The translations under genes and the position numbers were made by a program. This document shows positions 1 through 64,000 of a DNA stretch of 64,000 nt, piece after piece; position 1 is the stretch's first letter, and each line of letters starts with the position of its first letter. Under the pieces are notes generated by a model. That model was not told the DNA's origin. It saw only the letters and a program-made list of their open reading frames with translations, and did not search any database. Source of the stretch: Crocinitomicaceae bacterium (lineage in GTDB: Bacteria > Bacteroidota > Bacteroidia > Flavobacteriales_D > Crocinitomicaceae); NCBI GenBank assembly GCA_029254025.1, contig JAQWYK010000039.1, positions 186,001-250,000 of the forward strand, in the 5' to 3' direction.

Positions 1-239
1 TTTTAGAAAGTGAGTGGTATTACAACACAGCTAACTCTCCGTCGGGTAAACAATTCACTAAATATCGATTCGGAATAGGTGTTGAAATTAAACTTCCGAA
101 CGAACACAGTTTAACATTGAAGTATCGCTACGATTATGAGTTCAATATCGTTGATCCTCAGCGCTTCCATATTCTAAGCCTGGAGCATGAATACAATTAC
201 AAACCTGAGCGAACCAAAGGAAAAAAATCACGTATCTAG
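1..239 (+). CDS. Outer-membrane beta-barrel protein, C-terminal fragment (DUF2490-like)
   Basis: Only the last 78 codons are inside the window, read from base 3 to the TAG at 237-239. The fragment shows alternating aromatic and charged residues in beta-strand rhythm (for example KYRFGIGVEIKL, then LTLKYRYDYEF, then HILSLEHEYNY), as in the last strands of a small outer-membrane barrel. The pattern resembles the end of DUF2490 proteins of Bacteroidota, but that assignment is from memory of the family and the N-terminus is missing. Its last 12 bases overlap tail-to-tail with gldH on the other strand, and no terminator is visible between the two convergent genes. Confidence 0.55.
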   Translation, partial: LESEWYYNTANSPSGKQFTKYRFGIGVEIKLPNEHSLTLKYRYDYEFNIVDPQRFHILSLEHEYNYKPERTKGKKSRI

Positions 240-716
240 GGGCTCCCCTTTGTGTGTGACAACACGTAAACCTATATCAAGCACGTCAGAGATGACATTT
301 TGTTGCGTTGCCTGCTCAAGTGTAAACGTATATTTTCCTTTAAACGGAAATGCTTGAGTGCGATAGATTAATTTACTTTCAACTATAGTTCCCGAAGCTT
401 TACCTATCCACGAGCCGTCAGGACGTGCAATGTTGATTCGTTGTGCCACTTTAGATGTTATTCCGTCGGGTGCCTCTGAATAAATATAAATCCATAAATT
501 GCTGTAACCATAATCGGTTGTAGTGCGCAACGTGATTTCGAAATCGAAAGGAAGCAACGTATCTTCTACCTCAACTTCGAAAACAACTTGTTCCCCTTGT
601 TCCCATGTGTTCCCATCAAAGACCTCTACTTGATCAAACAACGTATCGTTAGAACAAGCTGAAATCAGTGCGGTGAACACTCCAAGAAGCAGGAAGAAGC
701 TATTCTTTTTTATCAT
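228..716 (-). CDS. gldH: Gliding motility lipoprotein GldH
   Basis: 162-residue lipoprotein of the GldH family, a component needed for gliding and T9SS function in flavobacteria, expected at the cell envelope facing the periplasm. The N-terminus is a lipoprotein signal: two Lys, a hydrophobic stretch, then LISAC with the lipidated Cys at residue 21. The mature part contains the family's typical segments (VFDGNTWEQGEQVVFEVEVEDT near residues 30-50, LRTTTDYGYSNLWIY, and a C-terminal LEQATQQNVISDVLDIGLRV). The frame is open much further upstream, but that part is a shadow of the PSP1 gene tail. I chose the ATG at 716; an ATG four codons upstream (728) is the alternative. It follows the PSP1 gene on the same strand and probably shares its transcript. 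The stop overlaps the convergent barrel gene by 12 bases. Confidence 0.85.
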   Translation of the reverse strand: MIKKNSFFLLLGVFTALISACSNDTLFDQVEVFDGNTWEQGEQVVFEVEVEDTLLPFDFEITLRTTTDYGYSNLWIYIYSEAPDGITSKVAQRINIARPDGSWIGKASGTIVESKLIYRTQAFPFKGKYTFTLEQATQQNVISDVLDIGLRVVTHKGEPLDT

Positions 717-837
717 TGTTATTTGCATTGTTAGGATTTCTCGGCTTTCTTCGTTTATTCCTGTTTCTATTATTTGGCTTGGGTGTGTGCACTTCTCCTT
801 CTGCCTTGGGCTGATTTGCTTGAGGCTTTTTTTCAAC
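700..837 (-). other. In-frame, stop-separated tail of the PSP1/RicT-like gene
   Basis: Directly after the TAA (838-840) that ends the PSP1-domain gene, the same frame stays open for 45 codons to a TAG at 700-702. The encoded stretch is rich in Lys, Asn, Pro, Arg and Gln (it contains TPKPNNRNRNKRRKPRNPNN), the same composition as the end of the annotated protein (KKKRKKKKKPRPQNQNNKP). This is what one expects of one continuous basic tail broken by a single stop codon. It would overlap the gldH ATG at 716 by 17 bases, a usual arrangement for coupled genes. Possible explanations are a recent nonsense change, a base-calling error, or stop-codon readthrough; the sequence alone cannot separate them. 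Confidence 0.6.
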
Positions 838-1998
838 TTAAGGTTTATTATTTTGATTTTGAGGTCGTGGTTTCTTTTTCTTTTTTCGCTTCTTTTTGAA
901 AACATCATCAAAGCGACTCAGGTCGTCTTGTCCTACTACATTTGTGTAATCATCCACTTTGGGAACCACAATTTCTTCTTTGAAATCTTTCAAATCAATT
1001 GGATTTTCTTTGGCCTTATTCATTTTAATAACCTCAGCAACTCTTTCAGGAGTTAATGCGATCATACCAGACGCTCCAGGCTCATCAGACTCGTAGATGT
1101 ACCACATTAGACGTTTGAAAACGTCTGTTTTAATGTGAAAAGCGGAGCCTTTCTTGGTATAGAGCTTTATGTTTGTAGAGGGGAATCCTTTTACCGCTTC
1201 TAAATACATATCTAATTCGAAATTCAAACAGCATTTCAACTTACCACATTGACCAGCAAGTTTTTGCGGATTTAAAGACAGTTGCTGATAGCGAGCTGCG
1301 CTGGTCGAAACTGAACGAAAATCGGTTAACCATGTAGAGCAGCATAACTCTCTTCCACATGATCCTATTCCTCCAAGTCGTGAAGATTCCTGACGGGCAC
1401 CAATTTGTCTCATTTCTATACGAACCCTGAAGGTGTCCGCCATATCTTTAATTAATTGACGGAAGTCAACGCGTCCATCAGCTGTGTAATAAAAAGTAGC
1501 TTTCGATCCATCACCTTGAAACTCAACATCCGAGATTTTCATCTCCAAGTTCAAGCGTATCGCCATTTCTCTTGATTGGTGCATGGTTTCATATTCTTTA
1601 CCACGCGCTGCAACCCACTTATCCACGTCTTCTTGTGTAGCTATTCGCAAAATTTGTCGCGCTTCATGTGGCTTGAAATTCGCCGCTTTCTTTTGCACCT
1701 GTATTCTGGCTAATTCCCCAACTATTGAAACCACCCCGACATCATATCCAGGTGAGCTTTCTACAACAACTACGTCCCCAACATTTAACGAAAGTCCTTT
1801 TATATTGCGATAAAATGCCTTTCTACTGTTTTTAAAACGTATTTCAAGTATATCAAATTGACTTTTTCCAGAAGGAAGCTGCATATTAGCTAACCAATCG
1901 AAAACGCCAAGTTTGTCACATCCGCCAGAACTACAGGTTCCGTTATTCTTGCAACCGCGTGGCGTTCCACCACCGGTGCTACAACTAGAACATCCCAT
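838..1998 (-). CDS. PSP1 domain protein, RicT/YaaT-like
   Basis: 386-residue cytoplasmic protein with a PSP1 C-terminal domain, the family of Bacillus RicT (YaaT), which acts in an iron-sulphur-containing complex affecting RNA maturation. That role is known for Bacillus, not shown here. The N-terminus is Cys-rich (C3, C6, C16, C22, C27). The core has the conserved double-Cys motifs SCGRELCC (C214, C219, C220) and QCGKLKCC (C251, C256, C257), preceded by the typical RVDFRQLIKDMA and IEMRQIGARQ segments. The C-terminus is a run of Lys/Arg and Gln/Asn and ends at a TAA that appears to cut a longer tail (see 700-837). A TAnnTTTG box lies about 20 bases before the ATG at 1998. gldH follows on the same strand. 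Confidence 0.88.
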   Translation of the reverse strand: MGCSSCSTGGGTPRGCKNNGTCSSGGCDKLGVFDWLANMQLPSGKSQFDILEIRFKNSRKAFYRNIKGLSLNVGDVVVVESSPGYDVGVVSIVGELARIQVQKKAANFKPHEARQILRIATQEDVDKWVAARGKEYETMHQSREMAIRLNLEMKISDVEFQGDGSKATFYYTADGRVDFRQLIKDMADTFRVRIEMRQIGARQESSRLGGIGSCGRELCCSTWLTDFRSVSTSAARYQQLSLNPQKLAGQCGKLKCCLNFELDMYLEAVKGFPSTNIKLYTKKGSAFHIKTDVFKRLMWYIYESDEPGASGMIALTPERVAEVIKMNKAKENPIDLKDFKEEIVVPKVDDYTNVVGQDDLSRFDDVFKKKRKKKKKPRPQNQNNKP

Positions 1999-2018
1999 AG
2001 TTTAATTTTAATTCTGTC

Positions 2019-2026
2019 AAAGTTAC
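2019..2026 (-). promoter_or_regulatory. Putative -7 box (TAACTTTG) of the PSP1-gldH transcript
   Basis: Read on the minus strand the sequence is TAACTTTG, an exact match to the Bacteroidota -7 consensus TAnnTTTG, 20 bases before the ATG at 1998. I see no convincing TTG/TTTG -33 element at the right distance. Confidence 0.5.
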
Positions 2027-2103
2027 TAAATCTTGCAGAACGATGATATGAAAAAAATAATTTTTCTAGTAAAATGTGGGGAGGTGTCCCGTAATTTATT
2101 GAT

Positions 2104-2111
2104 TACCTTTG
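2104..2111 (+). promoter_or_regulatory. Putative -7 box (TACCTTTG) before the SUFU-domain gene
   Basis: Exact TAnnTTTG match ending nine bases before the ATG at 2121. The transcript would start only a few bases before the ATG, so it may be nearly leaderless. An upstream in-frame TTG at 2109 lies inside this box, which argues against it being the start codon. The -33 element is weak. Confidence 0.5.
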
Positions 2112-2120
2112 CTGCGTTAT

Positions 2121-2738
2121 ATGGATGAATTTAAAGAACTTTTAGCAGAACGTTTTGGTGCTCATCGGGTGGATGAATACACATCAAAATATACTGATAT
2201 AGAATTGATTAGGATTAAATTAGAGTTGACATCATATCCGGTAACGATAATCTTGACAAATGGACTTCGGAATTATTCTATGCCTGTTCCTGAAAAATTT
2301 AAGGAACAAGAGCATGTAGAGTTATGTTTTTGTTTGCCAAGTTATTGGGACTTATCGGCTACAGAAAACGAAAACATGCAATGGCCATTGAAATGGTTGG
2401 ACAAATTGACCAAACACTTGATAGAGAAAGAAACATGGTATGGGCCGGGTCATACATTTGTCAACGGGAGCCCTCCTCAACCGTTTTCACAAATGATGAA
2501 GCCAAATCATTTGATATTACTAGAGCCGATTAAACTTGAAGAACATCTATCTCCACTGCAAACCTCAGAAAAAACGATTCATTTTTTAGCCATAGTTCCA
2601 ATTTATGAACAAGAATTTGATATTAAAATGGCTAAGGGATTCGGTAAATTCTCACGCAAGTTTAGGGCGCGAAACGCAAATGAAATAGTCGATGATTTTA
2701 GAGAAAATATTTATGCCTCTCGGTTTCGTATTTTTTAG
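2121..2738 (+). CDS. Suppressor-of-fused (SUFU) domain protein
   Basis: 205-residue soluble protein with the bacterial SUFU-like domain. Visible family traits are HVELCFCLPSYWDL (about residues 71-84), WPLKWLDKLTKHL, the WYGPGHTFVNGSPPQPF loop and the following hydrophobic LILLEPI strand. Bacterial members are widespread and some act as immunity proteins for polymorphic toxins, but there is no toxin gene beside this one, so the role is unknown. The gene stands alone between divergently and convergently oriented neighbours with its own -7 box. I chose ATG 2121 rather than the upstream TTG, which lies in the promoter. Confidence 0.8.
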   Translation: MDEFKELLAERFGAHRVDEYTSKYTDIELIRIKLELTSYPVTIILTNGLRNYSMPVPEKFKEQEHVELCFCLPSYWDLSATENENMQWPLKWLDKLTKHLIEKETWYGPGHTFVNGSPPQPFSQMMKPNHLILLEPIKLEEHLSPLQTSEKTIHFLAIVPIYEQEFDIKMAKGFGKFSRKFRARNANEIVDDFRENIYASRFRIF

Positions 2739-2751
2739 TCTCTGCTATAAG

Positions 2752-3654
2752 TTATGTGGATGCTTTTTTTAATCTTTTTCGTTGTTGATACTTCAAAATA
2801 GCATTGCCGAATACAGCTCCAACGATGATGGATGCCCCAACATAGAACCAAATACTCAAATCTTGGTGTTCTCCCAAGAACCAAGCTGCTAAACCCAGGG
2901 TGTAAATGGGCTCCATGTTGATACTTAAAGTAACTGTAAAGGCCCCTAAAAATTTCGTGATTTCTACTGTGATTAAGAAAGCTATTGAGGTACAAATGAT
3001 TCCAAGAAAAAGAAGTAAATAAAAGTCGTTAGATGAAATAAGTAAATTATTGAGTGTAAAGGAAGGATTAAATATGAGAAAAAGACTCATAACAATAGAA
3101 GCACTAAACATTTCGTATAGTGTGATTTTAGAAGCAGTTACATCTTGAATAAGATGTGCGTTGAATACTGAAAACGAAGCGGCTAGAATTGCTGAAAGAA
3201 GTCCAAATGCGATACCTATCATGTTTTGCTCACCTGTGTTGCCAGTAATCACCAAGATTCCACCGATAATTAGGACGCCTAAAACAAGTTCAGACCAAAG
3301 AAATTTTCTCTTCATGACCAGAGGTTCTAACCAGCTAACATGAATAGTTGTAGTGGCTAAGCAAATTATTGCCAAGGAAGCAGTCGATTCTTTAATCGAA
3401 ATGTAGAACGTAAGCCAATGCAATGCGACTAATACGCCAACACCAAGAGTCTTCCAAGCATTGGAACAGGATTGAATAATGAGATTTCTTCTCAAGATGA
3501 TTAAAAACACCAATAATGAGAAGAATGCAATAATCACCCTAAACCAAACTAAGACAAAGGCATCTGCATCAATCCACTTTCCAAGTATTGCTGTAAACCC
3601 CCAAATGAAAATGATGAGGTGCAGTGTCAATTGATATTTTAATTTTTCCCACAT
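2752..3654 (-). CDS. EamA/DMT-family transporter
   Basis: 300-residue integral inner-membrane protein with about ten hydrophobic helices arranged as two repeats of five, the architecture of EamA drug/metabolite exporters. The opening IIFIWGFTAILGKWI and the second-half motif ITVEITKFLGAFTVTLSINMEPIYTLGLAAWFLGE are typical of the family. The substrate cannot be predicted. The ATG lies directly after the T-run of an intrinsic terminator (3655-3682), which is unusual and may mean leader control, expression by readthrough, or simple compactness. The gene converges on the SUFU gene with a 13-base gap. Confidence 0.88.
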   Translation of the reverse strand: MWEKLKYQLTLHLIIFIWGFTAILGKWIDADAFVLVWFRVIIAFFSLLVFLIILRRNLIIQSCSNAWKTLGVGVLVALHWLTFYISIKESTASLAIICLATTTIHVSWLEPLVMKRKFLWSELVLGVLIIGGILVITGNTGEQNMIGIAFGLLSAILAASFSVFNAHLIQDVTASKITLYEMFSASIVMSLFLIFNPSFTLNNLLISSNDFYLLLFLGIICTSIAFLITVEITKFLGAFTVTLSINMEPIYTLGLAAWFLGEHQDLSIWFYVGASIIVGAVFGNAILKYQQRKRLKKAST

Positions 3655-3682
3655 AAAAAATCCCGACCTTTTTTGGCCGGGA
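3655..3682 (-). terminator. Intrinsic terminator hairpin between coiled-coil gene and EamA gene
   Basis: Arms TCCCGACC (3661-3668) and GGCCGGGA (3675-3682) pair with one mismatch around a T6 loop. On the minus strand the hairpin is followed by six Ts (3655-3660). It should end the transcript of the 3759-5009 gene, but it also sits directly against the EamA start codon. Confidence 0.75.
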
Positions 3683-3758
3683 TAAATGTATTCTTAAAAT
3701 TAATTAGTTCAACTAAAAAAATATACTAGATCATTGAACTTCTAAAAATAAAGGCGGA

Positions 3759-5009
3759 CTATTTTTTATATTTTTTCTTAGCTGATTTAAGCTTCTTTTC
3801 AAGTTTTGCTTGTTGCTCATCCAGTTTTGCCTGTTTTGTTTTTAATTTCGCCTGTTCTTCTTTCGCTTTCGTTACATCAATTTTTCCCTTCTCAATTTTC
3901 TTGTCCAGCTTTTCTTGATCCTTATTCAAACTTGCCCGACTTTTATCAATTTTTTCTTGAGATTTTTTAATACTTTCCAATTCAGCTTTATATTTCTCCT
4001 CCGCTTTTTGTGCTTTTTCAGCTTCCTTTTGTGCTTTTTCAGCTTCTTTAGCTTTAGCTTCAGCTTCTTTTTTAGCCTTTTCTTCTTCTTTCGCTTTTTT
4101 CTTTGCTTCGTCCGCGGCCTTCTCTGCTTCTTTTTTCTCTTCTTTAGCTTCAGCTTCTTTATTTTCCTGCTCCTCTTTTAGTTTTTCAGCTTCTTTTTCA
4201 GCTTCTTTTTCAACTTTTTTTGCGTCTTTTTCGGCTTGCTTCTTGGCTTCTGCTGCAGCCTCTTCTGCTTTCGCCTGTGCTTGTTCTTTTTCTAATTGTT
4301 CTAATTGTTGAAGACGCTGTTTTTCTTCCGCCTCACGTTGTTTCATTTCTGCCTCTTTTTCCTTTACAGTTCCTTCAACGGCCTTTTCAGTTTCTGTGGA
4401 AATTTTTTCCGTCTCTTGAAGCGTTTCTTGCGTCTTTTTTTCTGCTTCAGCTGCTTGCTTTTCTAAGTTTTCACGGTCTTTTGCTGCTTCTTCCGCTTGT
4501 TTTTCACGCATTTCCTTTTCCGCTTGAGCTTTTTCCGTTTCACTTAAATATTTTTCTGTATTTTCTTCTGATTTTTCAATCTGGCCTTGTATTTTTTCCT
4601 CTGTTTTCTCGATTCCTGTGCTAATTTCTGTAATAATGGTTTCAGTTCCCTTCACAAGAGAAAAATCATACTTACTTCCATTTTTAAGAAGCAATCCATT
4701 CATTATTTGAGTTTGATAACCGTCCTTTTTGAGCTCTAAAATTACCGGACGGTTATTATAGTCAGCAACCGAGATCTTTGCTTCACCTCTGTTGTCAGTA
4801 TTTGCGGAACCTAAAGTTTTGCCATCTTGTATAATGTTCACGGTAACACCACTTACAGGCTCCCCAAGATAATTCACTTGAACACCAATACTCACCGCTG
4901 CTTTAAATTGTTTATTCTCTGTTACTGGTTCAACAGTGGGGCTAAATCCTAGAGCGGCTGTTGAACTTAATGTTCCTGCTAGGAGGATGGTAATGTATGT
5001 TTTTTTCAT
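3759..5009 (-). CDS. Exported protein: carboxypeptidase-regulatory-like domain plus long Lys/Glu/Ala coiled coil
   Basis: 416 residues. Residues 1-20 form a signal peptide. Residues about 35-120 look like a small beta-sandwich of the carboxypeptidase regulatory-like type (VNYLGEPVSGVTVNIIQDGK, then SANTDNRGEAKISV and VILELKKDGYQTQ). From about residue 125 to the end the chain is nearly pure Lys, Glu, Ala and Gln in heptad-like order, with many EAEKAQKEAEKA-type repeats, and should form a very long helical coiled coil reminiscent of TolA. The family is not recognised and no function is assigned. A periplasmic spacer or cell-wall-linked rod is a guess. The transcript probably ends at the hairpin at 3655-3682. 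Confidence 0.75.
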   Translation of the reverse strand: MKKTYITILLAGTLSSTAALGFSPTVEPVTENKQFKAAVSIGVQVNYLGEPVSGVTVNIIQDGKTLGSANTDNRGEAKISVADYNNRPVILELKKDGYQTQIMNGLLLKNGSKYDFSLVKGTETIITEISTGIEKTEEKIQGQIEKSEENTEKYLSETEKAQAEKEMREKQAEEAAKDRENLEKQAAEAEKKTQETLQETEKISTETEKAVEGTVKEKEAEMKQREAEEKQRLQQLEQLEKEQAQAKAEEAAAEAKKQAEKDAKKVEKEAEKEAEKLKEEQENKEAEAKEEKKEAEKAADEAKKKAKEEEKAKKEAEAKAKEAEKAQKEAEKAQKAEEKYKAELESIKKSQEKIDKSRASLNKDQEKLDKKIEKGKIDVTKAKEEQAKLKTKQAKLDEQQAKLEKKLKSAKKKYKK

Positions 5010-5186
5010 AGTCTCGAATTTGTGATGCCTAAGCTACTTATTATTATTCAGTTTTAAAAAAATTACCTATAAATTAACAATACGTGATGGCTGCTCTAAA
5101 CGAAGTAGAACTGCTTTGTGAGACATTTTTGATATAGGTTTTTTCTTATAAAATTTGTCGTACCTTGCAGTACTAATTTACTACAT

Positions 5187-6743
5187 ATGAAGCACCTATA
5201 CGCGATTTTAAGTTCTTTTTTGTTGACTTCAACAGGAGGTTTTTCACAAACTTTCGCAGACAACACTGCGCAATTATTTTATGACAATTGCGCAAATTGT
5301 CATAATCCTAATGGAATAGCTCCATTTTCGATAATAAGTTATACTGATGTGGTTGCTAATGCAGGAATCATATATGATGCAATTGCTCAAAAGACAATGC
5401 CTCCTTGGCCTCCAGAAGAAAACTACGTGGGGTTTTCTCATTCACGTGCATTGGAAGAAACAGAGCGTATGTTGCTATTGGACTGGATGACATCAGGTAT
5501 GCCAGAAGGTAATCCGGCGAATACACCGGCCCCTCCGGTATTCAACACAGGAGCTCTTTTAGGAGCGGGAGATTTGGAGATTCAAATTCCGACCTACATG
5601 AGTAAAGCGATATCTGGATCAGATGACTACGTGTGTTTTTCACTTCCTTCTAATTTGCTTCAAAACAGAACAATTCGGGCGATGGAAGTAGTTCCCGGCA
5701 ACCCAGAAATTGTGCACCATTGTTTAATTTATATCGATGAAACGGGGAATTACCCTACTGATACTACAAGTGGAACGTGCAACGGTCCAACAAATGCAAC
5801 ATTGGTTGGAGGATATACTCCTGGATCAACACCGTTGATTTTTCCAAATGGAAATGGTCTAAAGCTGGGTATGGACTTACAAGCCAATTCGAACATTGTG
5901 TTTGCAATGCATTACCCGGAAGGTAGTTATGGCCAGTTCGACGACACCAAAGTGATTTTTCATTTCTACGATGAGTTGGAGTCTGGAATTCGACAAGTCA
6001 GTGCTGATCCGATCATTCAAAATTGGAGCTTTTCGTTACCACCCGAGCAGTTAACAGCTGTGAATGCGTTGTATTCAAATATACCAGTGAATATTTCTCT
6101 CTTAAGTATTTTTCCTCATATGCATTTGTTAGGAAAGTCAATTAAGAGTTACGCGTTGGACCCGTTAAATGATACGATAAGACTCATAAATATCCCTGAT
6201 TGGGATTTCCATTGGCAAGATTTTTACATCTTCAAAAACCTTGTGCGTCTGCCTGCAAATTCTGTAATTCGCGGTGAAGGTGTTTATGATAATACCGTGG
6301 GGAATGTCCATAACCCCAATAATCCGCCAATTGCTGTTTATCCTGGCTTGAATACAACGGATGAAATGTTCTTGGTTTACTTTCATTATCTTCCCTATTT
6401 ACCAGGCGATGAAAACTATGATTTAGAGGAACTAAGCTCTTTAGGGTTAACTTCCTATGATATCACGGCCTCTAATTCTTTTGAAGTCTACCCGAATCCA
6501 TTTGAGACTTCAACCACGATTAGAATTCTAGGAAACACCTCTTCAAATAATGCTTCTGTGAGCATCTATGATTATCGCGGAAGATTGGTGAAAGAGCTCG
6601 TTACAGGAACCACGTTTTCTTCGGATATTCTCTTGAATTGGGATGGGACTAATCAGTCAGGCACCTCTGTTTCTAAAGGAGTCTATATTATTTCTTCCTT
6701 GGTGAATGGGGAACATTCGTTTTCGAAAGTAGTGAAAAGGTAA
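5187..6743 (+). CDS. Secreted cytochrome c / copper type II monooxygenase-like protein with T9SS tail
   Basis: 518 residues. After a signal peptide (ending near GFSQ, residue 21) comes a c-type heme site CANCH (C35, C38, H39). Then follows a region like the copper type II, ascorbate-dependent monooxygenases (PHM/DBH). All six copper-ligand positions seem kept: H177, H178 and H242 for one site; H311, H313 and M394 (in TTDEMFLVYFHY) for the other. The last 80 residues are a FlgD-like T9SS sorting domain (YPNPFE, LLNWDGTNQSG, SKGVYII). The protein should therefore be exported through the T9SS and either released or anchored at the surface. The substrate is unknown. The gene stands alone, before comEC on the same strand. 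Confidence 0.8.
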   Translation: MKHLYAILSSFLLTSTGGFSQTFADNTAQLFYDNCANCHNPNGIAPFSIISYTDVVANAGIIYDAIAQKTMPPWPPEENYVGFSHSRALEETERMLLLDWMTSGMPEGNPANTPAPPVFNTGALLGAGDLEIQIPTYMSKAISGSDDYVCFSLPSNLLQNRTIRAMEVVPGNPEIVHHCLIYIDETGNYPTDTTSGTCNGPTNATLVGGYTPGSTPLIFPNGNGLKLGMDLQANSNIVFAMHYPEGSYGQFDDTKVIFHFYDELESGIRQVSADPIIQNWSFSLPPEQLTAVNALYSNIPVNISLLSIFPHMHLLGKSIKSYALDPLNDTIRLINIPDWDFHWQDFYIFKNLVRLPANSVIRGEGVYDNTVGNVHNPNNPPIAVYPGLNTTDEMFLVYFHYLPYLPGDENYDLEELSSLGLTSYDITASNSFEVYPNPFETSTTIRILGNTSSNNASVSIYDYRGRLVKELVTGTTFSSDILLNWDGTNQSGTSVSKGVYIISSLVNGEHSFSKVVKR

Positions 6744-6779
6744 CACATATTGGCTCCTACACCTACCAAGCGTTGATGC

Positions 6780-8753
6780 ATGCAGGCTTCTCGTTATATG
6801 TTGCAAATCTTAGGCTTGTTCCTTTTGGGAATTGCCGTGCAGTATTTCTTTCAACTGAATGCTCACTTAGTTTTTACAGCCTGGATGGGAGGGTTGATTC
6901 TTCTATTGTTTACGGGAATTGAGAAGGCCAAAGAATTTTTGTTTCAACGCATTATTTCGATTCAGATTCTGTTCCTTTTCTTCTTGGGGGGTATGCTTGC
7001 CCTAGCGAGCTCTTCTTCTGGATTTTATAAAATGAATTATGCAAAACGTTTTTTGCCTGGTGATGAGCTAATTGCTAGAGTCATTGATTATAAAGAGGGG
7101 AGCAATAATTATGATAAAATTTTACTCCGCTCAGAACAAGTGGTGTCTAATAAGTTGTTGTATGAGGTAGATGGAACGCTTTTAGCGTATATCCAAAGAG
7201 GAGGCATTTCTCTAAATGTGGGAGACGTGATTGTGTGTAATCCGCGATTGAACGCTATACGAAACAAGGGGAATCCAGGCGAGTTTGATGCAGAACATTA
7301 TTGGAAAACAAAAGGTGTTGAGGATATGGTATTTCTTCGTAAGGGAGAGTTTAAGGTCTTGGATAACACCCCCAAGCCATTGTTTGATCGATTAAGAAAT
7401 TACCTTAAACGAGAGTTGGAGCAGGTACTTCCCCCAGATTTAAGTAGTTTAGCAATTGCCCTTTCTTTAGGTGATAAAGGGGGGTTATCAAAGGAAACCC
7501 GTGATAATTTTGCGAACGCTGGAGCCATGCATGTTTTAGCCGTTAGCGGATTGCATGTTGGGATATTACTAGGTATAGTACAATGGATTTTTTATCAAGT
7601 AGGACTTTTGCGCAAAAAACGGGTCTATATTCTATGTGCAATTGGGATGTTGTGGTTTTTTGCATTGTTAACTGGTCTTGCGCCTTCTGTCTTCAGGGCA
7701 ACACTAATGTTTTCATTTTTAGGTTTTGGTCAACTTCTAGGGCGTCGATTTTTTAGTTTGAATGCTCTTCTGGTCTCAGGACTATTTTTACTTATGTTAG
7801 ATGCAAACATGTTGTTTGATATTGGGTTTCAATTATCTTTTCTGGCCTTGCTGGGGATTTTATTTTTCTTTCAACCAATCGCTAATTTATGGTCGGTAAG
7901 AAACAAATGGGTGGACAAATTATGGCAAGGAACAGCCCTTGGATTAGCCGCACAAATTGGAACAATACCAATAAGTTTGTATTATTTTCATCAGTTCCCA
8001 AATTATTTTATTCTTACAAATATTGGTTTGTTATTGGTCTCGGGAGTTGCTTTAGGGGGCGTCTTACTTTTTTTTATTACTTCAAAAATCCCTGTAATTA
8101 ATGATGTAATGGCTTTTGCTTTAGAGCATATTTTCGGAGGAATGGCTTCTTTTGTCCGCTGGATTGATCATCTTCCTTTTTCTGTAGCTCGTGGATTTGC
8201 TGTAGGGTTTTGGCAGGTTTGGGTTGCTTATGGCAGTTTAATAATTCTTTTATTCGCTTACCGAAGTCAACGGCTTCGTTTATGGTATTTGGCAGTCTTA
8301 ACGGTTTTTCTTTGTTCACTTCAATTTATTTATGTCAGGCACACCTCCGAATTTAAACATGAGGCAATCGTATTCAATTCGCCAACACCCTTAATTCTAG
8401 TAAAAAATGAAGGGGTTAATTATTTCTTACATACCGTTAAAACAGAGGATGAGCTTAAGAAGCTGGATTTTATAATTTCGGCTTATGAACGAAAATATGG
8501 TGGTTCGTCAGTTTATATTCCCATTGAAGAAAATCAACTTGTTGAAATTACAAAGCGCAATAAACCTATAGCTCTTATGAAATGGCACATGAATGGATTG
8601 CATGTACTGGTAGACGATGGCGAAGTACTCATTCCGTTGGAAGAACGCTATGTAAATCCAGATAATACTGCTCTAGTAATCGGAAGCTGGTTAAAAAGTC
8701 CTCCAGTTGAGAACGGATACCAATTAGAACGCGGGGCCTATTACTGGAAGTAA
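6780..8753 (+). CDS. comEC: ComEC/Rec2-family DNA-uptake channel
   Basis: 657-residue polytopic inner-membrane protein. Residues 1-200 hold three N-terminal helices and the DUF4131-like periplasmic domain (PRLNAIRNKGNPGEFDAEHY). The Competence domain follows with the diagnostic AGAMHVLAVSGLHVGILLGI and LTGLAPSVFRATLMFSFL segments and several more helices. The C-terminal metallo-beta-lactamase domain of Gram-positive ComEC is absent; the last 140 residues are a short soluble segment, as in most Bacteroidota homologues. In transformation this protein passes single-stranded DNA into the cytoplasm. The gene ends 10 bases from the convergent TlpA-like gene. Confidence 0.88.
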   Translation: MQASRYMLQILGLFLLGIAVQYFFQLNAHLVFTAWMGGLILLLFTGIEKAKEFLFQRIISIQILFLFFLGGMLALASSSSGFYKMNYAKRFLPGDELIARVIDYKEGSNNYDKILLRSEQVVSNKLLYEVDGTLLAYIQRGGISLNVGDVIVCNPRLNAIRNKGNPGEFDAEHYWKTKGVEDMVFLRKGEFKVLDNTPKPLFDRLRNYLKRELEQVLPPDLSSLAIALSLGDKGGLSKETRDNFANAGAMHVLAVSGLHVGILLGIVQWIFYQVGLLRKKRVYILCAIGMLWFFALLTGLAPSVFRATLMFSFLGFGQLLGRRFFSLNALLVSGLFLLMLDANMLFDIGFQLSFLALLGILFFFQPIANLWSVRNKWVDKLWQGTALGLAAQIGTIPISLYYFHQFPNYFILTNIGLLLVSGVALGGVLLFFITSKIPVINDVMAFALEHIFGGMASFVRWIDHLPFSVARGFAVGFWQVWVAYGSLIILLFAYRSQRLRLWYLAVLTVFLCSLQFIYVRHTSEFKHEAIVFNSPTPLILVKNEGVNYFLHTVKTEDELKKLDFIISAYERKYGGSSVYIPIEENQLVEITKRNKPIALMKWHMNGLHVLVDDGEVLIPLEERYVNPDNTALVIGSWLKSPPVENGYQLERGAYYWK

Positions 8754-8762
8754 ACGAATTGT

Positions 8763-9983
8763 TTATTCATTTAGTAACCGCTCCACCAAGCGGTTTGTAT
8801 CCTTCACGAACTGTCTGTAAATTTCTCCAGTTCCGGGACCGTTGAATCCGGTATGTATTTGAACAACCTCCCCTTTACGGTTGATGAATATAGAAGTTGG
8901 AAAGGATGAAATTGAGTTAAGCATGTTAAAATCTTGTGAAGCTAGTCCTTTGCTTGCAATACCTCCAACGAGAATTGGGTAAGGCACTCCTTTTTTATAA
9001 GTATAATTTTTAATGCGTTCTGCTTGTTCACTATATTTTTCGGGTGTTTCGTAACCGATGGCTAATATTTCTAGTCCTGCTTCGTTGTATTTTTCGTGAA
9101 GAGCCTTAAAGTAGTTCGTTTCGTCTAAGCAATTGGGGCACCATGTTCCGATTAGTTGAATAATAACGACTTTTCCCCGATAGTGAGGATTAGGAAAATG
9201 AACCAGCTGTCCTGTAGTATCTGGTTTTGTAAATTTAATTTCCGCTCCATCTTTTAAAAACGTAATTTCTTTTGGATTGGCAAGAGTAAAGTTGCTGTCT
9301 CTCTGAGCAATCCAATTTGTCTTCCAATGACTTCCTGAATAAAAGGTTCCAGATAAATTTGAATTTATTAAATTTCCGGTAAACAGGAACGCGTGAGACC
9401 CATCGAAGCAACCCAAGGTAAGTTCGTTCCCGATCATATTCCCAGATAGGTAACGATAATCACCAGTTTCAGTTAAAAAAGTTCCAGTTACACGTCCTTT
9501 TTTGGTTTGATTGAACAATCCAATTGCAGGGTATTCACCGGGTGTAAATGCAGAAAATGAAGTTTTCCACTTTCCGCTGATGTCATGAGTTGTTTTTACA
9601 GACTTACAGTTGACTTTTTTACCGCCGAAGGTTCCTTCTAAAGGGATAATTGGATGACTTTTTCTGTCTTTATTGTAGAAATATCCAGAAATCTTTTTCT
9701 TTTGGATTGATTTTAAAACTATTTGTGTGTTGAATGAAGTAAATTCATAAACTGTGCTATCACTATTTTTTTCAACAAGTTCGAGCGTAATTTGTTCCTC
9801 ATCATTTATCACAATGACTTCACCTTTTTGCTCGTTGTATAACATATAAAATGGCAGGTAAACTCCCTCTGAGAGTGCCAGATTTGCTGTCCAAAAACCT
9901 TTTTTAGCTGGTTTTTGTCCAAAAGCAATGAAATGACACATCAAGAGTAGCAGCAGGGTACAGGTACTATTGAAGTTTTTCAC
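8763..9983 (-). CDS. Exported thioredoxin-fold (TlpA-like) protein with N-terminal beta domain
   Basis: About 406 residues. The N-terminal 250 residues after the signal peptide are beta-rich with repeated short GTF, SGTFYSG and SGNM turns. The C-terminal 150 residues are a TlpA/ResA-type thioredoxin domain with the active site WCPNC (W281 to C285), followed by ILAIGYE and a cis-Pro strand SSFPTSIFINRKGEVV. It should act as a periplasmic or lipid-side thiol oxidoreductase. Start choice: the frame is open to an upstream TTG at 10040, but that extension spans a TAnnTTTG promoter box (10002-10009). A GTG at 9983 begins a normal signal peptide (KNFNSTCTLLLLLMCHFIAFG), so I take that. Confidence 0.8.
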   Translation of the reverse strand: MKNFNSTCTLLLLLMCHFIAFGQKPAKKGFWTANLALSEGVYLPFYMLYNEQKGEVIVINDEEQITLELVEKNSDSTVYEFTSFNTQIVLKSIQKKKISGYFYNKDRKSHPIIPLEGTFGGKKVNCKSVKTTHDISGKWKTSFSAFTPGEYPAIGLFNQTKKGRVTGTFLTETGDYRYLSGNMIGNELTLGCFDGSHAFLFTGNLINSNLSGTFYSGSHWKTNWIAQRDSNFTLANPKEITFLKDGAEIKFTKPDTTGQLVHFPNPHYRGKVVIIQLIGTWCPNCLDETNYFKALHEKYNEAGLEILAIGYETPEKYSEQAERIKNYTYKKGVPYPILVGGIASKGLASQDFNMLNSISSFPTSIFINRKGEVVQIHTGFNGPGTGEIYRQFVKDTNRLVERLLNE

Positions 9984-10001
9984 ATTGTATAAATTACACG
10001 T

Positions 10002-10009
10002 CAAAAATA
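10002..10009 (-). promoter_or_regulatory. Putative -7 box (TATTTTTG) of the TlpA-like gene
   Basis: Minus-strand TATTTTTG, an exact TAnnTTTG match, 18 bases before the proposed GTG start at 9983. No clear -33 element at the expected spacing. Confidence 0.45.
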
Positions 10010-10081
10010 AGGAGTTAATTTTTATTATATCTACATGCAACCTTTTTTCTTACTTTGTGGTCTAAGAATCGATTTGTATTT

Positions 10082-10618
10082 ATGAATGAAGAAACGCTCG
10101 TAAAAGAATGTGTTTCCGGAAGCGCAAAGGCCCAACAACAATTGTTTGATGCTTTTGCTCCGAAAATGTTGACTGTTGCAATGCGGTACATTCGAGATAA
10201 AGAGCGAGCTGAAGATGTCTTACAAGACGGATTTATCAAGGTTTTTAAGAACATTCATAACTTCAAATTGGATGGTTCTTTGGAAGGTTGGGTGAGAAGA
10301 ATAATGGTGAATACTGCTTTGGATCAGTTGAGAAAGGATAAAAAGCATCAAACTGACCTAGAGTTAGATGATGTTTCATTTGAACTGAAACAAAGTAATC
10401 ATACCGAAGCACAGCTTCAAGCAGATTATTTGATGACGCTTGTGAAGGCTTTGCCGGATGGTTACAGAACGGTATTCAATTTGTTCGCAATAGAAGGTTA
10501 TAGCCATAAAGAAATTGCTGACATGTTAGATATTACTGAAAGCACTTCAAAATCTCAATATTCTAGAGCGCGATCAGTGTTGCGAGATACATTAGAAAAA
10601 TTGAAAATTGAACGATAA
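10082..10618 (+). CDS. ECF-type RNA polymerase sigma-70 factor
   Basis: 178-residue extracytoplasmic-function sigma factor. Region 2 is seen as QQLFDAFAPKMLTVAMRYIRD followed by AEDVLQDGFIKVFKNIHNF, and region 4 as LPDGYRTVFNLFAIEGYSHKEIADMLDITESTSKSQYSRAR, a helix-turn-helix. An upstream TTG at 10055 is open in frame, but the ATG at 10082 begins the usual family start. The last 11 bases overlap the next gene, an anti-sigma-like membrane protein, so the two are very likely co-translated and functionally paired. Confidence 0.93.
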   Translation: MNEETLVKECVSGSAKAQQQLFDAFAPKMLTVAMRYIRDKERAEDVLQDGFIKVFKNIHNFKLDGSLEGWVRRIMVNTALDQLRKDKKHQTDLELDDVSFELKQSNHTEAQLQADYLMTLVKALPDGYRTVFNLFAIEGYSHKEIADMLDITESTSKSQYSRARSVLRDTLEKLKIER

Positions 10619-11666
10619 AGACGACATAAAAGAGTTGTTTCAACGTGAACTTGGTAATCATCAAGTCCAGGTTAACCCTCAACTTTGGAAAGGAATCCAA
10701 GGCCAATTGGCAAATTCTGCAGCTGGCTCAGCTGGAAGCTCTATTGTGGCTGTAAAGTCTGCTGTTTCAATTAAAATAGCAGTATCTGTGATCTTGACAG
10801 CAGCTGCTTTAGGTACATATTTTGTGGTTACAACATCCTCTGATATTGAGAAATCAGTTAATGAGAAGTCAAAGACGGCTTCAATCGTTGAAAAAAATAC
10901 TCATGAAGATGGGGTAAATCAATTATCGGATGAAGAGTCGGTTATTACCACTAATGAGGCCGATACCAGCGAAGAGCGATTCATTGACATTACGATGCAG
11001 GTTGAAATTCAGGAAACAATTATCGAAACGATTGCGCTTCCCGAAGAGCTGCAGGCTCCAATGGTACCTGGTAGCGACCCCTTATTTGATCTTAACGAAG
11101 AACGGTTGATTCCAGATGAGACGGAGAGCTTGGAACATGAAATTGTTATTTCTCCTTTGGAAGTTACAGTTGAATATACCAAGCATTCCAACCAACACTA
11201 TTCATTTCAGGCACTTTCAACAGATGCTGAAAAAATTGTTTGGGATTTCGGGGATGGATTAACATATACTGGAACCGAGGCAGAACATATTTTTACGGAA
11301 TCCGGTACGTTTGATGTTGTTGCCACAGCTTTTAAAAACGGTCAATCGAAAACATCTTCTGTGACTGTAACAATTGACGTGGTTGGAAAAATAACTTTAC
11401 TTCCAACTTTTTTCACACCAAATGGGGATGGATCAAATGATGAGTTCTTTATCCAAAGTGAAGGGTTGCATGATTTTAGCATTGTAATTTTAGACGAAAG
11501 CGGGGGAATTCTTTTTGAAAGTAACGACATCAACTTCACTTGGGATGGTAGAGACCGAACCTCTGGAATAATTGCAGAGCCCGGTATTTACTTTTACATT
11601 ATCACTGCCAAAGACGATCTGGGTAACACTATCAGCAAACACCAGCGCTTACAGTTGAAACAGTAG
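10608..11666 (+). CDS. Anti-sigma-like membrane protein with PKD domain and T9SS type B sorting domain
   Basis: 352 residues. The first 40 resemble cytoplasmic heads of Bacteroidota anti-sigma proteins (DIKELFQRELGNHQVQVNPQLWKGIQ). One membrane helix lies at about 54-75 (IKIAVSVILTAAALGTYFVV). An acidic linker follows, then a PKD-like domain at about 180-255 (WDFGDGLTYTGTEAEHIFTESGTF) and a C-terminal gliding-motility/T9SS type B domain (LLPTFFTPNGDGSNDEFFI, then GIYFYIITAKD). The only start compatible with the conserved head is TTG at 10608, overlapping the sigma gene by 11 bases. The pairing suggests it controls that sigma factor. How a protein with a cytoplasmic head would use a T9SS tail is unclear. 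Confidence 0.78.
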   Translation: MNDKDDIKELFQRELGNHQVQVNPQLWKGIQGQLANSAAGSAGSSIVAVKSAVSIKIAVSVILTAAALGTYFVVTTSSDIEKSVNEKSKTASIVEKNTHEDGVNQLSDEESVITTNEADTSEERFIDITMQVEIQETIIETIALPEELQAPMVPGSDPLFDLNEERLIPDETESLEHEIVISPLEVTVEYTKHSNQHYSFQALSTDAEKIVWDFGDGLTYTGTEAEHIFTESGTFDVVATAFKNGQSKTSSVTVTIDVVGKITLLPTFFTPNGDGSNDEFFIQSEGLHDFSIVILDESGGILFESNDINFTWDGRDRTSGIIAEPGIYFYIITAKDDLGNTISKHQRLQLKQ

Positions 11667-11682
11667 GTGCTTCTTAACAGTC

Positions 11683-12105
11683 TTAATAGGCGAAGAGTGA
11701 GCTCAGGTCCTTGAAGGATTTAAATTCTAAGGCGTTCCCAGAAGGGTCCAAAAAAAACATGGTAGCCTGTTCGCCGACTTCACCTTTGAATCGAACATAG
11801 GGTTCAATTATAAAGGTGACATTAGCGCGTTCAAGTTTTCCTGCTAAAGATTCCCATTCAGGCATGGGCAATACTACCCCGAAATGCGGGACAGGCACGT
11901 CTTTACCATCTACTACATTGGTGCTCCACCCGATTGTTTTTTCGCGTTCTTTAAAATGTAAAACCAGTTGATGACCGAATAGATTATAATCAGTCCAATG
12001 ATCTGACGTTCTACCCCTTTCTAATCCGAGTACGGTGCCATAAAAGTGACGACATGCGTCAAGATCGTGCACAGGAATCGCAAGATGGAAAGGAGAAAGG
12101 GACAT
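11683..12105 (-). CDS. VOC-family (glyoxalase/dioxygenase fold) protein
   Basis: 140-residue soluble protein of the vicinal oxygen chelate fold. It shows the repeated beta-alpha-beta-beta-beta unit: [21 protein letters not shown] at the start and [20 protein letters not shown] in the second half, ending [17 protein letters not shown] with the Glu metal-ligand position kept. The likely ligands are His7 of the first strand, the His of VPHFGV and the late Glu. The reaction is unknown; hydrolase, dioxygenase and resistance members cannot be told apart. It starts two bases after lspA and belongs to the same operon. Confidence 0.85.
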
Positions 12106-12107
12106 AA

Positions 12108-12791
12108 TTACTCGGATTGATCTGTAGTAGCTTTTTCAATACTTTTCGGAGTTGAGAAGTATGTTTTTTGTCGGATTAACACAAGAATTACAGCAACAGA
12201 AATAGCCGCGTCTGCAATGTTCCAAATTGCTGGAAAAACTTGTGAACTGCCTAGCCATGGCACCCACTCAGGCCAATTAGCGTCGAATTGAAACATATCC
12301 ACCACGTTTCCAAAGAGAAACCCAGTGTTTCTTACCTCAACTTTTTCTACAATTCCGTAGTATTCGCAGGACATGTAAATTCCTGATCCATCCATTTGAT
12401 TAAAAGAAATGCAAGGGTCAAGTTTGAAGAATAAGTCGTAAAACATGGAGTCGATTAAGTTTCCTGTTGCCCCTGCCAAGATTAATGAAATTACTACAAG
12501 AAACTCACGTTTAGCACCAAGCTTGATCTGCTTAATAAGATAGTAAGTGATTGCAATAATTGCAATTATACGGAATACCGAAAGAATAAGTTTTCCCCAA
12601 ATACCCCCACCAAGAGTAGCCCCAAAAGCCATTCCTTGATTTTCTACGTAATTCAGCTTAAACCATCCACCAACGAGATCTATACTCGGATCGTCATAGG
12701 AAAAGGAAGTTTTTACCCAGAGCTTAACGAGTTGGTCAATAATCAGAATGAGCAGTACGACTCCGAAGGAAATGAGGCAGTTTTTTTTCAC
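12108..12791 (-). CDS. lspA: Lipoprotein signal peptidase (signal peptidase II)
   Basis: 227-residue inner-membrane aspartyl protease that cleaves the signal peptides of lipid-modified prolipoproteins. Four membrane helices are visible. The catalytic aspartates are D114 in [10 protein letters not shown] and D194 in NIADAAIS, and the [11 protein letters not shown] motif is present. The loop between the two catalytic helices (about residues 115-160) is longer than in enterobacterial LspA, as is usual for Bacteroidota. It lies between a dksA-like gene (6-base gap upstream) and the VOC gene (2-base gap). It is needed for the lipoproteins encoded elsewhere here, such as GldH and ActE. Confidence 0.95.
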
Positions 12792-12797
12792 AGTAAA

Positions 12798-13178
12798 CTA
12801 GCCTTGTGCATTTTTAGCTTCAATACTCAACGTAGCATGAGGAACAAGCATTAAACGTTCTTTACGGATCAACTTTCCTGTTTCGCGACATATACCATAG
12901 GTCTTATTTTCAATTCGAATTAATGCATTTTTTAGGCTCTGAATAAACTTCTCTTGACGGGCCGCAAGTTGCGCCATTTCCTCTCGAGATAATGTTTCTG
13001 AGCCATCCTCCATCATATTGAAACTTCTACCTGTATCATCGGTTCCGTGATCATCATTGTGCGACAACGAGTTTTGCAGCAACATTAAATCTTCTTTAGC
13101 CTCTTCTAACTTTATGTTGATAAGCTCTTTGAACTCCTTCAACTCCTCGTCTGTATAACGATTTTTTTCTTTTGCCAT
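12798..13178 (-). CDS. TraR/DksA-family protein without the zinc-finger cysteines
   Basis: 126 residues. An N-terminal helical coiled coil (about 10-90, rich in Glu and Lys) is followed by the short C-terminal DksA region YGICRETGKLIRKERLMLVPHATLSI. Only one cysteine (C97) remains where DksA proper has a four-Cys zinc site; this degenerate form is common in Bacteroidota. DksA relatives bind the secondary channel of RNA polymerase and tune it with ppGpp; whether this member does so is inferred from the family. It is first in the operon dksA-like/lspA/VOC, with a -7 box at 13224-13231. Confidence 0.88.
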   Translation of the reverse strand: MAKEKNRYTDEELKEFKELINIKLEEAKEDLMLLQNSLSHNDDHGTDDTGRSFNMMEDGSETLSREEMAQLAARQEKFIQSLKNALIRIENKTYGICRETGKLIRKERLMLVPHATLSIEAKNAQG

Positions 13179-13223
13179 AACTTTTTGTATTACGTATTAG
13201 GTAGTGATTTTTCAAAAGTCGAA

Positions 13224-13231
13224 CAAATATA
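13224..13231 (-). promoter_or_regulatory. Putative -7 box (TATATTTG) of the dksA-like/lspA/VOC operon
   Basis: Minus-strand TATATTTG, an exact TAnnTTTG match, 45 bases before the ATG at 13178. The -33 side is not convincing. Confidence 0.45.
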
Positions 13232-13284
13232 ATTCAAATTCGTTTTCTATCCATGAGAAATTTCGAATGTTAAAAAGTATTTTT

Positions 13285-13944
13285 ATGGCCATGGAAAAGA
13301 GAATTGCTAAAAGCCGGATTGAGGAAGCTTTAACATGGAGATATGCCGTAAAAAAGTTCGATTCGGGTAAGGATTTGTCGCATGAACAAATGAATAGTAT
13401 ACTTGCGGCATTGCAATTAACACCTACATCGATGGGGCTTCAACTGATGAAGTTTATCGTGATCAAGGATGAAAAATTGAAAGAAGCGTGCGTTCCATTA
13501 GCATACAATCAGCGTCAAGTTGCGGATTGTTCTCATCTTCTTGTGTTGTGCAGGGTGGATGAGGTACGCGAAGAACACATTACAAGTTATGTGGAACAGA
13601 CGGCAATAATAAGAGGTCTTAAGGTGCCAAGCAGGCAATTAGACGGGTTCGAGTCGATGTTGCGCAGTACCTTGAAGATGAGTCGTGAACAACAGGTCAA
13701 ATGGATGGACAACCAAGTGTATTTGGCACTTGGCAATTTATTAACGGCCTGTGCTGTGGAGGGTATTGATGCATGCCCCATGGAAGGGTTTATGCCCGAC
13801 AAGGTAAATGAGCTGTTGGGTCTAACCGAAAAGGGATTACAAAGTGTAATTCTTTGTCCTATTGGCTTCCGATCCAAGGAAGACAAATATGCTAGCTTCC
13901 CAAAGGTGAGGAGAGACTCAACTGAATTAATTGAATACCTATAA
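13285..13944 (+). CDS. NAD(P)H-dependent nitroreductase-family oxidoreductase
   Basis: 219-residue FMN flavoprotein of the NfsB/nitroreductase fold. Seen are the N-terminal FMN-binding segment WRYAVKKFD, then LQLTPTSMGLQLMKFIVI, the mid segment VYLALGNLLTACAVEGIDACPMEGF, and the C-terminal ILCPIGFRSKEDKYASFPKVRR, which binds the flavin phosphate. It should reduce quinones, nitro compounds or related electrophiles with NAD(P)H. The frame is open from 13204, but the conserved domain begins at the ATG at 13285; 13267 and 13291 are other ATG choices. The alcohol dehydrogenase gene follows after nine bases, so the two probably form a detoxification pair. Confidence 0.88.
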   Translation: MAMEKRIAKSRIEEALTWRYAVKKFDSGKDLSHEQMNSILAALQLTPTSMGLQLMKFIVIKDEKLKEACVPLAYNQRQVADCSHLLVLCRVDEVREEHITSYVEQTAIIRGLKVPSRQLDGFESMLRSTLKMSREQQVKWMDNQVYLALGNLLTACAVEGIDACPMEGFMPDKVNELLGLTEKGLQSVILCPIGFRSKEDKYASFPKVRRDSTELIEYL

Positions 13945-13953
13945 TTTAACTCT

Positions 13954-15120
13954 ATGAAGATTAATAATTTTGACTACTATAATCCAACGAAAGTCATTTT
14001 TGGAACTGATATTTACGATCGTATAGCTGATCTTATTAAAGAGCAGTATGTAGGAAGTAAAGTATTAATAACCTTTGGTGGTGGAAGCATTAAGGAAAAT
14101 GGAATATTCCAGGAAGTTATGGCGTCTCTCAAGGATTTTGAGGTGATAGAATTTTCTGGAATTGAAGCAAATCCTGAGTTTACCACGCTGATGCGAGCTG
14201 TGGAGTTGGTCCGTGAAGAACAAATTGGTTTTGTGCTAGCAGTTGGGGGTGGATCAGTAATCGATGGTACGAAATTTATTGTTTCAGCGGCATGTTATCA
14301 AGAAGACCCATGGGATGTTTTAGTCCGAAAGGAAGGGTGTGTATTTACTTCAGCAATTCCTTTTGGCACTGTTCTCACGCTACCCGCGACAGGTTCTGAA
14401 ATGAATTCTGGAGCAGTAATTTCTCGGTCAGAATTAAAAGAAAAGCGTACGATGGGGGGGGCATTTGCTTTCCCAAAATTTTCTTTATTAGATCCGAAAG
14501 TAGTGGCCACGTTGCCTAAGCGTCAAATTGCAAATGGAATTACGGATGCGTATATGCATACGCTGGAGCAATATTTGACTTATCCTACAGGTAATTTATT
14601 ACAAGAGCGGATTGCAGAAGGAATTTTGTTAACGCTCATTGAAATTTCACGACAGGCAATGGCCAATCCGAAAGATGAGAAAGCTGCTGGCAACTTAATG
14701 TGGTGCGCAACGATGGCGCTCAATGGAACCCTTCGCGTTGGAGTGTCATACGATTGGTCTACACATATGATTGCGCATGAATTAACCGCCTTGTTTGGCA
14801 TCGATCATGCACGAACCTTAGCAATCATTGCACCTAACCTATTTGAAGTCAAAATTGAAAACAAACGTGAAAAACTTAATCAATATGGTCAACGTGTTCT
14901 TGGGTTAGAAGGTAATTGTGCCGAACAAGCGATTCAAAAGACCCGTGAGTTTTTCGAGTCTCTGGACATACCTACTTCTATTTCTGCATATACTTCCGAT
15001 TGTGCGGATGCACCAGAAATTATTCGACAACGGTTTATTGATCGTAACTGGTTAGCAATGGGTGAACGTGCTGATTTAACTCCGGATGAAGCTAAGAGTA
15101 TTGTTGAAAGAGCAATTTAG
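13954..15120 (+). CDS. Iron-containing alcohol dehydrogenase, YqhD-like
   Basis: 388 residues, group III metal-dependent alcohol/aldehyde reductase. NADP-binding motif VGGGSVIDGTKF is near residue 90-100. Metal ligands by position are D198, H202, H271 and H285, with the same spacing as in E. coli YqhD. YqhD-like enzymes reduce short-chain and peroxidation-derived aldehydes with NADPH. The gene sits nine bases after a nitroreductase and is followed without any gap by a GNAT-like gene (TAG then ATG), indicating one transcript. Confidence 0.92.
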   Translation: MKINNFDYYNPTKVIFGTDIYDRIADLIKEQYVGSKVLITFGGGSIKENGIFQEVMASLKDFEVIEFSGIEANPEFTTLMRAVELVREEQIGFVLAVGGGSVIDGTKFIVSAACYQEDPWDVLVRKEGCVFTSAIPFGTVLTLPATGSEMNSGAVISRSELKEKRTMGGAFAFPKFSLLDPKVVATLPKRQIANGITDAYMHTLEQYLTYPTGNLLQERIAEGILLTLIEISRQAMANPKDEKAAGNLMWCATMALNGTLRVGVSYDWSTHMIAHELTALFGIDHARTLAIIAPNLFEVKIENKREKLNQYGQRVLGLEGNCAEQAIQKTREFFESLDIPTSISAYTSDCADAPEIIRQRFIDRNWLAMGERADLTPDEAKSIVERAI

Positions 15121-16140
15121 ATGAAAGACTGGCATCCCTTTGTTGTACGAGAAACACCTACAGAAAATATCGTGGCACTCTTGAAGTCGGTAACACTAGG
15201 AACAAATGGTGCCAAATATCGTCATTTGAATACAGAAGATCGTTTGAAACAATTGTATAACCCAATATACCTCACATTAGAACGAAATGGGCGAGCTTTA
15301 GCGAATATTACTTGTTGCAGAAGACCGTTCGGTTGGTATGTGAGATATTTTGCATTTGATCAACTCTTTCAAGTAAGTAATCACATGAAAGCTTCGAAAG
15401 GTCAAGGAGGGCTAAAAAAGAAGATTAGCGCCTTTTTTGAATCCGTTGAACGGGGCGAATGGGGACCTCCACCTTCTTTTTTTTATGCATATATTGATCC
15501 GAGAAATGAAAGAAGTCTATTGTTATCGAAAGGCTTTGGTTTTAAGACCGTTAGAAAAATAGCTACACAAACTTTTTCACGCACAAACCCAAGGAGCAGC
15601 GATACTTTGAAGCAGCTGGAGAATACAGAATACATTAAAAGTCTTTGTCGTGAACACTTCGGGGATTTGCCATTATTTTTTGATTTTCACACGTTGAATA
15701 CATCGCCTTTTTATGGATTGTTTAAGGCTGGAAAATTGGTCGCTTTCGCGAAGGTTCATCGGGCGGATTGGGTGATTGAACAACTTCCGGGAAGAAATGG
15801 GAAAATGCTGACCAAGATGGTTCCATATATTCCAAGGCTTAGAAAAGTGTTAAAGCCCAATTCTCATCAGTTCTTAGTGTTAGACTCAGTTTGGTCTGAA
15901 GAGGGTAGCCCTCATTACCTCGAGGAGCTATTCAGCGGATTGCTTTATGAAGAAGGAAGGAATTTAGCAATTTGGTGGGTCGACAAACAAGATCAACTAT
16001 ACTCTGCGGTTCAAAATAAAGTTCAATGGGGAATAGTGCACCGAATTAATGGAGCACATGAGGTAGACCTTGTCGTGCGCTCTCCCCACTCAGTGGAATT
16101 CAAAACGAACACTTATATAACAGGAATTGATTTTGTTTAA
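15121..16140 (+). CDS. Uncharacterised protein with acetyltransferase-like (GNAT) fold
   Basis: 339 residues, no signal peptide or membrane helix. The pattern suggests a GNAT-type acyltransferase duplicated fold: an ALANITCCRRPFGWYVRYFAFD strand pair near 60-80, then FFYAYIDPRNERSLLLSKGFGFKTVRKI (about 120-147), which reads like the acetyl-CoA-side strand and helix of GNAT proteins, and a second half with FYGLFKAGKLVAFAKVHRADW. The start codon abuts the stop of the alcohol dehydrogenase. The substrate is unknown. It ends with a 4-base tail-to-tail overlap with the SPOR gene. Confidence 0.6.
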   Translation: MKDWHPFVVRETPTENIVALLKSVTLGTNGAKYRHLNTEDRLKQLYNPIYLTLERNGRALANITCCRRPFGWYVRYFAFDQLFQVSNHMKASKGQGGLKKKISAFFESVERGEWGPPPSFFYAYIDPRNERSLLLSKGFGFKTVRKIATQTFSRTNPRSSDTLKQLENTEYIKSLCREHFGDLPLFFDFHTLNTSPFYGLFKAGKLVAFAKVHRADWVIEQLPGRNGKMLTKMVPYIPRLRKVLKPNSHQFLVLDSVWSEEGSPHYLEELFSGLLYEEGRNLAIWWVDKQDQLYSAVQNKVQWGIVHRINGAHEVDLVVRSPHSVEFKTNTYITGIDFV

Positions 16141-16583
16141 TCAATCTTTGGAAGGTAAATCCGCGTTTCTTTTACAATACCCTCAGGGAAATCAGCACTA
16201 AGTTGAGCACGCCATTTTTCAGCCTCTAGGCGGGTTCTAAAATCACCGATTAATAAATTGTAATTCGGTGCAGCATATTCGATGTAGGAAGGAACCTCTC
16301 GAGTCGCGGTTAAAAAGCGAGTACGTGCCTCATTCACATTGTCCTTATCCTGGTCGAAGTAGAGCTGAACACGAAAGCCATTTACTTGAGGACCAAAGGC
16401 AGGAGGAATTGTTTGCCCCTTGAACGCAATCATTTTTGAGATTCTAGGGTCTTTATTGATGGTGACTTTTCCTTCTTTTATGAGTTCCTGATTTGCTGGA
16501 GGCGCATCATCTGTCCACCACGTCGTTTGACCAAACGTGATGCAGGGAAGACAAATCAGAATGAGGATTACATAGTTCAACAT
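16137..16583 (-). CDS. Exported SPOR-domain protein
   Basis: 148 residues. A signal peptide (LNYVILILICLPCITFG) is followed by a short linker and a C-terminal SPOR-like peptidoglycan-binding domain with the paired pattern FRVQLYFDQDKDNVNEARTRF and PNYNLLIGDFRTRLEAEKWRAQL. SPOR domains bind glycan strands lacking stem peptides, so it should sit in the periplasm at the cell wall. The frame is open upstream to 16730, but the signal peptide fixes the ATG at 16583. Its stop overlaps the end of the GNAT-like gene by 4 bases. Confidence 0.85.
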   Translation of the reverse strand: MLNYVILILICLPCITFGQTTWWTDDAPPANQELIKEGKVTINKDPRISKMIAFKGQTIPPAFGPQVNGFRVQLYFDQDKDNVNEARTRFLTATREVPSYIEYAAPNYNLLIGDFRTRLEAEKWRAQLSADFPEGIVKETRIYLPKID

Positions 16584-16821
16584 ACCGGAAATTTTAGTAA
16601 AGCAATATTTCTGTTGCGAATTTAGTGAATAGGAGTATGCTTTTACAAGGAATATACCATTATTTATTAGAGTTTTATGTTTTTTTAAGGATTGTATGTT
16701 GTTTCGTTTTGTTAGCGAAGATTTGAACAAATGTTAACAACCCTCTATTTAGAATCGTTTTAAATTAATTCCTATGTAATTAAAATTGTCATAAAACTGT
16801 CACGTAATATGTCGATTCTAC

Positions 16822-16829
16822 TAAATTTG
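16822..16829 (+). promoter_or_regulatory. Putative -7 box (TAAATTTG) of the act-cox operon
   Basis: Exact TAnnTTTG match 47 bases before the actA ATG, within the roughly 290-base intergenic region 16584-16876 that separates the divergent SPOR gene and actA. A -33 motif is not clear. The rest of the region is AT-rich and shows nothing else I can support. Confidence 0.5.
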
Positions 16830-16876
16830 CTTCCGACAAATAGCGCGATTTTGCGTGTTTTTATAAGAAATTTCAA

Positions 16877-18226
16877 ATGAAAATATCTAAGAATCAGATG
16901 TTTAGAGGCAAAAGCAAATGGTTGTCCGTTGCTTTAGCGTTTTTCCTTTACAGCGGTACTTTTTTAATTCATGCTCAAGAAGGTGAGACCATCTTCAAAG
17001 CTAAATGTGCCACATGTCACCAGCCACACAAGGATGGGACGGGTCCTAAACTTTACGAAGTAAGACAAAAGTGGGAAAATGGCGGGGCGAAAGCCGGTTC
17101 GCTAATGCAATGGGTAAAAAACTGGCAGGTAGCAGCTGCTAATGATGCCTACGCTCAAACAGTTTCTCAGTGGTCACCAACAGCAATGTCCTTGTTCCCG
17201 GATTTAACGGATGAGCAAATTACGGCAGTTTTTGACTATGTTGATGCTCAACCGGTGCCAGGTGCTGGAGCCGCAGATGCTGGTGCGTTTGCTATGACGG
17301 AAACATCGGAGCAAGAAAATAACACAGGATGGATTTGGTATATTTTAGCGGCGGTTTTTGTCGTAATTATTTTGTCCGTAGGTGGTGTTCGACGCCAGTT
17401 GAAAATGGTAAATACGAACGAGGAAGATCGTCTTTCTTACTCTGAAGAGTTGCGTCAATGGGCTTGGGTGAACAAGAAGTATGTTGGAATTGGTACACTT
17501 GTGATTGTATTAGCGTTGATTGTTACGCTATTCTTGCAACTATACACTATTGGTGTTGTAACTGCATATCAACCAAATCAACCAATTCAATTCCCTCATG
17601 ATATTCATGCTGGAAAGAATGGAATCGATTGTAAATACTGTCACAATTCTGTTGAGAAATCAAAGTCTGCAGGTATTCCTACTGTTAACGTATGTATGAA
17701 CTGTCACAAGCAGGTTCAAGGAAATGACGATAATCAAACTGCACAAATCTCTAAGATATACGCTGCTGCCGGATTCATTCCTGATGGAGGAGGTCAGTAC
17801 ACTGGAGAAACTGCGAATATCGTTTGGAACAAAGTGCATGCGCTTCCGGATCACGTTTATTTTAATCACTCTCAGCACGTAGTTGTTGGTGGAATCGATT
17901 GTAAGCAATGTCACGGAGACATGACCAAGCAAAATGAATTGCCGCGTGTTGTTCCGGTGGAAGAGCTAAACGAAATCGATGGAAACATTCCATTGACTCG
18001 TGCTACTTTGACAATGGGTTGGTGTATTGAGTGTCACGGCGCGAAAGAAATCGCAAATGGACCTGTACTAGATAAAGATCGTGATGAGCATAAGCATGGT
18101 TACTATGATGAGATTCATCAGCGTCTAATGAATAACGACAAGGCCCTTTACGAAAAATACCTCGAAGATGGCAAGGTTACAGTTAAAGAACTTGGCGGTT
18201 GGGAATGTGCTAAGTGTCATTACTAA
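16877..18226 (+). CDS. actA: Alternative complex III subunit ActA, with fused N-terminal cytochrome c
   Basis: 449-residue multiheme subunit of menaquinol:acceptor oxidoreductase (alternative complex III). A signal/anchor helix (about 15-33) is followed by a mono-heme cytochrome c domain (CATCH at 44-48), a membrane helix at about 152-167, a second helix at about 202-225, and then the pentaheme part with CxxCH at C252, C273, C342, C383 and C444. The pentaheme half relays electrons from the ActB side to ActE or the oxidase. The extra N-terminal heme domain is fused here. The gene opens the actABCDEF-coxBA operon. Confidence 0.93.
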   Translation: MKISKNQMFRGKSKWLSVALAFFLYSGTFLIHAQEGETIFKAKCATCHQPHKDGTGPKLYEVRQKWENGGAKAGSLMQWVKNWQVAAANDAYAQTVSQWSPTAMSLFPDLTDEQITAVFDYVDAQPVPGAGAADAGAFAMTETSEQENNTGWIWYILAAVFVVIILSVGGVRRQLKMVNTNEEDRLSYSEELRQWAWVNKKYVGIGTLVIVLALIVTLFLQLYTIGVVTAYQPNQPIQFPHDIHAGKNGIDCKYCHNSVEKSKSAGIPTVNVCMNCHKQVQGNDDNQTAQISKIYAAAGFIPDGGGQYTGETANIVWNKVHALPDHVYFNHSQHVVVGGIDCKQCHGDMTKQNELPRVVPVEELNEIDGNIPLTRATLTMGWCIECHGAKEIANGPVLDKDRDEHKHGYYDEIHQRLMNNDKALYEKYLEDGKVTVKELGGWECAKCHY

Positions 18227-18255
18227 TATTAATAAAGGTAGAAGTCAAACAGAAT

Positions 18256-21200
18256 ATGGCAACGAATAGAAAATATTGGAAAGGTCTTGAAGAGTTAAAT
18301 GAAACTCCTGAGTTTCTTCAACAAAGGGACCAAGAGTTCATGACTAATACAAACGTAGAAGAGTTTCTTGGCGACGAGCAGTTGAAAGAGACGTCTACGG
18401 CAAGAAGAGATTTCTTGAAGTTTTTAGGATTTAGTGTCGCTGCGGCTACGGTTGCTGCGTGTGAAGCGCCTGTTGTTAAAGCGGTTCCTTATGTGAATAA
18501 ACCAGAGGACGTTATCCCTGGGCAAGCAACATGGTACGCATCTACATATTACGACGGTGTGTCTTACGCGAACATCCTAGTAAAAACGCGTGAGGGTCGC
18601 CCAATCTTCATAAAAGGAAATAGAGATTTTGGTTTTACAAATGGAGCAGTCAATCCTCAGGTTATTGGATCTGTTCTTTCCCTATATAACGGCGATCGAT
18701 TAAAATTTGCAACAATTGACGGAGTGGACACACCAACCGCAACGGTAGATGATGAAATCGTAAAAGGTCTAGAAGGAATTAAGAGTAAAGGTGGAAGAGT
18801 TGTATTGGTTTCCAATACGATTGCCTCACCAAGTACATACGCGGCAATTGAAGCATTTAAAAACTCATTGGGTGGAACAAATGAAGAGGGTGTTTCCTCT
18901 GGAGCTACTTTTGAGCATATTCAATACGATGCTGTTTCATATTCGGCGATTAGAAAATCGAATGAGACAACTATTGGTAGAGCAATAATTCCTGATTACG
19001 ATTTTTCAAAGGCAAAAACCATTGTTAGTTTTGGAGCAGACTTTTTGAGTTCATGGTTACTGCCAACTCAATTTACCCCTCAATATCTGGTAAATAGAAA
19101 TCCAGATAATGACTGGATGTCAAAGCACTACCAGTTTGAATCGAATATGTCGATTACAGGTTCTAACGCAGATGAGCGCTTTATGATTAAACCTTCTGAG
19201 GAGGCTGCTGTACTTGCTGCTTTAATCAATGCTTGTGGAGGAAATGTAAGTGGAATTGCTGGTGAGGTTCCAAGTTCAGTTTCTCCAGATGCGATAGCTG
19301 CAGTTGCTAAAAACCTTAAGGCTGGAAATGGATTAGTTGTTTCAGGTTCTAATAATGTTGGGATTCAGTCTTTAGTGAATAAATTGAATCATGTAATTGG
19401 AGCTTACAACTCAACAATTAACATAAATAACCCAATTCATCTTTATCAGTCTGAAGACGATAAAATGACGGGGTTAATTAAGGATATTACTTCAGGTAAG
19501 GCACCAGATGCTGTGATTTTCTATGGTGTGAATCCTGTGTATTCAGCACCGAATGGGGCGGCTTTCGCAGATGCAATTGCTAATGTTGGTTTAACCATCT
19601 CATTATCGCAGTTTGCAGATGAGACAGCGTCTAAGTGCAAGTTTGTAGTTCCAGATCACCATGCATTAGAAGCATGGAATGATTATTCTCCGAAAGCAAA
19701 TGAATATGCAATCGCTCAACCAACAATTCGTCCATTATTTGATACTGCTGCAGCACAAGAGTCTTTCTTGGTTTGGGCTGGTCAAGCTCAGCGTGGTGGA
19801 AAAGACAGTAGAGTGGTATTTGACTTCATGCAAAAAACATGGGCAAGCAATGGTTTCGCTTCAGAAACAGGGTTTGACTCATTTTGGAATACAACAATTC
19901 ACAACAGTGCATTATCGTTAACGGCAGCAGTTCCTGCGCAGCCTGAATTTAACGATAGCGGATTGAGTAATGCTGTTAAATCATTACCTCAAGGTGGTGC
20001 TATTGAAATCGTGTTGTATCAAAAAGCTGCAATAGGGAATGGAGCGAATGCTGCGAATCCTTGGTTGCAAGAGATGCCTGATCCAATAACTAAAGTGACG
20101 TGGGATAACTACATTACAATGAATCCAATGGATATGGAGCGTGATGGTTACAACACGACAATTGATCAAGAGCATGCAGCCAGCACTGCAACTGTAACAG
20201 TTGGAGATGTAACTTTAACTTTGCCCGTATATCCATCTCCAGGTCAAGCATTGGATACTGTGGGTATCGCGCTAGGTTATGGACGTGGTGAAAATGGTGA
20301 GGCTATTGGTAATGCAGCTTATCAAACGAAAGAATATGGAGGATTTGCTACAGACGAAAACGGAAAGAAACAAACTATAGGTAAGAATGCATACAAATTG
20401 GTGCAGACTTCTAATGGAACAATGGAGTATGCAGTAGCCGGTGAAGTTAAAAGTGCAGGCGGAACATATCCTATAGCTACTACCCAAATTCACCAAACGG
20501 TGATGGGTCGTAATTCAATCGTACGTGAAACGACTTTTGATACCTATAAGAATCATTCAAAAGACGCATACAACCCAGATTGGAAATTGTCGAAAATTGA
20601 TGAGAACGGTCATCACGTGGAGGCACCAATTGCTGAGTTTGACTTGTGGGATGCACATCCAGTAGAAAATATTGGCCACCGATGGGGAATGACAATTGAC
20701 TTATCGTCTTGTATCGGTTGTGGTTCTTGTTTAGTAGCATGTCAGTCTGAAAACAACGTGCCCGTTGTAGGTAAAGATGAAGTGCGCAGAGGACGTGAAA
20801 TGCATTGGTTGCGTTTAGATCGTTACTATGCTTCAGACGAAGAAGCGACAGTAGGTCAGAGAAAAGATAAAAAGACATTTAATTACGGTGCGGCTGAAAG
20901 AGCTGCTTCTAACCCGAAAGTGGTTCACCAACCAATGATGTGTCACCACTGTAACCACGCACCGTGTGAAACGGTTTGTCCGGTTGCGGCAACGACTCAC
21001 TCAAATGAAGGATTGAACCAAATGACGTACAATCGTTGTATCGGAACAAGATATTGTGCAAACAACTGTCCTTACAAAGTGCGTCGTTTCAACTGGTTTA
21101 ACTATCCTTCATACAAGAAATTTACTGAAGTGAACCCTGCACAGGATGACCTAGGTAGAATGGTGTTGAATCCAGATGTTACAGTTCGTACACGTGGTGT

Positions 21201-21582
21201 TATGGAGAAATGTTCTTTCTGTGTTCAGAAAATCCAAGAGGGAAAATTAACTGCGAAGAAAGAAATGCGTCCGGTGAAAGACGGTGATGTAACTACTGCT
21301 TGTGCAGACGCTTGTCCTTCTAATGCAATTATTGTAGGAGACTGGAATGATGTTAATTCAAAGGTAAGAAATTCATCTTCTGACAATAGAGCATATCAAG
21401 CACTTGAAGAAGTTGGAGTAAAACCAAATATTTGGTATAAGGTTAAAGTTCGTAACGAGCAAAATGATTTGTTAGCGGAGATTCAAGAAAAGATGGAAGC
21501 GAAACATAATCATGCCGGACATGGTGAACATGAAAGTCATGGTGATCATGGGCACGATCACGAAACAGAACAAGCACATTAA
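18256..21582 (+). CDS. actB: Alternative complex III subunit ActB (iron-sulphur, molybdopterin-oxidoreductase-like)
   Basis: 1108 residues. A twin-arginine type signal (ARRDFLKFLGFSV, R50-R51) leads to a lipobox-like AAC with C69, so it should be exported folded and lipid-anchored. Residues about 80-780 are a molybdopterin-oxidoreductase-like domain, which in this family carries no molybdenum cofactor. From C819 comes a four-cluster ferredoxin-like domain: CIGCGSCLVAC, CHHCNHAPCETVC, CIGTRYCANNC and CSFCVQ with CADAC. The C-terminus is His-rich (HNHAGHGEHESHGDHGHDH). The frame is open from 18214, but the ATG at 18256 matches the family start. It is followed by actC after 20 bases. Confidence 0.94.
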   Translation: MATNRKYWKGLEELNETPEFLQQRDQEFMTNTNVEEFLGDEQLKETSTARRDFLKFLGFSVAAATVAACEAPVVKAVPYVNKPEDVIPGQATWYASTYYDGVSYANILVKTREGRPIFIKGNRDFGFTNGAVNPQVIGSVLSLYNGDRLKFATIDGVDTPTATVDDEIVKGLEGIKSKGGRVVLVSNTIASPSTYAAIEAFKNSLGGTNEEGVSSGATFEHIQYDAVSYSAIRKSNETTIGRAIIPDYDFSKAKTIVSFGADFLSSWLLPTQFTPQYLVNRNPDNDWMSKHYQFESNMSITGSNADERFMIKPSEEAAVLAALINACGGNVSGIAGEVPSSVSPDAIAAVAKNLKAGNGLVVSGSNNVGIQSLVNKLNHVIGAYNSTININNPIHLYQSEDDKMTGLIKDITSGKAPDAVIFYGVNPVYSAPNGAAFADAIANVGLTISLSQFADETASKCKFVVPDHHALEAWNDYSPKANEYAIAQPTIRPLFDTAAAQESFLVWAGQAQRGGKDSRVVFDFMQKTWASNGFASETGFDSFWNTTIHNSALSLTAAVPAQPEFNDSGLSNAVKSLPQGGAIEIVLYQKAAIGNGANAANPWLQEMPDPITKVTWDNYITMNPMDMERDGYNTTIDQEHAASTATVTVGDVTLTLPVYPSPGQALDTVGIALGYGRGENGEAIGNAAYQTKEYGGFATDENGKKQTIGKNAYKLVQTSNGTMEYAVAGEVKSAGGTYPIATTQIHQTVMGRNSIVRETTFDTYKNHSKDAYNPDWKLSKIDENGHHVEAPIAEFDLWDAHPVENIGHRWGMTIDLSSCIGCGSCLVACQSENNVPVVGKDEVRRGREMHWLRLDRYYASDEEATVGQRKDKKTFNYGAAERAASNPKVVHQPMMCHHCNHAPCETVCPVAATTHSNEGLNQMTYNRCIGTRYCANNCPYKVRRFNWFNYPSYKKFTEVNPAQDDLGRMVLNPDVTVRTRGVMEKCSFCVQKIQEGKLTAKKEMRPVKDGDVTTACADACPSNAIIVGDWNDVNSKVRNSSSDNRAYQALEEVGVKPNIWYKVKVRNEQNDLLAEIQEKMEAKHNHAGHGEHESHGDHGHDHETEQAH

Positions 21583-21602
21583 TCGAATAAATATTAGTTG
21601 TA

Positions 21603-23375
21603 ATGCATAAAGAATCTGCAATTCGAGAACCGCTGATACTAGGTCATAAGACGTATCACCAAATTACTGAAGATGTTTGTAAGCCGATAGAAGACAAGGC
21701 GCCGCGTATGTGGTACATATTGTTTTCTATTGCCGCCATCCTTGGTTTGTATGGAGTAGGATGTATCCTGTATCTTTTGGGTACTGGTATCGGTACATGG
21801 GGACTAAACAAGACTGTTGGTTGGGCGTGGGACATCACGAACTTCGTATGGTGGGTAGGTATTGGTCACGCTGGTACATTGATTTCTGCGGTATTGTTAT
21901 TATTCCGTCAGAAATGGAGAATGGCGATTAACCGATCAGCTGAGGCGATGACAATTTTCGCAGTTTTCATGGCTGGGTTGTTCCCGTTGATTCACATGGG
22001 ACGTATTTGGGTGGCATATTGGGTACTTCCATTGCCAAACCAATTCGGGTCTTTGTGGGTGAACTTTAACTCTCCGCTTTTATGGGACGTATTCGCGATT
22101 TCAACGTATTTATCGGTTTCATTAGTATTCTGGTATATCGGTTTGATTCCTGATTTCGCAACAATCCGTGATCGAGTGAAAAAACCAGTTCCTAAAAAGA
22201 TGTATTCTATGCTTTCTTTTGGATGGTCTGGACGTGCTAAACATTGGAATCGTTTTGAATTGGTTTCTTTAGTATTAGCGGGTGTTGCTACCCCACTTGT
22301 ATTCTCGGTTCACTCGATTGTATCATTTGACTTTGCTACTTCGGTAATCCCAGGATGGCATACAACTATCTTCCCACCGTATTTCGTTGCAGGAGCCGTT
22401 TTCTCAGGTTTTGCTATGGTACAAACGTTAATGTTAGTGATGCGTAAGGCAATGCGATTAGAAGCATACATCCACACGAAACACGTAGAATACATGAATA
22501 TTGTAATCATGGTAACGGGTTCCATTGTTGGTACGGCTTACATTACTGAGTTATTTATTTCTTGGTATTCAGGAGTTGAATATGAAGCTTATGCATTTAT
22601 CAATCGTGCCACTGGACCTTATTGGTGGGCTTACTGGGCGATGATGACATGTAACGTAATTTCTCCACAGTTGATGTGGTTCAAGAAATTGAGAAGAAGT
22701 CTTCTTTTTACATTCATTATTTCTATTGTGGTAAACATCGGAATGTGGTTTGAGCGATTTGTAATTATTGTGACTTCAGTGCACAGAGATTACCTACCTT
22801 CTTCATGGAGTATGTTCTACCCAACGCACATTGATATTGGTATTTTTATTGGAACAATCGGTTTATTCTTCGTATTCTTCCTTTTGTTTGCTCGTTTCTT
22901 CCCAGTATTGGCATTGAATGAGGTTAAAACTATCTTAAAGTCTTCTGGAGAGTCGTTTAAAAATGACGAGGCTCATTCTCCTGCTTACTCTTTAGCTGAT
23001 CAGCATTTGGCATTTAAAGTATCTCACGACCATAACGATGATTATGCACATGGTCACACAACCACCCAAGTTGAGACAGGGCCTGCTGTTGAGCCAATGA
23101 CGGAAGCTCCAGCGGATGGAAATATAGAAATTTTATTGTCAGCAGTTGGTAAAGCTAATGCTGACGATAAGGATGATTTAAAATTATTGAATGGTCTAGG
23201 TCCAGCGATTGAGACAAAATTGAATAATATCGGAATCTTTACCCTGGCTCAAATTGCTAAAATGACGAAGGCAGAGTATGATTTGTTGGACGAGTTTATT
23301 GACTTACGTGGTCGTGCCGAAAAAGACGATTGGGCGGGTCAAGCAAATGATTTATTGAATAACAACGAAAAATAA
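21603..23375 (+). CDS. actC: Alternative complex III subunit ActC (NrfD-like) with C-terminal helix-hairpin-helix extension
   Basis: 590 residues. Residues about 1-450 are the polytopic NrfD/PsrC-like quinol-interacting subunit with ten helices (for example NKTVGWAWDITNFVWWVGIGHAG and LLWDVFAISTYLSVSLVFWY). After a His-rich linker (DHNDDYAHGHTTT) the last 70 residues (about 518-585) read DDLKLLNGLGPAIETKLNNIG and continue FTLAQIAKMTKAEY to LRGRAEKDDW. That is a helix-hairpin-helix domain of the kind also found appended to complex I subunits. The protein is thus longer than a typical ActC. It is expected to bind menaquinol and pass electrons to ActB. Confidence 0.93.
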   Translation: MHKESAIREPLILGHKTYHQITEDVCKPIEDKAPRMWYILFSIAAILGLYGVGCILYLLGTGIGTWGLNKTVGWAWDITNFVWWVGIGHAGTLISAVLLLFRQKWRMAINRSAEAMTIFAVFMAGLFPLIHMGRIWVAYWVLPLPNQFGSLWVNFNSPLLWDVFAISTYLSVSLVFWYIGLIPDFATIRDRVKKPVPKKMYSMLSFGWSGRAKHWNRFELVSLVLAGVATPLVFSVHSIVSFDFATSVIPGWHTTIFPPYFVAGAVFSGFAMVQTLMLVMRKAMRLEAYIHTKHVEYMNIVIMVTGSIVGTAYITELFISWYSGVEYEAYAFINRATGPYWWAYWAMMTCNVISPQLMWFKKLRRSLLFTFIISIVVNIGMWFERFVIIVTSVHRDYLPSSWSMFYPTHIDIGIFIGTIGLFFVFFLLFARFFPVLALNEVKTILKSSGESFKNDEAHSPAYSLADQHLAFKVSHDHNDDYAHGHTTTQVETGPAVEPMTEAPADGNIEILLSAVGKANADDKDDLKLLNGLGPAIETKLNNIGIFTLAQIAKMTKAEYDLLDEFIDLRGRAEKDDWAGQANDLLNNNEK

Positions 23376-23382
23376 TAAGGAC

Positions 23383-23919
23383 ATGGCAGATACAGTAATT
23401 TATGCGATGTATGACGACGACGATGTGCTAAAAGAAGGCGCAAAGAAGTTAGTATCTAAAGGAGTGAAGGTTACAGAAGTGTTTTCTCCATTCCCAATTC
23501 ACGGGATCGATCCAATTATTGGAGTTAAGAATACACGACTAGGAATAATGGCATTCTTGTACGGAATCACAGGTTTGATGTTGGCTACGATAGGGATGAA
23601 TTATTTCATGATTCAGGATTGGCCGATGAATATAGGTGGTAAACCAAGTTTTAGTTACTTAGAAAACTTCTTGGCGTTTGTTCCTATCTCTTTTGAGTTT
23701 ACGGTTTTATGTGCCGCTCACGGTATGGCGATAACCTATTTATTAAGAAATAAGACTTTGCCTGGAATGCCTGCTCAGAATCCAGATCCTCGTACAACGG
23801 ATGACAAGTTTGTTATGGAATTGAGATTGTCTGAAAATCATAACTTTTCTGCTGAGCAGTTAGAGGCTATATTGAAGGACACAGGAATAGTAGAAATAGA
23901 TCAAAAAGAAATTAAATAA
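23383..23919 (+). CDS. actD: Alternative complex III subunit ActD (DUF3341)
   Basis: 178-residue membrane subunit with the DUF3341 pattern: an N-terminal soluble YAMYDDDDVLKEGAKKLVSKG and TEVFSPFPIHGIDPIIGVKNTRLG segment, followed by two membrane helices (about 57-80 and 100-122). It is a structural subunit of complex III-like Act. Spacing is seven bases from actC and six to actE. Confidence 0.93.
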   Translation: MADTVIYAMYDDDDVLKEGAKKLVSKGVKVTEVFSPFPIHGIDPIIGVKNTRLGIMAFLYGITGLMLATIGMNYFMIQDWPMNIGGKPSFSYLENFLAFVPISFEFTVLCAAHGMAITYLLRNKTLPGMPAQNPDPRTTDDKFVMELRLSENHNFSAEQLEAILKDTGIVEIDQKEIK

Positions 23920-23925
23920 TTTGCC

Positions 23926-24684
23926 ATGAAGAAAAATTTTAAGGCAATATCCCTATATGTAGCAGCTGTTATCGCTGGAGTAGCATCATTGACATCATGT
24001 ATTTCTGATGCAGACTCTCCTGGTCTTGAATATACGCCTGATATGTATCGCTCGCCTGCCATTGAGCCCTATGTGGATTACGGAGAATTTAGAAATAAAG
24101 AACACGTTGAATTAAAGTCTCAACAAAGCGCCATGCGACCACCGAATTATTCGATTCCTTTTTATGGCTCGGATTCCGCGAAGGTTTCAATGATGTTGCC
24201 CTACCACCGTTTAGCGAGCAGCGCTGCTGCTGTATCGCATGGGTTAAACGCTAGCGAAGGTTGGAGACTAAGCGACAGTTTGGATGTAGAATACAACAAA
24301 GCGAAAGCAGATAAAAATCCAATTTCATTGACCGCCGACAATAAGGATGCGATTTTTGGAAAAGGTAAAAAACTTTATACTTCAATGTGTGCTCATTGTC
24401 ATGGCGAAAAAGGTAATGGTGAAGGCCCGATGGTGAAGAGTGGTGCTTATGCAGGTGTGCCTAACTATAAGAACTTAACCGAGTTAGGAGATGGTCAAGT
24501 TTTCTACTCCATCTATTATGGTAAAGGAGCGATGGGAGCTCATGCTATGCTATTGAATAAAGAAGAAATTTGGACACTTGTACACTATGTCAACAAGTTC
24601 AGATTCGATGGATATGGTGAAGAGCCAGTGATGGAAGTAGAAGCATTAGATTCAACTGCAATGACAGAAACGATCGTAGAATAA
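23926..24684 (+). CDS. actE: Alternative complex III subunit ActE, mono-heme cytochrome c lipoprotein
   Basis: 252 residues. The lipoprotein signal ends VASLTSC, so the Cys near residue 25 should be lipidated after LspA processing. The family segment SPGLEYTPDMYRSPAIEPYVDYGEF follows. The mono-heme cytochrome c domain has CAHCHGEKGNGEGP (about residues 157-170) and a late Met/HAML stretch that may supply the axial Met. It probably takes electrons from ActA and hands them to the oxidase or a soluble cytochrome. Confidence 0.93.
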   Translation: MKKNFKAISLYVAAVIAGVASLTSCISDADSPGLEYTPDMYRSPAIEPYVDYGEFRNKEHVELKSQQSAMRPPNYSIPFYGSDSAKVSMMLPYHRLASSAAAVSHGLNASEGWRLSDSLDVEYNKAKADKNPISLTADNKDAIFGKGKKLYTSMCAHCHGEKGNGEGPMVKSGAYAGVPNYKNLTELGDGQVFYSIYYGKGAMGAHAMLLNKEEIWTLVHYVNKFRFDGYGEEPVMEVEALDSTAMTETIVE

Positions 24685-24711
24685 GTATAAATCGGAAAAT
24701 TAGAAGACAGA

Positions 24712-25932
24712 ATGGAATTTCAAGTATCAAACAAAGCCAAAATGTTAACTACCGTTTTAATGGTAGTTGGTGTTGTCTTTACCGCACTAGGAGTGTTTAT
24801 GGCAATGCCTGGTGAAGGACAAGAGAGTCATCTTGGTCAGAAGTTTTTAGCCAATTTACTCGTAAATAGTTTCTTTTATTTCGCGATTGGTATTAGTGCA
24901 TTGTTTTTCATGGCTTTGCAATATGCAACTGAAACGGGATGGTTCGTTTCGGTAAAACGTGTGATTGAAGCAATAGCAGGATTCCTTCCGTATGGAATGG
25001 GGTTATTATTAATTACCTTTTTAACGCTTTCTTTTATGAGCGGTGCTCATATTTACCAATGGATGGATTCGGAAGTGATGCAAGAAGGTGGTTCGCACTA
25101 TGATGAATTGGCTGCAGGAAAAGGTGCTTACCTAAATATTACGTTTTTCTGGATTAGAACTGTCATTTACATGGCTGTATACTACTTGTTTATGCGTGGT
25201 TTTAGACAACGTTCATTAGAACAAGACAACAATCCAGAAGGAGCGGTTGGAATCCATTTTACGAATTATAAGAAAGGAGCATTGTTCCTAGTTTTCTTTG
25301 CCGTATTTAGTTCAACATCTACCTGGGATTGGATTATGTCTATTGACGTTCACTGGTTCTCAACATTATTTGGATGGTATGTGTTTGCAGGTGCTTGGTG
25401 TAGCGCGATGACCGTAATGGTAATCACTGTTTTATACTTGAAAAAATTAGGATATTTGCCAAAAGTGAACGAAAGTCACATTCATGACTTAGGGAAATGG
25501 ACCTTCGCAACTTCCTTCTTATGGTCGTATATGTGGTTCTCACAGTACATGTTGATTTGGTATGCAAATATCCCAGAGGAGACAACTTATTATTTAATGC
25601 GTATCGAGCACTTCAAAGGAATTTATTTTGGAATGTTCTTTATTAACTTTGCATTTCCAATGCTTATTTTAATGTCACGAGACGCAAAAAGACATGCTGG
25701 AATATTAACATTTGTAGGACTCATAATTTTGGCGGGTCACTGGACAGATGTTTGGGTGATGGTAATGGGTGGTTCTATGGGGCCAACTGCATCATTCGGA
25801 ACATTAGAGATTGGAATGGCGTTGGTGTTTCTAGGTTTATTCGTAAAAGTGGTTTTGTCGAATTTGGCGAAAGCCCCTCTTACACCGAAATACCATCCAT
25901 ACTTGGATGAGTCTTTACATCACGAAATTTAA
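24712..25932 (+). CDS. actF: Alternative complex III subunit ActF (NrfD-like)
   Basis: 406-residue polytopic membrane subunit related to ActC, with about ten helices. Typical traits are the N-terminal hydrophobic MVVGVVFTALGVFM, an FYFAIGISALFFMALQYATETGW segment, then FFAVFSSTSTWDWIMSIDVHWFSTLFGWYVFA. It forms, with ActC, the membrane part of the complex and has been proposed to help conserve energy. A 27-base gap follows actE, and coxB follows after 33 bases. Confidence 0.93.
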   Translation: MEFQVSNKAKMLTTVLMVVGVVFTALGVFMAMPGEGQESHLGQKFLANLLVNSFFYFAIGISALFFMALQYATETGWFVSVKRVIEAIAGFLPYGMGLLLITFLTLSFMSGAHIYQWMDSEVMQEGGSHYDELAAGKGAYLNITFFWIRTVIYMAVYYLFMRGFRQRSLEQDNNPEGAVGIHFTNYKKGALFLVFFAVFSSTSTWDWIMSIDVHWFSTLFGWYVFAGAWCSAMTVMVITVLYLKKLGYLPKVNESHIHDLGKWTFATSFLWSYMWFSQYMLIWYANIPEETTYYLMRIEHFKGIYFGMFFINFAFPMLILMSRDAKRHAGILTFVGLIILAGHWTDVWVMVMGGSMGPTASFGTLEIGMALVFLGLFVKVVLSNLAKAPLTPKYHPYLDESLHHEI

Positions 25933-25965
25933 TAAGAGATATAGTAAAAGAATAATTACAGAGAG

Positions 25966-27228
25966 ATGGGAAGTAAATTAATAATATTATTGGTAATCAT
26001 TCTAGGGGTTATAGCCATTGCGCAGCTTGTTAGAGTGAATGAATTAACCGCCAAACATTCTGGAAGAAGAGAAGAGGATATTCCGCATCGCGACAATATT
26101 TTCAATGCAAACATGATGCTCGCCTTCATGATTTTCTTTTATGCATCATTTATCTGGTTGATGCTTAAGTATGGATATACAGGAATGGGGCCTGCAGCAT
26201 CAACGCATGGTGTTGAAACAGATTGGTTATTAAACCTTAACTTTGTCATTATCATTGCTGTATTCTTTTTAACAAATACATTGTTGTTTGTATTCGCATG
26301 GAAATACGTGAAGCGTCCAGGTGTTAAGGCATTCTATTATCCACACAACAACAAGTTGGAGATGATTTGGACAGTAATACCTGCAGCTGTATTAGCTGTA
26401 ATCATTATTCTCGGATTGAGAACTTGGAATGATATAACCGGTGAAGCTGATCCTGAAGCCGAAAATGTTGAGCTGTTTAGTTACCAGTTCGGTTGGACTG
26501 CTCGATATGCGGGTATGAACAATGTACTGGGTGAGTTTGACTACAAATTGACTACTGCTGATAATCAATATGCATTAAAAACTCGCGAAAATATCGAGTT
26601 GTCTTTACAGAAGATGTTGGTAGGTGGACCAGGTGAAGAAGGAATTCAAATGATCGAGGACAAGTTGAACAACGAGTCAGTTGTTATGGCGCAGGCTGAT
26701 CGCAAGAAACTGCAGATTGATCTTTCTAGAAAAGAAAGAATGGTGCGTTTATTAGAGCAAATGGCGCTTACCTATAATGATTCTATCGATGATTTAGTGA
26801 ATGATGACGTAATCTTAGGTGATAGTTTAGTGTTGTTGGTAGGGCAAAAGTATAATTTTGCAATGCGTTCAAAAGACGTTATTCATAGTGCATATTTCCC
26901 ACATTTTAGAGCTCAAATGAACACCGTTCCTGGTATGACTACGTATTTTAAATTTCAACCTATTTATACAACATCTGAGATGAAAGATATCATGGAAGAT
27001 GAGAAGTTTGAATATGTGTTGATGTGTAACAAGATTTGTGGTGGTTCACACTACAAAATGAAAATGGCAGTTACTGTTTTAGGTCCAGAGGATTATTTGA
27101 ATTGGCAAAAAACGAAAACAACATATGATGGGTCTGCTTGGTTGAATTTTGATGATAGAGAAAGAGCTGCTAAAGAAGCGGAGCTTCTTGAAAAATATAA
27201 AGCAATCGCAGCGACCGTAGCACAATAA
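25966..27228 (+). CDS. coxB: Cytochrome c oxidase subunit II with charged helical insertion
   Basis: 420 residues. Helices are at about 2-23, 43-66, 90-113 and 130-152, more than the usual two. The CuA domain keeps all ligands: H307 (DVIHSAYFPHF), C354, C358, H362 and M365 (CNKICGGSHYKM). Between the first CuA strand (YQFGWTARY) and the rest lies an insertion of about 95 residues (roughly 198-292), helical and charged (IQMIEDKLNNESVVMAQADRKK and onward), a feature I recall from other Bacteroidota CoxB. It passes electrons from cytochrome c or Act to heme a. It lies within the act operon and precedes coxA by 35 bases. Confidence 0.93.
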   Translation: MGSKLIILLVIILGVIAIAQLVRVNELTAKHSGRREEDIPHRDNIFNANMMLAFMIFFYASFIWLMLKYGYTGMGPAASTHGVETDWLLNLNFVIIIAVFFLTNTLLFVFAWKYVKRPGVKAFYYPHNNKLEMIWTVIPAAVLAVIIILGLRTWNDITGEADPEAENVELFSYQFGWTARYAGMNNVLGEFDYKLTTADNQYALKTRENIELSLQKMLVGGPGEEGIQMIEDKLNNESVVMAQADRKKLQIDLSRKERMVRLLEQMALTYNDSIDDLVNDDVILGDSLVLLVGQKYNFAMRSKDVIHSAYFPHFRAQMNTVPGMTTYFKFQPIYTTSEMKDIMEDEKFEYVLMCNKICGGSHYKMKMAVTVLGPEDYLNWQKTKTTYDGSAWLNFDDRERAAKEAELLEKYKAIAATVAQ

Positions 27229-27263
27229 TTAATTAGTACTTTAATAAAATTAAAATAATAAAC

Positions 27264-29060
27264 ATGGCAGCTTTAGCGCACGACGGACATCACGGACATG
27301 ATCACCACGAAGAAAGCTTTGTTTCAAAGTATATCTTTAGCCAAGACCATAAGATGATTGGTAAGCAGTTTTTAATGACTGCGGTTTTCATGGGAATTGT
27401 AGCAATGATGCTTTCAATATTTTTTAGAATTCAGTTGGCTTGGCCTGGTGAATCTTCCGACTTCTTAAATGCTTTTTTAGGAGATAGATGGGCTCCGGAT
27501 GGAATTTTGAGTCAAGACATGTACCTAGGTTTGGTTACGATTCACGGTACAATCATGGTATTTTTTGTACTTACAGGTGGTTTATCGGGAACATTCTCAA
27601 ACATCCTTATTCCATTACAAATTGGCGCGCGTGATATGGCATCAGGATTCTTGAACATGATTTCATATTGGTTGTTCTTCTTGTCCTCTATCATTATGCT
27701 TGTTTCTTTGTTTGTTGAAACAGGGCCTGCTATGGCAGGTTGGACGATCTACCCTCCTTTATCTGCATTACCTCAAGCTGTTTCAGGTTCTGGTTTAGGG
27801 ATGACGTTGTGGTTGGTGTCTATGGCGATTTTTATCGCATCATCGTTAATTGGGTCATTAAATTATATCGTAACGGTATTGAATTTACGTACGAAAGGCA
27901 TGAAGATGACGAGAATGCCATTAACAATTTGGGCATTTTTAGTAACTGCAATTCTCGGTGTTTTGTCTTTCCCAGTGCTTCTCTCTGCAGCTTTACTATT
28001 GTTGATGGATCGTTCATTGGGAACTTCTTTTTACTTGAGTGACATTGTTGTTGGTGGTGAAATGTTAGACAATGTGGGTGGTTCACCTATTTTGTATCAG
28101 CATTTATTCTGGTTCTTAGGTCACCCTGAGGTATATATCGTATTGCTCCCTGCATTAGGTTTATCTTCTGAGATTATTTCTACAAACTCACGCAAACCTA
28201 TCTTTGGATATCGTGCGATGATTGGTTCGATTTTAGCGATTGGTTTCTTATCCTTTATCGTTTGGGGTCACCACATGTTTATTACCGGTATGAACCCATT
28301 TTTAGGAAGTGTTTTCGTATTTACAACGCTTTTGATTGCAATTCCCTCAGCCGTAAAAGTATTTAACTACTTAACTACGCTTTGGAAAGGATCAATCGTT
28401 TACACTCCAGCAATTTTGTTCGCTATTGGATTAGTTTCGACCTTTATTACTGGAGGTGTTACGGGAATCATTCTAGCGGATTCTGCATTGGATATCGCAA
28501 TTCACGATACTTATTTCGTAGTTGCTCACTTCCACATTGTAATGGGTATGTCTGCTATCTTCGGTATGTTTGCGGGTATTTATCATTGGTTTCCTAAAAT
28601 GTTTGGAAGAATGTTGAACAATCGTTTGGGATATGTTCACTTCTGGATTACTATAGTAGGAGCTTATGGGGTGTTTTTCCCAATGCACTTTGTTGGTCTA
28701 GCGGGTGCTCCACGAAGATATTATGACTATTCAGTTTATGAAGGGTTTAATTCAAATTCTTACGAGATGATGTTAGACCTCAACGTAATTATTTCGATTT
28801 TTGCCATATTATCGGCATTGGGTCAAGCGTTATTTTTATTCAACTTCTTCTACAGTATTTTTAGAGGTCAAGTTGCTCCTCAAAACCCATGGAGATCCAG
28901 TACATTAGAGTGGACTACTCCTGTGAAGCACATTCATGGTAACTGGCCCGGTGCTTTGCCAACGGTTCACAGGTGGCCTTATGATTATTCTAAGCCTGGA
29001 ATGGAAGAGGATTTTGTTTCTCAAATCACTCCTTTAATGGAAGGAGAAGAAGAACACTAG
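27264..29060 (+). CDS. coxA: Cytochrome c oxidase subunit I (aa3-type)
   Basis: 598-residue heme-copper oxidase subunit with twelve helices expected. Key motifs are seen: TIHGTIMVFF with the heme a His, WFLGHPEVYIVLLPALGLSSEI (CuB His and cross-linked Tyr), WGHHMFITGMNPF (the two CuB His), and VVAHFHIVMG (heme a3/a His pair). The N-terminus has a metal-binding-like His run HDGHHGHDHHEE. No subunit III gene follows; the next gene is ruvB after the terminator. So coxC must lie elsewhere if present. Confidence 0.96.
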   Translation: MAALAHDGHHGHDHHEESFVSKYIFSQDHKMIGKQFLMTAVFMGIVAMMLSIFFRIQLAWPGESSDFLNAFLGDRWAPDGILSQDMYLGLVTIHGTIMVFFVLTGGLSGTFSNILIPLQIGARDMASGFLNMISYWLFFLSSIIMLVSLFVETGPAMAGWTIYPPLSALPQAVSGSGLGMTLWLVSMAIFIASSLIGSLNYIVTVLNLRTKGMKMTRMPLTIWAFLVTAILGVLSFPVLLSAALLLLMDRSLGTSFYLSDIVVGGEMLDNVGGSPILYQHLFWFLGHPEVYIVLLPALGLSSEIISTNSRKPIFGYRAMIGSILAIGFLSFIVWGHHMFITGMNPFLGSVFVFTTLLIAIPSAVKVFNYLTTLWKGSIVYTPAILFAIGLVSTFITGGVTGIILADSALDIAIHDTYFVVAHFHIVMGMSAIFGMFAGIYHWFPKMFGRMLNNRLGYVHFWITIVGAYGVFFPMHFVGLAGAPRRYYDYSVYEGFNSNSYEMMLDLNVIISIFAILSALGQALFLFNFFYSIFRGQVAPQNPWRSSTLEWTTPVKHIHGNWPGALPTVHRWPYDYSKPGMEEDFVSQITPLMEGEEEH

Positions 29061-29082
29061 AAAATAGTTAATAAGATATACG

Positions 29083-29114
29083 AAAAGCTCTATCAATTGA
29101 TAGGGCTTTTTTTT
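29083..29114 (+). terminator. Rho-independent terminator of the act-cox operon
   Basis: AGCTCTATCAATTGATAGGGCT is nearly palindromic (one wobble pair) and is followed by a run of eight Ts. It starts 22 bases after the coxA stop and separates the operon from ruvB. Confidence 0.85.
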
Positions 29115-29141
29115 ATTTTTGAATGAATTAAAGAGGTTTCC

Positions 29142-30164
29142 GTGGAAAAAGAAGATTTCGATTACCGTGAGGAGAGTATTAATCCCGATGTTGAGCTAGA
29201 TAAAGTATTAAGGCCTAAGAGTTTTGATGATTTTACAGGCCAGAAAAAGGTAATCGAGAATCTCGAAATCTTTGTTCAAGCTACAAAGAGAAGGAATGAA
29301 CCATTGGATCATGTACTTCTACACGGACCTCCAGGTCTCGGTAAAACAACCCTGGCAAACATTATTGCAAATGAACTTAGCGTTGGGTTTAAAGTTACTT
29401 CAGGACCAGTTCTAGACAAACCTGGAGATTTAGCTGGTTTATTGACCAACCTCGATGAAGGAGATGTCTTGTTTATCGACGAGATTCATAGGTTAAGTCC
29501 TGTGATTGAAGAGTACTTGTATTCTGCCATGGAAGATTTCGTAATTGATATCATGATTGATTCTGGACCAAATGCACGAACTGTGCAAATTGCGTTAAAT
29601 CCATTTACTCTAATAGGTGCTACTACGCGTTCAGGATTATTAACGGCTCCGTTACGGGCTCGCTTTGGTATTAATGCGCGTTTACAATACTACAATGCAA
29701 AAACACTTACCTCAATCGTCGAGCGTTCAGCAGGACTATTGGATGTTCCAATTAAGGAAGATGCAGCATATGAGATAGCAAGCCGAAGTCGCGGCACACC
29801 AAGGATAGCCAATGCATTATTGCGAAGGGTAAGAGATTTTGCGCAAATCAAAGGCTCCGGGACCATTGATGTTGATATTACAAATGTAGCGTTGGAAGCG
29901 TTGAATGTGGATAAGAATGGATTGGACGAAATGGATAATCGCATATTGACCGCACTTATTGATAAGTTCGGAGGTGGTCCTGTAGGGTTATCTACACTAG
30001 CTACTGCAGTTGGAGAAAATGCCGGAACCATTGAAGAAGTATATGAACCTTTTTTGATTCAAGAGGGTTATATTATGCGGACTCAACGAGGTCGTAAAGT
30101 AACGCAAATGGCATATGAGCATTTGGGAAAAACTTTCAACGGGATTCAAGGTGGCTTGTTTTGA
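29142..30164 (+). CDS. ruvB: Holliday junction branch migration ATPase RuvB
   Basis: 340-residue AAA+ motor of Holliday-junction resolution with RuvA and RuvC. Walker A is [13 protein letters not shown], Walker B is [11 protein letters not shown], followed by sensor-like [18 protein letters not shown] and the C-terminal winged helix ending [22 protein letters not shown]. It starts at a GTG (29142) with an AGAGG just upstream; the upstream ATG 29124 runs into a stop after two codons. It is far from ruvA, which lies on the other strand at 55 kb. The long gap after it holds no clear terminator. Confidence 0.96.
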
Positions 30165-30802
30165 ATAGATCTTATCAACTAATCTTTTCGCGAGTTAATC
30201 ACGTTGTCAGGATTTCTTAATTACTCAACAAAATGATTCCCTCTATGGAAATATTCGGATTGCCAACATAGTTTTCACCCCATTGAGTCATCCATAGAGG
30301 GGGAAATTAGAAGTCGGGATAAGCGATTAACTATGATTATTGTATGTCAGTTTAATGAAATCAACAATGGTCGTAAAAACCATATCATCCGAAGTTATCA
30401 ATCACTTGATCGGGACTGTAATGCCTACTTTGTAATGCTCGCTGGTTCTATTAAATTAATTGAGAGTTAGAAGTAAACTACGAAACTTATTGTGTGGAGC
30501 TTCCCAAGGACCAATTTTTTCCAATTACAAATAATATTTAATAGAACTAGGTGATGATGTTTCATTATTTATAAAATCCATCGCTTAAATTCTAGTATGA
30601 CGAATTTTATGTGTTTTTTACAAAATGAAAAGAGGGCGTATTAGTGACAGGAGGTCAACAAAAAATGATTAGAATTATCTACAAAAAACCCCAGAAATAT
30701 AATGAGTTTGTAATTCAAGATGTACATCTATAACAACTTTATAAAGAGTATTGAGAAGCAATGGTAGTTTCTGTGTAGCGTCTTAGTCTTTAAGTTTCGA
30801 CC
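30165..30802. other. Long intergenic stretch without a convincing gene
   Basis: About 640 bases, AT-rich, with frequent stops in all frames. It holds an inverted repeat (30237-30305), a 45-codon open frame (30333-30470) and a 22-codon frame (30665-30733, with AGGAGG at 30649-30654 but an unusually large gap). Neither resembles a known protein. It could be a decayed gene or carry a small RNA; I cannot support more. Confidence 0.5.
30237..30305. repeat. Inverted repeat with 41-base loop
   Basis: Left arm TTCCCTCTATGGA (30237-30249) and right arm TCCATAGAGGGGGAA (30291-30305) are complementary apart from two extra Gs. The pair could fold into an RNA stem or be the remnant of a mobile-element end. 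It is not followed by a T-run. Confidence 0.5.
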
Positions 30803-30839
30803 TTTGACTCAGAACTATCCATTAAAATCCTTAAATTTG
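30803..30839 (+). promoter_or_regulatory. Putative promoter of the PurF-like gene (TTTG, 25 bases, TAAATTTG)
   Basis: TTTG at 30803-30806 and an exact -7 box TAAATTTG at 30832-30839, with spacing at the upper limit for Bacteroidota. The ATG at 30864 is 24 bases further on. An in-frame TTG at 30804 lies in the -33 element and is not the start. Confidence 0.55.
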
Positions 30840-30863
30840 CATCACATTAAAATCCATACTTCC

Positions 30864-32762
30864 ATGAGCGATGCAATTAAGCACGAGTGCGGAATAGCAC
30901 TATTACGATTGAAAAAACCCCTCGAGTATTATTTGGATAAGTATGGAACGTCGTTTTACGGGTTGAACAAGTTGTATCTCCTAATGGAGAAGCAGCATAA
31001 CCGTGGACAAGATGGTGCGGGTGTTGCTAATATCAAACTAGATATGAGTCCAGGAGAACGCTACATTTCCCGCTCTCGATCCATTGATTCTAAACCCCTT
31101 CAGGAAATTTTTACCCATATAAATGCGCGCTTCAAGGAAATTGAAAAGGAAGATCCTTCGAAATTGAGAGATGTGGAATACCTAAAGAAAAACGCTGGGT
31201 TTACAGGTGAACTTTTCTTAGGACATTTACGTTATGGAACATTCGGTAAAAATAGCATTGAAAGTTGTCACCCGTTTCTTCGTCAAAATAATTGGATGAC
31301 GAGAAATCTCGTAGTTGCAGGAAACTTCAACTTGACGAATGTAGATGAATTGTTTGATGTATTATTAAACATTGGGCAACATCCAAAAGAGAAGTCGGAT
31401 ACAGTTACGGTACTTGAAAAAATTGGTCACTTCTTAGATGAAGAGAATGAGCGTTTAGTAAAAGAATATAAAGCAAAAGGATACAACAATAAAGAAATAA
31501 CTGGAAAAATTGTTGAGAACATAGATATTCCAACGATTTTAAAGTGTGCTTCAGAAGACTGGGATGGAGGCTATGCAATGGCTGGATTATTTGGACATGG
31601 AGATGCATTTGTATTAAGAGATCCATCGGGAATTCGACCAGCATTTTGGTATGAAGATGAGGAGGTTTGTGTGGTGACTTCAGAACGTCCCGTCATTCAA
31701 ACGGCGTTTAATCTTAAGAAAGAAGATATTAAAGAGTTAACACCCGGTCATGCCCTGATTATACGCAAGAATGGGGAAGTGAAGGAGACATTGATTAATG
31801 ATCCATTGGAGCGGGCAGCGTGTTCGTTTGAACGGATTTATTTCTCCCGTGGGAATGATCATGATATCTACAATGAACGGAAGATTTTGGGTGATTTATT
31901 GGTTCCTCAGATCATAACAGCTATTGACAATGAACTCGATCAATCGGTTTTTTCGTTCATTCCGAATACAGCCGAAATGTCCTTCTATGGGATGATGAAA
32001 GGGTTGGAAGACTTCATGAATCAAGAAAAAATTCAAGCAATTAAGTCACTTTCTAATCCTACGGATGAAGAGATCACCAAGATATTATCACGTCGCGCGC
32101 GTTTTGAAAAAATAGCCATTAAAGATGCTAAATTGCGCACCTTTATTACGCAAGATGATTCCAGAGATGATATGGTGGCTCACGTATACGATATTACTTA
32201 TGGAACGGTTGAAAGAGATAAAGATAACTTAGTGGTGATTGACGACAGTATAGTGCGTGGAACAACATTAAAACAATCTATTTTTAGAATTTTAGATCGC
32301 CTAGATCCGAAGCGGATTATAATAGTTTCCTCTGCTCCTCAAATTCGCTTCCCTGATTGCTATGGAATTGACATGGCGCGCATGTCCGATTTTATTGCTT
32401 TTGAAGCAGCGATTGAATTGTTAAAAGAGTCTGGAAAAACCTACATTATTGATGAAGTTTATCGCAGATGTAAGGAGCAAGAACACGTTCCTAAAGAACA
32501 AATTCGAAATCACGTGAAAGCCATTTATGAGCCGTTTACGGATGATGAGGTTTCTGCTAAGATTGCTGAATTGCTTAAGCCCGTCGACATCAAAGCGGAG
32601 GTCAAAATAGTGTATCAAACCGTTGATAATTTACATAAAGCATGTCCAAACAACACTGGAGATTGGTATTTTACAGGTAATTATCCTACTCCTGGTGGTA
32701 ATAAAGTGGTGAACCGCGCATTTATGAATTACATAGAGGGAAATACAAACAGAGCTTATTAA
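30864..32762 (+). CDS. Amidophosphoribosyltransferase-like protein (long PurF paralogue)
   Basis: 632 residues, related to PurF (glutamine PRPP amidotransferase) but about 130 longer. The N-terminal class II glutaminase has the nucleophile candidate C9 in HECGIALL, then KQHNRGQDGAGVA and LGHLRYGTFGKN. The phosphoribosyltransferase half has the PRPP loop LVVIDDSIVRGTTLKQS. Extra helical segments lie around 180-220 and 400-440, and the tail ends CPNNTGDWYFTGNYPTPGG. Bacteroidota often carry such a copy beside a normal purF, so it need not be the purine-pathway enzyme. C9 is not preceded by a Met alone, so a propeptide would have to be cut for a free N-terminal Cys. Confidence 0.85.
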   Translation: MSDAIKHECGIALLRLKKPLEYYLDKYGTSFYGLNKLYLLMEKQHNRGQDGAGVANIKLDMSPGERYISRSRSIDSKPLQEIFTHINARFKEIEKEDPSKLRDVEYLKKNAGFTGELFLGHLRYGTFGKNSIESCHPFLRQNNWMTRNLVVAGNFNLTNVDELFDVLLNIGQHPKEKSDTVTVLEKIGHFLDEENERLVKEYKAKGYNNKEITGKIVENIDIPTILKCASEDWDGGYAMAGLFGHGDAFVLRDPSGIRPAFWYEDEEVCVVTSERPVIQTAFNLKKEDIKELTPGHALIIRKNGEVKETLINDPLERAACSFERIYFSRGNDHDIYNERKILGDLLVPQIITAIDNELDQSVFSFIPNTAEMSFYGMMKGLEDFMNQEKIQAIKSLSNPTDEEITKILSRRARFEKIAIKDAKLRTFITQDDSRDDMVAHVYDITYGTVERDKDNLVVIDDSIVRGTTLKQSIFRILDRLDPKRIIIVSSAPQIRFPDCYGIDMARMSDFIAFEAAIELLKESGKTYIIDEVYRRCKEQEHVPKEQIRNHVKAIYEPFTDDEVSAKIAELLKPVDIKAEVKIVYQTVDNLHKACPNNTGDWYFTGNYPTPGGNKVVNRAFMNYIEGNTNRAY

Positions 32763-32765
32763 AGG

Positions 32766-33662
32766 GTGAAACGCCAGACCGCCATATTTTTTTATGTGTT
32801 AAGTGCCTACGTGGTGCTTCAGTTCGTATGGTGGGGATTTCATTTGATTCAACTTTCCGACGAGCTCGCTTCAACAGAAGATCAATCCCAAAGAAGGGTG
32901 CTCATGATTGTGGGTGAAGGGAGTGTTTTTTTTCTTATTCTGCTCTTCGGACTATGGAAAATTCGAAACTCTATTCAAAATGATATCGCCTTATCCCGCC
33001 GACAGAACAACTTTCTTCTATCTGTTACACACGAGTTAAAAACTCCCTTAGCAACAAATAAGTTATACCTTCAGACACTCTTGAAACGAACCGATCTTCT
33101 AGAAAGTAAAAAACAAGAACTACTTATCGGCGCCCTAACAGAGAACAAGCGATTGGAAGGTATGATTGAAAATATTTTGACCGCCGCACGATTGGATAAT
33201 TCGAATATTGACGTGCATAAAGAACACATCAATGTTTCTGAAAGAGTTCAATTGATTTTGGATAAATGGTCTAAAGAACGTTTATCGATTAATTCTACGA
33301 TTGAATCAGGTATCGAAGACAACATCGATCCAAGTGTCATAGAAATAGGTTTAATAAACCTATTAGAAAATGCATTGAAATATAGTCCGCATAATCCACA
33401 AATTGAAGTGTACTTGAAAAAGTCAGCTAGAGGATTTGTTCTCGGGGTGAAAGACCAAGGAGTTGGAGTACCTGACAACTATCGAAAATCCATTTTTGAA
33501 AAATTTGTTCGAGTAGGCAACGAAGAGACAAGGACCCAAAAGGGGTCTGGTTTGGGTCTTTACATTGTAGATCAATTGCTCAAAATGCAGGACGCACACA
33601 TCGAATGTTTACCGAATCAACCGAAAGGAACACATTTTAAAATCACATTTGCACATGGCTAA
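32766..33662 (+). CDS. Membrane sensor histidine kinase
   Basis: 298 residues with two membrane helices (about 7-27 and 48-64) enclosing a very short periplasmic loop, so sensing is probably within the membrane. The H box is SVTHELKTPLATNK. The ATPase part has the N box INLLENALKYSP, then KDQGVGVPDNY, FEKFVRV and GSGLGLYIV. The start is a GTG three bases after the PurF-like stop. The end overlaps gpmI by eight bases. No response regulator lies beside it in this window, so the partner is unknown. Confidence 0.9.
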   Translation: MKRQTAIFFYVLSAYVVLQFVWWGFHLIQLSDELASTEDQSQRRVLMIVGEGSVFFLILLFGLWKIRNSIQNDIALSRRQNNFLLSVTHELKTPLATNKLYLQTLLKRTDLLESKKQELLIGALTENKRLEGMIENILTAARLDNSNIDVHKEHINVSERVQLILDKWSKERLSINSTIESGIEDNIDPSVIEIGLINLLENALKYSPHNPQIEVYLKKSARGFVLGVKDQGVGVPDNYRKSIFEKFVRVGNEETRTQKGSGLGLYIVDQLLKMQDAHIECLPNQPKGTHFKITFAHG

Positions 33663-35172
33663 AAAAGTGGGATTAATCATTTTGGATGGCTGGGGAATGG
33701 GAGATAAGTCTAAATCAGACGCCATTTCCAATGCTCAAACGCCTTTTATGGATAGTTTGATGACAAATTATCCTACAGCGCAGTTAATGACTTGTGGGGA
33801 GCACGTGGGTTTACCAGATGGACAAATGGGAAATTCTGAAGTAGGCCACTTAAATATTGGTGCCGGAAGAATCGTTTATCAGGAACTGACGCGGATTAAT
33901 AAGTCTATCAAAGAAGGTGATTTCTTTCGAAATGAAACATTAGTTGCTGCTTTTCAAAAAGCCAAAGACGAAAACAGAAAGTTACATTTTATGGGTCTTG
34001 TATCTGAAGGTGGGGTGCATAGTTCGCAAGGGCATTTGCATGCGTTGTGCGATATGGCACTTTCATTTGGATTAGAAAATGTATTTATTCATGCCTTTAC
34101 AGATGGAAGAGACTGTGATCCAAAAAGTGGTGCTGAGTTTATTCAGAATTTAGAGCGACACATTAAGGATTCGCCGATTCAAATAGCATCTGTTATTGGG
34201 CGTTACTACGCCATGGACCGTGATAAGCGTTGGGAGAGAGTCAAACTGGCCTACAATTTAGTAGTAAATGGTACAGGAAAAAGTGCTCGTTCTGCTTCTG
34301 AGGCAATTCAAAACAGTTATGCGGAGGGCATAACCGACGAGTTCATTCAACCTATAGTTATTTCAGCAGATGGACTCCCGGTAGCAATTATTGAAGAAGG
34401 AGATGTGGTGATTAGTTTTAATTTTAGAACAGACCGCCCGAGAGAAATCGTGATGGCACTTTCGCAGCAGGATTTTCATGAGTTTAATATGCATGCCCTC
34501 AAGCTACACTTGTGCACGATGACCGCGTACGACGAAACATTCAAAAACGTCAATGTAATCTTTGAAAAGGATAATTTAGCAGATACCTTAGGAGAGGTAC
34601 TTGCAAAGGCTGATAAAAGTCAAGTGCGAATTGCGGAAACGGAAAAATATCCGCACGTTACTTTTTTCTTTTCTGGAGGTAGAGAAACAGTATTCCCGGG
34701 GGAACAACGGTTATTAGTAAACTCACCAAAGGTGGCAACGTATGATTTGCAGCCAGAAATGAGTGCACCAGAAGTAACGCGTCAAATTATTCAAGAAATA
34801 AATACCAACACGCCTGATTTTTTCTGTTTAAATTTTGCTTATCCTGATATGGTAGGTCATACGGGTGTTTATGAGGCCATTATAGAAGCCGTTGAAGTGG
34901 TTGATGCTTCTCTTCGACAAGTTGTAACAACTGCGCGAGATAATGGGTATGAACTAATTGTGATTGCTGACCACGGAAATGCAGATGTGGCAATTAATCC
35001 AGATGGCTCTCCCAATACAGCCCATTCATTAAATCCTGTACCTGTGGTATTAGTTACCGACGATAAGGTACAAATAAGTAGTGGTATTCTTGCTGATGTT
35101 GCTCCAACCATTCTTGCGCGAATGGGCGTAGAGCAGCCGACTATCATGGAAGGTAGTTCCTTGATTATATAA
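33655..35172 (+). CDS. gpmI: 2,3-Bisphosphoglycerate-independent phosphoglycerate mutase
   Basis: 505-residue cytoplasmic glycolytic enzyme that interconverts 3- and 2-phosphoglycerate using a phosphoserine. The start LIILDGWGMG carries the metal Asp; the nucleophile is S61 in MGNSEVGHLNIGAG. Other motifs are FTDGRDCDPKSG, ASVIGRYYAMDRDKRW, NFRTDRPRE and IADHGNADV. The ATG at 33655 overlaps the kinase gene by eight bases; an upstream TTG at 33649 is unlikely. It is manganese-dependent in the family. Confidence 0.95.
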   Translation: MAKKVGLIILDGWGMGDKSKSDAISNAQTPFMDSLMTNYPTAQLMTCGEHVGLPDGQMGNSEVGHLNIGAGRIVYQELTRINKSIKEGDFFRNETLVAAFQKAKDENRKLHFMGLVSEGGVHSSQGHLHALCDMALSFGLENVFIHAFTDGRDCDPKSGAEFIQNLERHIKDSPIQIASVIGRYYAMDRDKRWERVKLAYNLVVNGTGKSARSASEAIQNSYAEGITDEFIQPIVISADGLPVAIIEEGDVVISFNFRTDRPREIVMALSQQDFHEFNMHALKLHLCTMTAYDETFKNVNVIFEKDNLADTLGEVLAKADKSQVRIAETEKYPHVTFFFSGGRETVFPGEQRLLVNSPKVATYDLQPEMSAPEVTRQIIQEINTNTPDFFCLNFAYPDMVGHTGVYEAIIEAVEVVDASLRQVVTTARDNGYELIVIADHGNADVAINPDGSPNTAHSLNPVPVVLVTDDKVQISSGILADVAPTILARMGVEQPTIMEGSSLII

Positions 35173-35277
35173 TTTTTAGAAGTATTTTTTCGGCTCAGTA
35201 GTTCGGTAAACTTTCTGATAGTGTATTATATATTGATTTATTGAAATCACGATATAGAAACATTCTTTGAAATCGTT

Positions 35278-35285
35278 TATATTTG
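35278..35285 (+). promoter_or_regulatory. Putative -7 box (TATATTTG) of the lamin-tail gene
   Basis: Exact TAnnTTTG match ending seven bases before the ATG at 35292, so transcription would start at or next to the start codon. A TTG in the box at 35283 is in frame but not the start. Confidence 0.5.
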
Positions 35286-35291
35286 TTTAAT

Positions 35292-37871
35292 ATGAAACTA
35301 TCTTGGTTAGTAGTCACGAGTCTGTTTATCCATATTATGGGATTTTCTCAGTTGGAGGATGATTTTTCTGATGGAGACTTCACAAATAATCCATCTTGGG
35401 GGGGCACAACCGGAGACTTCATTGTGAATACCGATGGAAGGGTTCAATTGAATGCACTCACTGCCGGCGTATCGTACCTGTCAACATCAAATCAACTCAC
35501 AACATTAGATGATAAGGAATGGCGCTTTAATATCCGATTAAATTTTAGTCCGTCAGGAGGAAATAAGGCGGATGTATATTTGGCTAGCGCAAGTTCTGAT
35601 TTAACAACGCTTCCAGACGGGATCTTTCTACAATTTGGGGAAGGAGGTAGTCTTGATGCGATTCGTTTATTCAGCAGAATAGGAGGTGTAAACACTCAAA
35701 TTCTTGAGGGAACAGCAGGGGCTATTGCTACTTCGTTCGACATTTCGGTTAAAGTAACCTATAGCCTCACTGGTGACTGGTCGTTGTACGTAGATAATAA
35801 TGGAGGAAATGCTTTTGTGATGGATGCTACGGCGAATTTCCCTACGGCGAATTTCCAACCAGAATTCGGAATGTTGTGTACCTATACGATAAGTAATGCA
35901 TCGAACTTCTATTGGGATAATGTATATGTGGGAGATATAATTGTAGATGTTACTCCGCCCGAGCTCGTTTCGGCAACAACCATTTCATCTACAGAAGTAG
36001 AGGCGCTTTTTAATGAAGGAGTAGATATAACAACCGGAGAGAATACATCGAATTATTCTATCGATTTAGGGTTGGGAGCCCCTATTTCTGCCACAAGAGA
36101 CCCAGGCAACTTTGCAAAAGTGACCCTTGTATATGCAACTCCTTTTACCATTGGTGAAGTATATACATTAACTACACAAAATATAGCTGATTTTTCGGGC
36201 AATAATAGTGGTAGCCTGTCCCAAACATTTCAATATATAGAGGCGCAAACCCCAGTTTATGGCGATTTGATAATCAATGAATTTATGCCCAAAGAGAGTC
36301 CAGCTATTGGGTTACCCGAGCGCCAATATGTTGAGATTTACAATCGATCAAACAAGTATTTTTTCCTTGATGGTTGGAAGCTAAGTGACCGAACGACCAC
36401 TGGAACGATTCAACCCGGTTGGGTCTATCCTGGAGAATATTTGTTATTAGTTCCAACAAGCGCATTGACTGATTATCCGAACGCGGTCAATGTAACGAAT
36501 TGGGGAACGTTAAATAATACTGGAGATGACATTATTCTTGAAACTGATGCCGGTGTTATTGTCGATGAATTGTCTTATACCGACGATTGGTATCAAGACC
36601 CTACGGCTACTGGTGGAGGAGTGAGTATCGAGCGCGTCAATCCTCAGCTAAATTGCTCAGGCGCATCGAACTGGCGTGCTTCGGTTCAACCGATAGGTGG
36701 TACACCGGGCAGCGCAAATAGTGTAATTAATTTTAATCCAGATGTGACTTCCCCAAGTTTAACGAATGCTGTAGTTTTTGCTCCCGATACCTTAGAGTTA
36801 ACATTTAATGAGGGAATGGACTCCTTATCCTTGGCAATGATGAATTTTTTGGTTAATCCTGTCTTAAACGTTGTGGAGCGCTTGATTGATGCCGTTTATC
36901 CACAGAAAATCCGCTTACGATTTGATGTGCCAATTGAAGCAGGTGTGATTTATTCTTATGTACTAGACAATTTCCAAGACTGCTCGGGAAATCCATCAAA
37001 TGGTTCAGGTACGTTTATTTTACCTGAACAGGCAGATGGTAGTGAGTTGATTATTAATGAGATTTTGCACGACGTGTATACTGGAGGATCTGATTTTGTA
37101 GAATTGTACAATGTTTCCAACAAATATATTGATCTTTTTGGTTGGGAGTTGGCCAATTACGATGATGGACAGGTGGGAAATAATAAAGTAATTAATTACA
37201 ATTATGTGATTGCTCCAAATGATTATGTCGTAATTACCAAAGACACGTTGTTTCAACAACAGACTTATCCATTTACGGTGCAGGGAAGATTTATTCAATT
37301 GGAATCTCTACCCAGTTATAACAATGACTCCTCTACTGTTTTTCTGCTGTTTAATGATAGCGTAGTGGACAAAGTTTCCTACACTGAGGAGTGGCATTTT
37401 TCGTTACTTCAATCGGTTAAAGGAGTTTCTCTGGAGCGCTTTACAGCGGACGGAGTTTCAAATGACTTAAATAATTGGCATTCTGCAAGTGAAGCAGTGA
37501 GTTTTGCCACTCCAGGACGTATAAATTCACAAGTTTATTCTGTTGGTGTAGATGGGGAGCTTAACTTATCAAGTAGCACTATTTCCCCGGATGGCGATGG
37601 ACATCAAGATGTGGTGCTCATTAGTTATCAGTTAAGTGAGCCAGAATTGCTTGGAGATTTTGTAATTTATGACGATAAGGGGAGAAAAATACGGACACTG
37701 CTGGAGAGCTTTTTGTTAGATACGAATGGTACTATTAAATGGGATGGTACACGAGATGATCAAACGAAAGCTGCAATAGGGGTTTACATAATTGTTTTTG
37801 AAGCCTTTAATAGTATTACAGGCGACTCCTTTAAAACCAGAAAAACAGTCACTGTGGCTGGTCGCTTGTAA
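35292..37871 (+). CDS. Secreted lamin-tail-domain protein with T9SS sorting domain
   Basis: 859 residues. Signal peptide 1-18 (ending GFSQ). The N-terminal third (20-215) is a concanavalin-like beta sandwich (DDFSDGDFTNNPSWGGTTGDF). Two Ig-like segments start PPELVSATTISSTEVEALFN and SPSLTNAVVFAPDTLELTFNEG, alternating with two lamin-tail domains (DLIINEFMPKESP with EIYNRSNKYFFLDGWKLSD, and ELIINEILHDVY with ELYNVSNKYIDLFGWEL). The FlgD-like C-terminus (SPDGDGHQDV, IKWDGTRDD, AIGVYIIVFEAF) is a T9SS signal. Such proteins are typical large surface or secreted products; the binding partner is unknown. Confidence 0.88.
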   Translation: MKLSWLVVTSLFIHIMGFSQLEDDFSDGDFTNNPSWGGTTGDFIVNTDGRVQLNALTAGVSYLSTSNQLTTLDDKEWRFNIRLNFSPSGGNKADVYLASASSDLTTLPDGIFLQFGEGGSLDAIRLFSRIGGVNTQILEGTAGAIATSFDISVKVTYSLTGDWSLYVDNNGGNAFVMDATANFPTANFQPEFGMLCTYTISNASNFYWDNVYVGDIIVDVTPPELVSATTISSTEVEALFNEGVDITTGENTSNYSIDLGLGAPISATRDPGNFAKVTLVYATPFTIGEVYTLTTQNIADFSGNNSGSLSQTFQYIEAQTPVYGDLIINEFMPKESPAIGLPERQYVEIYNRSNKYFFLDGWKLSDRTTTGTIQPGWVYPGEYLLLVPTSALTDYPNAVNVTNWGTLNNTGDDIILETDAGVIVDELSYTDDWYQDPTATGGGVSIERVNPQLNCSGASNWRASVQPIGGTPGSANSVINFNPDVTSPSLTNAVVFAPDTLELTFNEGMDSLSLAMMNFLVNPVLNVVERLIDAVYPQKIRLRFDVPIEAGVIYSYVLDNFQDCSGNPSNGSGTFILPEQADGSELIINEILHDVYTGGSDFVELYNVSNKYIDLFGWELANYDDGQVGNNKVINYNYVIAPNDYVVITKDTLFQQQTYPFTVQGRFIQLESLPSYNNDSSTVFLLFNDSVVDKVSYTEEWHFSLLQSVKGVSLERFTADGVSNDLNNWHSASEAVSFATPGRINSQVYSVGVDGELNLSSSTISPDGDGHQDVVLISYQLSEPELLGDFVIYDDKGRKIRTLLESFLLDTNGTIKWDGTRDDQTKAAIGVYIIVFEAFNSITGDSFKTRKTVTVAGRL

Positions 37872-37963
37872 ATCAGGTGTTAAAAGTTCATAATTGAATA
37901 AGCTGATTGTTGAGGTTGACGTGAAAGTTATTATTTTTAAATAGTAAGTATTAATAAATCAGA

Positions 37964-38539
37964 ATGAGATTAGGTATGAAAATTTATGTTGCATCACTTG
38001 TGCTATTAGGATATTTATTTGTTGGGTGTAATGATGCCGAAAAAGAGGGATACCTTGCAGAGATTCAAGCAATGGAAGAAAAATTAGATAGTCTTTCTAT
38101 TCGAATAGCGGAACATGATTCTGATACCTTGAGAGGCTTAACGACCACCATCAATCAAGTAATAGGGAAAGTACAAAAGAATTATTTTCCAGACTCGATT
38201 GACCTTGAAATTGCTGCAAGGATGAATGCATACAAAGGAATAAGAAAATCCCTAGAACTTAATTCTGGAAATTTGGCCAAGGCGAAGGTTGCCATACCTG
38301 AAATTAAAGAGGCATTGGGTAATTTGAAGCATGACATAGAAAATGGCGCAGGAAATAGAGATCAGTATGCGGAAAATGTGGCTTATGAACTTGGAAAAGT
38401 TGGTCAAGTGGAAGAATTACTTACATATTTTTTTACATCACGTGATGAGAATGTGAAGACATTTGAGGAAATTCATCCTATCGTGGAATCCTTCGCGGAC
38501 GAATTGGAGCAAAAAAGACAACAAGAGTTGAATGACTAG
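37964..38539 (+). CDS. Hypothetical helical lipoprotein
   Basis: 191 residues. The signal LVLLGYLFVGC ends in a probable lipidated Cys (residue 22). The rest is almost entirely helical and charged, with short coiled-coil stretches (LAEIQAMEEKLDSLSIRIAEH). The ATG at 37964 is used; another ATG four codons on (37976) would also give a good signal. It overlaps the TPR gene by eight bases, so the two are co-translated and may work together on the same complex. The family is not recognised. Confidence 0.7.
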   Translation: MRLGMKIYVASLVLLGYLFVGCNDAEKEGYLAEIQAMEEKLDSLSIRIAEHDSDTLRGLTTTINQVIGKVQKNYFPDSIDLEIAARMNAYKGIRKSLELNSGNLAKAKVAIPEIKEALGNLKHDIENGAGNRDQYAENVAYELGKVGQVEELLTYFFTSRDENVKTFEEIHPIVESFADELEQKRQQELND

Positions 38540-40349
38540 ACATTTTTTTAGAATAATTGCCATCGTTTTTGGGTTTCAATTCGCCATTTTTGGGCAGGAT
38601 ACAGATGAACAATTGGCAAATTATTATTATGGAAATGGAGATTGTGAAAAGGCACTACTCTATTTAGAAAAAGTGTATCAAGGGAATCCTTCTAAATTTG
38701 TTTTTTCACGTTACTTAGAGTGTTCTAGACAATTAAAAGGGGACAAGGAAGTAATTAAACTACTAAAGAATCAAATTAAGGCCTTCCCTCAAGAATACGA
38801 GTATCAAGTAACCTTGGGTAAGGAGTATGAAACGCAAGGTGATCAAAAGAACGCAGATAAGACATGTTTAGAGATTATTGAGAACATGCTACCATACAGT
38901 TCAGATGTTATAAAGGTTCAGCGGGCATTCTCAGCGTTAGGCAAACCTGAATTAGCACTCCAAGCATTGGAGAGGGGAAGAAAAATTATCCAAGGTAATT
39001 ATCCATTAAATATACAGTTTGCAGAGGTGTATGGAGAGTTGGGAAGAATCGAGGAAATGATAGATGAATACCTTGGACTTATCGATTATCAATCCAGTAT
39101 GATTACTACCGTCCAGCGAATTATGCCAAGAATGGTTGATTTCGAAGATGCGGACAGTAAGAGTTTCAATTATTTAAAAACGGGTTTGGTAAAAAGGATT
39201 CAAAAAGACCCTAATAACGTTGCTTACGCGGACATGCTGATTTGGATGTTTGTGCAAAATAAAAATTTTGAGTCAGCATTGACGCAAGCAAAAGCATTGA
39301 ATAAACGTACCACGAAGGATGGTCGAGAGGTGTTTGAATTGGGGAGGCTAGCTGCTGCCAATAAGGATTTTACAGCCGCTCGAAAGGCGTTTAAATATGT
39401 GGTTGAAGCAGGGAGTGAGTATCCATATTACTATTCAGCCGAAAGTGCTTTACTTAATACACGGTATTTAGAAATTACAACGAATAGGAATTATTCCAAA
39501 GAAGAACTTCAAGAAACCATTGTTGAATATGAAGCGGCTTTAAGTCGCATTGGAGAACGAGCGAGTGCCTTAACTATTTTAAGGGAGCTTTCACATATCC
39601 TAGCATTTTATGCAAATGAACCGATGAAGGCAAAAGCACTATTGGAAAAAGGAATGACCTTTCGAGGTGCAACAGATTTGATGCGTGCTGAACTTAAGAA
39701 TGCATTAGCGGATGCATTGGTGATTTTAGATGATGTATGGGAAGCGTCCCTCTTGTATATGCAAGTTGAAAAAGAGTTTAAGTACGAACCCATTGGTTTT
39801 GAAGCCAAATTCAAAAATGCCCGGATTTTCTATTACTCTGGAGATTTTGTTTGGGCTCAATCTCAACTTGATGTTTTGAAAAGCTCTACTTCGAAATTAA
39901 TTGCCAATGACGCCATGAAGCTTTCCGTGTTTATTACTTCTCACCTAGGTTTGGATAGTAATTATGCGGTCATGAAAAAGTTTTCAACGGCCGATCTATT
40001 ATTGGAACAGCATCGGTACAATGAGGCATTCATTGTTTTTGACTCGATACAACGCCAGTTTCCCTATCATGGTGTAGTAGATGATGTGCTTTTACGCAAG
40101 GGTATAGCGAATGAACAACAAGGATTATGGGTGGAGGCAATCGCCTATTATGAGGAGATTTTAGAAAAATTTGGAAAAGAGATTTTAGCAGATGACGCAG
40201 CGTTTAGATTGGGTAATATTTATGAAAATCACCTTATCGACACTGTAAAGGCGAAGGAATATTATTTTAAAATTTTGAAAGAATACAAAGATAGTTTGTA
40301 CTCGACTGAGGCACGCAAGCGCTATCGCGACTTAGAGAAAATTCTATAA
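38532..40349 (+). CDS. Exported tetratricopeptide-repeat protein
   Basis: 605 residues. A signal peptide (FFRIIAIVFGFQFAIFG, about 4-20) is followed by a full-length array of TPR-like helix pairs (LANYYYGNGDCEKALLYLEKVYQGN, LYMQVEKEF, ILADDAAFRLGNIYE, YYFKILKEYKDSLYSTEARKRYRDLEK). It probably serves as a periplasmic scaffold. It shares an eight-base overlap with the lipoprotein gene upstream. The end is one base from the convergent Crp/Fnr gene. Confidence 0.85.
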   Translation: MTRHFFRIIAIVFGFQFAIFGQDTDEQLANYYYGNGDCEKALLYLEKVYQGNPSKFVFSRYLECSRQLKGDKEVIKLLKNQIKAFPQEYEYQVTLGKEYETQGDQKNADKTCLEIIENMLPYSSDVIKVQRAFSALGKPELALQALERGRKIIQGNYPLNIQFAEVYGELGRIEEMIDEYLGLIDYQSSMITTVQRIMPRMVDFEDADSKSFNYLKTGLVKRIQKDPNNVAYADMLIWMFVQNKNFESALTQAKALNKRTTKDGREVFELGRLAAANKDFTAARKAFKYVVEAGSEYPYYYSAESALLNTRYLEITTNRNYSKEELQETIVEYEAALSRIGERASALTILRELSHILAFYANEPMKAKALLEKGMTFRGATDLMRAELKNALADALVILDDVWEASLLYMQVEKEFKYEPIGFEAKFKNARIFYYSGDFVWAQSQLDVLKSSTSKLIANDAMKLSVFITSHLGLDSNYAVMKKFSTADLLLEQHRYNEAFIVFDSIQRQFPYHGVVDDVLLRKGIANEQQGLWVEAIAYYEEILEKFGKEILADDAAFRLGNIYENHLIDTVKAKEYYFKILKEYKDSLYSTEARKRYRDLEKIL

Positions 40350-40350
40350 C

Positions 40351-40992
40351 CTACGATTCCGCTTTCATTGCAGACAACAATTTTATTTGATTCCTGTAAA
40401 GCAATAATCGTTTATCATTTTCTAATTTCTTGAGCAGACGTGAAATAACCACTCTCGAAGTTGCGAGGTCTATTGCGATTTGCTCATGTGAGAGATTCAA
40501 TACATTCGATCCCGAAATTTGCGACTTTTCGATGAGGTAATGCTCCAATCGCTCATCCAATTTTTGAAAGGCAATTTGATCAATCGTTTTGAGCATTTCA
40601 TTGAATCTATTACGTATAGTTTTCATAACAAAGCTCTTCCAGGTGGCATATTTCATCATCCATTCGTCCATAACAGTGATGGGAACAGTGAGCATTTCGA
40701 CATCTTCTTCTGCAACAGCTTTAATTTCACTAGGGAACTGCTCCATGCAGCAGGTGAAGGTCATTGCGCAACTTTCATTCGCGTTTACGTAATAAAGAAG
40801 AATTTCTCTTCCATCGTCATCTATCCGAGAGACTTTTACAACCCCCTTCACAATAATTGGCATGAACCGAACAATCTGACCATAGTCTAGGATTGTATCT
40901 CCGGCTTTTGCAAACATTGGTTTAGCTTTTTCTTGAAACTCTTTCAACAAAGCTGGTTCAAACGTATACTCAAATTGGTTAATCAGACTCAT
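40351..40992 (-). CDS. Crp/Fnr-family transcriptional regulator
   Basis: 213 residues. An N-terminal cyclic-nucleotide-binding-like beta domain (about 25-110, KAGDTILDYGQ and IIVKGVVKVSRIDDDGREILLYYV) is followed by a dimer helix and a winged helix-turn-helix at the end (LSHEQIAIDLATSRVVISRLLKKLENDK, about 168-195). There is no Fnr-type four-Cys cluster: three Cys lie together near 82-89 (CAMTFTCCMEQ), more like a redox-active or heme-related group, a guess. Two adjacent cytochrome/stress gene groups could be targets, but no operator was identified. Its -7 box is only four bases from the ATG. Confidence 0.9.
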   Translation of the reverse strand: MSLINQFEYTFEPALLKEFQEKAKPMFAKAGDTILDYGQIVRFMPIIVKGVVKVSRIDDDGREILLYYVNANESCAMTFTCCMEQFPSEIKAVAEEDVEMLTVPITVMDEWMMKYATWKSFVMKTIRNRFNEMLKTIDQIAFQKLDERLEHYLIEKSQISGSNVLNLSHEQIAIDLATSRVVISRLLKKLENDKRLLLYRNQIKLLSAMKAES

Positions 40993-40996
40993 ATTT

Positions 40997-41004
40997 CAAA
41001 ATTA
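40997..41004 (-). promoter_or_regulatory. Putative -7 box (TAATTTTG) of the Crp/Fnr gene
   Basis: Minus-strand TAATTTTG, an exact TAnnTTTG match with only four bases to the ATG. Transcription would start in or at the start codon, implying a leaderless mRNA. Confidence 0.45.
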
Positions 41005-41297
41005 ACAAAAAATGAACCATTTGATCGGATAGCTTTGCGCGAATTAATTAAAAATTTTCTAGTTGAAACGAATCATTTTTTACGCGCTCATTCTCTTTAA
41101 TTTACCCACTACAAGGAAGGCTCGTTAGGTCAGGAACCTCCAATGGAATATTAGTAGTGTTCCCATTATCAATGGGAGATATTTGTTCATCCTTTATGCA
41201 CCCAATGAAGAGTTAAAATGAAACGTGTAAACATAGGGTCACGCATGTGATTTATTGCATGGACGTTTGGCATCTTATATTTTTTAGAAGTGAACAA
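41005..41297. other. Intergenic stretch between Crp/Fnr regulator and di-heme peroxidase gene
   Basis: Roughly 290 bases with no convincing ORF. It contains a perfect short hairpin TCCCATT-ATC-AATGGGA (41161-41177). The hairpin is not followed by a T-run, so it is probably not an intrinsic terminator. Confidence 0.5.
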
Positions 41298-42683
41298 TTA
41301 TTCCTTCATGAATTTGCCAAACTTGGTTAATGACTCGCCATACTTAAACTCAATATGATACATCCCTTTTTCTAGGTGCTGCATATTAATCTGCTGCCCT
41401 CCGAAAGAGGATGAGGAATAGACAAGTCTTCCATTTGAATTATATATAATTACCTGAGTTGGATGAATTCCTTTTATATGAAGTATATCTTGCGTTGGGT
41501 TTGGATAAATCACAAATGTTTCGGGATTATTTTCTGTAAATGCATGTGCCGTTAGCAATGGAATTACATCTATGTTTCCATTGGCGTCAAATGGATTGGA
41601 CCATTTTTCTTCGGTATAGACGGCAGTTCCCGTGAGTGTTTTTAAAAAGTTAATTAGGTCTTCTTTTTCTGTAATCGTGAGTTGTAAATTTCCACCGGGT
41701 CCAGCTAATCGTTGGTCTAAATTTGTATTAAGTGGATTTATTGGTATTAGGTTGTAATGTTCTACAAGCGATTCCAACGAGGTAATACGACCGTTGTGCA
41801 TGAGAGGTCCGTTTAGGGCACCATTTGGATTAACAATGTCGCGCAATGATGGCGCTCTCGTGTTGGTTAAATCAATATCGTTTAACGTTCCTGCCACGCC
41901 AATAATTCCATTGTTTAATACTGCTGGATCAATATCAAATTCAGGGGGACGATGGCAGCCAGCACAACCAGCCCCACCGAGTGGTGGAGGATTGAGAAAT
42001 AATAGTTTTCCGTTGTTTTCGCTTGCAGTATAATTCGGAAATGCGTCGATATCACTGTTTACTTGACTTCTTCCCATATCAAATTTAGAGTCAAACGATT
42101 GAATACTTCGAACGAATTGTGCCAAGGCAAATTGTATGCGATTTTCGTCGATAGTATTGTCCCCAAATGCTGATGCAAACAATGGTTCGTAATAGTTAAT
42201 GGATTCTAATTTTCTTACTAAGGAATCAAAATCTGGATTTCCATTGGTGCCGCTGAAACCCATTTCTACGTGGTCTTGTATCGGCATCGTTGTTTGTTCT
42301 TCCAATGTGTTTGCGCGTTCATCCCAAAAGAATTTTTCTTCGTCACTAAACCGCGCATTGATTAGTCGCATAGAATGCCTTCCTGTGAGCCCTCCTTCGT
42401 AACCAAGACTGAGGACAGCAGAGTCTCCAAACGCAAAGGCTTGGATATGACAACTCGCGCATGCAATAGTATTGTTTAGTGACATGTTTTTGTCGTAGAA
42501 TAAGACCCTTCCTAAGGTCGCCCCGAGGTCTGTGATGCTGTTGTTAACAGGTGTATTATCTTTTGAAATATACGGTGCTATTGTTTGAGAAGAGTAATTG
42601 AATGTATTATTCAAATCAACAGTAGCGGCTACTGCTAGTAATGCTCCAAGCGCCAAAAGTATATTGAATGATAATTTTTTCAT
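41298..42683 (-). CDS. Di-heme cytochrome c peroxidase/MauG-family protein with T9SS tail
   Basis: 461 residues. Signal peptide 1-20. Two c-type heme sites are present: CASCH at C75/C78/H79 and CAGCH at C240/C243/H244. The family order LGRVLFYDKNMSLNNTIACASC, then FWDERANTLEEQTTMPI and FVRSIQSFDSKF is typical of bacterial cytochrome c peroxidase/MauG proteins, which act in the periplasm or outside. The C-terminal 80 residues are a T9SS type A sorting domain (IYPNPTQDILHIKG, LEKGMYHIEFKY). It lies 18 bases downstream of a Spy-like gene in an ECF-sigma cluster and could be its target. Confidence 0.9.
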   Translation of the reverse strand: MKKLSFNILLALGALLAVAATVDLNNTFNYSSQTIAPYISKDNTPVNNSITDLGATLGRVLFYDKNMSLNNTIACASCHIQAFAFGDSAVLSLGYEGGLTGRHSMRLINARFSDEEKFFWDERANTLEEQTTMPIQDHVEMGFSGTNGNPDFDSLVRKLESINYYEPLFASAFGDNTIDENRIQFALAQFVRSIQSFDSKFDMGRSQVNSDIDAFPNYTASENNGKLLFLNPPPLGGAGCAGCHRPPEFDIDPAVLNNGIIGVAGTLNDIDLTNTRAPSLRDIVNPNGALNGPLMHNGRITSLESLVEHYNLIPINPLNTNLDQRLAGPGGNLQLTITEKEDLINFLKTLTGTAVYTEEKWSNPFDANGNIDVIPLLTAHAFTENNPETFVIYPNPTQDILHIKGIHPTQVIIYNSNGRLVYSSSSFGGQQINMQHLEKGMYHIEFKYGESLTKFGKFMKE

Positions 42684-42701
42684 AGCGTTATTATTTAGTA
42701 T

Positions 42702-43157
42702 TTAAAATTGTTTTTTGTTACGTGGAGGGTGTGGTATAAAGGTTTCGAGTTCCATAATTAAGGCTTCGAACGATTGTTTTTGTTCATCGGTGCAAAGGTC
42801 ATAAATTGACTGAAGGTGGTTCAGTTGTAATAGGTCCATTTGTATCAATGCGTTTCCTAATTCAGACACTAGCTCCTCTTTTAGAGCGAATAAGTCCTTA
42901 TCCACTAAAGTCATCATCAACTCTTTTTTTAATTGAACGATACGTTCGTGTTGCTCCCCCATTGCTTTTCTGTGAGCAGGTATGAGCGCTTCAAAAGATG
43001 TTTTTTGTTCATCACTCAAATTGAGAGTTGTTTCAATTAGTGCTTTCGGATTTCGCGGTGGTTTAGGAGGGCGGTTACAAAACATAAAAGCAATAACACT
43101 TATGTTTGAAAGTGCTAAAATGATAATGATGACATGTAGAGTTCGCTTATTGAGCAT
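42702..43157 (-). CDS. Spy/CpxP-like periplasmic protein (heavy-metal-sensor type)
   Basis: 151 residues. An N-terminal membrane helix (about 8-27) is followed by an all-helical domain with two LTxxQ-like motifs: LNLSDEQKTSFEALIPAHRK and CTDEQKQSFEALIMEL. Such proteins, including CnrX-type sensors, are anchored in the inner membrane and work with an anti-sigma and an ECF sigma factor. The start overlaps the previous small gene by 11 bases, which supports co-translation. Confidence 0.82.
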   Translation of the reverse strand: MLNKRTLHVIIIILALSNISVIAFMFCNRPPKPPRNPKALIETTLNLSDEQKTSFEALIPAHRKAMGEQHERIVQLKKELMMTLVDKDLFALKEELVSELGNALIQMDLLQLNHLQSIYDLCTDEQKQSFEALIMELETFIPHPPRNKKQF

Positions 43158-43398
43158 ACCAATCTGTTGTTATGGATGAATATTCGATATAGCTATCATT
43201 TTCTGATTGTTTGTCTTTTGTGATGGCTACTAGATTTAAACTAAAAAATAAGGCAAATACGGCGAGCACAATTCCCCACTGAAGGCGCGGTTTTTCAAGT
43301 GCTTCAGCCTGTTCAAGAGCGGCTCGAATACGTGTCTTCATAAAAGGACTAGGTTCCGCTCGATTAAATTTTGTGATATGATCTATTGTATTTTTCAT
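43147..43398 (-). CDS. Small single-helix membrane protein, candidate anti-sigma factor
   Basis: 83 residues. A cytoplasmic head of about 40 residues is followed by one membrane helix (about 42-60, WGIVLAVFALFFSLNLVAI) and a short external tail ending DSYIEYSSITTDWYAQ. No sequence family is recognised. Position between an ECF sigma factor (28-base gap) and a Spy-like protein (11-base overlap) suggests it is the anti-sigma component, like CnrY in a CnrYXH system. Confidence 0.7.
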   Translation of the reverse strand: MKNTIDHITKFNRAEPSPFMKTRIRAALEQAEALEKPRLQWGIVLAVFALFFSLNLVAITKDKQSENDSYIEYSSITTDWYAQ

Positions 43399-43426
43399 TG
43401 TTCTATTTCTTTAGACGTTCGTCGAA

Positions 43427-43942
43427 TTAAAATCCCTCGTTTGCCAGAAATATTTCTATATTTTTTTTTGCGCGCTGAACCAAAGACTCGACGGCTTTTC
43501 GAGTAGTATTCATGATTTCGGCAACTTCTTCTTGTTTTTTTTCTTCCAATTTACTTAATATGAGTGCGGTGCGCTGCTTCAATGGAAGAGTATTGATAGC
43601 TTTAAAAATGCGTTCGGTGGCTTCTTGGTCTTCGATAGTTACTCCTGGATGATCAAAATGGCTAGGTTCATAGACTGAGTTGAGGTCAAGAAATCCTAGA
43701 AAGGGTTTCCGTTTTTTCTTTCTTAAAAAGTCTAAGGAGGTGTTGATGGTAACGCGGTAAAACCAAGTCGATAACTGAGCTTCTCCTCTAAATTTTTCAG
43801 GATTTTTGAAATATTTTACGAATACGTCTTGGGTGATATCTTCGGCAGAGGTTATGTTTTGACAATAATGAAGTGCCAGATTATAGACCAACAGCTTGTG
43901 CTCTTCGTAAACCGTATCGAAATCTTGTGGAGTTCCCTTCAT
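43427..43942 (-). CDS. ECF-type RNA polymerase sigma-70 factor
   Basis: 171-residue ECF sigma factor. Region 2 is ITSAEDITQDVFVKYFKNPEKF with STWFYRVTINTSLDFLRKKKR. Region 4 is LPLKQRTALILSKLEEKKQEEVAEIMNTTRKAVESLVQRAKK, a helix-turn-helix. It is first in a minus-strand unit with the small membrane protein, the Spy-like protein and the di-heme peroxidase. Confidence 0.94.
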   Translation of the reverse strand: MKGTPQDFDTVYEEHKLLVYNLALHYCQNITSAEDITQDVFVKYFKNPEKFRGEAQLSTWFYRVTINTSLDFLRKKKRKPFLGFLDLNSVYEPSHFDHPGVTIEDQEATERIFKAINTLPLKQRTALILSKLEEKKQEEVAEIMNTTRKAVESLVQRAKKNIEIFLANEGF

Positions 43943-44034
43943 TAATTTATTAGACGCATAGCAATGGTCAATCCCTCGAAGGAATGTTAAAATTCATAAA
44001 AATAAGACACTTTCACTTTAAAGACACCTCATGT

Positions 44035-44068
44035 TTTGAAAGTGAGCGTTGAATTTCTATTATTTTTG
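44035..44068 (+). promoter_or_regulatory. Putative promoter of metF (TTTG, 22 bases, TATTTTTG)
   Basis: TTTG at 44035-44038 and an exact -7 box TATTTTTG at 44061-44068 are 22 bases apart, in the range for the Bacteroidota sigma factor. The ATG at 44091 follows 22 bases later. It is the best promoter match in the window. Confidence 0.65.
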
Positions 44069-44090
44069 TGCCACCATTTAATACATGTGA

Positions 44091-45041
44091 ATGAAAGTAA
44101 TAGACCACATTAACACTTCGAAAGAAACACTTTTTTCGTTTGAAATTTTACCTCCTTTAAAAGGCAAGAGTATCCAGTCGATCTATGATGGGATTGATCC
44201 GTTGATGGAGTTCAAACCGAAATTCATTAATGTGACCTATCACCGAGAAGAATATGTATATAAGGAACGGGAGAAAGGACTCCTAGAGAAGGTGTCTATT
44301 CGTAAACGTCCTGGAACAGTAGGAATCTGCGCGGCCATAATGAACAAATATCATGTGGATGCAGTCCCTCATTTAATTTGTGGTGGATTTAGTAAAGAAG
44401 AAACGGAGAATGCCTTAATTGACTTACAGTTTTTGGGTATAGATAATTTATTGGCCCTGAGAGGCGATCCCATTAAAACAGAAGTATCTTTTACACCTCA
44501 CCCGAAAGGACATCGCTATGCTGTTGAACTGATCGAGCAGATTGACGCTATGAATAAAGGTGAATATACCTTGGATGACATCAAACTAGAGCCAACCAAT
44601 TTCTGTATTGGAACAGCGGGTTACCCAGAAAAGCATTTTGAGGCGATGAACATGCAAACAGATCTTTTCTACCTTAAACAAAAGGTAGACGCTGGTGCGG
44701 ATTACATTGTTACTCAAATGTTTTTTGACAATAAAAAGTATTTTGAGTTTGTTGAAGCTTGTAGAAGTGTTGGAATTACTGTACCAATCATTCCAGGATT
44801 GAAGCCCATCAAGAATTTAAAGCATATTAGCTTCCTACCGAAGTTCTTTAACATCGACTTGCCTGATGATCTTTCGAATGAACTGTTAAAATGTAAGACA
44901 GATATGGACGTCCGTAATCTTGGTGTAGAATGGGGTATACAACAATCTAAAGAATTGAAACAAGCTGGTGTACCATGCATTCATTATTATACGATGTCCA
45001 ACTCAAAAGAGGTGAAAGAAATTGCTTCTGCCATTTTTTAA
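44091..45041 (+). CDS. metF: Methylenetetrahydrofolate reductase
   Basis: 316-residue flavoprotein that reduces 5,10-methylene-tetrahydrofolate to 5-methyl-tetrahydrofolate for methionine synthesis. The beta/alpha barrel shows FEILPPLKGKS (the catalytic Glu near residue 17), PHLICGGFSKEETENALIDL, NLLALRGDP, and DAGADYIVTQMFFDN. Length and order match the family. The gene has its own promoter, and a small exported protein follows after 36 bases. Confidence 0.95.
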   Translation: MKVIDHINTSKETLFSFEILPPLKGKSIQSIYDGIDPLMEFKPKFINVTYHREEYVYKEREKGLLEKVSIRKRPGTVGICAAIMNKYHVDAVPHLICGGFSKEETENALIDLQFLGIDNLLALRGDPIKTEVSFTPHPKGHRYAVELIEQIDAMNKGEYTLDDIKLEPTNFCIGTAGYPEKHFEAMNMQTDLFYLKQKVDAGADYIVTQMFFDNKKYFEFVEACRSVGITVPIIPGLKPIKNLKHISFLPKFFNIDLPDDLSNELLKCKTDMDVRNLGVEWGIQQSKELKQAGVPCIHYYTMSNSKEVKEIASAIF

Positions 45042-45077
45042 TAGGGGATTTGGTGTAAAAACTGTAATATTGGCAAT

Positions 45078-45623
45078 ATGAAAATTACGTATTTATATAT
45101 TCTTATTTCATTCTTTTCATTTAACACCCTTGCTCAAGGGGATTCTAAAGATTTCAAACTGTCCAACGTCATTGTAGTGGCACAGCAAGATAAACCAGAA
45201 GATCGGTATTCGTTGGAAATTAACGTGCTTCAACTATTGGCATCGCGTGGGATAAACACAAAGGCGTCATTGAACATAGTGAAGCAAGGTGGTTCACCGC
45301 TTATTCTTTCGGAAGACAGCATTCAAAAACAGGTGCTCAACGAAGGGTTTGATACGTACATGTTGATTTCAGTTCGAGGATACGATAAAAAGTTTAAGCC
45401 TTCTGCGAATGTATTGCCGTTGGAAGATGAGTTAAATGCAGGTCACCTTTTTCCATTGTACCGAGAGGAAGTGACGTCTGTTACGTTTTCTGTGACCTTC
45501 TACAGAAACAATGTCCCTGTGCACTACGAACTTATTAAAACAGGAAACGTAGGCTCACGGGAAGCAGTTTTGAAAAAGTTCATTAAAAAATTGGATAAAA
45601 AATTACAGAAGAGTTGGTTGTAA
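45078..45623 (+). CDS. Exported hypothetical protein
   Basis: 181 residues. Signal peptide 1-19 (ending NTLAQ). The remainder is a mixed alpha/beta domain with FKLSNVIVVAQQDKPEDRYS, a VLQLLASRGINTKASL helix-strand and a C-terminal basic helix (LKKFIKKLDKKLQKSWL). The hydrophobic strand MLISVRGYDKK resembles small periplasmic DUF4136-like folds, but I do not recognise the family. It follows metF after 36 bases and converges on the lipoprotein gene with an 11-base gap. Confidence 0.65.
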   Translation: MKITYLYILISFFSFNTLAQGDSKDFKLSNVIVVAQQDKPEDRYSLEINVLQLLASRGINTKASLNIVKQGGSPLILSEDSIQKQVLNEGFDTYMLISVRGYDKKFKPSANVLPLEDELNAGHLFPLYREEVTSVTFSVTFYRNNVPVHYELIKTGNVGSREAVLKKFIKKLDKKLQKSWL

Positions 45624-45634
45624 GCGAATGTGGT

Positions 45635-45979
45635 TTATTCGTTGACTACATAGATAAATTTGAGATCTTTTTCTGTTCCTTCCCTTGTCCATAGGTCTGG
45701 ATTGCTTAAGTCAAAAAGCTGACCCTCTCTTATCATTTCAATATTCCAATTCAGATCTTCAATCTTAGGTTGTGATAGTTGCTTGTAAACGCAAGCAAAA
45801 ACAACTACGTTTTCTCCTGGTTCTATTGTGTACGACTCTTTTTGATCGCAACATCCGGTAATAATTTCGATAGGTTCTCTAAAGTTGTTGTTTATCCGCT
45901 TTTCGTGATTATATCCTTTGATACAAGATGTTAAAATGACTAGGCTTACAATTAGAAGTGCGTGACTGTATTTTGTCAT
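45635..45979 (-). CDS. Small hypothetical lipoprotein
   Basis: 114 residues. The lipoprotein signal ends SLVILTSC, with the lipidated Cys at about residue 19. The mature part is a short beta-rich domain with two adjacent Cys (ITGCCDQ) and no known motif. It probably sits in the periplasm or outer membrane. The stop lies 11 bases from the convergent neighbour. Function unknown. Confidence 0.68.
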   Translation of the reverse strand: MTKYSHALLIVSLVILTSCIKGYNHEKRINNNFREPIEIITGCCDQKESYTIEPGENVVVFACVYKQLSQPKIEDLNWNIEMIREGQLFDLSNPDLWTREGTEKDLKFIYVVNE

Positions 45980-46066
45980 TGGTATAATTTAGTGAAAAAC
46001 AGTTTATACATTTCATAACGTTAGTATTACCTTAAAGGTTGGAATGAAGATGTATTGTATTCATTC

Positions 46067-46963
46067 TTAATGATAGATTTCTGAGAGAGTTTCTTCTAAA
46101 AGAGTATGCTTAAAAGCGAATCCTGAGTCGAGTAGTTTCGAATTATCGGCTTGAAGTCCGTCCAAAACAACGCTTGACATTTCACCAAGTAAAAGATACA
46201 TCACAAATGATGGAACATTTGGAAGCCACAAAGGTTTATGTAATTTTTTCGCTAAGGCTTTAGTAAATTCTTTATTTGTAACACTTCCTGCCAATGCGTT
46301 GTAAGCTCCATCTAATTCTTTTTCAATGGCATGCACGTATACCTCCACCATATCTTTCATGCTGATCCAGGGCATCCATTGTGTTCCTGATCCAAGCGGC
46401 GCTCCTACGTAATTATTGATAGTTTTTGCAATTGCAGGAACAGCACCTCCTTCTTTAGCAAGGACAACAGAAGTTCTAATCTTTGCTACTTTTACGCGAA
46501 CAGCAAACCTATCCGCTGCAGACTCCCATTTTTTAACCACCTGTGACAAGAAATCATCTCCAAAAGGGTCAGTTTCTTTATGTTTTTTATTATAGTGATC
46601 GTATCCATAACAATTGATTCCAGACGCAGTGATATAATGCGATAAATGGGGCAGACTATCCAATTGAGAAGCTAGGTAATGAGTAGTGTCAACGCGTGAG
46701 TCAATCAATGCTTGTTTCCGTTTGTTTGTCCAGCGTTTATCGGCAATTCCTTCTCCAACTAGGTTTATTAGTACTTCTACATTTTCTAAGGCAGCAAGAT
46801 CAATTCGTTTATCTTTTGGATTCCATTCAAAGATATTTTTTTCTAGGTCTGCTTTTCTTGATAGAACACGCACATGATGTCCCAACTCTGTCAGGCGTTT
46901 AACGAGCGCGCGTCCAATAAGACCGGTACCTCCAGCAATGAGTATTGTTTTTTGCGTTGACAT
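46067..46963 (-). CDS. NAD(P)-binding TIGR01777-family oxidoreductase
   Basis: 298 residues of the atypical short-chain dehydrogenase/epimerase family (SDR39U1-like). The Rossmann motif is TILIAGGTGLIGRALVKRL at the start, then NLVGEGIADKRWTNKRKQALIDSRV, and a C-terminal DUF1731-like ending LPNVPSFVMYLLLGEMSSVVLDG. The active-site Tyr of SDR enzymes is not obvious. An upstream extension to 47032 is open but reaches into the GNAT gene; the ATG at 46963 starts the domain directly. Substrate unknown. Confidence 0.9.
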   Translation of the reverse strand: MSTQKTILIAGGTGLIGRALVKRLTELGHHVRVLSRKADLEKNIFEWNPKDKRIDLAALENVEVLINLVGEGIADKRWTNKRKQALIDSRVDTTHYLASQLDSLPHLSHYITASGINCYGYDHYNKKHKETDPFGDDFLSQVVKKWESAADRFAVRVKVAKIRTSVVLAKEGGAVPAIAKTINNYVGAPLGSGTQWMPWISMKDMVEVYVHAIEKELDGAYNALAGSVTNKEFTKALAKKLHKPLWLPNVPSFVMYLLLGEMSSVVLDGLQADNSKLLDSGFAFKHTLLEETLSEIYH

Positions 46964-47009
46964 TATCTTTTTAGTCTTAACAGCTGAGTCGGGAATTGGT
47001 TTGAGAAGA

Positions 47010-47465
47010 TTATTCAAAAAATATGCGCCCATTTAACCATTCCGGGTCCAAAGTTGCGCCAATTCTCTTGTAGAAATTGATTGCGGGCTCGTTCCATTCA
47101 AGCACTTGCCAGTCCATGCGTTTTACTCCTAGTCGATGTGCTTCCTTCAAGAGTTCCTCAAAAAGTAATTTACCTGCTCCTAACCTCCTGTACTGAGGCT
47201 GTACGTATAAATCTTCCAAATACAGACAACGTCCCTTCCAAGTGGAGTAGGAGATATAGTAGAGTGCAATACCTATAATGTTGTTATCGTGCACATATAC
47301 AAAGCAATCACAAATCTTATCGTTGAATAAGTCAACTGCTAATTTTTCTGCAGTATTGATTACGGCATCAGGTTCTCGCTCATATTCAGCAAGTTCTTTA
47401 ATAAGTCCAAGAATGGCCGTTTCATCTCCGCGAACCGCTTTTCGGATATAGTCGTTCTCTTGCAT
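47010..47465 (-). CDS. GNAT N-acetyltransferase (SAT1-like)
   Basis: 151 residues. The GNAT core is IRKAVRGDETAILGLIKELAEYE, LYLEDLYVQPQYRRLGAGKLLFEELLKEAHRLG (acetyl-CoA loop QYRRLGAG) and FYKRIGATLDPEWLN near the end. This is the arrangement of spermidine/diamine acetyltransferases, though the true substrate is not certain. It is followed by the TIGR01777 gene in the same direction and lies downstream of sprA. Confidence 0.88.
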   Translation of the reverse strand: MQENDYIRKAVRGDETAILGLIKELAEYEREPDAVINTAEKLAVDLFNDKICDCFVYVHDNNIIGIALYYISYSTWKGRCLYLEDLYVQPQYRRLGAGKLLFEELLKEAHRLGVKRMDWQVLEWNEPAINFYKRIGATLDPEWLNGRIFFE

Positions 47466-47524
47466 GTAGTAAAGATAATGAAATCAATTCAAAAGCACCG
47501 AAATGGTGTTCGCGGAGCCCTTGA

Positions 47525-50500
47525 TTATAATCCACCTAGGTTAAAGCGTAAACGTACACCCGCTGCAGTGTTCCCTGTTGGATAAGAGGTAGCTACTTTA
47601 GGATCAGTCATCATTTGATCATAGTACAGTGATATCGTTAAGTTCTTGTTGAACATATAATCGGCACTCGAGCGAATAGAGAGTACTCGTTGTCCAGCTG
47701 TAGCTTGGTTCGTGTTTTCCACAATCTTTCGTATGACTGTCAAGTTATCTCGGATGGATAAGTCAAACCGAACATTTAAATCAGATGGCTTCAATTTTTG
47801 GCCTCGGACCTTAAAGGGCATTTTTACATTCGAGAATTTATACCCTGTACCTACTACGATTTCCGAACCAATCATTTCAGTGACTTGATTATTGGCTAAG
47901 GATAATGAGGCGTTACGCTCTTTGTTCCATTCAAACTTTGTCAATAAGCCGTTGTTTTTGATTTTCCAGGTTGCGTCAAATCCAATTAATGGGGAAAACC
48001 GTTCTGAAATAGTTATGTTCTGGACTTGTTGAGTAGGAATGAAGTTATTATTTAAATCGCGTGCTGTTAAGTGTCCGTTTTCGTCTTCCACAGCATTAAG
48101 ATTGGTTTGCATTCCTGAAACGGTAACTGTAGAGGTATATCCGTGGCGTAGGGTAAAGTTTTGAACGAACTTCTCCATGCTTTTGAATTTAGACAATCCA
48201 TTGTAGGATATTTGCCAGTTGGGTAAAGGAATGTTCCGAAGTGGATTAATACTTTTCCCATCTACTGGTTTCCCTGAGAATGTAGTAAGGAAAGCACCAA
48301 TGATAACATCTTGTTGTGTTGGACTATACCCTGAGTAATATCCTCCCGAATCCACAAAGCTATAGGAGTTTCCTGTTCCAAGGAACTGTGATACATCCAA
48401 GCGAGCATTTCGAAGTCTATCGAAGGATTGAGAACGATAATCCTTACTCAAATTCTCAAAGGCAGATTGCAGGGAAATAGTAGTATAGGTAACATTCGTT
48501 GTTACGAATCTACTTTGTTGCTGAAAGTCTTGTAGGGAGTCATTGAAGCGATAAAACTCTGAACTATTGTTGGTAAAATTTCGTGTTAGGGTAAGGTCTA
48601 TTTTTAAGTCTTTCAATGGCTCTAAGCCAGCACGTACACCTATGTTCTGTGAGTGCATGATGGTATGTTGAGTATTGAGTAAACTCGTGTCAACGATCCA
48701 ATTCCTATCTGCTGCATAAGGCGCATATTCGAATCCTGTTTCGCGTCCAAATAGGTCACGTTGTTGTTGTCCAAATGCGAAACCTCGCATGTTTGCATCT
48801 TGGAAGGAAGCCCCTTGCATTCCAAAAAGACGCGCTTCTTGGTTAAAACCTGGGAGGAGCATTCCGTCGTTCATGGTGTAGTTAAAAGAAACGTTTCTCA
48901 ACGACATTAAGAGGCGTCCAGCGAATCCAGTAACTGGGTGGTAGGGCTTACCGAATTTATCTTCAAGTTCTTTCTTGCGTTCGTCCTTCTCCGCTTCGTT
49001 TTCATTTTGTTTTTCAAGACGCGGCTCTTTTTTCTCCAGCTTCTTTTCAATTTTTGCAACTAGTTTCTCGTGTTCAATTAATTCCTCCGGAGATAATTTA
49101 TCGGTTTTAACTTTCTCTAAGAGGGCTTGTTCTTTTTTCAACTCCGCTACATCTCGTGAAAGCTTGTTGTCTTTACCGCCAATTGAACGACCGCGCCCTC
49201 TTGCGCTTCCGCCCACGCTTCTTCTAGTACTTCGGCCTCCTTTTCCATCATTGATAATGCTTTGTAGAAGTTCCGATTTACGGTATAGATTCACCATATT
49301 GAACTGGGTCGTGAAATTCACATTTCGACTGTTTTGTATATTGTTACCGAAGGCTTCCATACCTAGGTTTGGACGATTCCACTCATAGGCTCCTGAGTAA
49401 CGTATATTTGAGTTAATCCAATCTAGCGCAGGAATTTTATTGAATGGTAACGTGTAGGCCACATTGTATTGTTGATCAAAGCGCATGGCACGCCCCAATG
49501 TGCTCAACTGAGAGCGCACAGAATCTTGGAATTCTCTGTAAGAATTGGGGTTGTCGCGTCGATTTACTTCTCCATCATTTTCATCGAATATGGATGCGTT
49601 GTTCGATGTAAAATCAAATTTTAAGTTACGGGTGATGTCGTATTTAACGTTGTATCGACGATTCCAAGTAAAGTTTTTCAGGTAAATCGGTTGGAATTCA
49701 AAATTGGTGTTCGGGATATTATTTTTAATCTGACGCTCATTGTAAGTACGCATCAAGTTGTTTTGCATACTTAAACTCTTAGGCCCCAGATATAAGTTCG
49801 CATCTTTTACCAAATCCCACCACTTCGATTTTTTCATAAATTTCACATTCTTAAATGGCTCGAAGAGTTTTGGGCTTCCAGTGTAGTTATAGTTTAAACC
49901 ACCTTTCCAAATCTTCGTTCTGTCGTAGTTAGTTCTGAAATCCCGGAGCAAATCCTCGCTATAGCTATAGTTCAGGGCAAAGTTCGAAATACTCCAAATT
50001 TTAGCTGGTTTACCAGCTCCTCGTTCTTTGCGAACATTATTGAAGTTGAACGAACGCCGTTCATTAAAATCTTGTCCATCTTGGGCTCTTCTTCTTCGCT
50101 CAACCAAATCATAATCGGTGAGTTTCACATCCGGGTTATATGGGTCGAACATTGGATTAATAACCCCAACAGAATAGGTATATAGGAACGGTGCTGAAAT
50201 TCCCACTTTTTTACCTAAGAGTTGCCCTAATTGTGCGTTGGCAGACACGTCAAATGTCATCCGAGTATCTCGCTGGCGCTCGGCAACACGACTGTCAACA
50301 CTTCCCCAGTTGGTTCCGCTATATGTTCCAGCTAATTGAACATTGGCGAAGTCCGCGACCTGAACTTGAGCTCGCGCTAACGCTGCTGAACCACCTTCAT
50401 TTTGGAAGTCTGTTAAGCGAAGTTCATTGACCCATACTTGTCCACATTTAGGTAAGCCATCGTCCGGCTGCCAAGGATGCCCCCCATTTTGGGCCGGATT

Positions 50501-53500
50501 ACGAATTCCAATCATCACTGTTTTGACGTCCACTAAGTTCGGGTTACCTTTTACTTTGATCAGACGCTTGGGGTGAACAACCGTGTTGTCTATATCAGAA
50601 GTTCCTTTTTGATGATTTACTTCTTTGATGTATTCAATATTATATTGTACGTTTGAGCCAGGACTATCTGCAAAGTTATTTCGTTCTTTTTTAACTGCTA
50701 GAAGCTCATCGAATACAATCCTTAAATTATTTTCTTCCGGCCATATATCTTTATCTGAAGAGGCTCCCCATTGGGTCACTTTCAGCGGCACTTCATATTC
50801 GTAATAGTTTTCCCTAAAGTCGGTACCTAAGCGCACAAAAACAGTAATATCATTATCAAAAAGCGGGTCGGTGGGTTCTATTTCTTCGGCGTGGATGAAC
50901 ATTTCAAGATTCTTGTACATGATCATATCCATTCCGATATTACGTGTTGCTGCACGCGCATCCCCGTCTCTTAGGTTACACACTTCAAGCGTCATTGCTT
51001 GTTCGTTCAACTGACGTTGAAACGCCTGTGATGGATCTACTTCTCTCAAAATACCTGGAGGGATGACATAATTAATCGGCTGACGTTGGTCGTGCTCTTC
51101 CACGTTGACAGCACCAATGTTGAAATCCGTTAAGTCTGGATCAATTTGCACTCCATCGGTTGGTGCTTCTAGGCTCTCTAAGAAACGTCTCCATTCTCCT
51201 CGAATAAGTTCTAATTTGGCGAAACGAAGAGTAGTTTGTTGGTTGAAAGACTTTAAGAACATTCGCATAAAACGTATTGATCTGAAATCTGTGATACCGT
51301 TAACCGCTTTGTCGGGGTTACGAATCGGAATTCTAAACTGATACCAGCGGAAGTTTTTCGTTCCTTTCGAATAATCACGTGAATTAATGATGTAGTTTTT
51401 ACCTACCACTAGGTCACTTTGACGCAAGGAAATTTGGTATTGAAAATAGCTTTCCGATTCACTCAAGTTGTTGTCTTGATTGATATCTTCCATGTCAGGC
51501 ATATTTGTCGCCTGAGTAGGATATCCCTCAGCGTTTAGTTGACTCGACATTTCAGGAGTTGGAGAGTTTCCTTCATGACCGTTCCAGTATTTGTATCGTT
51601 CGATGATATTACGTTGCTGAGTATCATAATCATCACCACGGTAATAGTGGTAATTATCTTTTGAGATATCGGCAAGAATTTCTTGTTTAGCAGTAGCAGA
51701 AAGAACGGGGTTTGTGTTAATCCAGTTCACAAAGTTATCATATCCGCTGCGTTCTTCTAAGTCATTATAACCATCTAAACCAACGTCTTGTGTTGAACGT
51801 GAGTTAGGGTCGTTATCAAAAGCGTTCACCACAACCTGTTGAGTAGAGACTTTCCCCCAACTTGTATAATCAATGTTTTGAAGATCTGTTTGGTCAATCG
51901 GTAAACCATTTTCAAATGCCTTTCGCGAATCTGGCAGGATATCTTCAGATAGATTTCCAAGATTAAAGTATAGGTCACCGCCTGAATTAGTTCCGTTTGG
52001 ATCTTGATCTTCATTAAATGGATCTAACATCCAGAATTGAATGTATTCCACATTGGTTAATTCAAAATCAGTTGTGGTTAAGGAACGCATGATCCCGGCC
52101 CATCGTTCTTCTGCGTCAATAAAGTTACCATCTGCGTCGTATGTATTGGTGGTATCGTAGTTATACATTCCCCGTTCATTCGGATAATACGTCATATTTA
52201 GTACAGGTATATTCGTTATTGTACCTAAAGCTGGATTTAAGTTGGGGAACAGGTCAGTTTGATTCACTAATGCAATATTTACGTCTTCCGTTAGCGCGGG
52301 GTCATTACCAATATGATCCGGGGTCAAAGCGTTATTCATGAAGAATAACGGGTCGAGGGTATACCACGATAAATGTGAGCGTTTAAATCCTGCGCGCCAG
52401 TCATTTTTCAACGCGGCTTCAGGGAATAAGTCGTCTTGTCCTTTTGGAATAGAGGCTAAGCGCCACGCCACAAAATTTCTTAAGTCGATGGTAGATTGAG
52501 AACCTTCAAAGTCGTCTACATATGAAATTCCTTGTCTTGAAATAGCACGTGGAGCTCCAGGGATAAGGTGTGCTACTTCGGCATTCAACGTTAAAGAAGA
52601 CATTTGCTTTGTTGATATAGTAGGGATGATGTTGATCAACTTTGTTAAGAACGGCAAATCTGTTCGATAGGAGAGGTCCATGCCAATAATATTGTTGCGG
52701 AAAGGTTCATCTCCGATGTCGACTTTTTGTGTAATTGGGCGCTCCATCATGCGCATCCACGTCGCCCCTAAATTGAAATCAGGATTAAACATATAGTTTA
52801 AATGTGTACCAATGAGGGATTTATTTTGGAACCCAAAAACAGAGTTACTTTCAATTGAGATTTTAATGTCTTGATTGGACTCTAGGACGGCAGAATTCAA
52901 GATTTTTACACGCCCCAAGTTGTAGTCTACCGTAAAGTCCGAGCCTTCTGTGAGGCGAATACCTCCTGCAGTTACCACAACCGAACCTTCAGGTACGTTC
53001 AAGGCATTTAATGGAATATCTGAACTGATCGATGATTTGTACTGACCGTTGAAATAAAAACGATTTTTCTGCGGTTGTTGTTGAGCAGCAATCTTTGTGG
53101 AATCATACAGTTCTTGGTACGCCACGTTGTTGATGATTAGCGGATTTAAACCAACTGCTTCAAATTCTTTTCTTAAGGTCGTTCCAAAAGGTTCAATAGT
53201 GCTAAAATAAATACGACCATTCCGTGTGTTGATAGTACCACCGTTGGTTGCTTTATTGCCGTCATATGTGATGGGTTTATAATCGAAAACACCATCCATT
53301 TGAGGTCGATTATTTTGGTTGAGTCGATCCATTCCAACTACTTCGATGACTTGCTTGTTATCCATACCAGGGTACGGTAAGAAATTAACCAATAAGCTAT
53401 TATCGGGGTTGTTATACAGAATATCCAAACGGAAGCCGTCTTGATCCACTTGATAAGCACCAATGGAGTATACGTTCTTCATCATCAAATCCCATAATTT

Positions 53501-54991
53501 ATTTTTAGGATTGGTGATGGTAGGCTTCAATAATTTTAAGAACAAGGCATCTTGGCCAATGATACCATCTGTAGAGAACTCACCTACCTGGTAAGTTCTC
53601 CCTGAGTACGTATATTCGTATGCAACCGCTAATACCTCATCATTGTTCAATGGGAGATTCACAGAAATGTATCCCAATTGGGCGTTATAGGTAAATTCTT
53701 GGTCAGTCAGTCTACGTGCATTTTCTAATTTTTCATATTCCAAGGCTTGGCGAAATGGACCAGGTTGAGAAACGGTTGATTCTAGCGCAACAACTGCATT
53801 ATTAAATCCACGAATGGTAGGGTTGTTTGTAATGAATTGATACAATCCATTCGCATTATTATCCGGAAGGGGATTTGAGGAAGTACTACCAGGATTTCCA
53901 GACCAGTTATCCGGATTTACTTCTCCTAAATCGGTAAATGCGATGACGTTTCTGGTATCTTCCACTCGATTCGTCATGTTGGTTAACCATACTTCAATTC
54001 GAGTGATATCAACTAACGAATTAATAATAGGGACAGTCGCCATGGCACCGTCATAACTTTCTCGGTGGTGATAATTAAGGAAATAGTGACGGTTGGCTTC
54101 ATATTCGTCCGCCTTGAGCTCGAATTCTTGGACCTGGGCTCCACCGTTGATATTAATCTCTTGTTTTCTTCCTCTCGAGGTAGAGGCAATTGCATCCACA
54201 GTCAATCGACCAAATCGCATTCGAGTTTTAAGTCCAAATAAAGTTTGGGAGCCTTCGATTAATGAGGTGTTAAGAGGCATGGCCACGTTCCCTGCTTCAA
54301 TTTTTTGAAGAATTTGATCTTCTTTACCCGTCCATTCAAGTTTAGTGATATTATCAAAATCGAAAGCTGCTTCTGTGTTGTAAGAGGTTCCAATTTTCAT
54401 TTTATCTCCAATTTGCCCTACCAAGTTCAATTGAATCTTTTGTTGAAAATCGAATCTTGTAATTCGGCGTTGATTTTCGGGCAGCATAGGATTTTCATAG
54501 CGCGCGGTATTCACCCCCATAGAAATTTCGATAGCTCCCTCCGGACGAATGCTGATTTCATCACTACCGAAAATATTGGCAAATCCTGGGTTATCAATTT
54601 TGATTGGAGGAATGAGTGGCTGGCCTTCTTCTGTTTGCGTATCGATTTTCTCTTTCCAATATTCCTTCATTTGATTTTGACGCTCGTACTCAATGTATTC
54701 TTCCAGCGTCATCATGGAAGGGTTTCGGAAGTTCAATTCGTTCCCTATCGTTTCTTTGAAAATATATTTTCCAGTTTTAGGGTCGTAAACAATGGTGCGC
54801 TTCACACTATTGGGATCTCCGAGGTCAAAACTTTGTGGATTATTTGAAGTAGGGTCATTCGTATTCGTAATCGGAAAAGGTAAATTAGTGCTGTCTGGTT
54901 CATTTTGAGAAAAAACGAATAGAGACGACAAACTCACGCTAAGCATGAGTGCGAAATGAAGTAATATTGTATTTAACTTTCTAATTATCAA
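47525..54991 (-). CDS. sprA: Gliding motility / type IX secretion outer-membrane translocon protein SprA
   Basis: 2488 residues, the size of SprA, which forms the giant beta-barrel channel of the T9SS. Signal peptide 1-29. SprA N-terminal-type segments occur (EEYIEYERQNQMKEYWKEKI near residue 90, FDFQQKIQLNLVGQIGDKM, and a later MLNLSYRTDLPFLTKL-like region), and amphipathic strands fill the remainder to a typical barrel end (VRLRFNLGGL). Around residues 1914-2012 lies an unusual Gly/Arg/Ser-rich run (VGGSARGRGRSIGG) then a Lys/Glu-rich helical segment, probably a loop or periplasmic turn. It is the third gene of the conserved maeB-ruvA-sprA order. A weak hairpin CACC-GAAAT-GGTG (47496-47508) lies just downstream. 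Confidence 0.96.
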   Translation of the reverse strand: MIIRKLNTILLHFALMLSVSLSSLFVFSQNEPDSTNLPFPITNTNDPTSNNPQSFDLGDPNSVKRTIVYDPKTGKYIFKETIGNELNFRNPSMMTLEEYIEYERQNQMKEYWKEKIDTQTEEGQPLIPPIKIDNPGFANIFGSDEISIRPEGAIEISMGVNTARYENPMLPENQRRITRFDFQQKIQLNLVGQIGDKMKIGTSYNTEAAFDFDNITKLEWTGKEDQILQKIEAGNVAMPLNTSLIEGSQTLFGLKTRMRFGRLTVDAIASTSRGRKQEININGGAQVQEFELKADEYEANRHYFLNYHHRESYDGAMATVPIINSLVDITRIEVWLTNMTNRVEDTRNVIAFTDLGEVNPDNWSGNPGSTSSNPLPDNNANGLYQFITNNPTIRGFNNAVVALESTVSQPGPFRQALEYEKLENARRLTDQEFTYNAQLGYISVNLPLNNDEVLAVAYEYTYSGRTYQVGEFSTDGIIGQDALFLKLLKPTITNPKNKLWDLMMKNVYSIGAYQVDQDGFRLDILYNNPDNSLLVNFLPYPGMDNKQVIEVVGMDRLNQNNRPQMDGVFDYKPITYDGNKATNGGTINTRNGRIYFSTIEPFGTTLRKEFEAVGLNPLIINNVAYQELYDSTKIAAQQQPQKNRFYFNGQYKSSISSDIPLNALNVPEGSVVVTAGGIRLTEGSDFTVDYNLGRVKILNSAVLESNQDIKISIESNSVFGFQNKSLIGTHLNYMFNPDFNLGATWMRMMERPITQKVDIGDEPFRNNIIGMDLSYRTDLPFLTKLINIIPTISTKQMSSLTLNAEVAHLIPGAPRAISRQGISYVDDFEGSQSTIDLRNFVAWRLASIPKGQDDLFPEAALKNDWRAGFKRSHLSWYTLDPLFFMNNALTPDHIGNDPALTEDVNIALVNQTDLFPNLNPALGTITNIPVLNMTYYPNERGMYNYDTTNTYDADGNFIDAEERWAGIMRSLTTTDFELTNVEYIQFWMLDPFNEDQDPNGTNSGGDLYFNLGNLSEDILPDSRKAFENGLPIDQTDLQNIDYTSWGKVSTQQVVVNAFDNDPNSRSTQDVGLDGYNDLEERSGYDNFVNWINTNPVLSATAKQEILADISKDNYHYYRGDDYDTQQRNIIERYKYWNGHEGNSPTPEMSSQLNAEGYPTQATNMPDMEDINQDNNLSESESYFQYQISLRQSDLVVGKNYIINSRDYSKGTKNFRWYQFRIPIRNPDKAVNGITDFRSIRFMRMFLKSFNQQTTLRFAKLELIRGEWRRFLESLEAPTDGVQIDPDLTDFNIGAVNVEEHDQRQPINYVIPPGILREVDPSQAFQRQLNEQAMTLEVCNLRDGDARAATRNIGMDMIMYKNLEMFIHAEEIEPTDPLFDNDITVFVRLGTDFRENYYEYEVPLKVTQWGASSDKDIWPEENNLRIVFDELLAVKKERNNFADSPGSNVQYNIEYIKEVNHQKGTSDIDNTVVHPKRLIKVKGNPNLVDVKTVMIGIRNPAQNGGHPWQPDDGLPKCGQVWVNELRLTDFQNEGGSAALARAQVQVADFANVQLAGTYSGTNWGSVDSRVAERQRDTRMTFDVSANAQLGQLLGKKVGISAPFLYTYSVGVINPMFDPYNPDVKLTDYDLVERRRRAQDGQDFNERRSFNFNNVRKERGAGKPAKIWSISNFALNYSYSEDLLRDFRTNYDRTKIWKGGLNYNYTGSPKLFEPFKNVKFMKKSKWWDLVKDANLYLGPKSLSMQNNLMRTYNERQIKNNIPNTNFEFQPIYLKNFTWNRRYNVKYDITRNLKFDFTSNNASIFDENDGEVNRRDNPNSYREFQDSVRSQLSTLGRAMRFDQQYNVAYTLPFNKIPALDWINSNIRYSGAYEWNRPNLGMEAFGNNIQNSRNVNFTTQFNMVNLYRKSELLQSIINDGKGGRSTRRSVGGSARGRGRSIGGKDNKLSRDVAELKKEQALLEKVKTDKLSPEELIEHEKLVAKIEKKLEKKEPRLEKQNENEAEKDERKKELEDKFGKPYHPVTGFAGRLLMSLRNVSFNYTMNDGMLLPGFNQEARLFGMQGASFQDANMRGFAFGQQQRDLFGRETGFEYAPYAADRNWIVDTSLLNTQHTIMHSQNIGVRAGLEPLKDLKIDLTLTRNFTNNSSEFYRFNDSLQDFQQQSRFVTTNVTYTTISLQSAFENLSKDYRSQSFDRLRNARLDVSQFLGTGNSYSFVDSGGYYSGYSPTQQDVIIGAFLTTFSGKPVDGKSINPLRNIPLPNWQISYNGLSKFKSMEKFVQNFTLRHGYTSTVTVSGMQTNLNAVEDENGHLTARDLNNNFIPTQQVQNITISERFSPLIGFDATWKIKNNGLLTKFEWNKERNASLSLANNQVTEMIGSEIVVGTGYKFSNVKMPFKVRGQKLKPSDLNVRFDLSIRDNLTVIRKIVENTNQATAGQRVLSIRSSADYMFNKNLTISLYYDQMMTDPKVATSYPTGNTAAGVRLRFNLGGL

Positions 54992-55001
54992 ATCGTAACA
55001 A

Positions 55002-55577
55002 TTATAAAACTTTTAGTGCGTCCTTGATAAGCAATTCAACGGTAGCTTGGTCATTGAAGATTCTATTCAACGCCTTTTCAGCTGCTTTTTTATCGAATCC
55101 TAAGGACACTAACGCAGTTAACGCATCAAAACGAATAGTATTGTTTGATATTGTGCCGGAATCGTCTGACAATCCAAATTTTAACATTTTGTCTTTCAAA
55201 TCGACGATTACCCGTTGCGCCGTTTTAAGTCCAATTCCCTTTACACTTTGAATGGTAGAAACATCTTCTGAGCCGATAGCGTTTGCTACTTCTGAAGGGG
55301 TTAAGGAAGACAACATTAGGATTGCTGTGTTGGGCCCTATCCCTGATACAGAGATTAACAGATTGAACATGTCTCGTTCTACTTTATCTGCAAATCCATA
55401 TAAGAGTTGTGCATCTTCCCGAACGATAAATTGTGTGTAAATCTTTATGGCTTCATTAGAAGGTAGTTGAGAGAAGGTGTGCAAAGAAATTTTGACCAAA
55501 TAGCCAATTCCACCGCATTCAATCACCACCTCTGTTGGACTTTTCTCAATCAATCTTCCGTTTAAATGTGCTATCAT
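55002..55577 (-). CDS. ruvA: Holliday junction DNA helicase subunit RuvA
   Basis: 191 residues. Domain I OB-fold (IAHLNGRLIEKSPTEVVIECGGIGYLVKI), domain II with the two helix-hairpin-helix motifs (VSGIGPNTAILMLSSL and VKGIGLKTAQRVIVDLKDK), and a C-terminal domain III that binds RuvB. Together with RuvB it drives branch migration. It begins two bases after the maeB stop and ends 10 bases before sprA, so it is in the middle of that operon. Confidence 0.96.
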   Translation of the reverse strand: MIAHLNGRLIEKSPTEVVIECGGIGYLVKISLHTFSQLPSNEAIKIYTQFIVREDAQLLYGFADKVERDMFNLLISVSGIGPNTAILMLSSLTPSEVANAIGSEDVSTIQSVKGIGLKTAQRVIVDLKDKMLKFGLSDDSGTISNNTIRFDALTALVSLGFDKKAAEKALNRIFNDQATVELLIKDALKVL

Positions 55578-55579
55578 CT

Positions 55580-57844
55580 CTATTTATTTTGAGCGTCAAC
55601 TGCTGCAATTTTCACCATATTTACAATTTCACGAACGCTTGCGCCTAGTTGTAATACATGAATGGATTTACGCATACCTACAAGCACAGGCCCAATTGCT
55701 TCTGCATCGGTCATTTCCTGCAATAATTTATAAGCAATGTTTCCAGCAGAAAGATTTGGGAAAATCAACGTGTTGACTTCTTTGTTTGCTAGATCAGAAA
55801 ACGAGAATTTATCCATCATTAATTCATTATTCAATGCAAAGTTTGCTTGAACTTCTCCGTCCACGGTTAATGTGGGGTATTTCTCGTGGATGATTTCCAC
55901 TGCACGACTCATTTTATCAGCATCTCTACCTGGAGAGGAGCCGAAGTTTGAGTATGAAAGCAACGCAATTTTAGGAGTCACTTTAAACTTGCGAATAGTT
56001 TTTGCTACGTTATTCGTTATTTCAGCAATTTCTTCTGCTGTTGGGTCAAAGTTAACCGTAGTGTCTGCCAAGAAAAGAGGTCCTCTTTTTGTTATTAAGA
56101 TGTACACTCCAGCAACGCGATCTACCCCTTTCTCAGTTCCGATTACTTGCATAGCTGGACGCAATACGTCGCGGTAGTTTCGTGTAGCACCGGATATCAT
56201 TGCGTCTGCGTCCCCCATATGCACCATCATAGCGCCAAAATAGTTGCGTTCACGCATGATTTTAAGTGCTTCGTATTCTGTAAACCCTTTTCGATTGCGC
56301 ATTTCGAAAAACGCTTCTCCGTATTTTTTTCTGCGTTTTAGTTCTGCATCACTTTTAGGATCAATGATTTCTACTTCCGGAAATTCCATGCTGAATTCTT
56401 CGATCATTTCAAGGACACGCTCTTTTCTTCCGAGCAAAATAGGCAACGCCACTCCTTCTTCGTAGGCTGTTTGTGCGGCTTTCAAAATCTTGTAGTTGTC
56501 TGCTTCAGCAAATACAACCCGTTTTGGATTACGTTCAGCTTTTTCAGTAAGTGTGCGAACTAGCTTATTGTCTAATCCGAGTCTTTTCTTCAGTTCAGCT
56601 TCGTACTTATCCCAATCTTGGATTGGGTTTTTAGCTACTCCAGAGTCCATAGCTGCTTTTGCCACGGCAGGAGCAACATAATAGATTAATCGAGGGTCCA
56701 ATGGTTTTGGAATAATTTGTTCCTTACCAAAGGAAATATTTTTTTCACCGTATGCTTCACTTACTTCATCCGGCACAGATTCTTTTGCGAGCGCAGCGAT
56801 AGCATGAACCGCAGCTAATTTCATTTCCTCATTAATAGTTGTAGCTCGAACGTCCAATGCTCCTCTGAAAATATATGGAAAACCGAGAACGTTATTTACC
56901 TGATTAGGATGGTCTGAACGTCCTGTTGCCATGATTAAATCTTTTCGAGTACTCATGGCATCTTTGTAAGTGATTTCCGGATCGGGGTTGGCCAATGCAA
57001 AAACGATTGGGTTTTTTGCCATCGATTTCACCATTTCTTTAGACATTAATCCACCTCGAGAAAGTCCTAAGAAGACATCTGCACCTGTGATTGCATCTTC
57101 CAACTCAATACTTTTTTCATGCACGGCGAAGAGGGCCTTGTTTCCTTCTAATTCTTTACGTTCTTTACATAAGAGTCCTTTGCTATCAAACATAAACATG
57201 TTCTCAGGTTTAGCGCCTAAGGAACGGTATAGCTTTCCACACGACATAGCTGATGCCCCTGCTCCGGAAATAACGATTTTCACCTCATCAATTTTTTTGT
57301 TGGTAAGCTCTAAAGCATTGAGCAGGGCAGCAGAAGATATTATTGCAGTACCATGCTGGTCATCATGCATGATTGGTATATCGAGTTCCTTCTTAAGGCG
57401 TTCCTCAATTTCAAAAGCTTCAGGCGCTTTGATGTCTTCTAGGTTGATTCCACCAAAAGTTGGCGCAATTGCTTTCACGGTTTGTATAAATAACTCAGGG
57501 TCACCAGCATCAACCTCAATATCAAACACATCAATATCTGCGAATATTTTAAAAAGCAATCCTTTTCCTTCCATTACAGGTTTTGACGCAAGCGGGCCGA
57601 TATCGCCCAAGCCTAATACAGCAGTGCCGTTAGAAATTACCGCTACGAGGTTCGCTTTGCTCGTATATTTATAAGCATCATCAGGGTTTTCAGCAATTTT
57701 TAAACAAGGCTCTGCAACGCCAGGAGAATATGCGAGGGATAAGTCTCGTTGTGAGCTATAGGGTTTGGTTGGGATAACTTCAATTTTGCCCGGCTTACCT
57801 TGTGAGTGATAGTCGAGTGCATCTTGTTTTCTAATTTTAGCCAT
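55580..57844 (-). CDS. maeB: NADP-dependent malic enzyme with phosphotransacetylase-like domain
   Basis: 754 residues. Residues 1-430 are the malic enzyme domain: YSPGVAEPCL at the start, then GLGDIGPLASKPVMEGKG, DDQHGTAIISSAALLNA, VISGAGASAMSCGKL and NPDPEITYKDAM. Residues about 430-754 are a phosphate acetyl/butyryltransferase-like domain (PKRVVFAEADNYKIL, VHMGDADAMISG, then TVNFDPTAEEIAEI), typically regulatory rather than catalytic in MaeB. It makes pyruvate and NADPH from malate. The ATG at 57844 is preferred to the upstream 57889, since the domain starts at MAKIRKQDALDYH. Confidence 0.95.
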   Translation of the reverse strand: MAKIRKQDALDYHSQGKPGKIEVIPTKPYSSQRDLSLAYSPGVAEPCLKIAENPDDAYKYTSKANLVAVISNGTAVLGLGDIGPLASKPVMEGKGLLFKIFADIDVFDIEVDAGDPELFIQTVKAIAPTFGGINLEDIKAPEAFEIEERLKKELDIPIMHDDQHGTAIISSAALLNALELTNKKIDEVKIVISGAGASAMSCGKLYRSLGAKPENMFMFDSKGLLCKERKELEGNKALFAVHEKSIELEDAITGADVFLGLSRGGLMSKEMVKSMAKNPIVFALANPDPEITYKDAMSTRKDLIMATGRSDHPNQVNNVLGFPYIFRGALDVRATTINEEMKLAAVHAIAALAKESVPDEVSEAYGEKNISFGKEQIIPKPLDPRLIYYVAPAVAKAAMDSGVAKNPIQDWDKYEAELKKRLGLDNKLVRTLTEKAERNPKRVVFAEADNYKILKAAQTAYEEGVALPILLGRKERVLEMIEEFSMEFPEVEIIDPKSDAELKRRKKYGEAFFEMRNRKGFTEYEALKIMRERNYFGAMMVHMGDADAMISGATRNYRDVLRPAMQVIGTEKGVDRVAGVYILITKRGPLFLADTTVNFDPTAEEIAEITNNVAKTIRKFKVTPKIALLSYSNFGSSPGRDADKMSRAVEIIHEKYPTLTVDGEVQANFALNNELMMDKFSFSDLANKEVNTLIFPNLSAGNIAYKLLQEMTDAEAIGPVLVGMRKSIHVLQLGASVREIVNMVKIAAVDAQNK

Positions 57845-57962
57845 AGCTTTTTGTTGTCTAATTTGAGGCGATAAAAGTAATAAAATCAACTACAAGAACA
57901 TAGAGTAATTGGTAATTTATGCAAAGGATTCACTGGTTTTACCGCGTGCGAATTTATTCCAC

Positions 57963-57993
57963 AAAAAAAAGCGATTGTTCTGCAATCGCTTTT
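57963..57993 (-). terminator. Rho-independent terminator of the 58013-58735 gene
   Basis: Perfect 11-base arms AAAAGCGATTG (57967-57977) and CAATCGCTTTT (57983-57993) around TTCTG, with an eight-T run when read on the minus strand. It lies 19 bases after the stop of the T9SS gene at 58013. Confidence 0.85.
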
Positions 57994-58012
57994 CAATAAA
58001 GTATTAAAAAAA

Positions 58013-58735
58013 TTAGTCTTTAATTACTAGCTTTCTGGAAGGAAGAACCTCTCCGTTCGGAAGTTTTACAGTATACAAATACACCCCTCTAGATAAAGCA
58101 CTTAATTGGATCGTTTCATGTTCTGATTTCAACTTTGCTTTTAGAACTGATTTTCCTAAAACATTGATGATTTCAACTGAGCTTCCTGCAGGAGCGTCAT
58201 TGAACGTTACCTTTCCACTAGTAGGATTTGGAAACGCAAATACATTTAGGTTTTTATAATTTGTTGGGATGTTCAACGAGCAATCTTCTCCTCCAACCTT
58301 ATACTTAATTCGAATAGTATCTAACACAAAACCGAATTCGTCAATTACAAAGTAATCATGGATTGCACAAAAAGCAGCACCTTCAGGAACGAATTGCGGC
58401 TTGAAAATCATTGATTCACCATCGACTAAGGTTGTTGAATTCGGGGTAGTGTATGATGGAGTGTCAGTCGCACTGTAACATAAATCATTATCACAAATCT
58501 GATCTTCGGCGCTGTTACCAATAACACGATCTCGTCTAAATCGAACAGTTATATTGGAACCACTAATATTTTTAACGCGCAAATCCACATAGATAGACAC
58601 GTCCGAAACACCGCCTTCAACGACGTGTTCGGCCCCATTTAAAATTACCGCAGGATTGGAAACTTCATATATTTCTATCTGACTCATTGCGGTAAATGTG
58701 AAAGCAGCTGCGAAAAGAAATAGTAGTTTTTTCAT
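58013..58735 (-). CDS. Secreted protein with T9SS type A sorting domain
   Basis: 240 residues. Signal peptide 1-18 (ending TAMSQ). The middle 130 residues form a small beta domain with conserved-looking Cys (DQICDNDLCY, AAFCAIHDYFVIDEFG). The last 75 residues are a T9SS type A sorting domain (FAFPNPTSGKVTFN, SRGVYLYTVKLPNG, SRKLVIKD). The passenger is not recognised. It has its own promoter and terminator and stands divergent to the thioredoxin-like gene. Confidence 0.85.
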   Translation of the reverse strand: MKKLLFLFAAAFTFTAMSQIEIYEVSNPAVILNGAEHVVEGGVSDVSIYVDLRVKNISGSNITVRFRRDRVIGNSAEDQICDNDLCYSATDTPSYTTPNSTTLVDGESMIFKPQFVPEGAAFCAIHDYFVIDEFGFVLDTIRIKYKVGGEDCSLNIPTNYKNLNVFAFPNPTSGKVTFNDAPAGSSVEIINVLGKSVLKAKLKSEHETIQLSALSRGVYLYTVKLPNGEVLPSRKLVIKD

Positions 58736-58759
58736 GTGAAAGTGTTATAACAGTATTAG

Positions 58760-58790
58760 CAAATATATGAAACTTATTTCAAAAAAGCAA
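58760..58790 (-). promoter_or_regulatory. Putative promoter (TTG, 20 bases, TATATTTG) of the 58013-58735 gene
   Basis: On the minus strand TTG (58788-58790) and an exact TATATTTG -7 box (58760-58767) are 20 bases apart. The ATG at 58735 is 24 bases after the box. Confidence 0.6.
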
Positions 58791-58888
58791 CAAGCATACC
58801 AAACCAACAATAAAGATTATATCTTAGGATTTCAAGAATGCCCTCAATTCATATCAAAAACGATAATTCTTATTTTATTGGTTTTGCA

Positions 58889-58896
58889 TATATTTG
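58889..58896 (+). promoter_or_regulatory. Putative -7 box (TATATTTG) of the secreted thioredoxin-like gene
   Basis: Exact TAnnTTTG match 24 bases before the ATG at 58921. An in-frame TTG at 58894 lies in it and should not be read as the start. The -33 motif is weak. Confidence 0.5.
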
Positions 58897-58920
58897 AAAG
58901 AAATTTATAAAATAAAAACC

Positions 58921-60396
58921 ATGAAAAAACTTGTACTTAGTTTATCTCTACTTATAGGAGGTTCGACTTATGCTCAATTGCCTGATAATGGCATTCTAAC
59001 TCAAAACATTGTTATTACCGATTTGGATGGAAATACTTATGATGTTTTCTCTATTTTAGACTCTGGTAAATCTGTTGTTCTTGACTTGTTTGCGGAATGG
59101 TGCGGGCCATGCTGGAATTATCACAATTATGCGGGAGGTAGTTTTAATCATCCAAATGGCGGAGCCTTAAAAGATTTGTATGCTCAGTACGGTCCAGCGG
59201 GAACAGACGAGTTAATGGTTATCGCCGTTGAAACTGATGCAAGTACAGCACAGTCGCTGCTTTATGGCGGAGCTGGGACTGGTGGATGGGATTGGGTAAC
59301 CGGAACACCTTATCCAATGGCAGATCAAAATATTGGTGGCATTTTTAATCAAGGATATTATCCAACTATTGTACTGATTTGTCCAGATCGTTCTGTTACT
59401 GAAGTAGGTCAAGGTTCTGTAGCACAGCATTATGCAGCTTCTCAGACTTGTCCAGCGGCTCCAACAGGAACCAATGATGGTCGTTTGAACGCTTACTTAG
59501 GAGACATAGAATCTTGTGGGGATGTTGCAGTAGACGTATTGTTACAAAACTTTGGTTCTGCGAACTTAACAGCTGCTACAATCAAAGCGTACATCGGTGG
59601 AGTTGAAGTAGCTTCTACAAACTGGACTGGTAATCTTGCTCAATTTGAAGTTGATCAAGTAAGTGTAGGGACAATTTCTATCGCTCAAAATGAGACACTT
59701 GTTGTCGAAATTGATGGTACAGATGATGACGTTTCAAATAATTCGTTGAATGTTAACTTGAATTATACAAGCAACGATAACTACGGAGATGTTACTGTTA
59801 CAATCAACTTAGATCAGTATCCAGAAGAAACTTCTTGGAACATTAAAAACGGTGCTGGAGTAACTATTGCTTCTGGTGGTCCTTACTCAAGTGCTCCTGC
59901 CTATTCTCAAATTCAAGAAACTGCATCAATTCCTACTACAGGATGTTTTTACTTTACAATGATCGACTCTTATGGTGATGGCTTGAACGGTTCTGCATGG
60001 GGAGGAAACGATGGAAATTATGAATTGCGTGATGAGCAAAATGCACTAATCGTGCAAGGCGGAGGTACTCAGCAGTGGGACGAAGCTAAGAAAGCATTTA
60101 AAATTGCCGGACTACTTTCAGTGAATGATATTGAAGACTTTACTCAGTCAATTACTGTGTTCCCTAATCCAACAGCTACCATAGCTACAATTAAGTTTGA
60201 AACATTAGATGTTGCTCAAACTACCGTGTCTATTGTTAATGCAGTCGGTCAAGTGGTTTACAATGTTGATTTAGGTGTTGTTTCTGGAACACAATCATTA
60301 GATATTGATGCTACGTCTTTAGAAAATGGATTGTACTTCGTTAACATTACTTCAAACGAAGTAACTGCTACGAAGAGATTTACAGTTGCACATTAA
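58921..60396 (+). CDS. Secreted thioredoxin-like protein with T9SS sorting domain
   Basis: 491 residues. Signal peptide 1-19 (ending TYAQ). A redoxin/TlpA-like domain follows with LFAEWCGPCWNYHN (C61 and C64), then DELMVIAVETD and a cis-Pro strand GYYPTIVLICPDRS. The middle is beta-rich (DVTVTINLDQYPEETSWNI, resembling adhesion or metallo-peptidase-like domains). The C-terminus is a T9SS type A domain (VFPNPTATIATIKFE, LENGLYFVNITSNE). It is likely exported to the surface with a free active-site dithiol. It is followed by a terminator and then a TlpA gene. Confidence 0.88.
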   Translation: MKKLVLSLSLLIGGSTYAQLPDNGILTQNIVITDLDGNTYDVFSILDSGKSVVLDLFAEWCGPCWNYHNYAGGSFNHPNGGALKDLYAQYGPAGTDELMVIAVETDASTAQSLLYGGAGTGGWDWVTGTPYPMADQNIGGIFNQGYYPTIVLICPDRSVTEVGQGSVAQHYAASQTCPAAPTGTNDGRLNAYLGDIESCGDVAVDVLLQNFGSANLTAATIKAYIGGVEVASTNWTGNLAQFEVDQVSVGTISIAQNETLVVEIDGTDDDVSNNSLNVNLNYTSNDNYGDVTVTINLDQYPEETSWNIKNGAGVTIASGGPYSSAPAYSQIQETASIPTTGCFYFTMIDSYGDGLNGSAWGGNDGNYELRDEQNALIVQGGGTQQWDEAKKAFKIAGLLSVNDIEDFTQSITVFPNPTATIATIKFETLDVAQTTVSIVNAVGQVVYNVDLGVVSGTQSLDIDATSLENGLYFVNITSNEVTATKRFTVAH

Positions 60397-60410
60397 GCAC
60401 ATAAAATTGA

Positions 60411-60446
60411 TAAGAGAGGCGAGTTATTTCGCCTCTCTTATTTTTT
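60411..60446 (+). terminator. Strong rho-independent terminator
   Basis: Perfect 12-base arms TAAGAGAGGCGA (60411-60422) and TCGCCTCTCTTA (60429-60440) around GTTATT, then six Ts. It ends the transcript of the secreted thioredoxin-like gene 15 bases after its stop. Confidence 0.9.
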
Positions 60447-60487
60447 AGGCACATTATTGGTAGGTTCACCAAGAAAAACAAATTACT

Positions 60488-61000
60488 ATGAAGAAATTAA
60501 TTACAACAATTTGCTTAACAGCAATATTGGGATTGGCATTTGGTCAGGAAGAGAAAGAAATTTTTGATAAAAATGTTCCAGCCGTTGATTTAAAGGATGT
60601 GAACGGAAAAACATGGAATACTGGTGAAATCTCGAATGATGGTAAGCCAATTGTAATTTCATTTTGGGCGACTTGGTGCTCTCCTTGTAAAAAAGAGTTG
60701 AACACAATTCATGAAGACTACATTGATTGGGTGGATGAAACTGGTGTCAAATTGATAGCTGTGTCCATCGATGATGAGCGAACCAAAAGTAGAGTGGTGC
60801 CTTACGTTGATTCAAAAGGATGGGAGTATGATGTTTTACTAGATCCAAATGGAGAATTTAAACGTGCTATGGGAGTTAATAATGTACCACACACCTTCGT
60901 TATTGATGGTGCAGGCAAAATTGTTTATTCGCACAATAATTATGCTCCGGGTGATGAAATTAAATTGTACGAATTACTCCTTGAACTTTCATCCAATTAA
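60488..61000 (+). CDS. TlpA/ResA-family thioredoxin-like protein
   Basis: 170 residues. Signal peptide 1-19 (ending AFGQ). A single TlpA-type domain with the active site WCSPC (C64, C67) in FWATWCSPCKKELN, then LIAVSIDDERTKSRV and a cis-Pro strand NNVPHTFVIDGAGKIVY. It should be a periplasmic thiol:disulphide oxidoreductase, possibly for cytochrome or other protein maturation. It lies between the T9SS thioredoxin gene and the DUF6029 gene, and the next ATG is 13 bases further. Confidence 0.92.
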   Translation: MKKLITTICLTAILGLAFGQEEKEIFDKNVPAVDLKDVNGKTWNTGEISNDGKPIVISFWATWCSPCKKELNTIHEDYIDWVDETGVKLIAVSIDDERTKSRVVPYVDSKGWEYDVLLDPNGEFKRAMGVNNVPHTFVIDGAGKIVYSHNNYAPGDEIKLYELLLELSSN

Positions 61001-61012
61001 ACTTGCTGCGTG

Positions 61013-62680
61013 ATGAGGATTTCTCTAGTAACAGTTGTTTTTTTTGGCTGTATTCAATTCTATTTTTCCCAAGGTTCCATTTCTGGAAACATTGAAACGA
61101 TTTACCAATATTTAGTTACAGATACCTTGATTGGTGCAGATCAACCAGCGGAGAAATCGTTGGTAAACTCATATGCAAACATCAATTATCGAAACCAAGG
61201 CTTTAAAGCGGGGGTTCGTATGGAGGCATATATGCCACATATCTTAGGTTATCCTGACCGTTTTGATGGAGCAGGGTTGGGATATCGTTACTTCGGCTAT
61301 GAGAATGAGCTGGTAGATGTTACTTTCGGCAATTTCTACGACCAGTTTGGATCAGGATTAATTTTTCGTTCGTATGAAGACAGAGCACTTGGACTAGACA
61401 ATATGATGAATGGTTTCCGCGTTAAGTTGAAGCCATTTAAAGGCGTCGTACTTCGTGTAAATTATGGAAGACAGCGCTTTTCATTTTCCGAAGGCAGCAA
61501 TATTTATAGTCCTGCATTAGTGAGAGCACTTGATGCAGAGTTCAACCTGAATGAGTGGTTTCCAAAAATGGAAGAGAAAAACGTACGATTATCTGTAGCG
61601 GGTTCTTTTGTTTCCAAATATCAAAAAGACAATAACCCAAAATTCATTTTACCGGAAAATACAGGTTCTTATGGCGGTCGCTTTGATTTTGGGTACAAAA
61701 AGTTTTTCCTAAATGCAGAATACGTTATTAAAGAACAAGATCCTTCTCAAGACAATGGATATATCTATAATTATGGAAAAGGGATTTTAATTAACGCAGG
61801 GTATTCACAAAAAGGATTCGGTGTTTTATTATCTGCAAAATCAATAGATAATATGAGTTTCCGCAGTGATCGTGATGCTGCATTACAAGATTTACAGATT
61901 GGTTTTATTCCACCATTAACAAAGACGCACACATATAACTTGGTAGCAACGCTGTATCCTTATGCTTCACAGCCTAACGGGGAAGTTGCTTTTCAAGGAG
62001 ATATTTTTTACAAATTTAAAAGAGGTTCTTATTTGGGCGGGAAATATGGGACAGACTTAGCGCTTAACTATTCGACTGCCTATGCCCCTATTCAAAACAC
62101 TTCTTCTATTCCTGCAGGGGATTCGTCACGTGTGATGTATAATTCAACTCTTTTTGATAAAAGCTCGTTAATCTATTGGAGAGACATTAATGTTACTGTA
62201 GAGAAGAAATTCACGAAGAACTTTAAAATGAAGTGGAATTATTTCAATTTGGTATTCAATAATGACATTATTAAACTTACGAGTGCCAATGGAAAGGTAC
62301 AATCACATATAGCGGTGATAGAAGGAGAATATAAAATCAACAAAAAGCACTCTATTCGTGCCGAGCTCCAGGGGTTATGGACAGTAGACGATTATATCAA
62401 TAATTTCGATCCAGATAGAGGGAATTGGGCTACTGCAGTAGTGGAATATACCGTTTCTCCGGATTGGTATTTTAGCCTTGTGTTTCAATCCAATTACGGA
62501 AATCCAGTGGAAGCAGATCGCATAAATTACCCGATTGCAATTATTGGAAAAATTTGGGGTGCTACACGATTACAATTAGCGTATGGAAGACAAAACGAAG
62601 GGTTATTTTGTGTAGGAGGGGTTTGTAGATTTGTACCTGCTTCAAATGGTCTCACAGTTTCATTCACACATAGTTTTTAA
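61013..62680 (+). CDS. DUF6029-like outer-membrane beta-barrel protein
   Basis: 555 residues. Signal peptide 1-20 (ending YFSQ). The remainder is amphipathic beta-strand throughout, with family-like segments GSISGNIETIYQYL, NYRNQGFKAGVRMEAYMPH, GNFYDQFGSGLIFRSYEDR and a C-terminal TVSFTHSF that ends in Phe, as expected of a barrel protein. DUF6029 is a Bacteroidota family of unknown function. The ATG at 61013 is used; a GTG one codon upstream is an alternative. It lies in a row with TlpA and Omp28-like genes and may be expressed with them. Confidence 0.83.
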   Translation: MRISLVTVVFFGCIQFYFSQGSISGNIETIYQYLVTDTLIGADQPAEKSLVNSYANINYRNQGFKAGVRMEAYMPHILGYPDRFDGAGLGYRYFGYENELVDVTFGNFYDQFGSGLIFRSYEDRALGLDNMMNGFRVKLKPFKGVVLRVNYGRQRFSFSEGSNIYSPALVRALDAEFNLNEWFPKMEEKNVRLSVAGSFVSKYQKDNNPKFILPENTGSYGGRFDFGYKKFFLNAEYVIKEQDPSQDNGYIYNYGKGILINAGYSQKGFGVLLSAKSIDNMSFRSDRDAALQDLQIGFIPPLTKTHTYNLVATLYPYASQPNGEVAFQGDIFYKFKRGSYLGGKYGTDLALNYSTAYAPIQNTSSIPAGDSSRVMYNSTLFDKSSLIYWRDINVTVEKKFTKNFKMKWNYFNLVFNNDIIKLTSANGKVQSHIAVIEGEYKINKKHSIRAELQGLWTVDDYINNFDPDRGNWATAVVEYTVSPDWYFSLVFQSNYGNPVEADRINYPIAIIGKIWGATRLQLAYGRQNEGLFCVGGVCRFVPASNGLTVSFTHSF

Positions 62681-62689
62681 ATTTTGTTT

Positions 62690-63625
62690 ATGAAAGCAAC
62701 GTTTTTAGTAAGTATCGTATTGGGCTTTTTAATGTTATCCACATTCACAAATTGTGATAAAGTTGAAAACCCTTATCCAGAACAATATGCTATTGATACA
62801 ACCTTATACCCTGGTTTGTGGGCGGATTATTTAAGTAATGAATATCCTGTGTTTACTCAAAACACGAATACACTTCGCAACGCATTAATTGAAGATTATA
62901 CCGGACATAAATGCAACAACTGTCCGAATGCAGCTATCATTGCGCACGATATTGAAGTAGCGAATCCTGGACGAGCGTTTGTCGCCTCGATTCATGCCGC
63001 CCCTTCTGCAACTGGAACATCTTCCTTCCAATCATTTGATCCAACAGCGAGTTCATTTTATACCGATCATACAAACCCAGAAGGACGCCAATATGGAATT
63101 GAATTTCAAAATGGATTTAATTTCTTTGCTAACCCCCAAGGAACTGTAAGTCGTAAAATTGTCGACAACAAGATGTTTGACTTATCTGGTACTTGGCAAT
63201 CACGCACTGCCACTATTCTTGCAGATACTGATTTAAAAGTGAATCTTCAATCTGAAGTAAATTTCTACACGTCAACCAATGGTGGGTTTTTGCATGTTGA
63301 AGTTGAAAAGTTGACAGCAGACCCTATTACCATGAATGCAGTGGTATATGTGATTGAGAAATCCCTAATTGATTGGCAAGTAATGCCAAATAACAGCTAT
63401 AATGAGTTCTACGAGCATGAGTCTAGACACATCGGATGCATTGACAACTTAGCAATGGGTCGCTCCGTGTTTTCTCAAGCGTCTTCTTCAGGGGAAAAAG
63501 TAATGTTAGATTATTCCTATAAAATTCCTGCAGGTTATACCAAAGAAGACCTCCATTTTTTGATTTACGTATACGATACTGAAACATATGAGGTTTTACA
63601 GGTAATTAAGCAAGAAATTCAATAG
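62690..63625 (+). CDS. Omp28-related outer-membrane lipoprotein with CxxC motif
   Basis: 311 residues. An N-terminal hydrophobic signal ends in TFTNC (C22), a degenerate lipobox. The typical segment NALIEDYTGHKCNNCPNAAIIAHDIE follows, with CNNC (C75, C78) in a thioredoxin-like position, then a beta-rich domain (IMSHTNPEGRQYGI-like region, TYEVLQVIKQEI at the end). Omp28-related proteins of Bacteroidota have a thioredoxin fold and sit at the outer membrane. It begins nine bases after the DUF6029 stop, so the two are likely translated together. Confidence 0.87.
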   Translation: MKATFLVSIVLGFLMLSTFTNCDKVENPYPEQYAIDTTLYPGLWADYLSNEYPVFTQNTNTLRNALIEDYTGHKCNNCPNAAIIAHDIEVANPGRAFVASIHAAPSATGTSSFQSFDPTASSFYTDHTNPEGRQYGIEFQNGFNFFANPQGTVSRKIVDNKMFDLSGTWQSRTATILADTDLKVNLQSEVNFYTSTNGGFLHVEVEKLTADPITMNAVVYVIEKSLIDWQVMPNNSYNEFYEHESRHIGCIDNLAMGRSVFSQASSSGEKVMLDYSYKIPAGYTKEDLHFLIYVYDTETYEVLQVIKQEIQ

Positions 63626-64000
63626 TGGTAGCACAAGGAATCAAGATATATTTAGTTAGATTTTATCTTATTTTATTAAGTATTGGAATTATTGTCTGCT
63701 CATATGCTCAGGATACTCTTTATATTAATAGAGATACAACTTCTATTGCATCGATTTCTTTTCAAAAAGCTGCATTTAATTTGGATACCAATTTTCAAAG
63801 AAGAAATGCAGTATTGGATTTTCCAGAAAACACACTGATTGAATTTGTGGTTGCCAATAATGATACAATTCCTCACGAGGTGATGTTGCCCGATGGTTCA
63901 TCGCCGTTCCTACTGCAACCTAATGCCTATCAACTGGTTCAAATTTCTTCATTGCCATATGGTACGTTCGCTGTTCAGTCCCTGACTTCACAAGGAGCTT
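63625..64000 (+). CDS. Exported protein with cupredoxin-like start, N-terminal fragment
   Basis: 125 codons before the window ends. The GTG at 63625 overlaps the TAG of the Omp28 gene by one base (TAGTG). The N-terminus is a signal peptide (FYLILLSIGIIVCSYAQ) after which comes a beta-rich stretch (TLIEFVVANNDTIPHEVMLPDG) like the first strands of a cupredoxin or multicopper oxidase domain. The copper ligands would be beyond the window. The domain assignment is a guess. Confidence 0.6.
   Translation, partial: MVAQGIKIYLVRFYLILLSIGIIVCSYAQDTLYINRDTTSIASISFQKAAFNLDTNFQRRNAVLDFPENTLIEFVVANNDTIPHEVMLPDGSSPFLLQPNAYQLVQISSLPYGTFAVQSLTSQGA

Follow-up and report, generated by a model that had tools for sequence, protein, structure and literature searches.

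An ECF sigma factor gene overlapping the gene for an anti-sigma-like membrane protein with a T9SS cargo-tag-like tail

Organization of the locus

The window (the whole 64,000-nucleotide stretch of Crocinitomicaceae DNA that was analyzed) carries on its forward strand a two-gene operon coding for a sigma factor and a membrane protein. Features of the operon, together with a T9SS gene lying elsewhere in the window, are as follows (window coordinates, strand in brackets).

10036..10062 (+): predicted autoregulatory ECF promoter, TGCAAC-N18-GTC, with a -35 element TGCAACC with a T-tract and a -10 element GTCTAA (motif scan)
10082..10618 (+): ECF sigma factor, 178 aa (Pfam Sigma70_r2 and Sigma70_r4_2), in the main clade of CTD-type sigma factors
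10608..11666 (+): anti-sigma-like membrane protein with a T9SS CTD-like tail, 352 aa, TTG start, kept in relatives
10608..10742 (+): predicted cytoplasmic head, ~45 aa, helices at residues 5-16 and 24-37, invariant W27 (alignment, AlphaFold2, hhalign to barrel-type heads)
10776..10832 (+): single predicted transmembrane helix, residues 57-75, with a nearly invariant K56 just before it (hydropathy; K56 in ≥90%)
10833..11177 (+): acidic linker, residues 76-190, probably disordered at least to residue 167 (pLDDT; acidity from the sequence)
11184..11372 (+): PKD domain, residues 193-255, optional in the family (Pfam PF00801; fold match Z 12.1 to 4l9d)
11400..11663 (+): CHU_C/type-B CTD-like domain, residues 265-352 (Pfam, TIGR04131, fold match to PorZ 5m11)
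47537..54829 (-): sprA, the T9SS outer-membrane translocon, outside the operon (TIGR04189, 2399 bits; G000:C36:233537-240829)

The sigma factor open reading frame (ORF) runs from an ATG at 10082 to a stop at 10618 and, as in ECF sigma factors, combines regions 2 and 4 in a small protein (Sigma70_r2, 2.5e-16; Sigma70_r4_2, 2.8e-15; Pfam, 178 aa). Its last 11 nt (10608-10618) overlap the ORF of the anti-sigma-like protein, and the next gene after that is a glyoxalase-family ORF on the opposite strand. The sequence-only reading of this DNA had described an ECF sigma factor followed, across an 11-nt overlap, by a TTG-started protein made up of a head, a helix, a PKD domain and a type-B tail; ORFs, Pfam matches and relatives all agree with that description. 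The sprA match establishes that a T9SS is present in the host genome. A cognate PorP/SprF-like gene usually, if not universally, lies beside type-B cargo, and none of the 13 PorP/SprF-family matches in the genome is found beside the operon. Near the operon, at window positions 5187-6743 (+), lies a gene for a copper-monooxygenase-like protein with a type-A T9SS tail.

Within the anti-sigma-like protein, Pfam recognized the PKD domain (PF00801, 38.9 bits against a cut-off of 23.5, residues 193-255) and CHU_C (PF13585, 53.8 bits against a cut-off of 27, residues 265-339), and the type-B CTD family TIGR04131 scored 34.4 bits, just under its cut-off of 35. No Pfam anti-sigma domain was matched in the head. 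AlphaFold2 modelled the two head helices and a well-ordered C-terminal part (block-mean pLDDT ≥90 over about residues 181-352), with pLDDT <50 over residues 38-167; the model does not draw a membrane helix, which is assigned from hydropathy. The hydrophobic stretch starts only at residue 57, behind the conserved head, and the tail is taken to be periplasmic because of this helix and the positive charge ahead of it. Structural alignment of the CTD part to the C-terminus of PorZ (5m11) gave Z 8.9 and rmsd 2.8 over 88 residues (VIA-align). Ig-like domains of Streptococcal proteases scored slightly higher than PorZ (Z 9.9 versus 8.9), so the fold alone cannot name this part of the protein. Foldseek against the PDB returned chiefly generic Ig/FnIII folds, and the best sequence relative in the PDB was GhpA of Aureispira (2.9e-11; profile search of PDB sequences).

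Conservation among relatives

Residues 1-191 used as a query gave matches in 53 of 99 genomes (host included), mostly one in each. The alignment set consisted of the 30 loci returned by this search, window locus included; protein set A2 covers 25 of the 30 loci in set A1. A head, a hydrophobic helix and a C-terminal CHU_C domain were found in all 30 aligned proteins, with the CTD at the extreme C-terminus each time; at E 0.001, CHU_C was matched in 30/30 and TIGR04131 in 27/30. PKD was found by Pfam in only eight of the 30, so that the head, the membrane anchor and the CTD form the kept unit, and an essential sensory role for the PKD domain can be set aside. In one genus, NGDGxND has been lost and the rest of the CTD kept (L020, L021 and L025, in G032, G047 and G013).

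Gene layout is conserved as well. The nearest start codon of the anti-sigma-like gene is TTG in 19 of the 30 loci, and all 27 loci that could be scored have a sigma-like ORF immediately before it, with an overlap of exactly 11 nt in 16 of them. The order of sigma factor, head, helix and tail recurs across many genera, which rules out a chance fusion or an assembly artefact. Carriers include Fluviicola chungangensis and Crocinitomix catalasitica, both Crocinitomicaceae, and in a tree of sigma factors their proteins fall among the relatives of the window sigma factor.

Some further loci have a related look. Two labelled Bacteroidales (L163:1479-3213 and L111:1677-3429) carry a sigma gene and, behind it, the gene for a CTD-tailed protein in which the head is hardly or not recognizable; their tails likewise lack the Arg-Trp pair considered below, and they are perhaps independent cases. 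The host genome itself holds a second sigma/anti-sigma pair (G000:C47:23027-24927, that is L167:3028-4928) made up of a 211-aa ORF and a protein of 422 aa with a PKD domain and a CTD-like tail that has no RWG; neither Pfam nor NCBIfam recognized a CTD in this tail. A possible GGCAAC-N17-GTC promoter was spotted by eye upstream of that pair, and many relatives have head matches of comparable length (about 410-470 aa).

The tail compared with cargo tags

To compare the tails of anti-sigma-like proteins with those of T9SS cargo, 137 proteins with a C-terminal CTD were collected from the examined loci, 51 with the head and 86 without (ORFs sharing the same last 80 residues were counted once, and CTD matches ending >12 residues from the C-terminus were excluded). 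The cargo tails were gathered with a profile of the anti-sigma tails, which, if anything, works against the differences reported here. Both groups share PN(V/I)FTPN.D..ND, W.G and G.Y.Y. The Arg-Trp of the cargo [N/D]RWG was present in 0/51 anti-sigma tails versus 79/86 cargo tails (Fisher P = 2e-30, relatedness ignored), and in the window protein its place is taken by DESG (residues 296-299). A glycine ∼7 residues from the end was found in 15/51 anti-sigma versus 82/86 cargo tails (Fisher P = 1e-16, relatedness ignored). Two of the seven cargo tails without Arg-Trp probably belong to anti-sigma proteins (L126, cut by a contig end, and L111, with a sigma gene upstream), and both were kept in the cargo count.

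According to the accessible part of one report, the type-B CTD of Flavobacterium johnsoniae SprB has five conserved motifs, each of which is necessary for secretion (PMC12618676), and RWG presumably belongs to one of them. Type-B CTDs bind PorP-like outer-membrane barrels (PMC9143113, in the part available). That the tail acts as an ordinary export signal is not supported, given the absence of Arg-Trp and the scarcity of the C-terminal glycine. Mimicry of a cargo tag appears to describe the tail better than an export function does, and the tail probably stays unexported, although with most of the CTD retained, export or docking at the outer membrane could still occur. If the tail is such a mimic, its lack of Arg-Trp would single out a part of the type-B tag as possibly needed for export rather than for recognition.

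A head shared with barrel-type proteins

A profile of the head alone matched proteins in 26 of 247 genomes of the phylum. Among 27 head-bearing proteins examined besides the window protein and L055, Pfam found OMP_b-brl_2 in 11 and OMP_b-brl in 11, and in 26 of the 27 an upstream ORF ends ≤60 nt from the start. We refer to 20 loci as "barrel-type" on the evidence of their C-terminal sequence, with Pfam support for a barrel in 11 of 27 scanned proteins; a sigma factor is present in the locus in all 20. The head profiles of the CTD-type and barrel-type proteins align to one another (hhalign probability 98.5, E 2.5e-15, 38 columns). A structural model of a barrel-type protein, of modest quality (mean pLDDT 58.8), has two head helices, a helix at residues 46-68, low order over 68-288 and long strands at the C-terminus. 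The window sigma factor shares a clade (support 0.72) with barrel-type sigma factors and with another sigma factor of the host, L049; across the sigma tree CTD-type and barrel-type partners are intermixed, on weakly supported nodes.

This kinship bears on what the second gene encodes. A T9SS surface protein of the ordinary kind, whose signal peptide is long and atypical and whose sigma neighbor is a coincidence, would also have a CTD at its C-terminus and would explain a head in which Pfam sees no anti-sigma domain. Such a head would scarcely be conserved beside a sigma gene across genera, nor would its homologs sit on unrelated C-termini, also behind sigma genes, and the Arg-Trp of cargo is missing; we regard this explanation as very improbable and reject it, since the head stays linked to the sigma gene and is found on barrel proteins as well. 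The two genes very probably encode a sigma/anti-sigma pair, as the sequence-only reading had proposed: they form an overlapping operon, and the head and helix are homologous to those of other sigma-linked envelope proteins.

A known protein of similar design is Dma2, which, in the accessible part of its description, has a head, a helix, a disordered tether and a beta-barrel and is encoded beside an ECF21 sigma gene (PMC13088901). The window protein has such a helix (residues 57-75) and disordered tether (pLDDT <50 over residues 38-167), but where Dma proteins have an outer-membrane barrel it has PKD and CHU_C; the barrel-type relatives do have the barrel. Because the head profiles align and the barrel-type layout matches that of Dma2, we describe the window protein, from its predicted architecture, as a putative Dma-like anti-sigma factor in which a cargo-tag fold replaces the barrel, and do not file it as a Dma; the likeness is one of architecture and of the heads of barrel-type relatives, rather than of alignment to the Dma1 or Dma2 sequences.

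Following the Dma model further, the tail could be carried to or docked on a PorP/SprF-like barrel in the outer membrane, so that the protein would span both membranes as Dma does and signal from the surface. Head, helix and disordered tether are the same as in the barrel-type relatives, type-B CTDs bind PorP-like barrels (PMC9143113, in the part available), and a linker of ∼115 residues could cross the periplasm. Against these points stand the missing Arg-Trp, in most cases the missing C-terminal glycine too, and the lack of an SprF-like gene beside the operon. We also know of no precedent for transport of an inner-membrane-anchored protein through SprA. Taken together, a span of both membranes seems quite unlikely.

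Promoter motif and predicted targets

Upstream of the sigma gene, positions 10036-10062 read TGCAACCTTTTTTCTTACTTTGTGGTC. Of 36 sigma genes like that of the window, 29 have the pattern TGYAAC...[GC]TC upstream, and although spacers of 14-19 nt were allowed, the spacer was 18 nt in all 29 motif-bearing loci. A largely overlapping set of sigma loci had the motif in 28 of 30, one of the two misses being cut by a contig end. A scan applied uniformly to the sigma loci placed the exact motif close to 40 of 50 CTD-type sigma genes (or 31 of 41, if nine loci first picked up by their motif are set aside); it was absent in L037, L057, L082, L085, L093, L099, L111, L130, L156 and L163. The same scan found it at 0/20 barrel-type, 0/3 other and 0/11 further host sigma genes (33 of these 34 loci being testable, as L048 is cut by a contig end), which rules out a promoter common to all ECF genes.

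To find further genes under this promoter, the strict form TGCAACYTTT-N14-GTC was searched in 59 genomes, giving 60 sites, compared with 34 for the reversed motif. Sigma genes like that of the window follow 25 of the 60 sites (13 previously known and 12 newly found), and type-B CTD cargo genes follow 15, two longer genes among these passing the TIGR04131 cut-off once completed. The remaining 20 precede neither class (six stand before small proteins with signal-peptide-like starts and six sit in long reading frames); given these 20 and the 34 reversed sites, a single strict site can be a chance occurrence. With the spacer one base shorter, the same genomes yielded 10 sites (17 for the reversed form). 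No sigma gene like that of the window and no type-B cargo gene began behind any of the 10; a single CTD match, L304, was a 51-aa C-terminal piece 122 nt downstream, which is no gene start. The difference between 40/60 strict and 0/10 shorter-spacer sites had a Fisher P of 8e-5, with the proviso that sites in related genomes are non-independent and that this position-matched control comprises only 10 sites.

In the host genome, the looser form TGCAAC-N18-GTCTW occurs at six sites (five for the reversed control), three inside unrelated genes and three intergenic, one of the latter being the sigma promoter itself. Another intergenic site lies 26 nt before the gene for a 733-aa choice-of-anchor-L protein with a type-B CTD, and the third 53 nt before that for an 833-aa CotH/lamin-tail protein, also with a type-B CTD (TIGR04131, 56.5 bits; cut-off 35). 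A PorP/SprF gene (150 bits; cut-off 90.55) begins 2 nt after the CotH/lamin-tail gene, and the two together occupy G000:C36:181468-185003, ∼1 kb before the start of the window.

Choice-of-anchor-L genes elsewhere gave a divided picture. Of 19 upstream regions scanned, seven had the exact promoter 19-34 nt before the ATG and 12 did not; the seven genes come from six further genomes plus a second one in G010, and every one of their products has a C-terminal type-B CTD with RWG. The 30 choice-of-anchor-L genes with the best scores, mostly of ∼800 aa, included just one, L270, with the exact motif nearby (L256 has a 17-nt spacer, and L264 a 17-nt spacer far away), and the genes examined in G006, G011, G018, G023, G032 and G033, where the sigma pair is present, had no motif. 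Control of all choice-of-anchor-L genes by this promoter is thereby ruled out. Altogether, the motif stands at the gene start of at least 23 type-B cargo genes, distributed over 21 of the 59 genomes, a lower bound because the looser motif was searched in only some genomes. In G001, a genome of the host's genus that is 84% complete, the motif precedes a cargo gene, and the head search there returned only two weaker heads rather than a window-type anti-sigma gene. Small proteins with signal-peptide-like starts also stand under the motif in several genomes (L215, L219 and L230, of 118-130 aa; L216 and L217, of 148-149 aa).

These sites make it likely that the sigma factor controls type-B cargo. 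The T9SS-related targets found are type-B cargo genes and one SprF-like shuttle gene; no T9SS machine gene was among the motif sites examined. The link of the pair to the T9SS gains support from the type-B cargo genes among the predicted conserved targets of the sigma factor.

What the tail may sense

The predicted regulon also bears on an alternative in which the tail is an Ig-like periplasmic domain that senses a ligand or the cell wall, recruited from a CTD but unrelated to T9SS recognition, with the cargo genes forming a surface-protein regulon. The cargo Arg-Trp is absent from 51/51 anti-sigma tails, the fold occurs also in non-T9SS proteins, some of which outscore PorZ, and in the three loci of one genus (L020, L021 and L025) NGDGxND is gone too. 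Set against this, other CTD hallmarks and the extreme C-terminal position (30/30) are kept, and type-B CTD cargo is over-represented in the predicted regulon, which in the host genome includes an SprF-like shuttle gene. We consider a sensor of this kind unlikely, though a serious competitor.

The reading toward which we lean, on sequence patterns, is that a non-exported mimic of the cargo tag couples the supply of type-B cargo to T9SS traffic. That the tail reads the state of the T9SS or of its cargo, much as the sequence-only reading suggested, is something we put forward tentatively. At the inner membrane the head would hold on to the sigma factor, the helix would cross that membrane, and the flexible linker would present in the periplasm a copy of the cargo tag without Arg-Trp. 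There the tail may compete with, or stand in for, cargo tags at the recognition step of type-B export, candidates for which are a PorP/SprF-like shuttle, the translocon or the cargo itself. Because the tail would compete with or replace cargo tags, occupancy of this step would set the release of the sigma factor and hence cargo synthesis, and the most likely mode of working would be homeostatic. Once freed, the sigma factor would transcribe its own operon and one or a few type-B cargo genes through TGCAAC-N18-GTC, one such target in the host genome presumably being transcribed together with the SprF-like shuttle gene.

To our knowledge, how Bacteroidota match the synthesis of T9SS cargo to export capacity is largely an open question. 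If the reading above is true, a single protein that senses with a copy of the cargo's address tag would match supply to export in a simple manner, suggesting a way for the cell to adjust surface-protein production to export. More speculatively, there may be a class of anti-sigma factors that senses secretion traffic through an export-dead imitation of the type-B tag, tag competition setting the transcription of type-B cargo and closing a loop between the secretion machine and its substrate genes, and in which the C-terminal module has been exchanged in evolution between an outer-membrane barrel, as in Dma-like proteins, and a cargo tag. This would suggest that the Dma-like membrane-anchored head is a platform for swapping outer-envelope modules.

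Comparison with known systems

Among the matches listed in a search of open-access titles and abstract openings (subscription literature lying outside its scope), none described a CTD-tailed anti-sigma factor. The window protein resembles type-B cargo such as SprB and PG1035, so far as the available parts of PMC12618676 and PMC9143113 describe them, in its CTD fold, in PN(V/I)FTPNGDGxND and in the C-terminal W.G and G.Y.Y. Unlike that cargo, it has a head and a membrane anchor with no signal peptide in evidence, and it lacks both the Arg-Trp of [N/D]RWG and an adjacent SprF-like gene. In Flavobacterium psychrophilum, the ECF-type promoters called SM6 cover T9SS genes and a sigma/anti-sigma pair (PMC9723704, accessible part), so that there, as at our locus, such a pair and T9SS genes share a promoter motif. 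SM6 targets, in contrast, are T9SS components, the -10 box is CGT, and no CTD-tailed anti-sigma factor is described in the accessible part of that report.

With Dma (PMC13088901, accessible part), the window protein has in common an ECF sigma neighbor, an N-terminal head that probably binds the sigma factor, one helix, a long disordered tether and a C-terminal envelope module. The module is an outer-membrane beta-barrel in Dma and a T9SS CTD-like domain here, in relatives sometimes with PKD, and the targets are vesiculation and PUL genes for Dma, whereas those predicted for the window sigma factor are type-B T9SS cargo genes. In Porphyromonas gingivalis, the CTD protein PorA acts on PorXY-SigP in a proposed T9SS feedback (PMC7712824, accessible part), and there too a CTD-containing protein lies upstream of an ECF sigma factor in such a feedback. 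PorA, however, is a separate surface protein that works through a two-component system on T9SS machine genes, whereas in the window the CTD is fused to the putative anti-sigma factor itself and the predicted targets are cargo genes.
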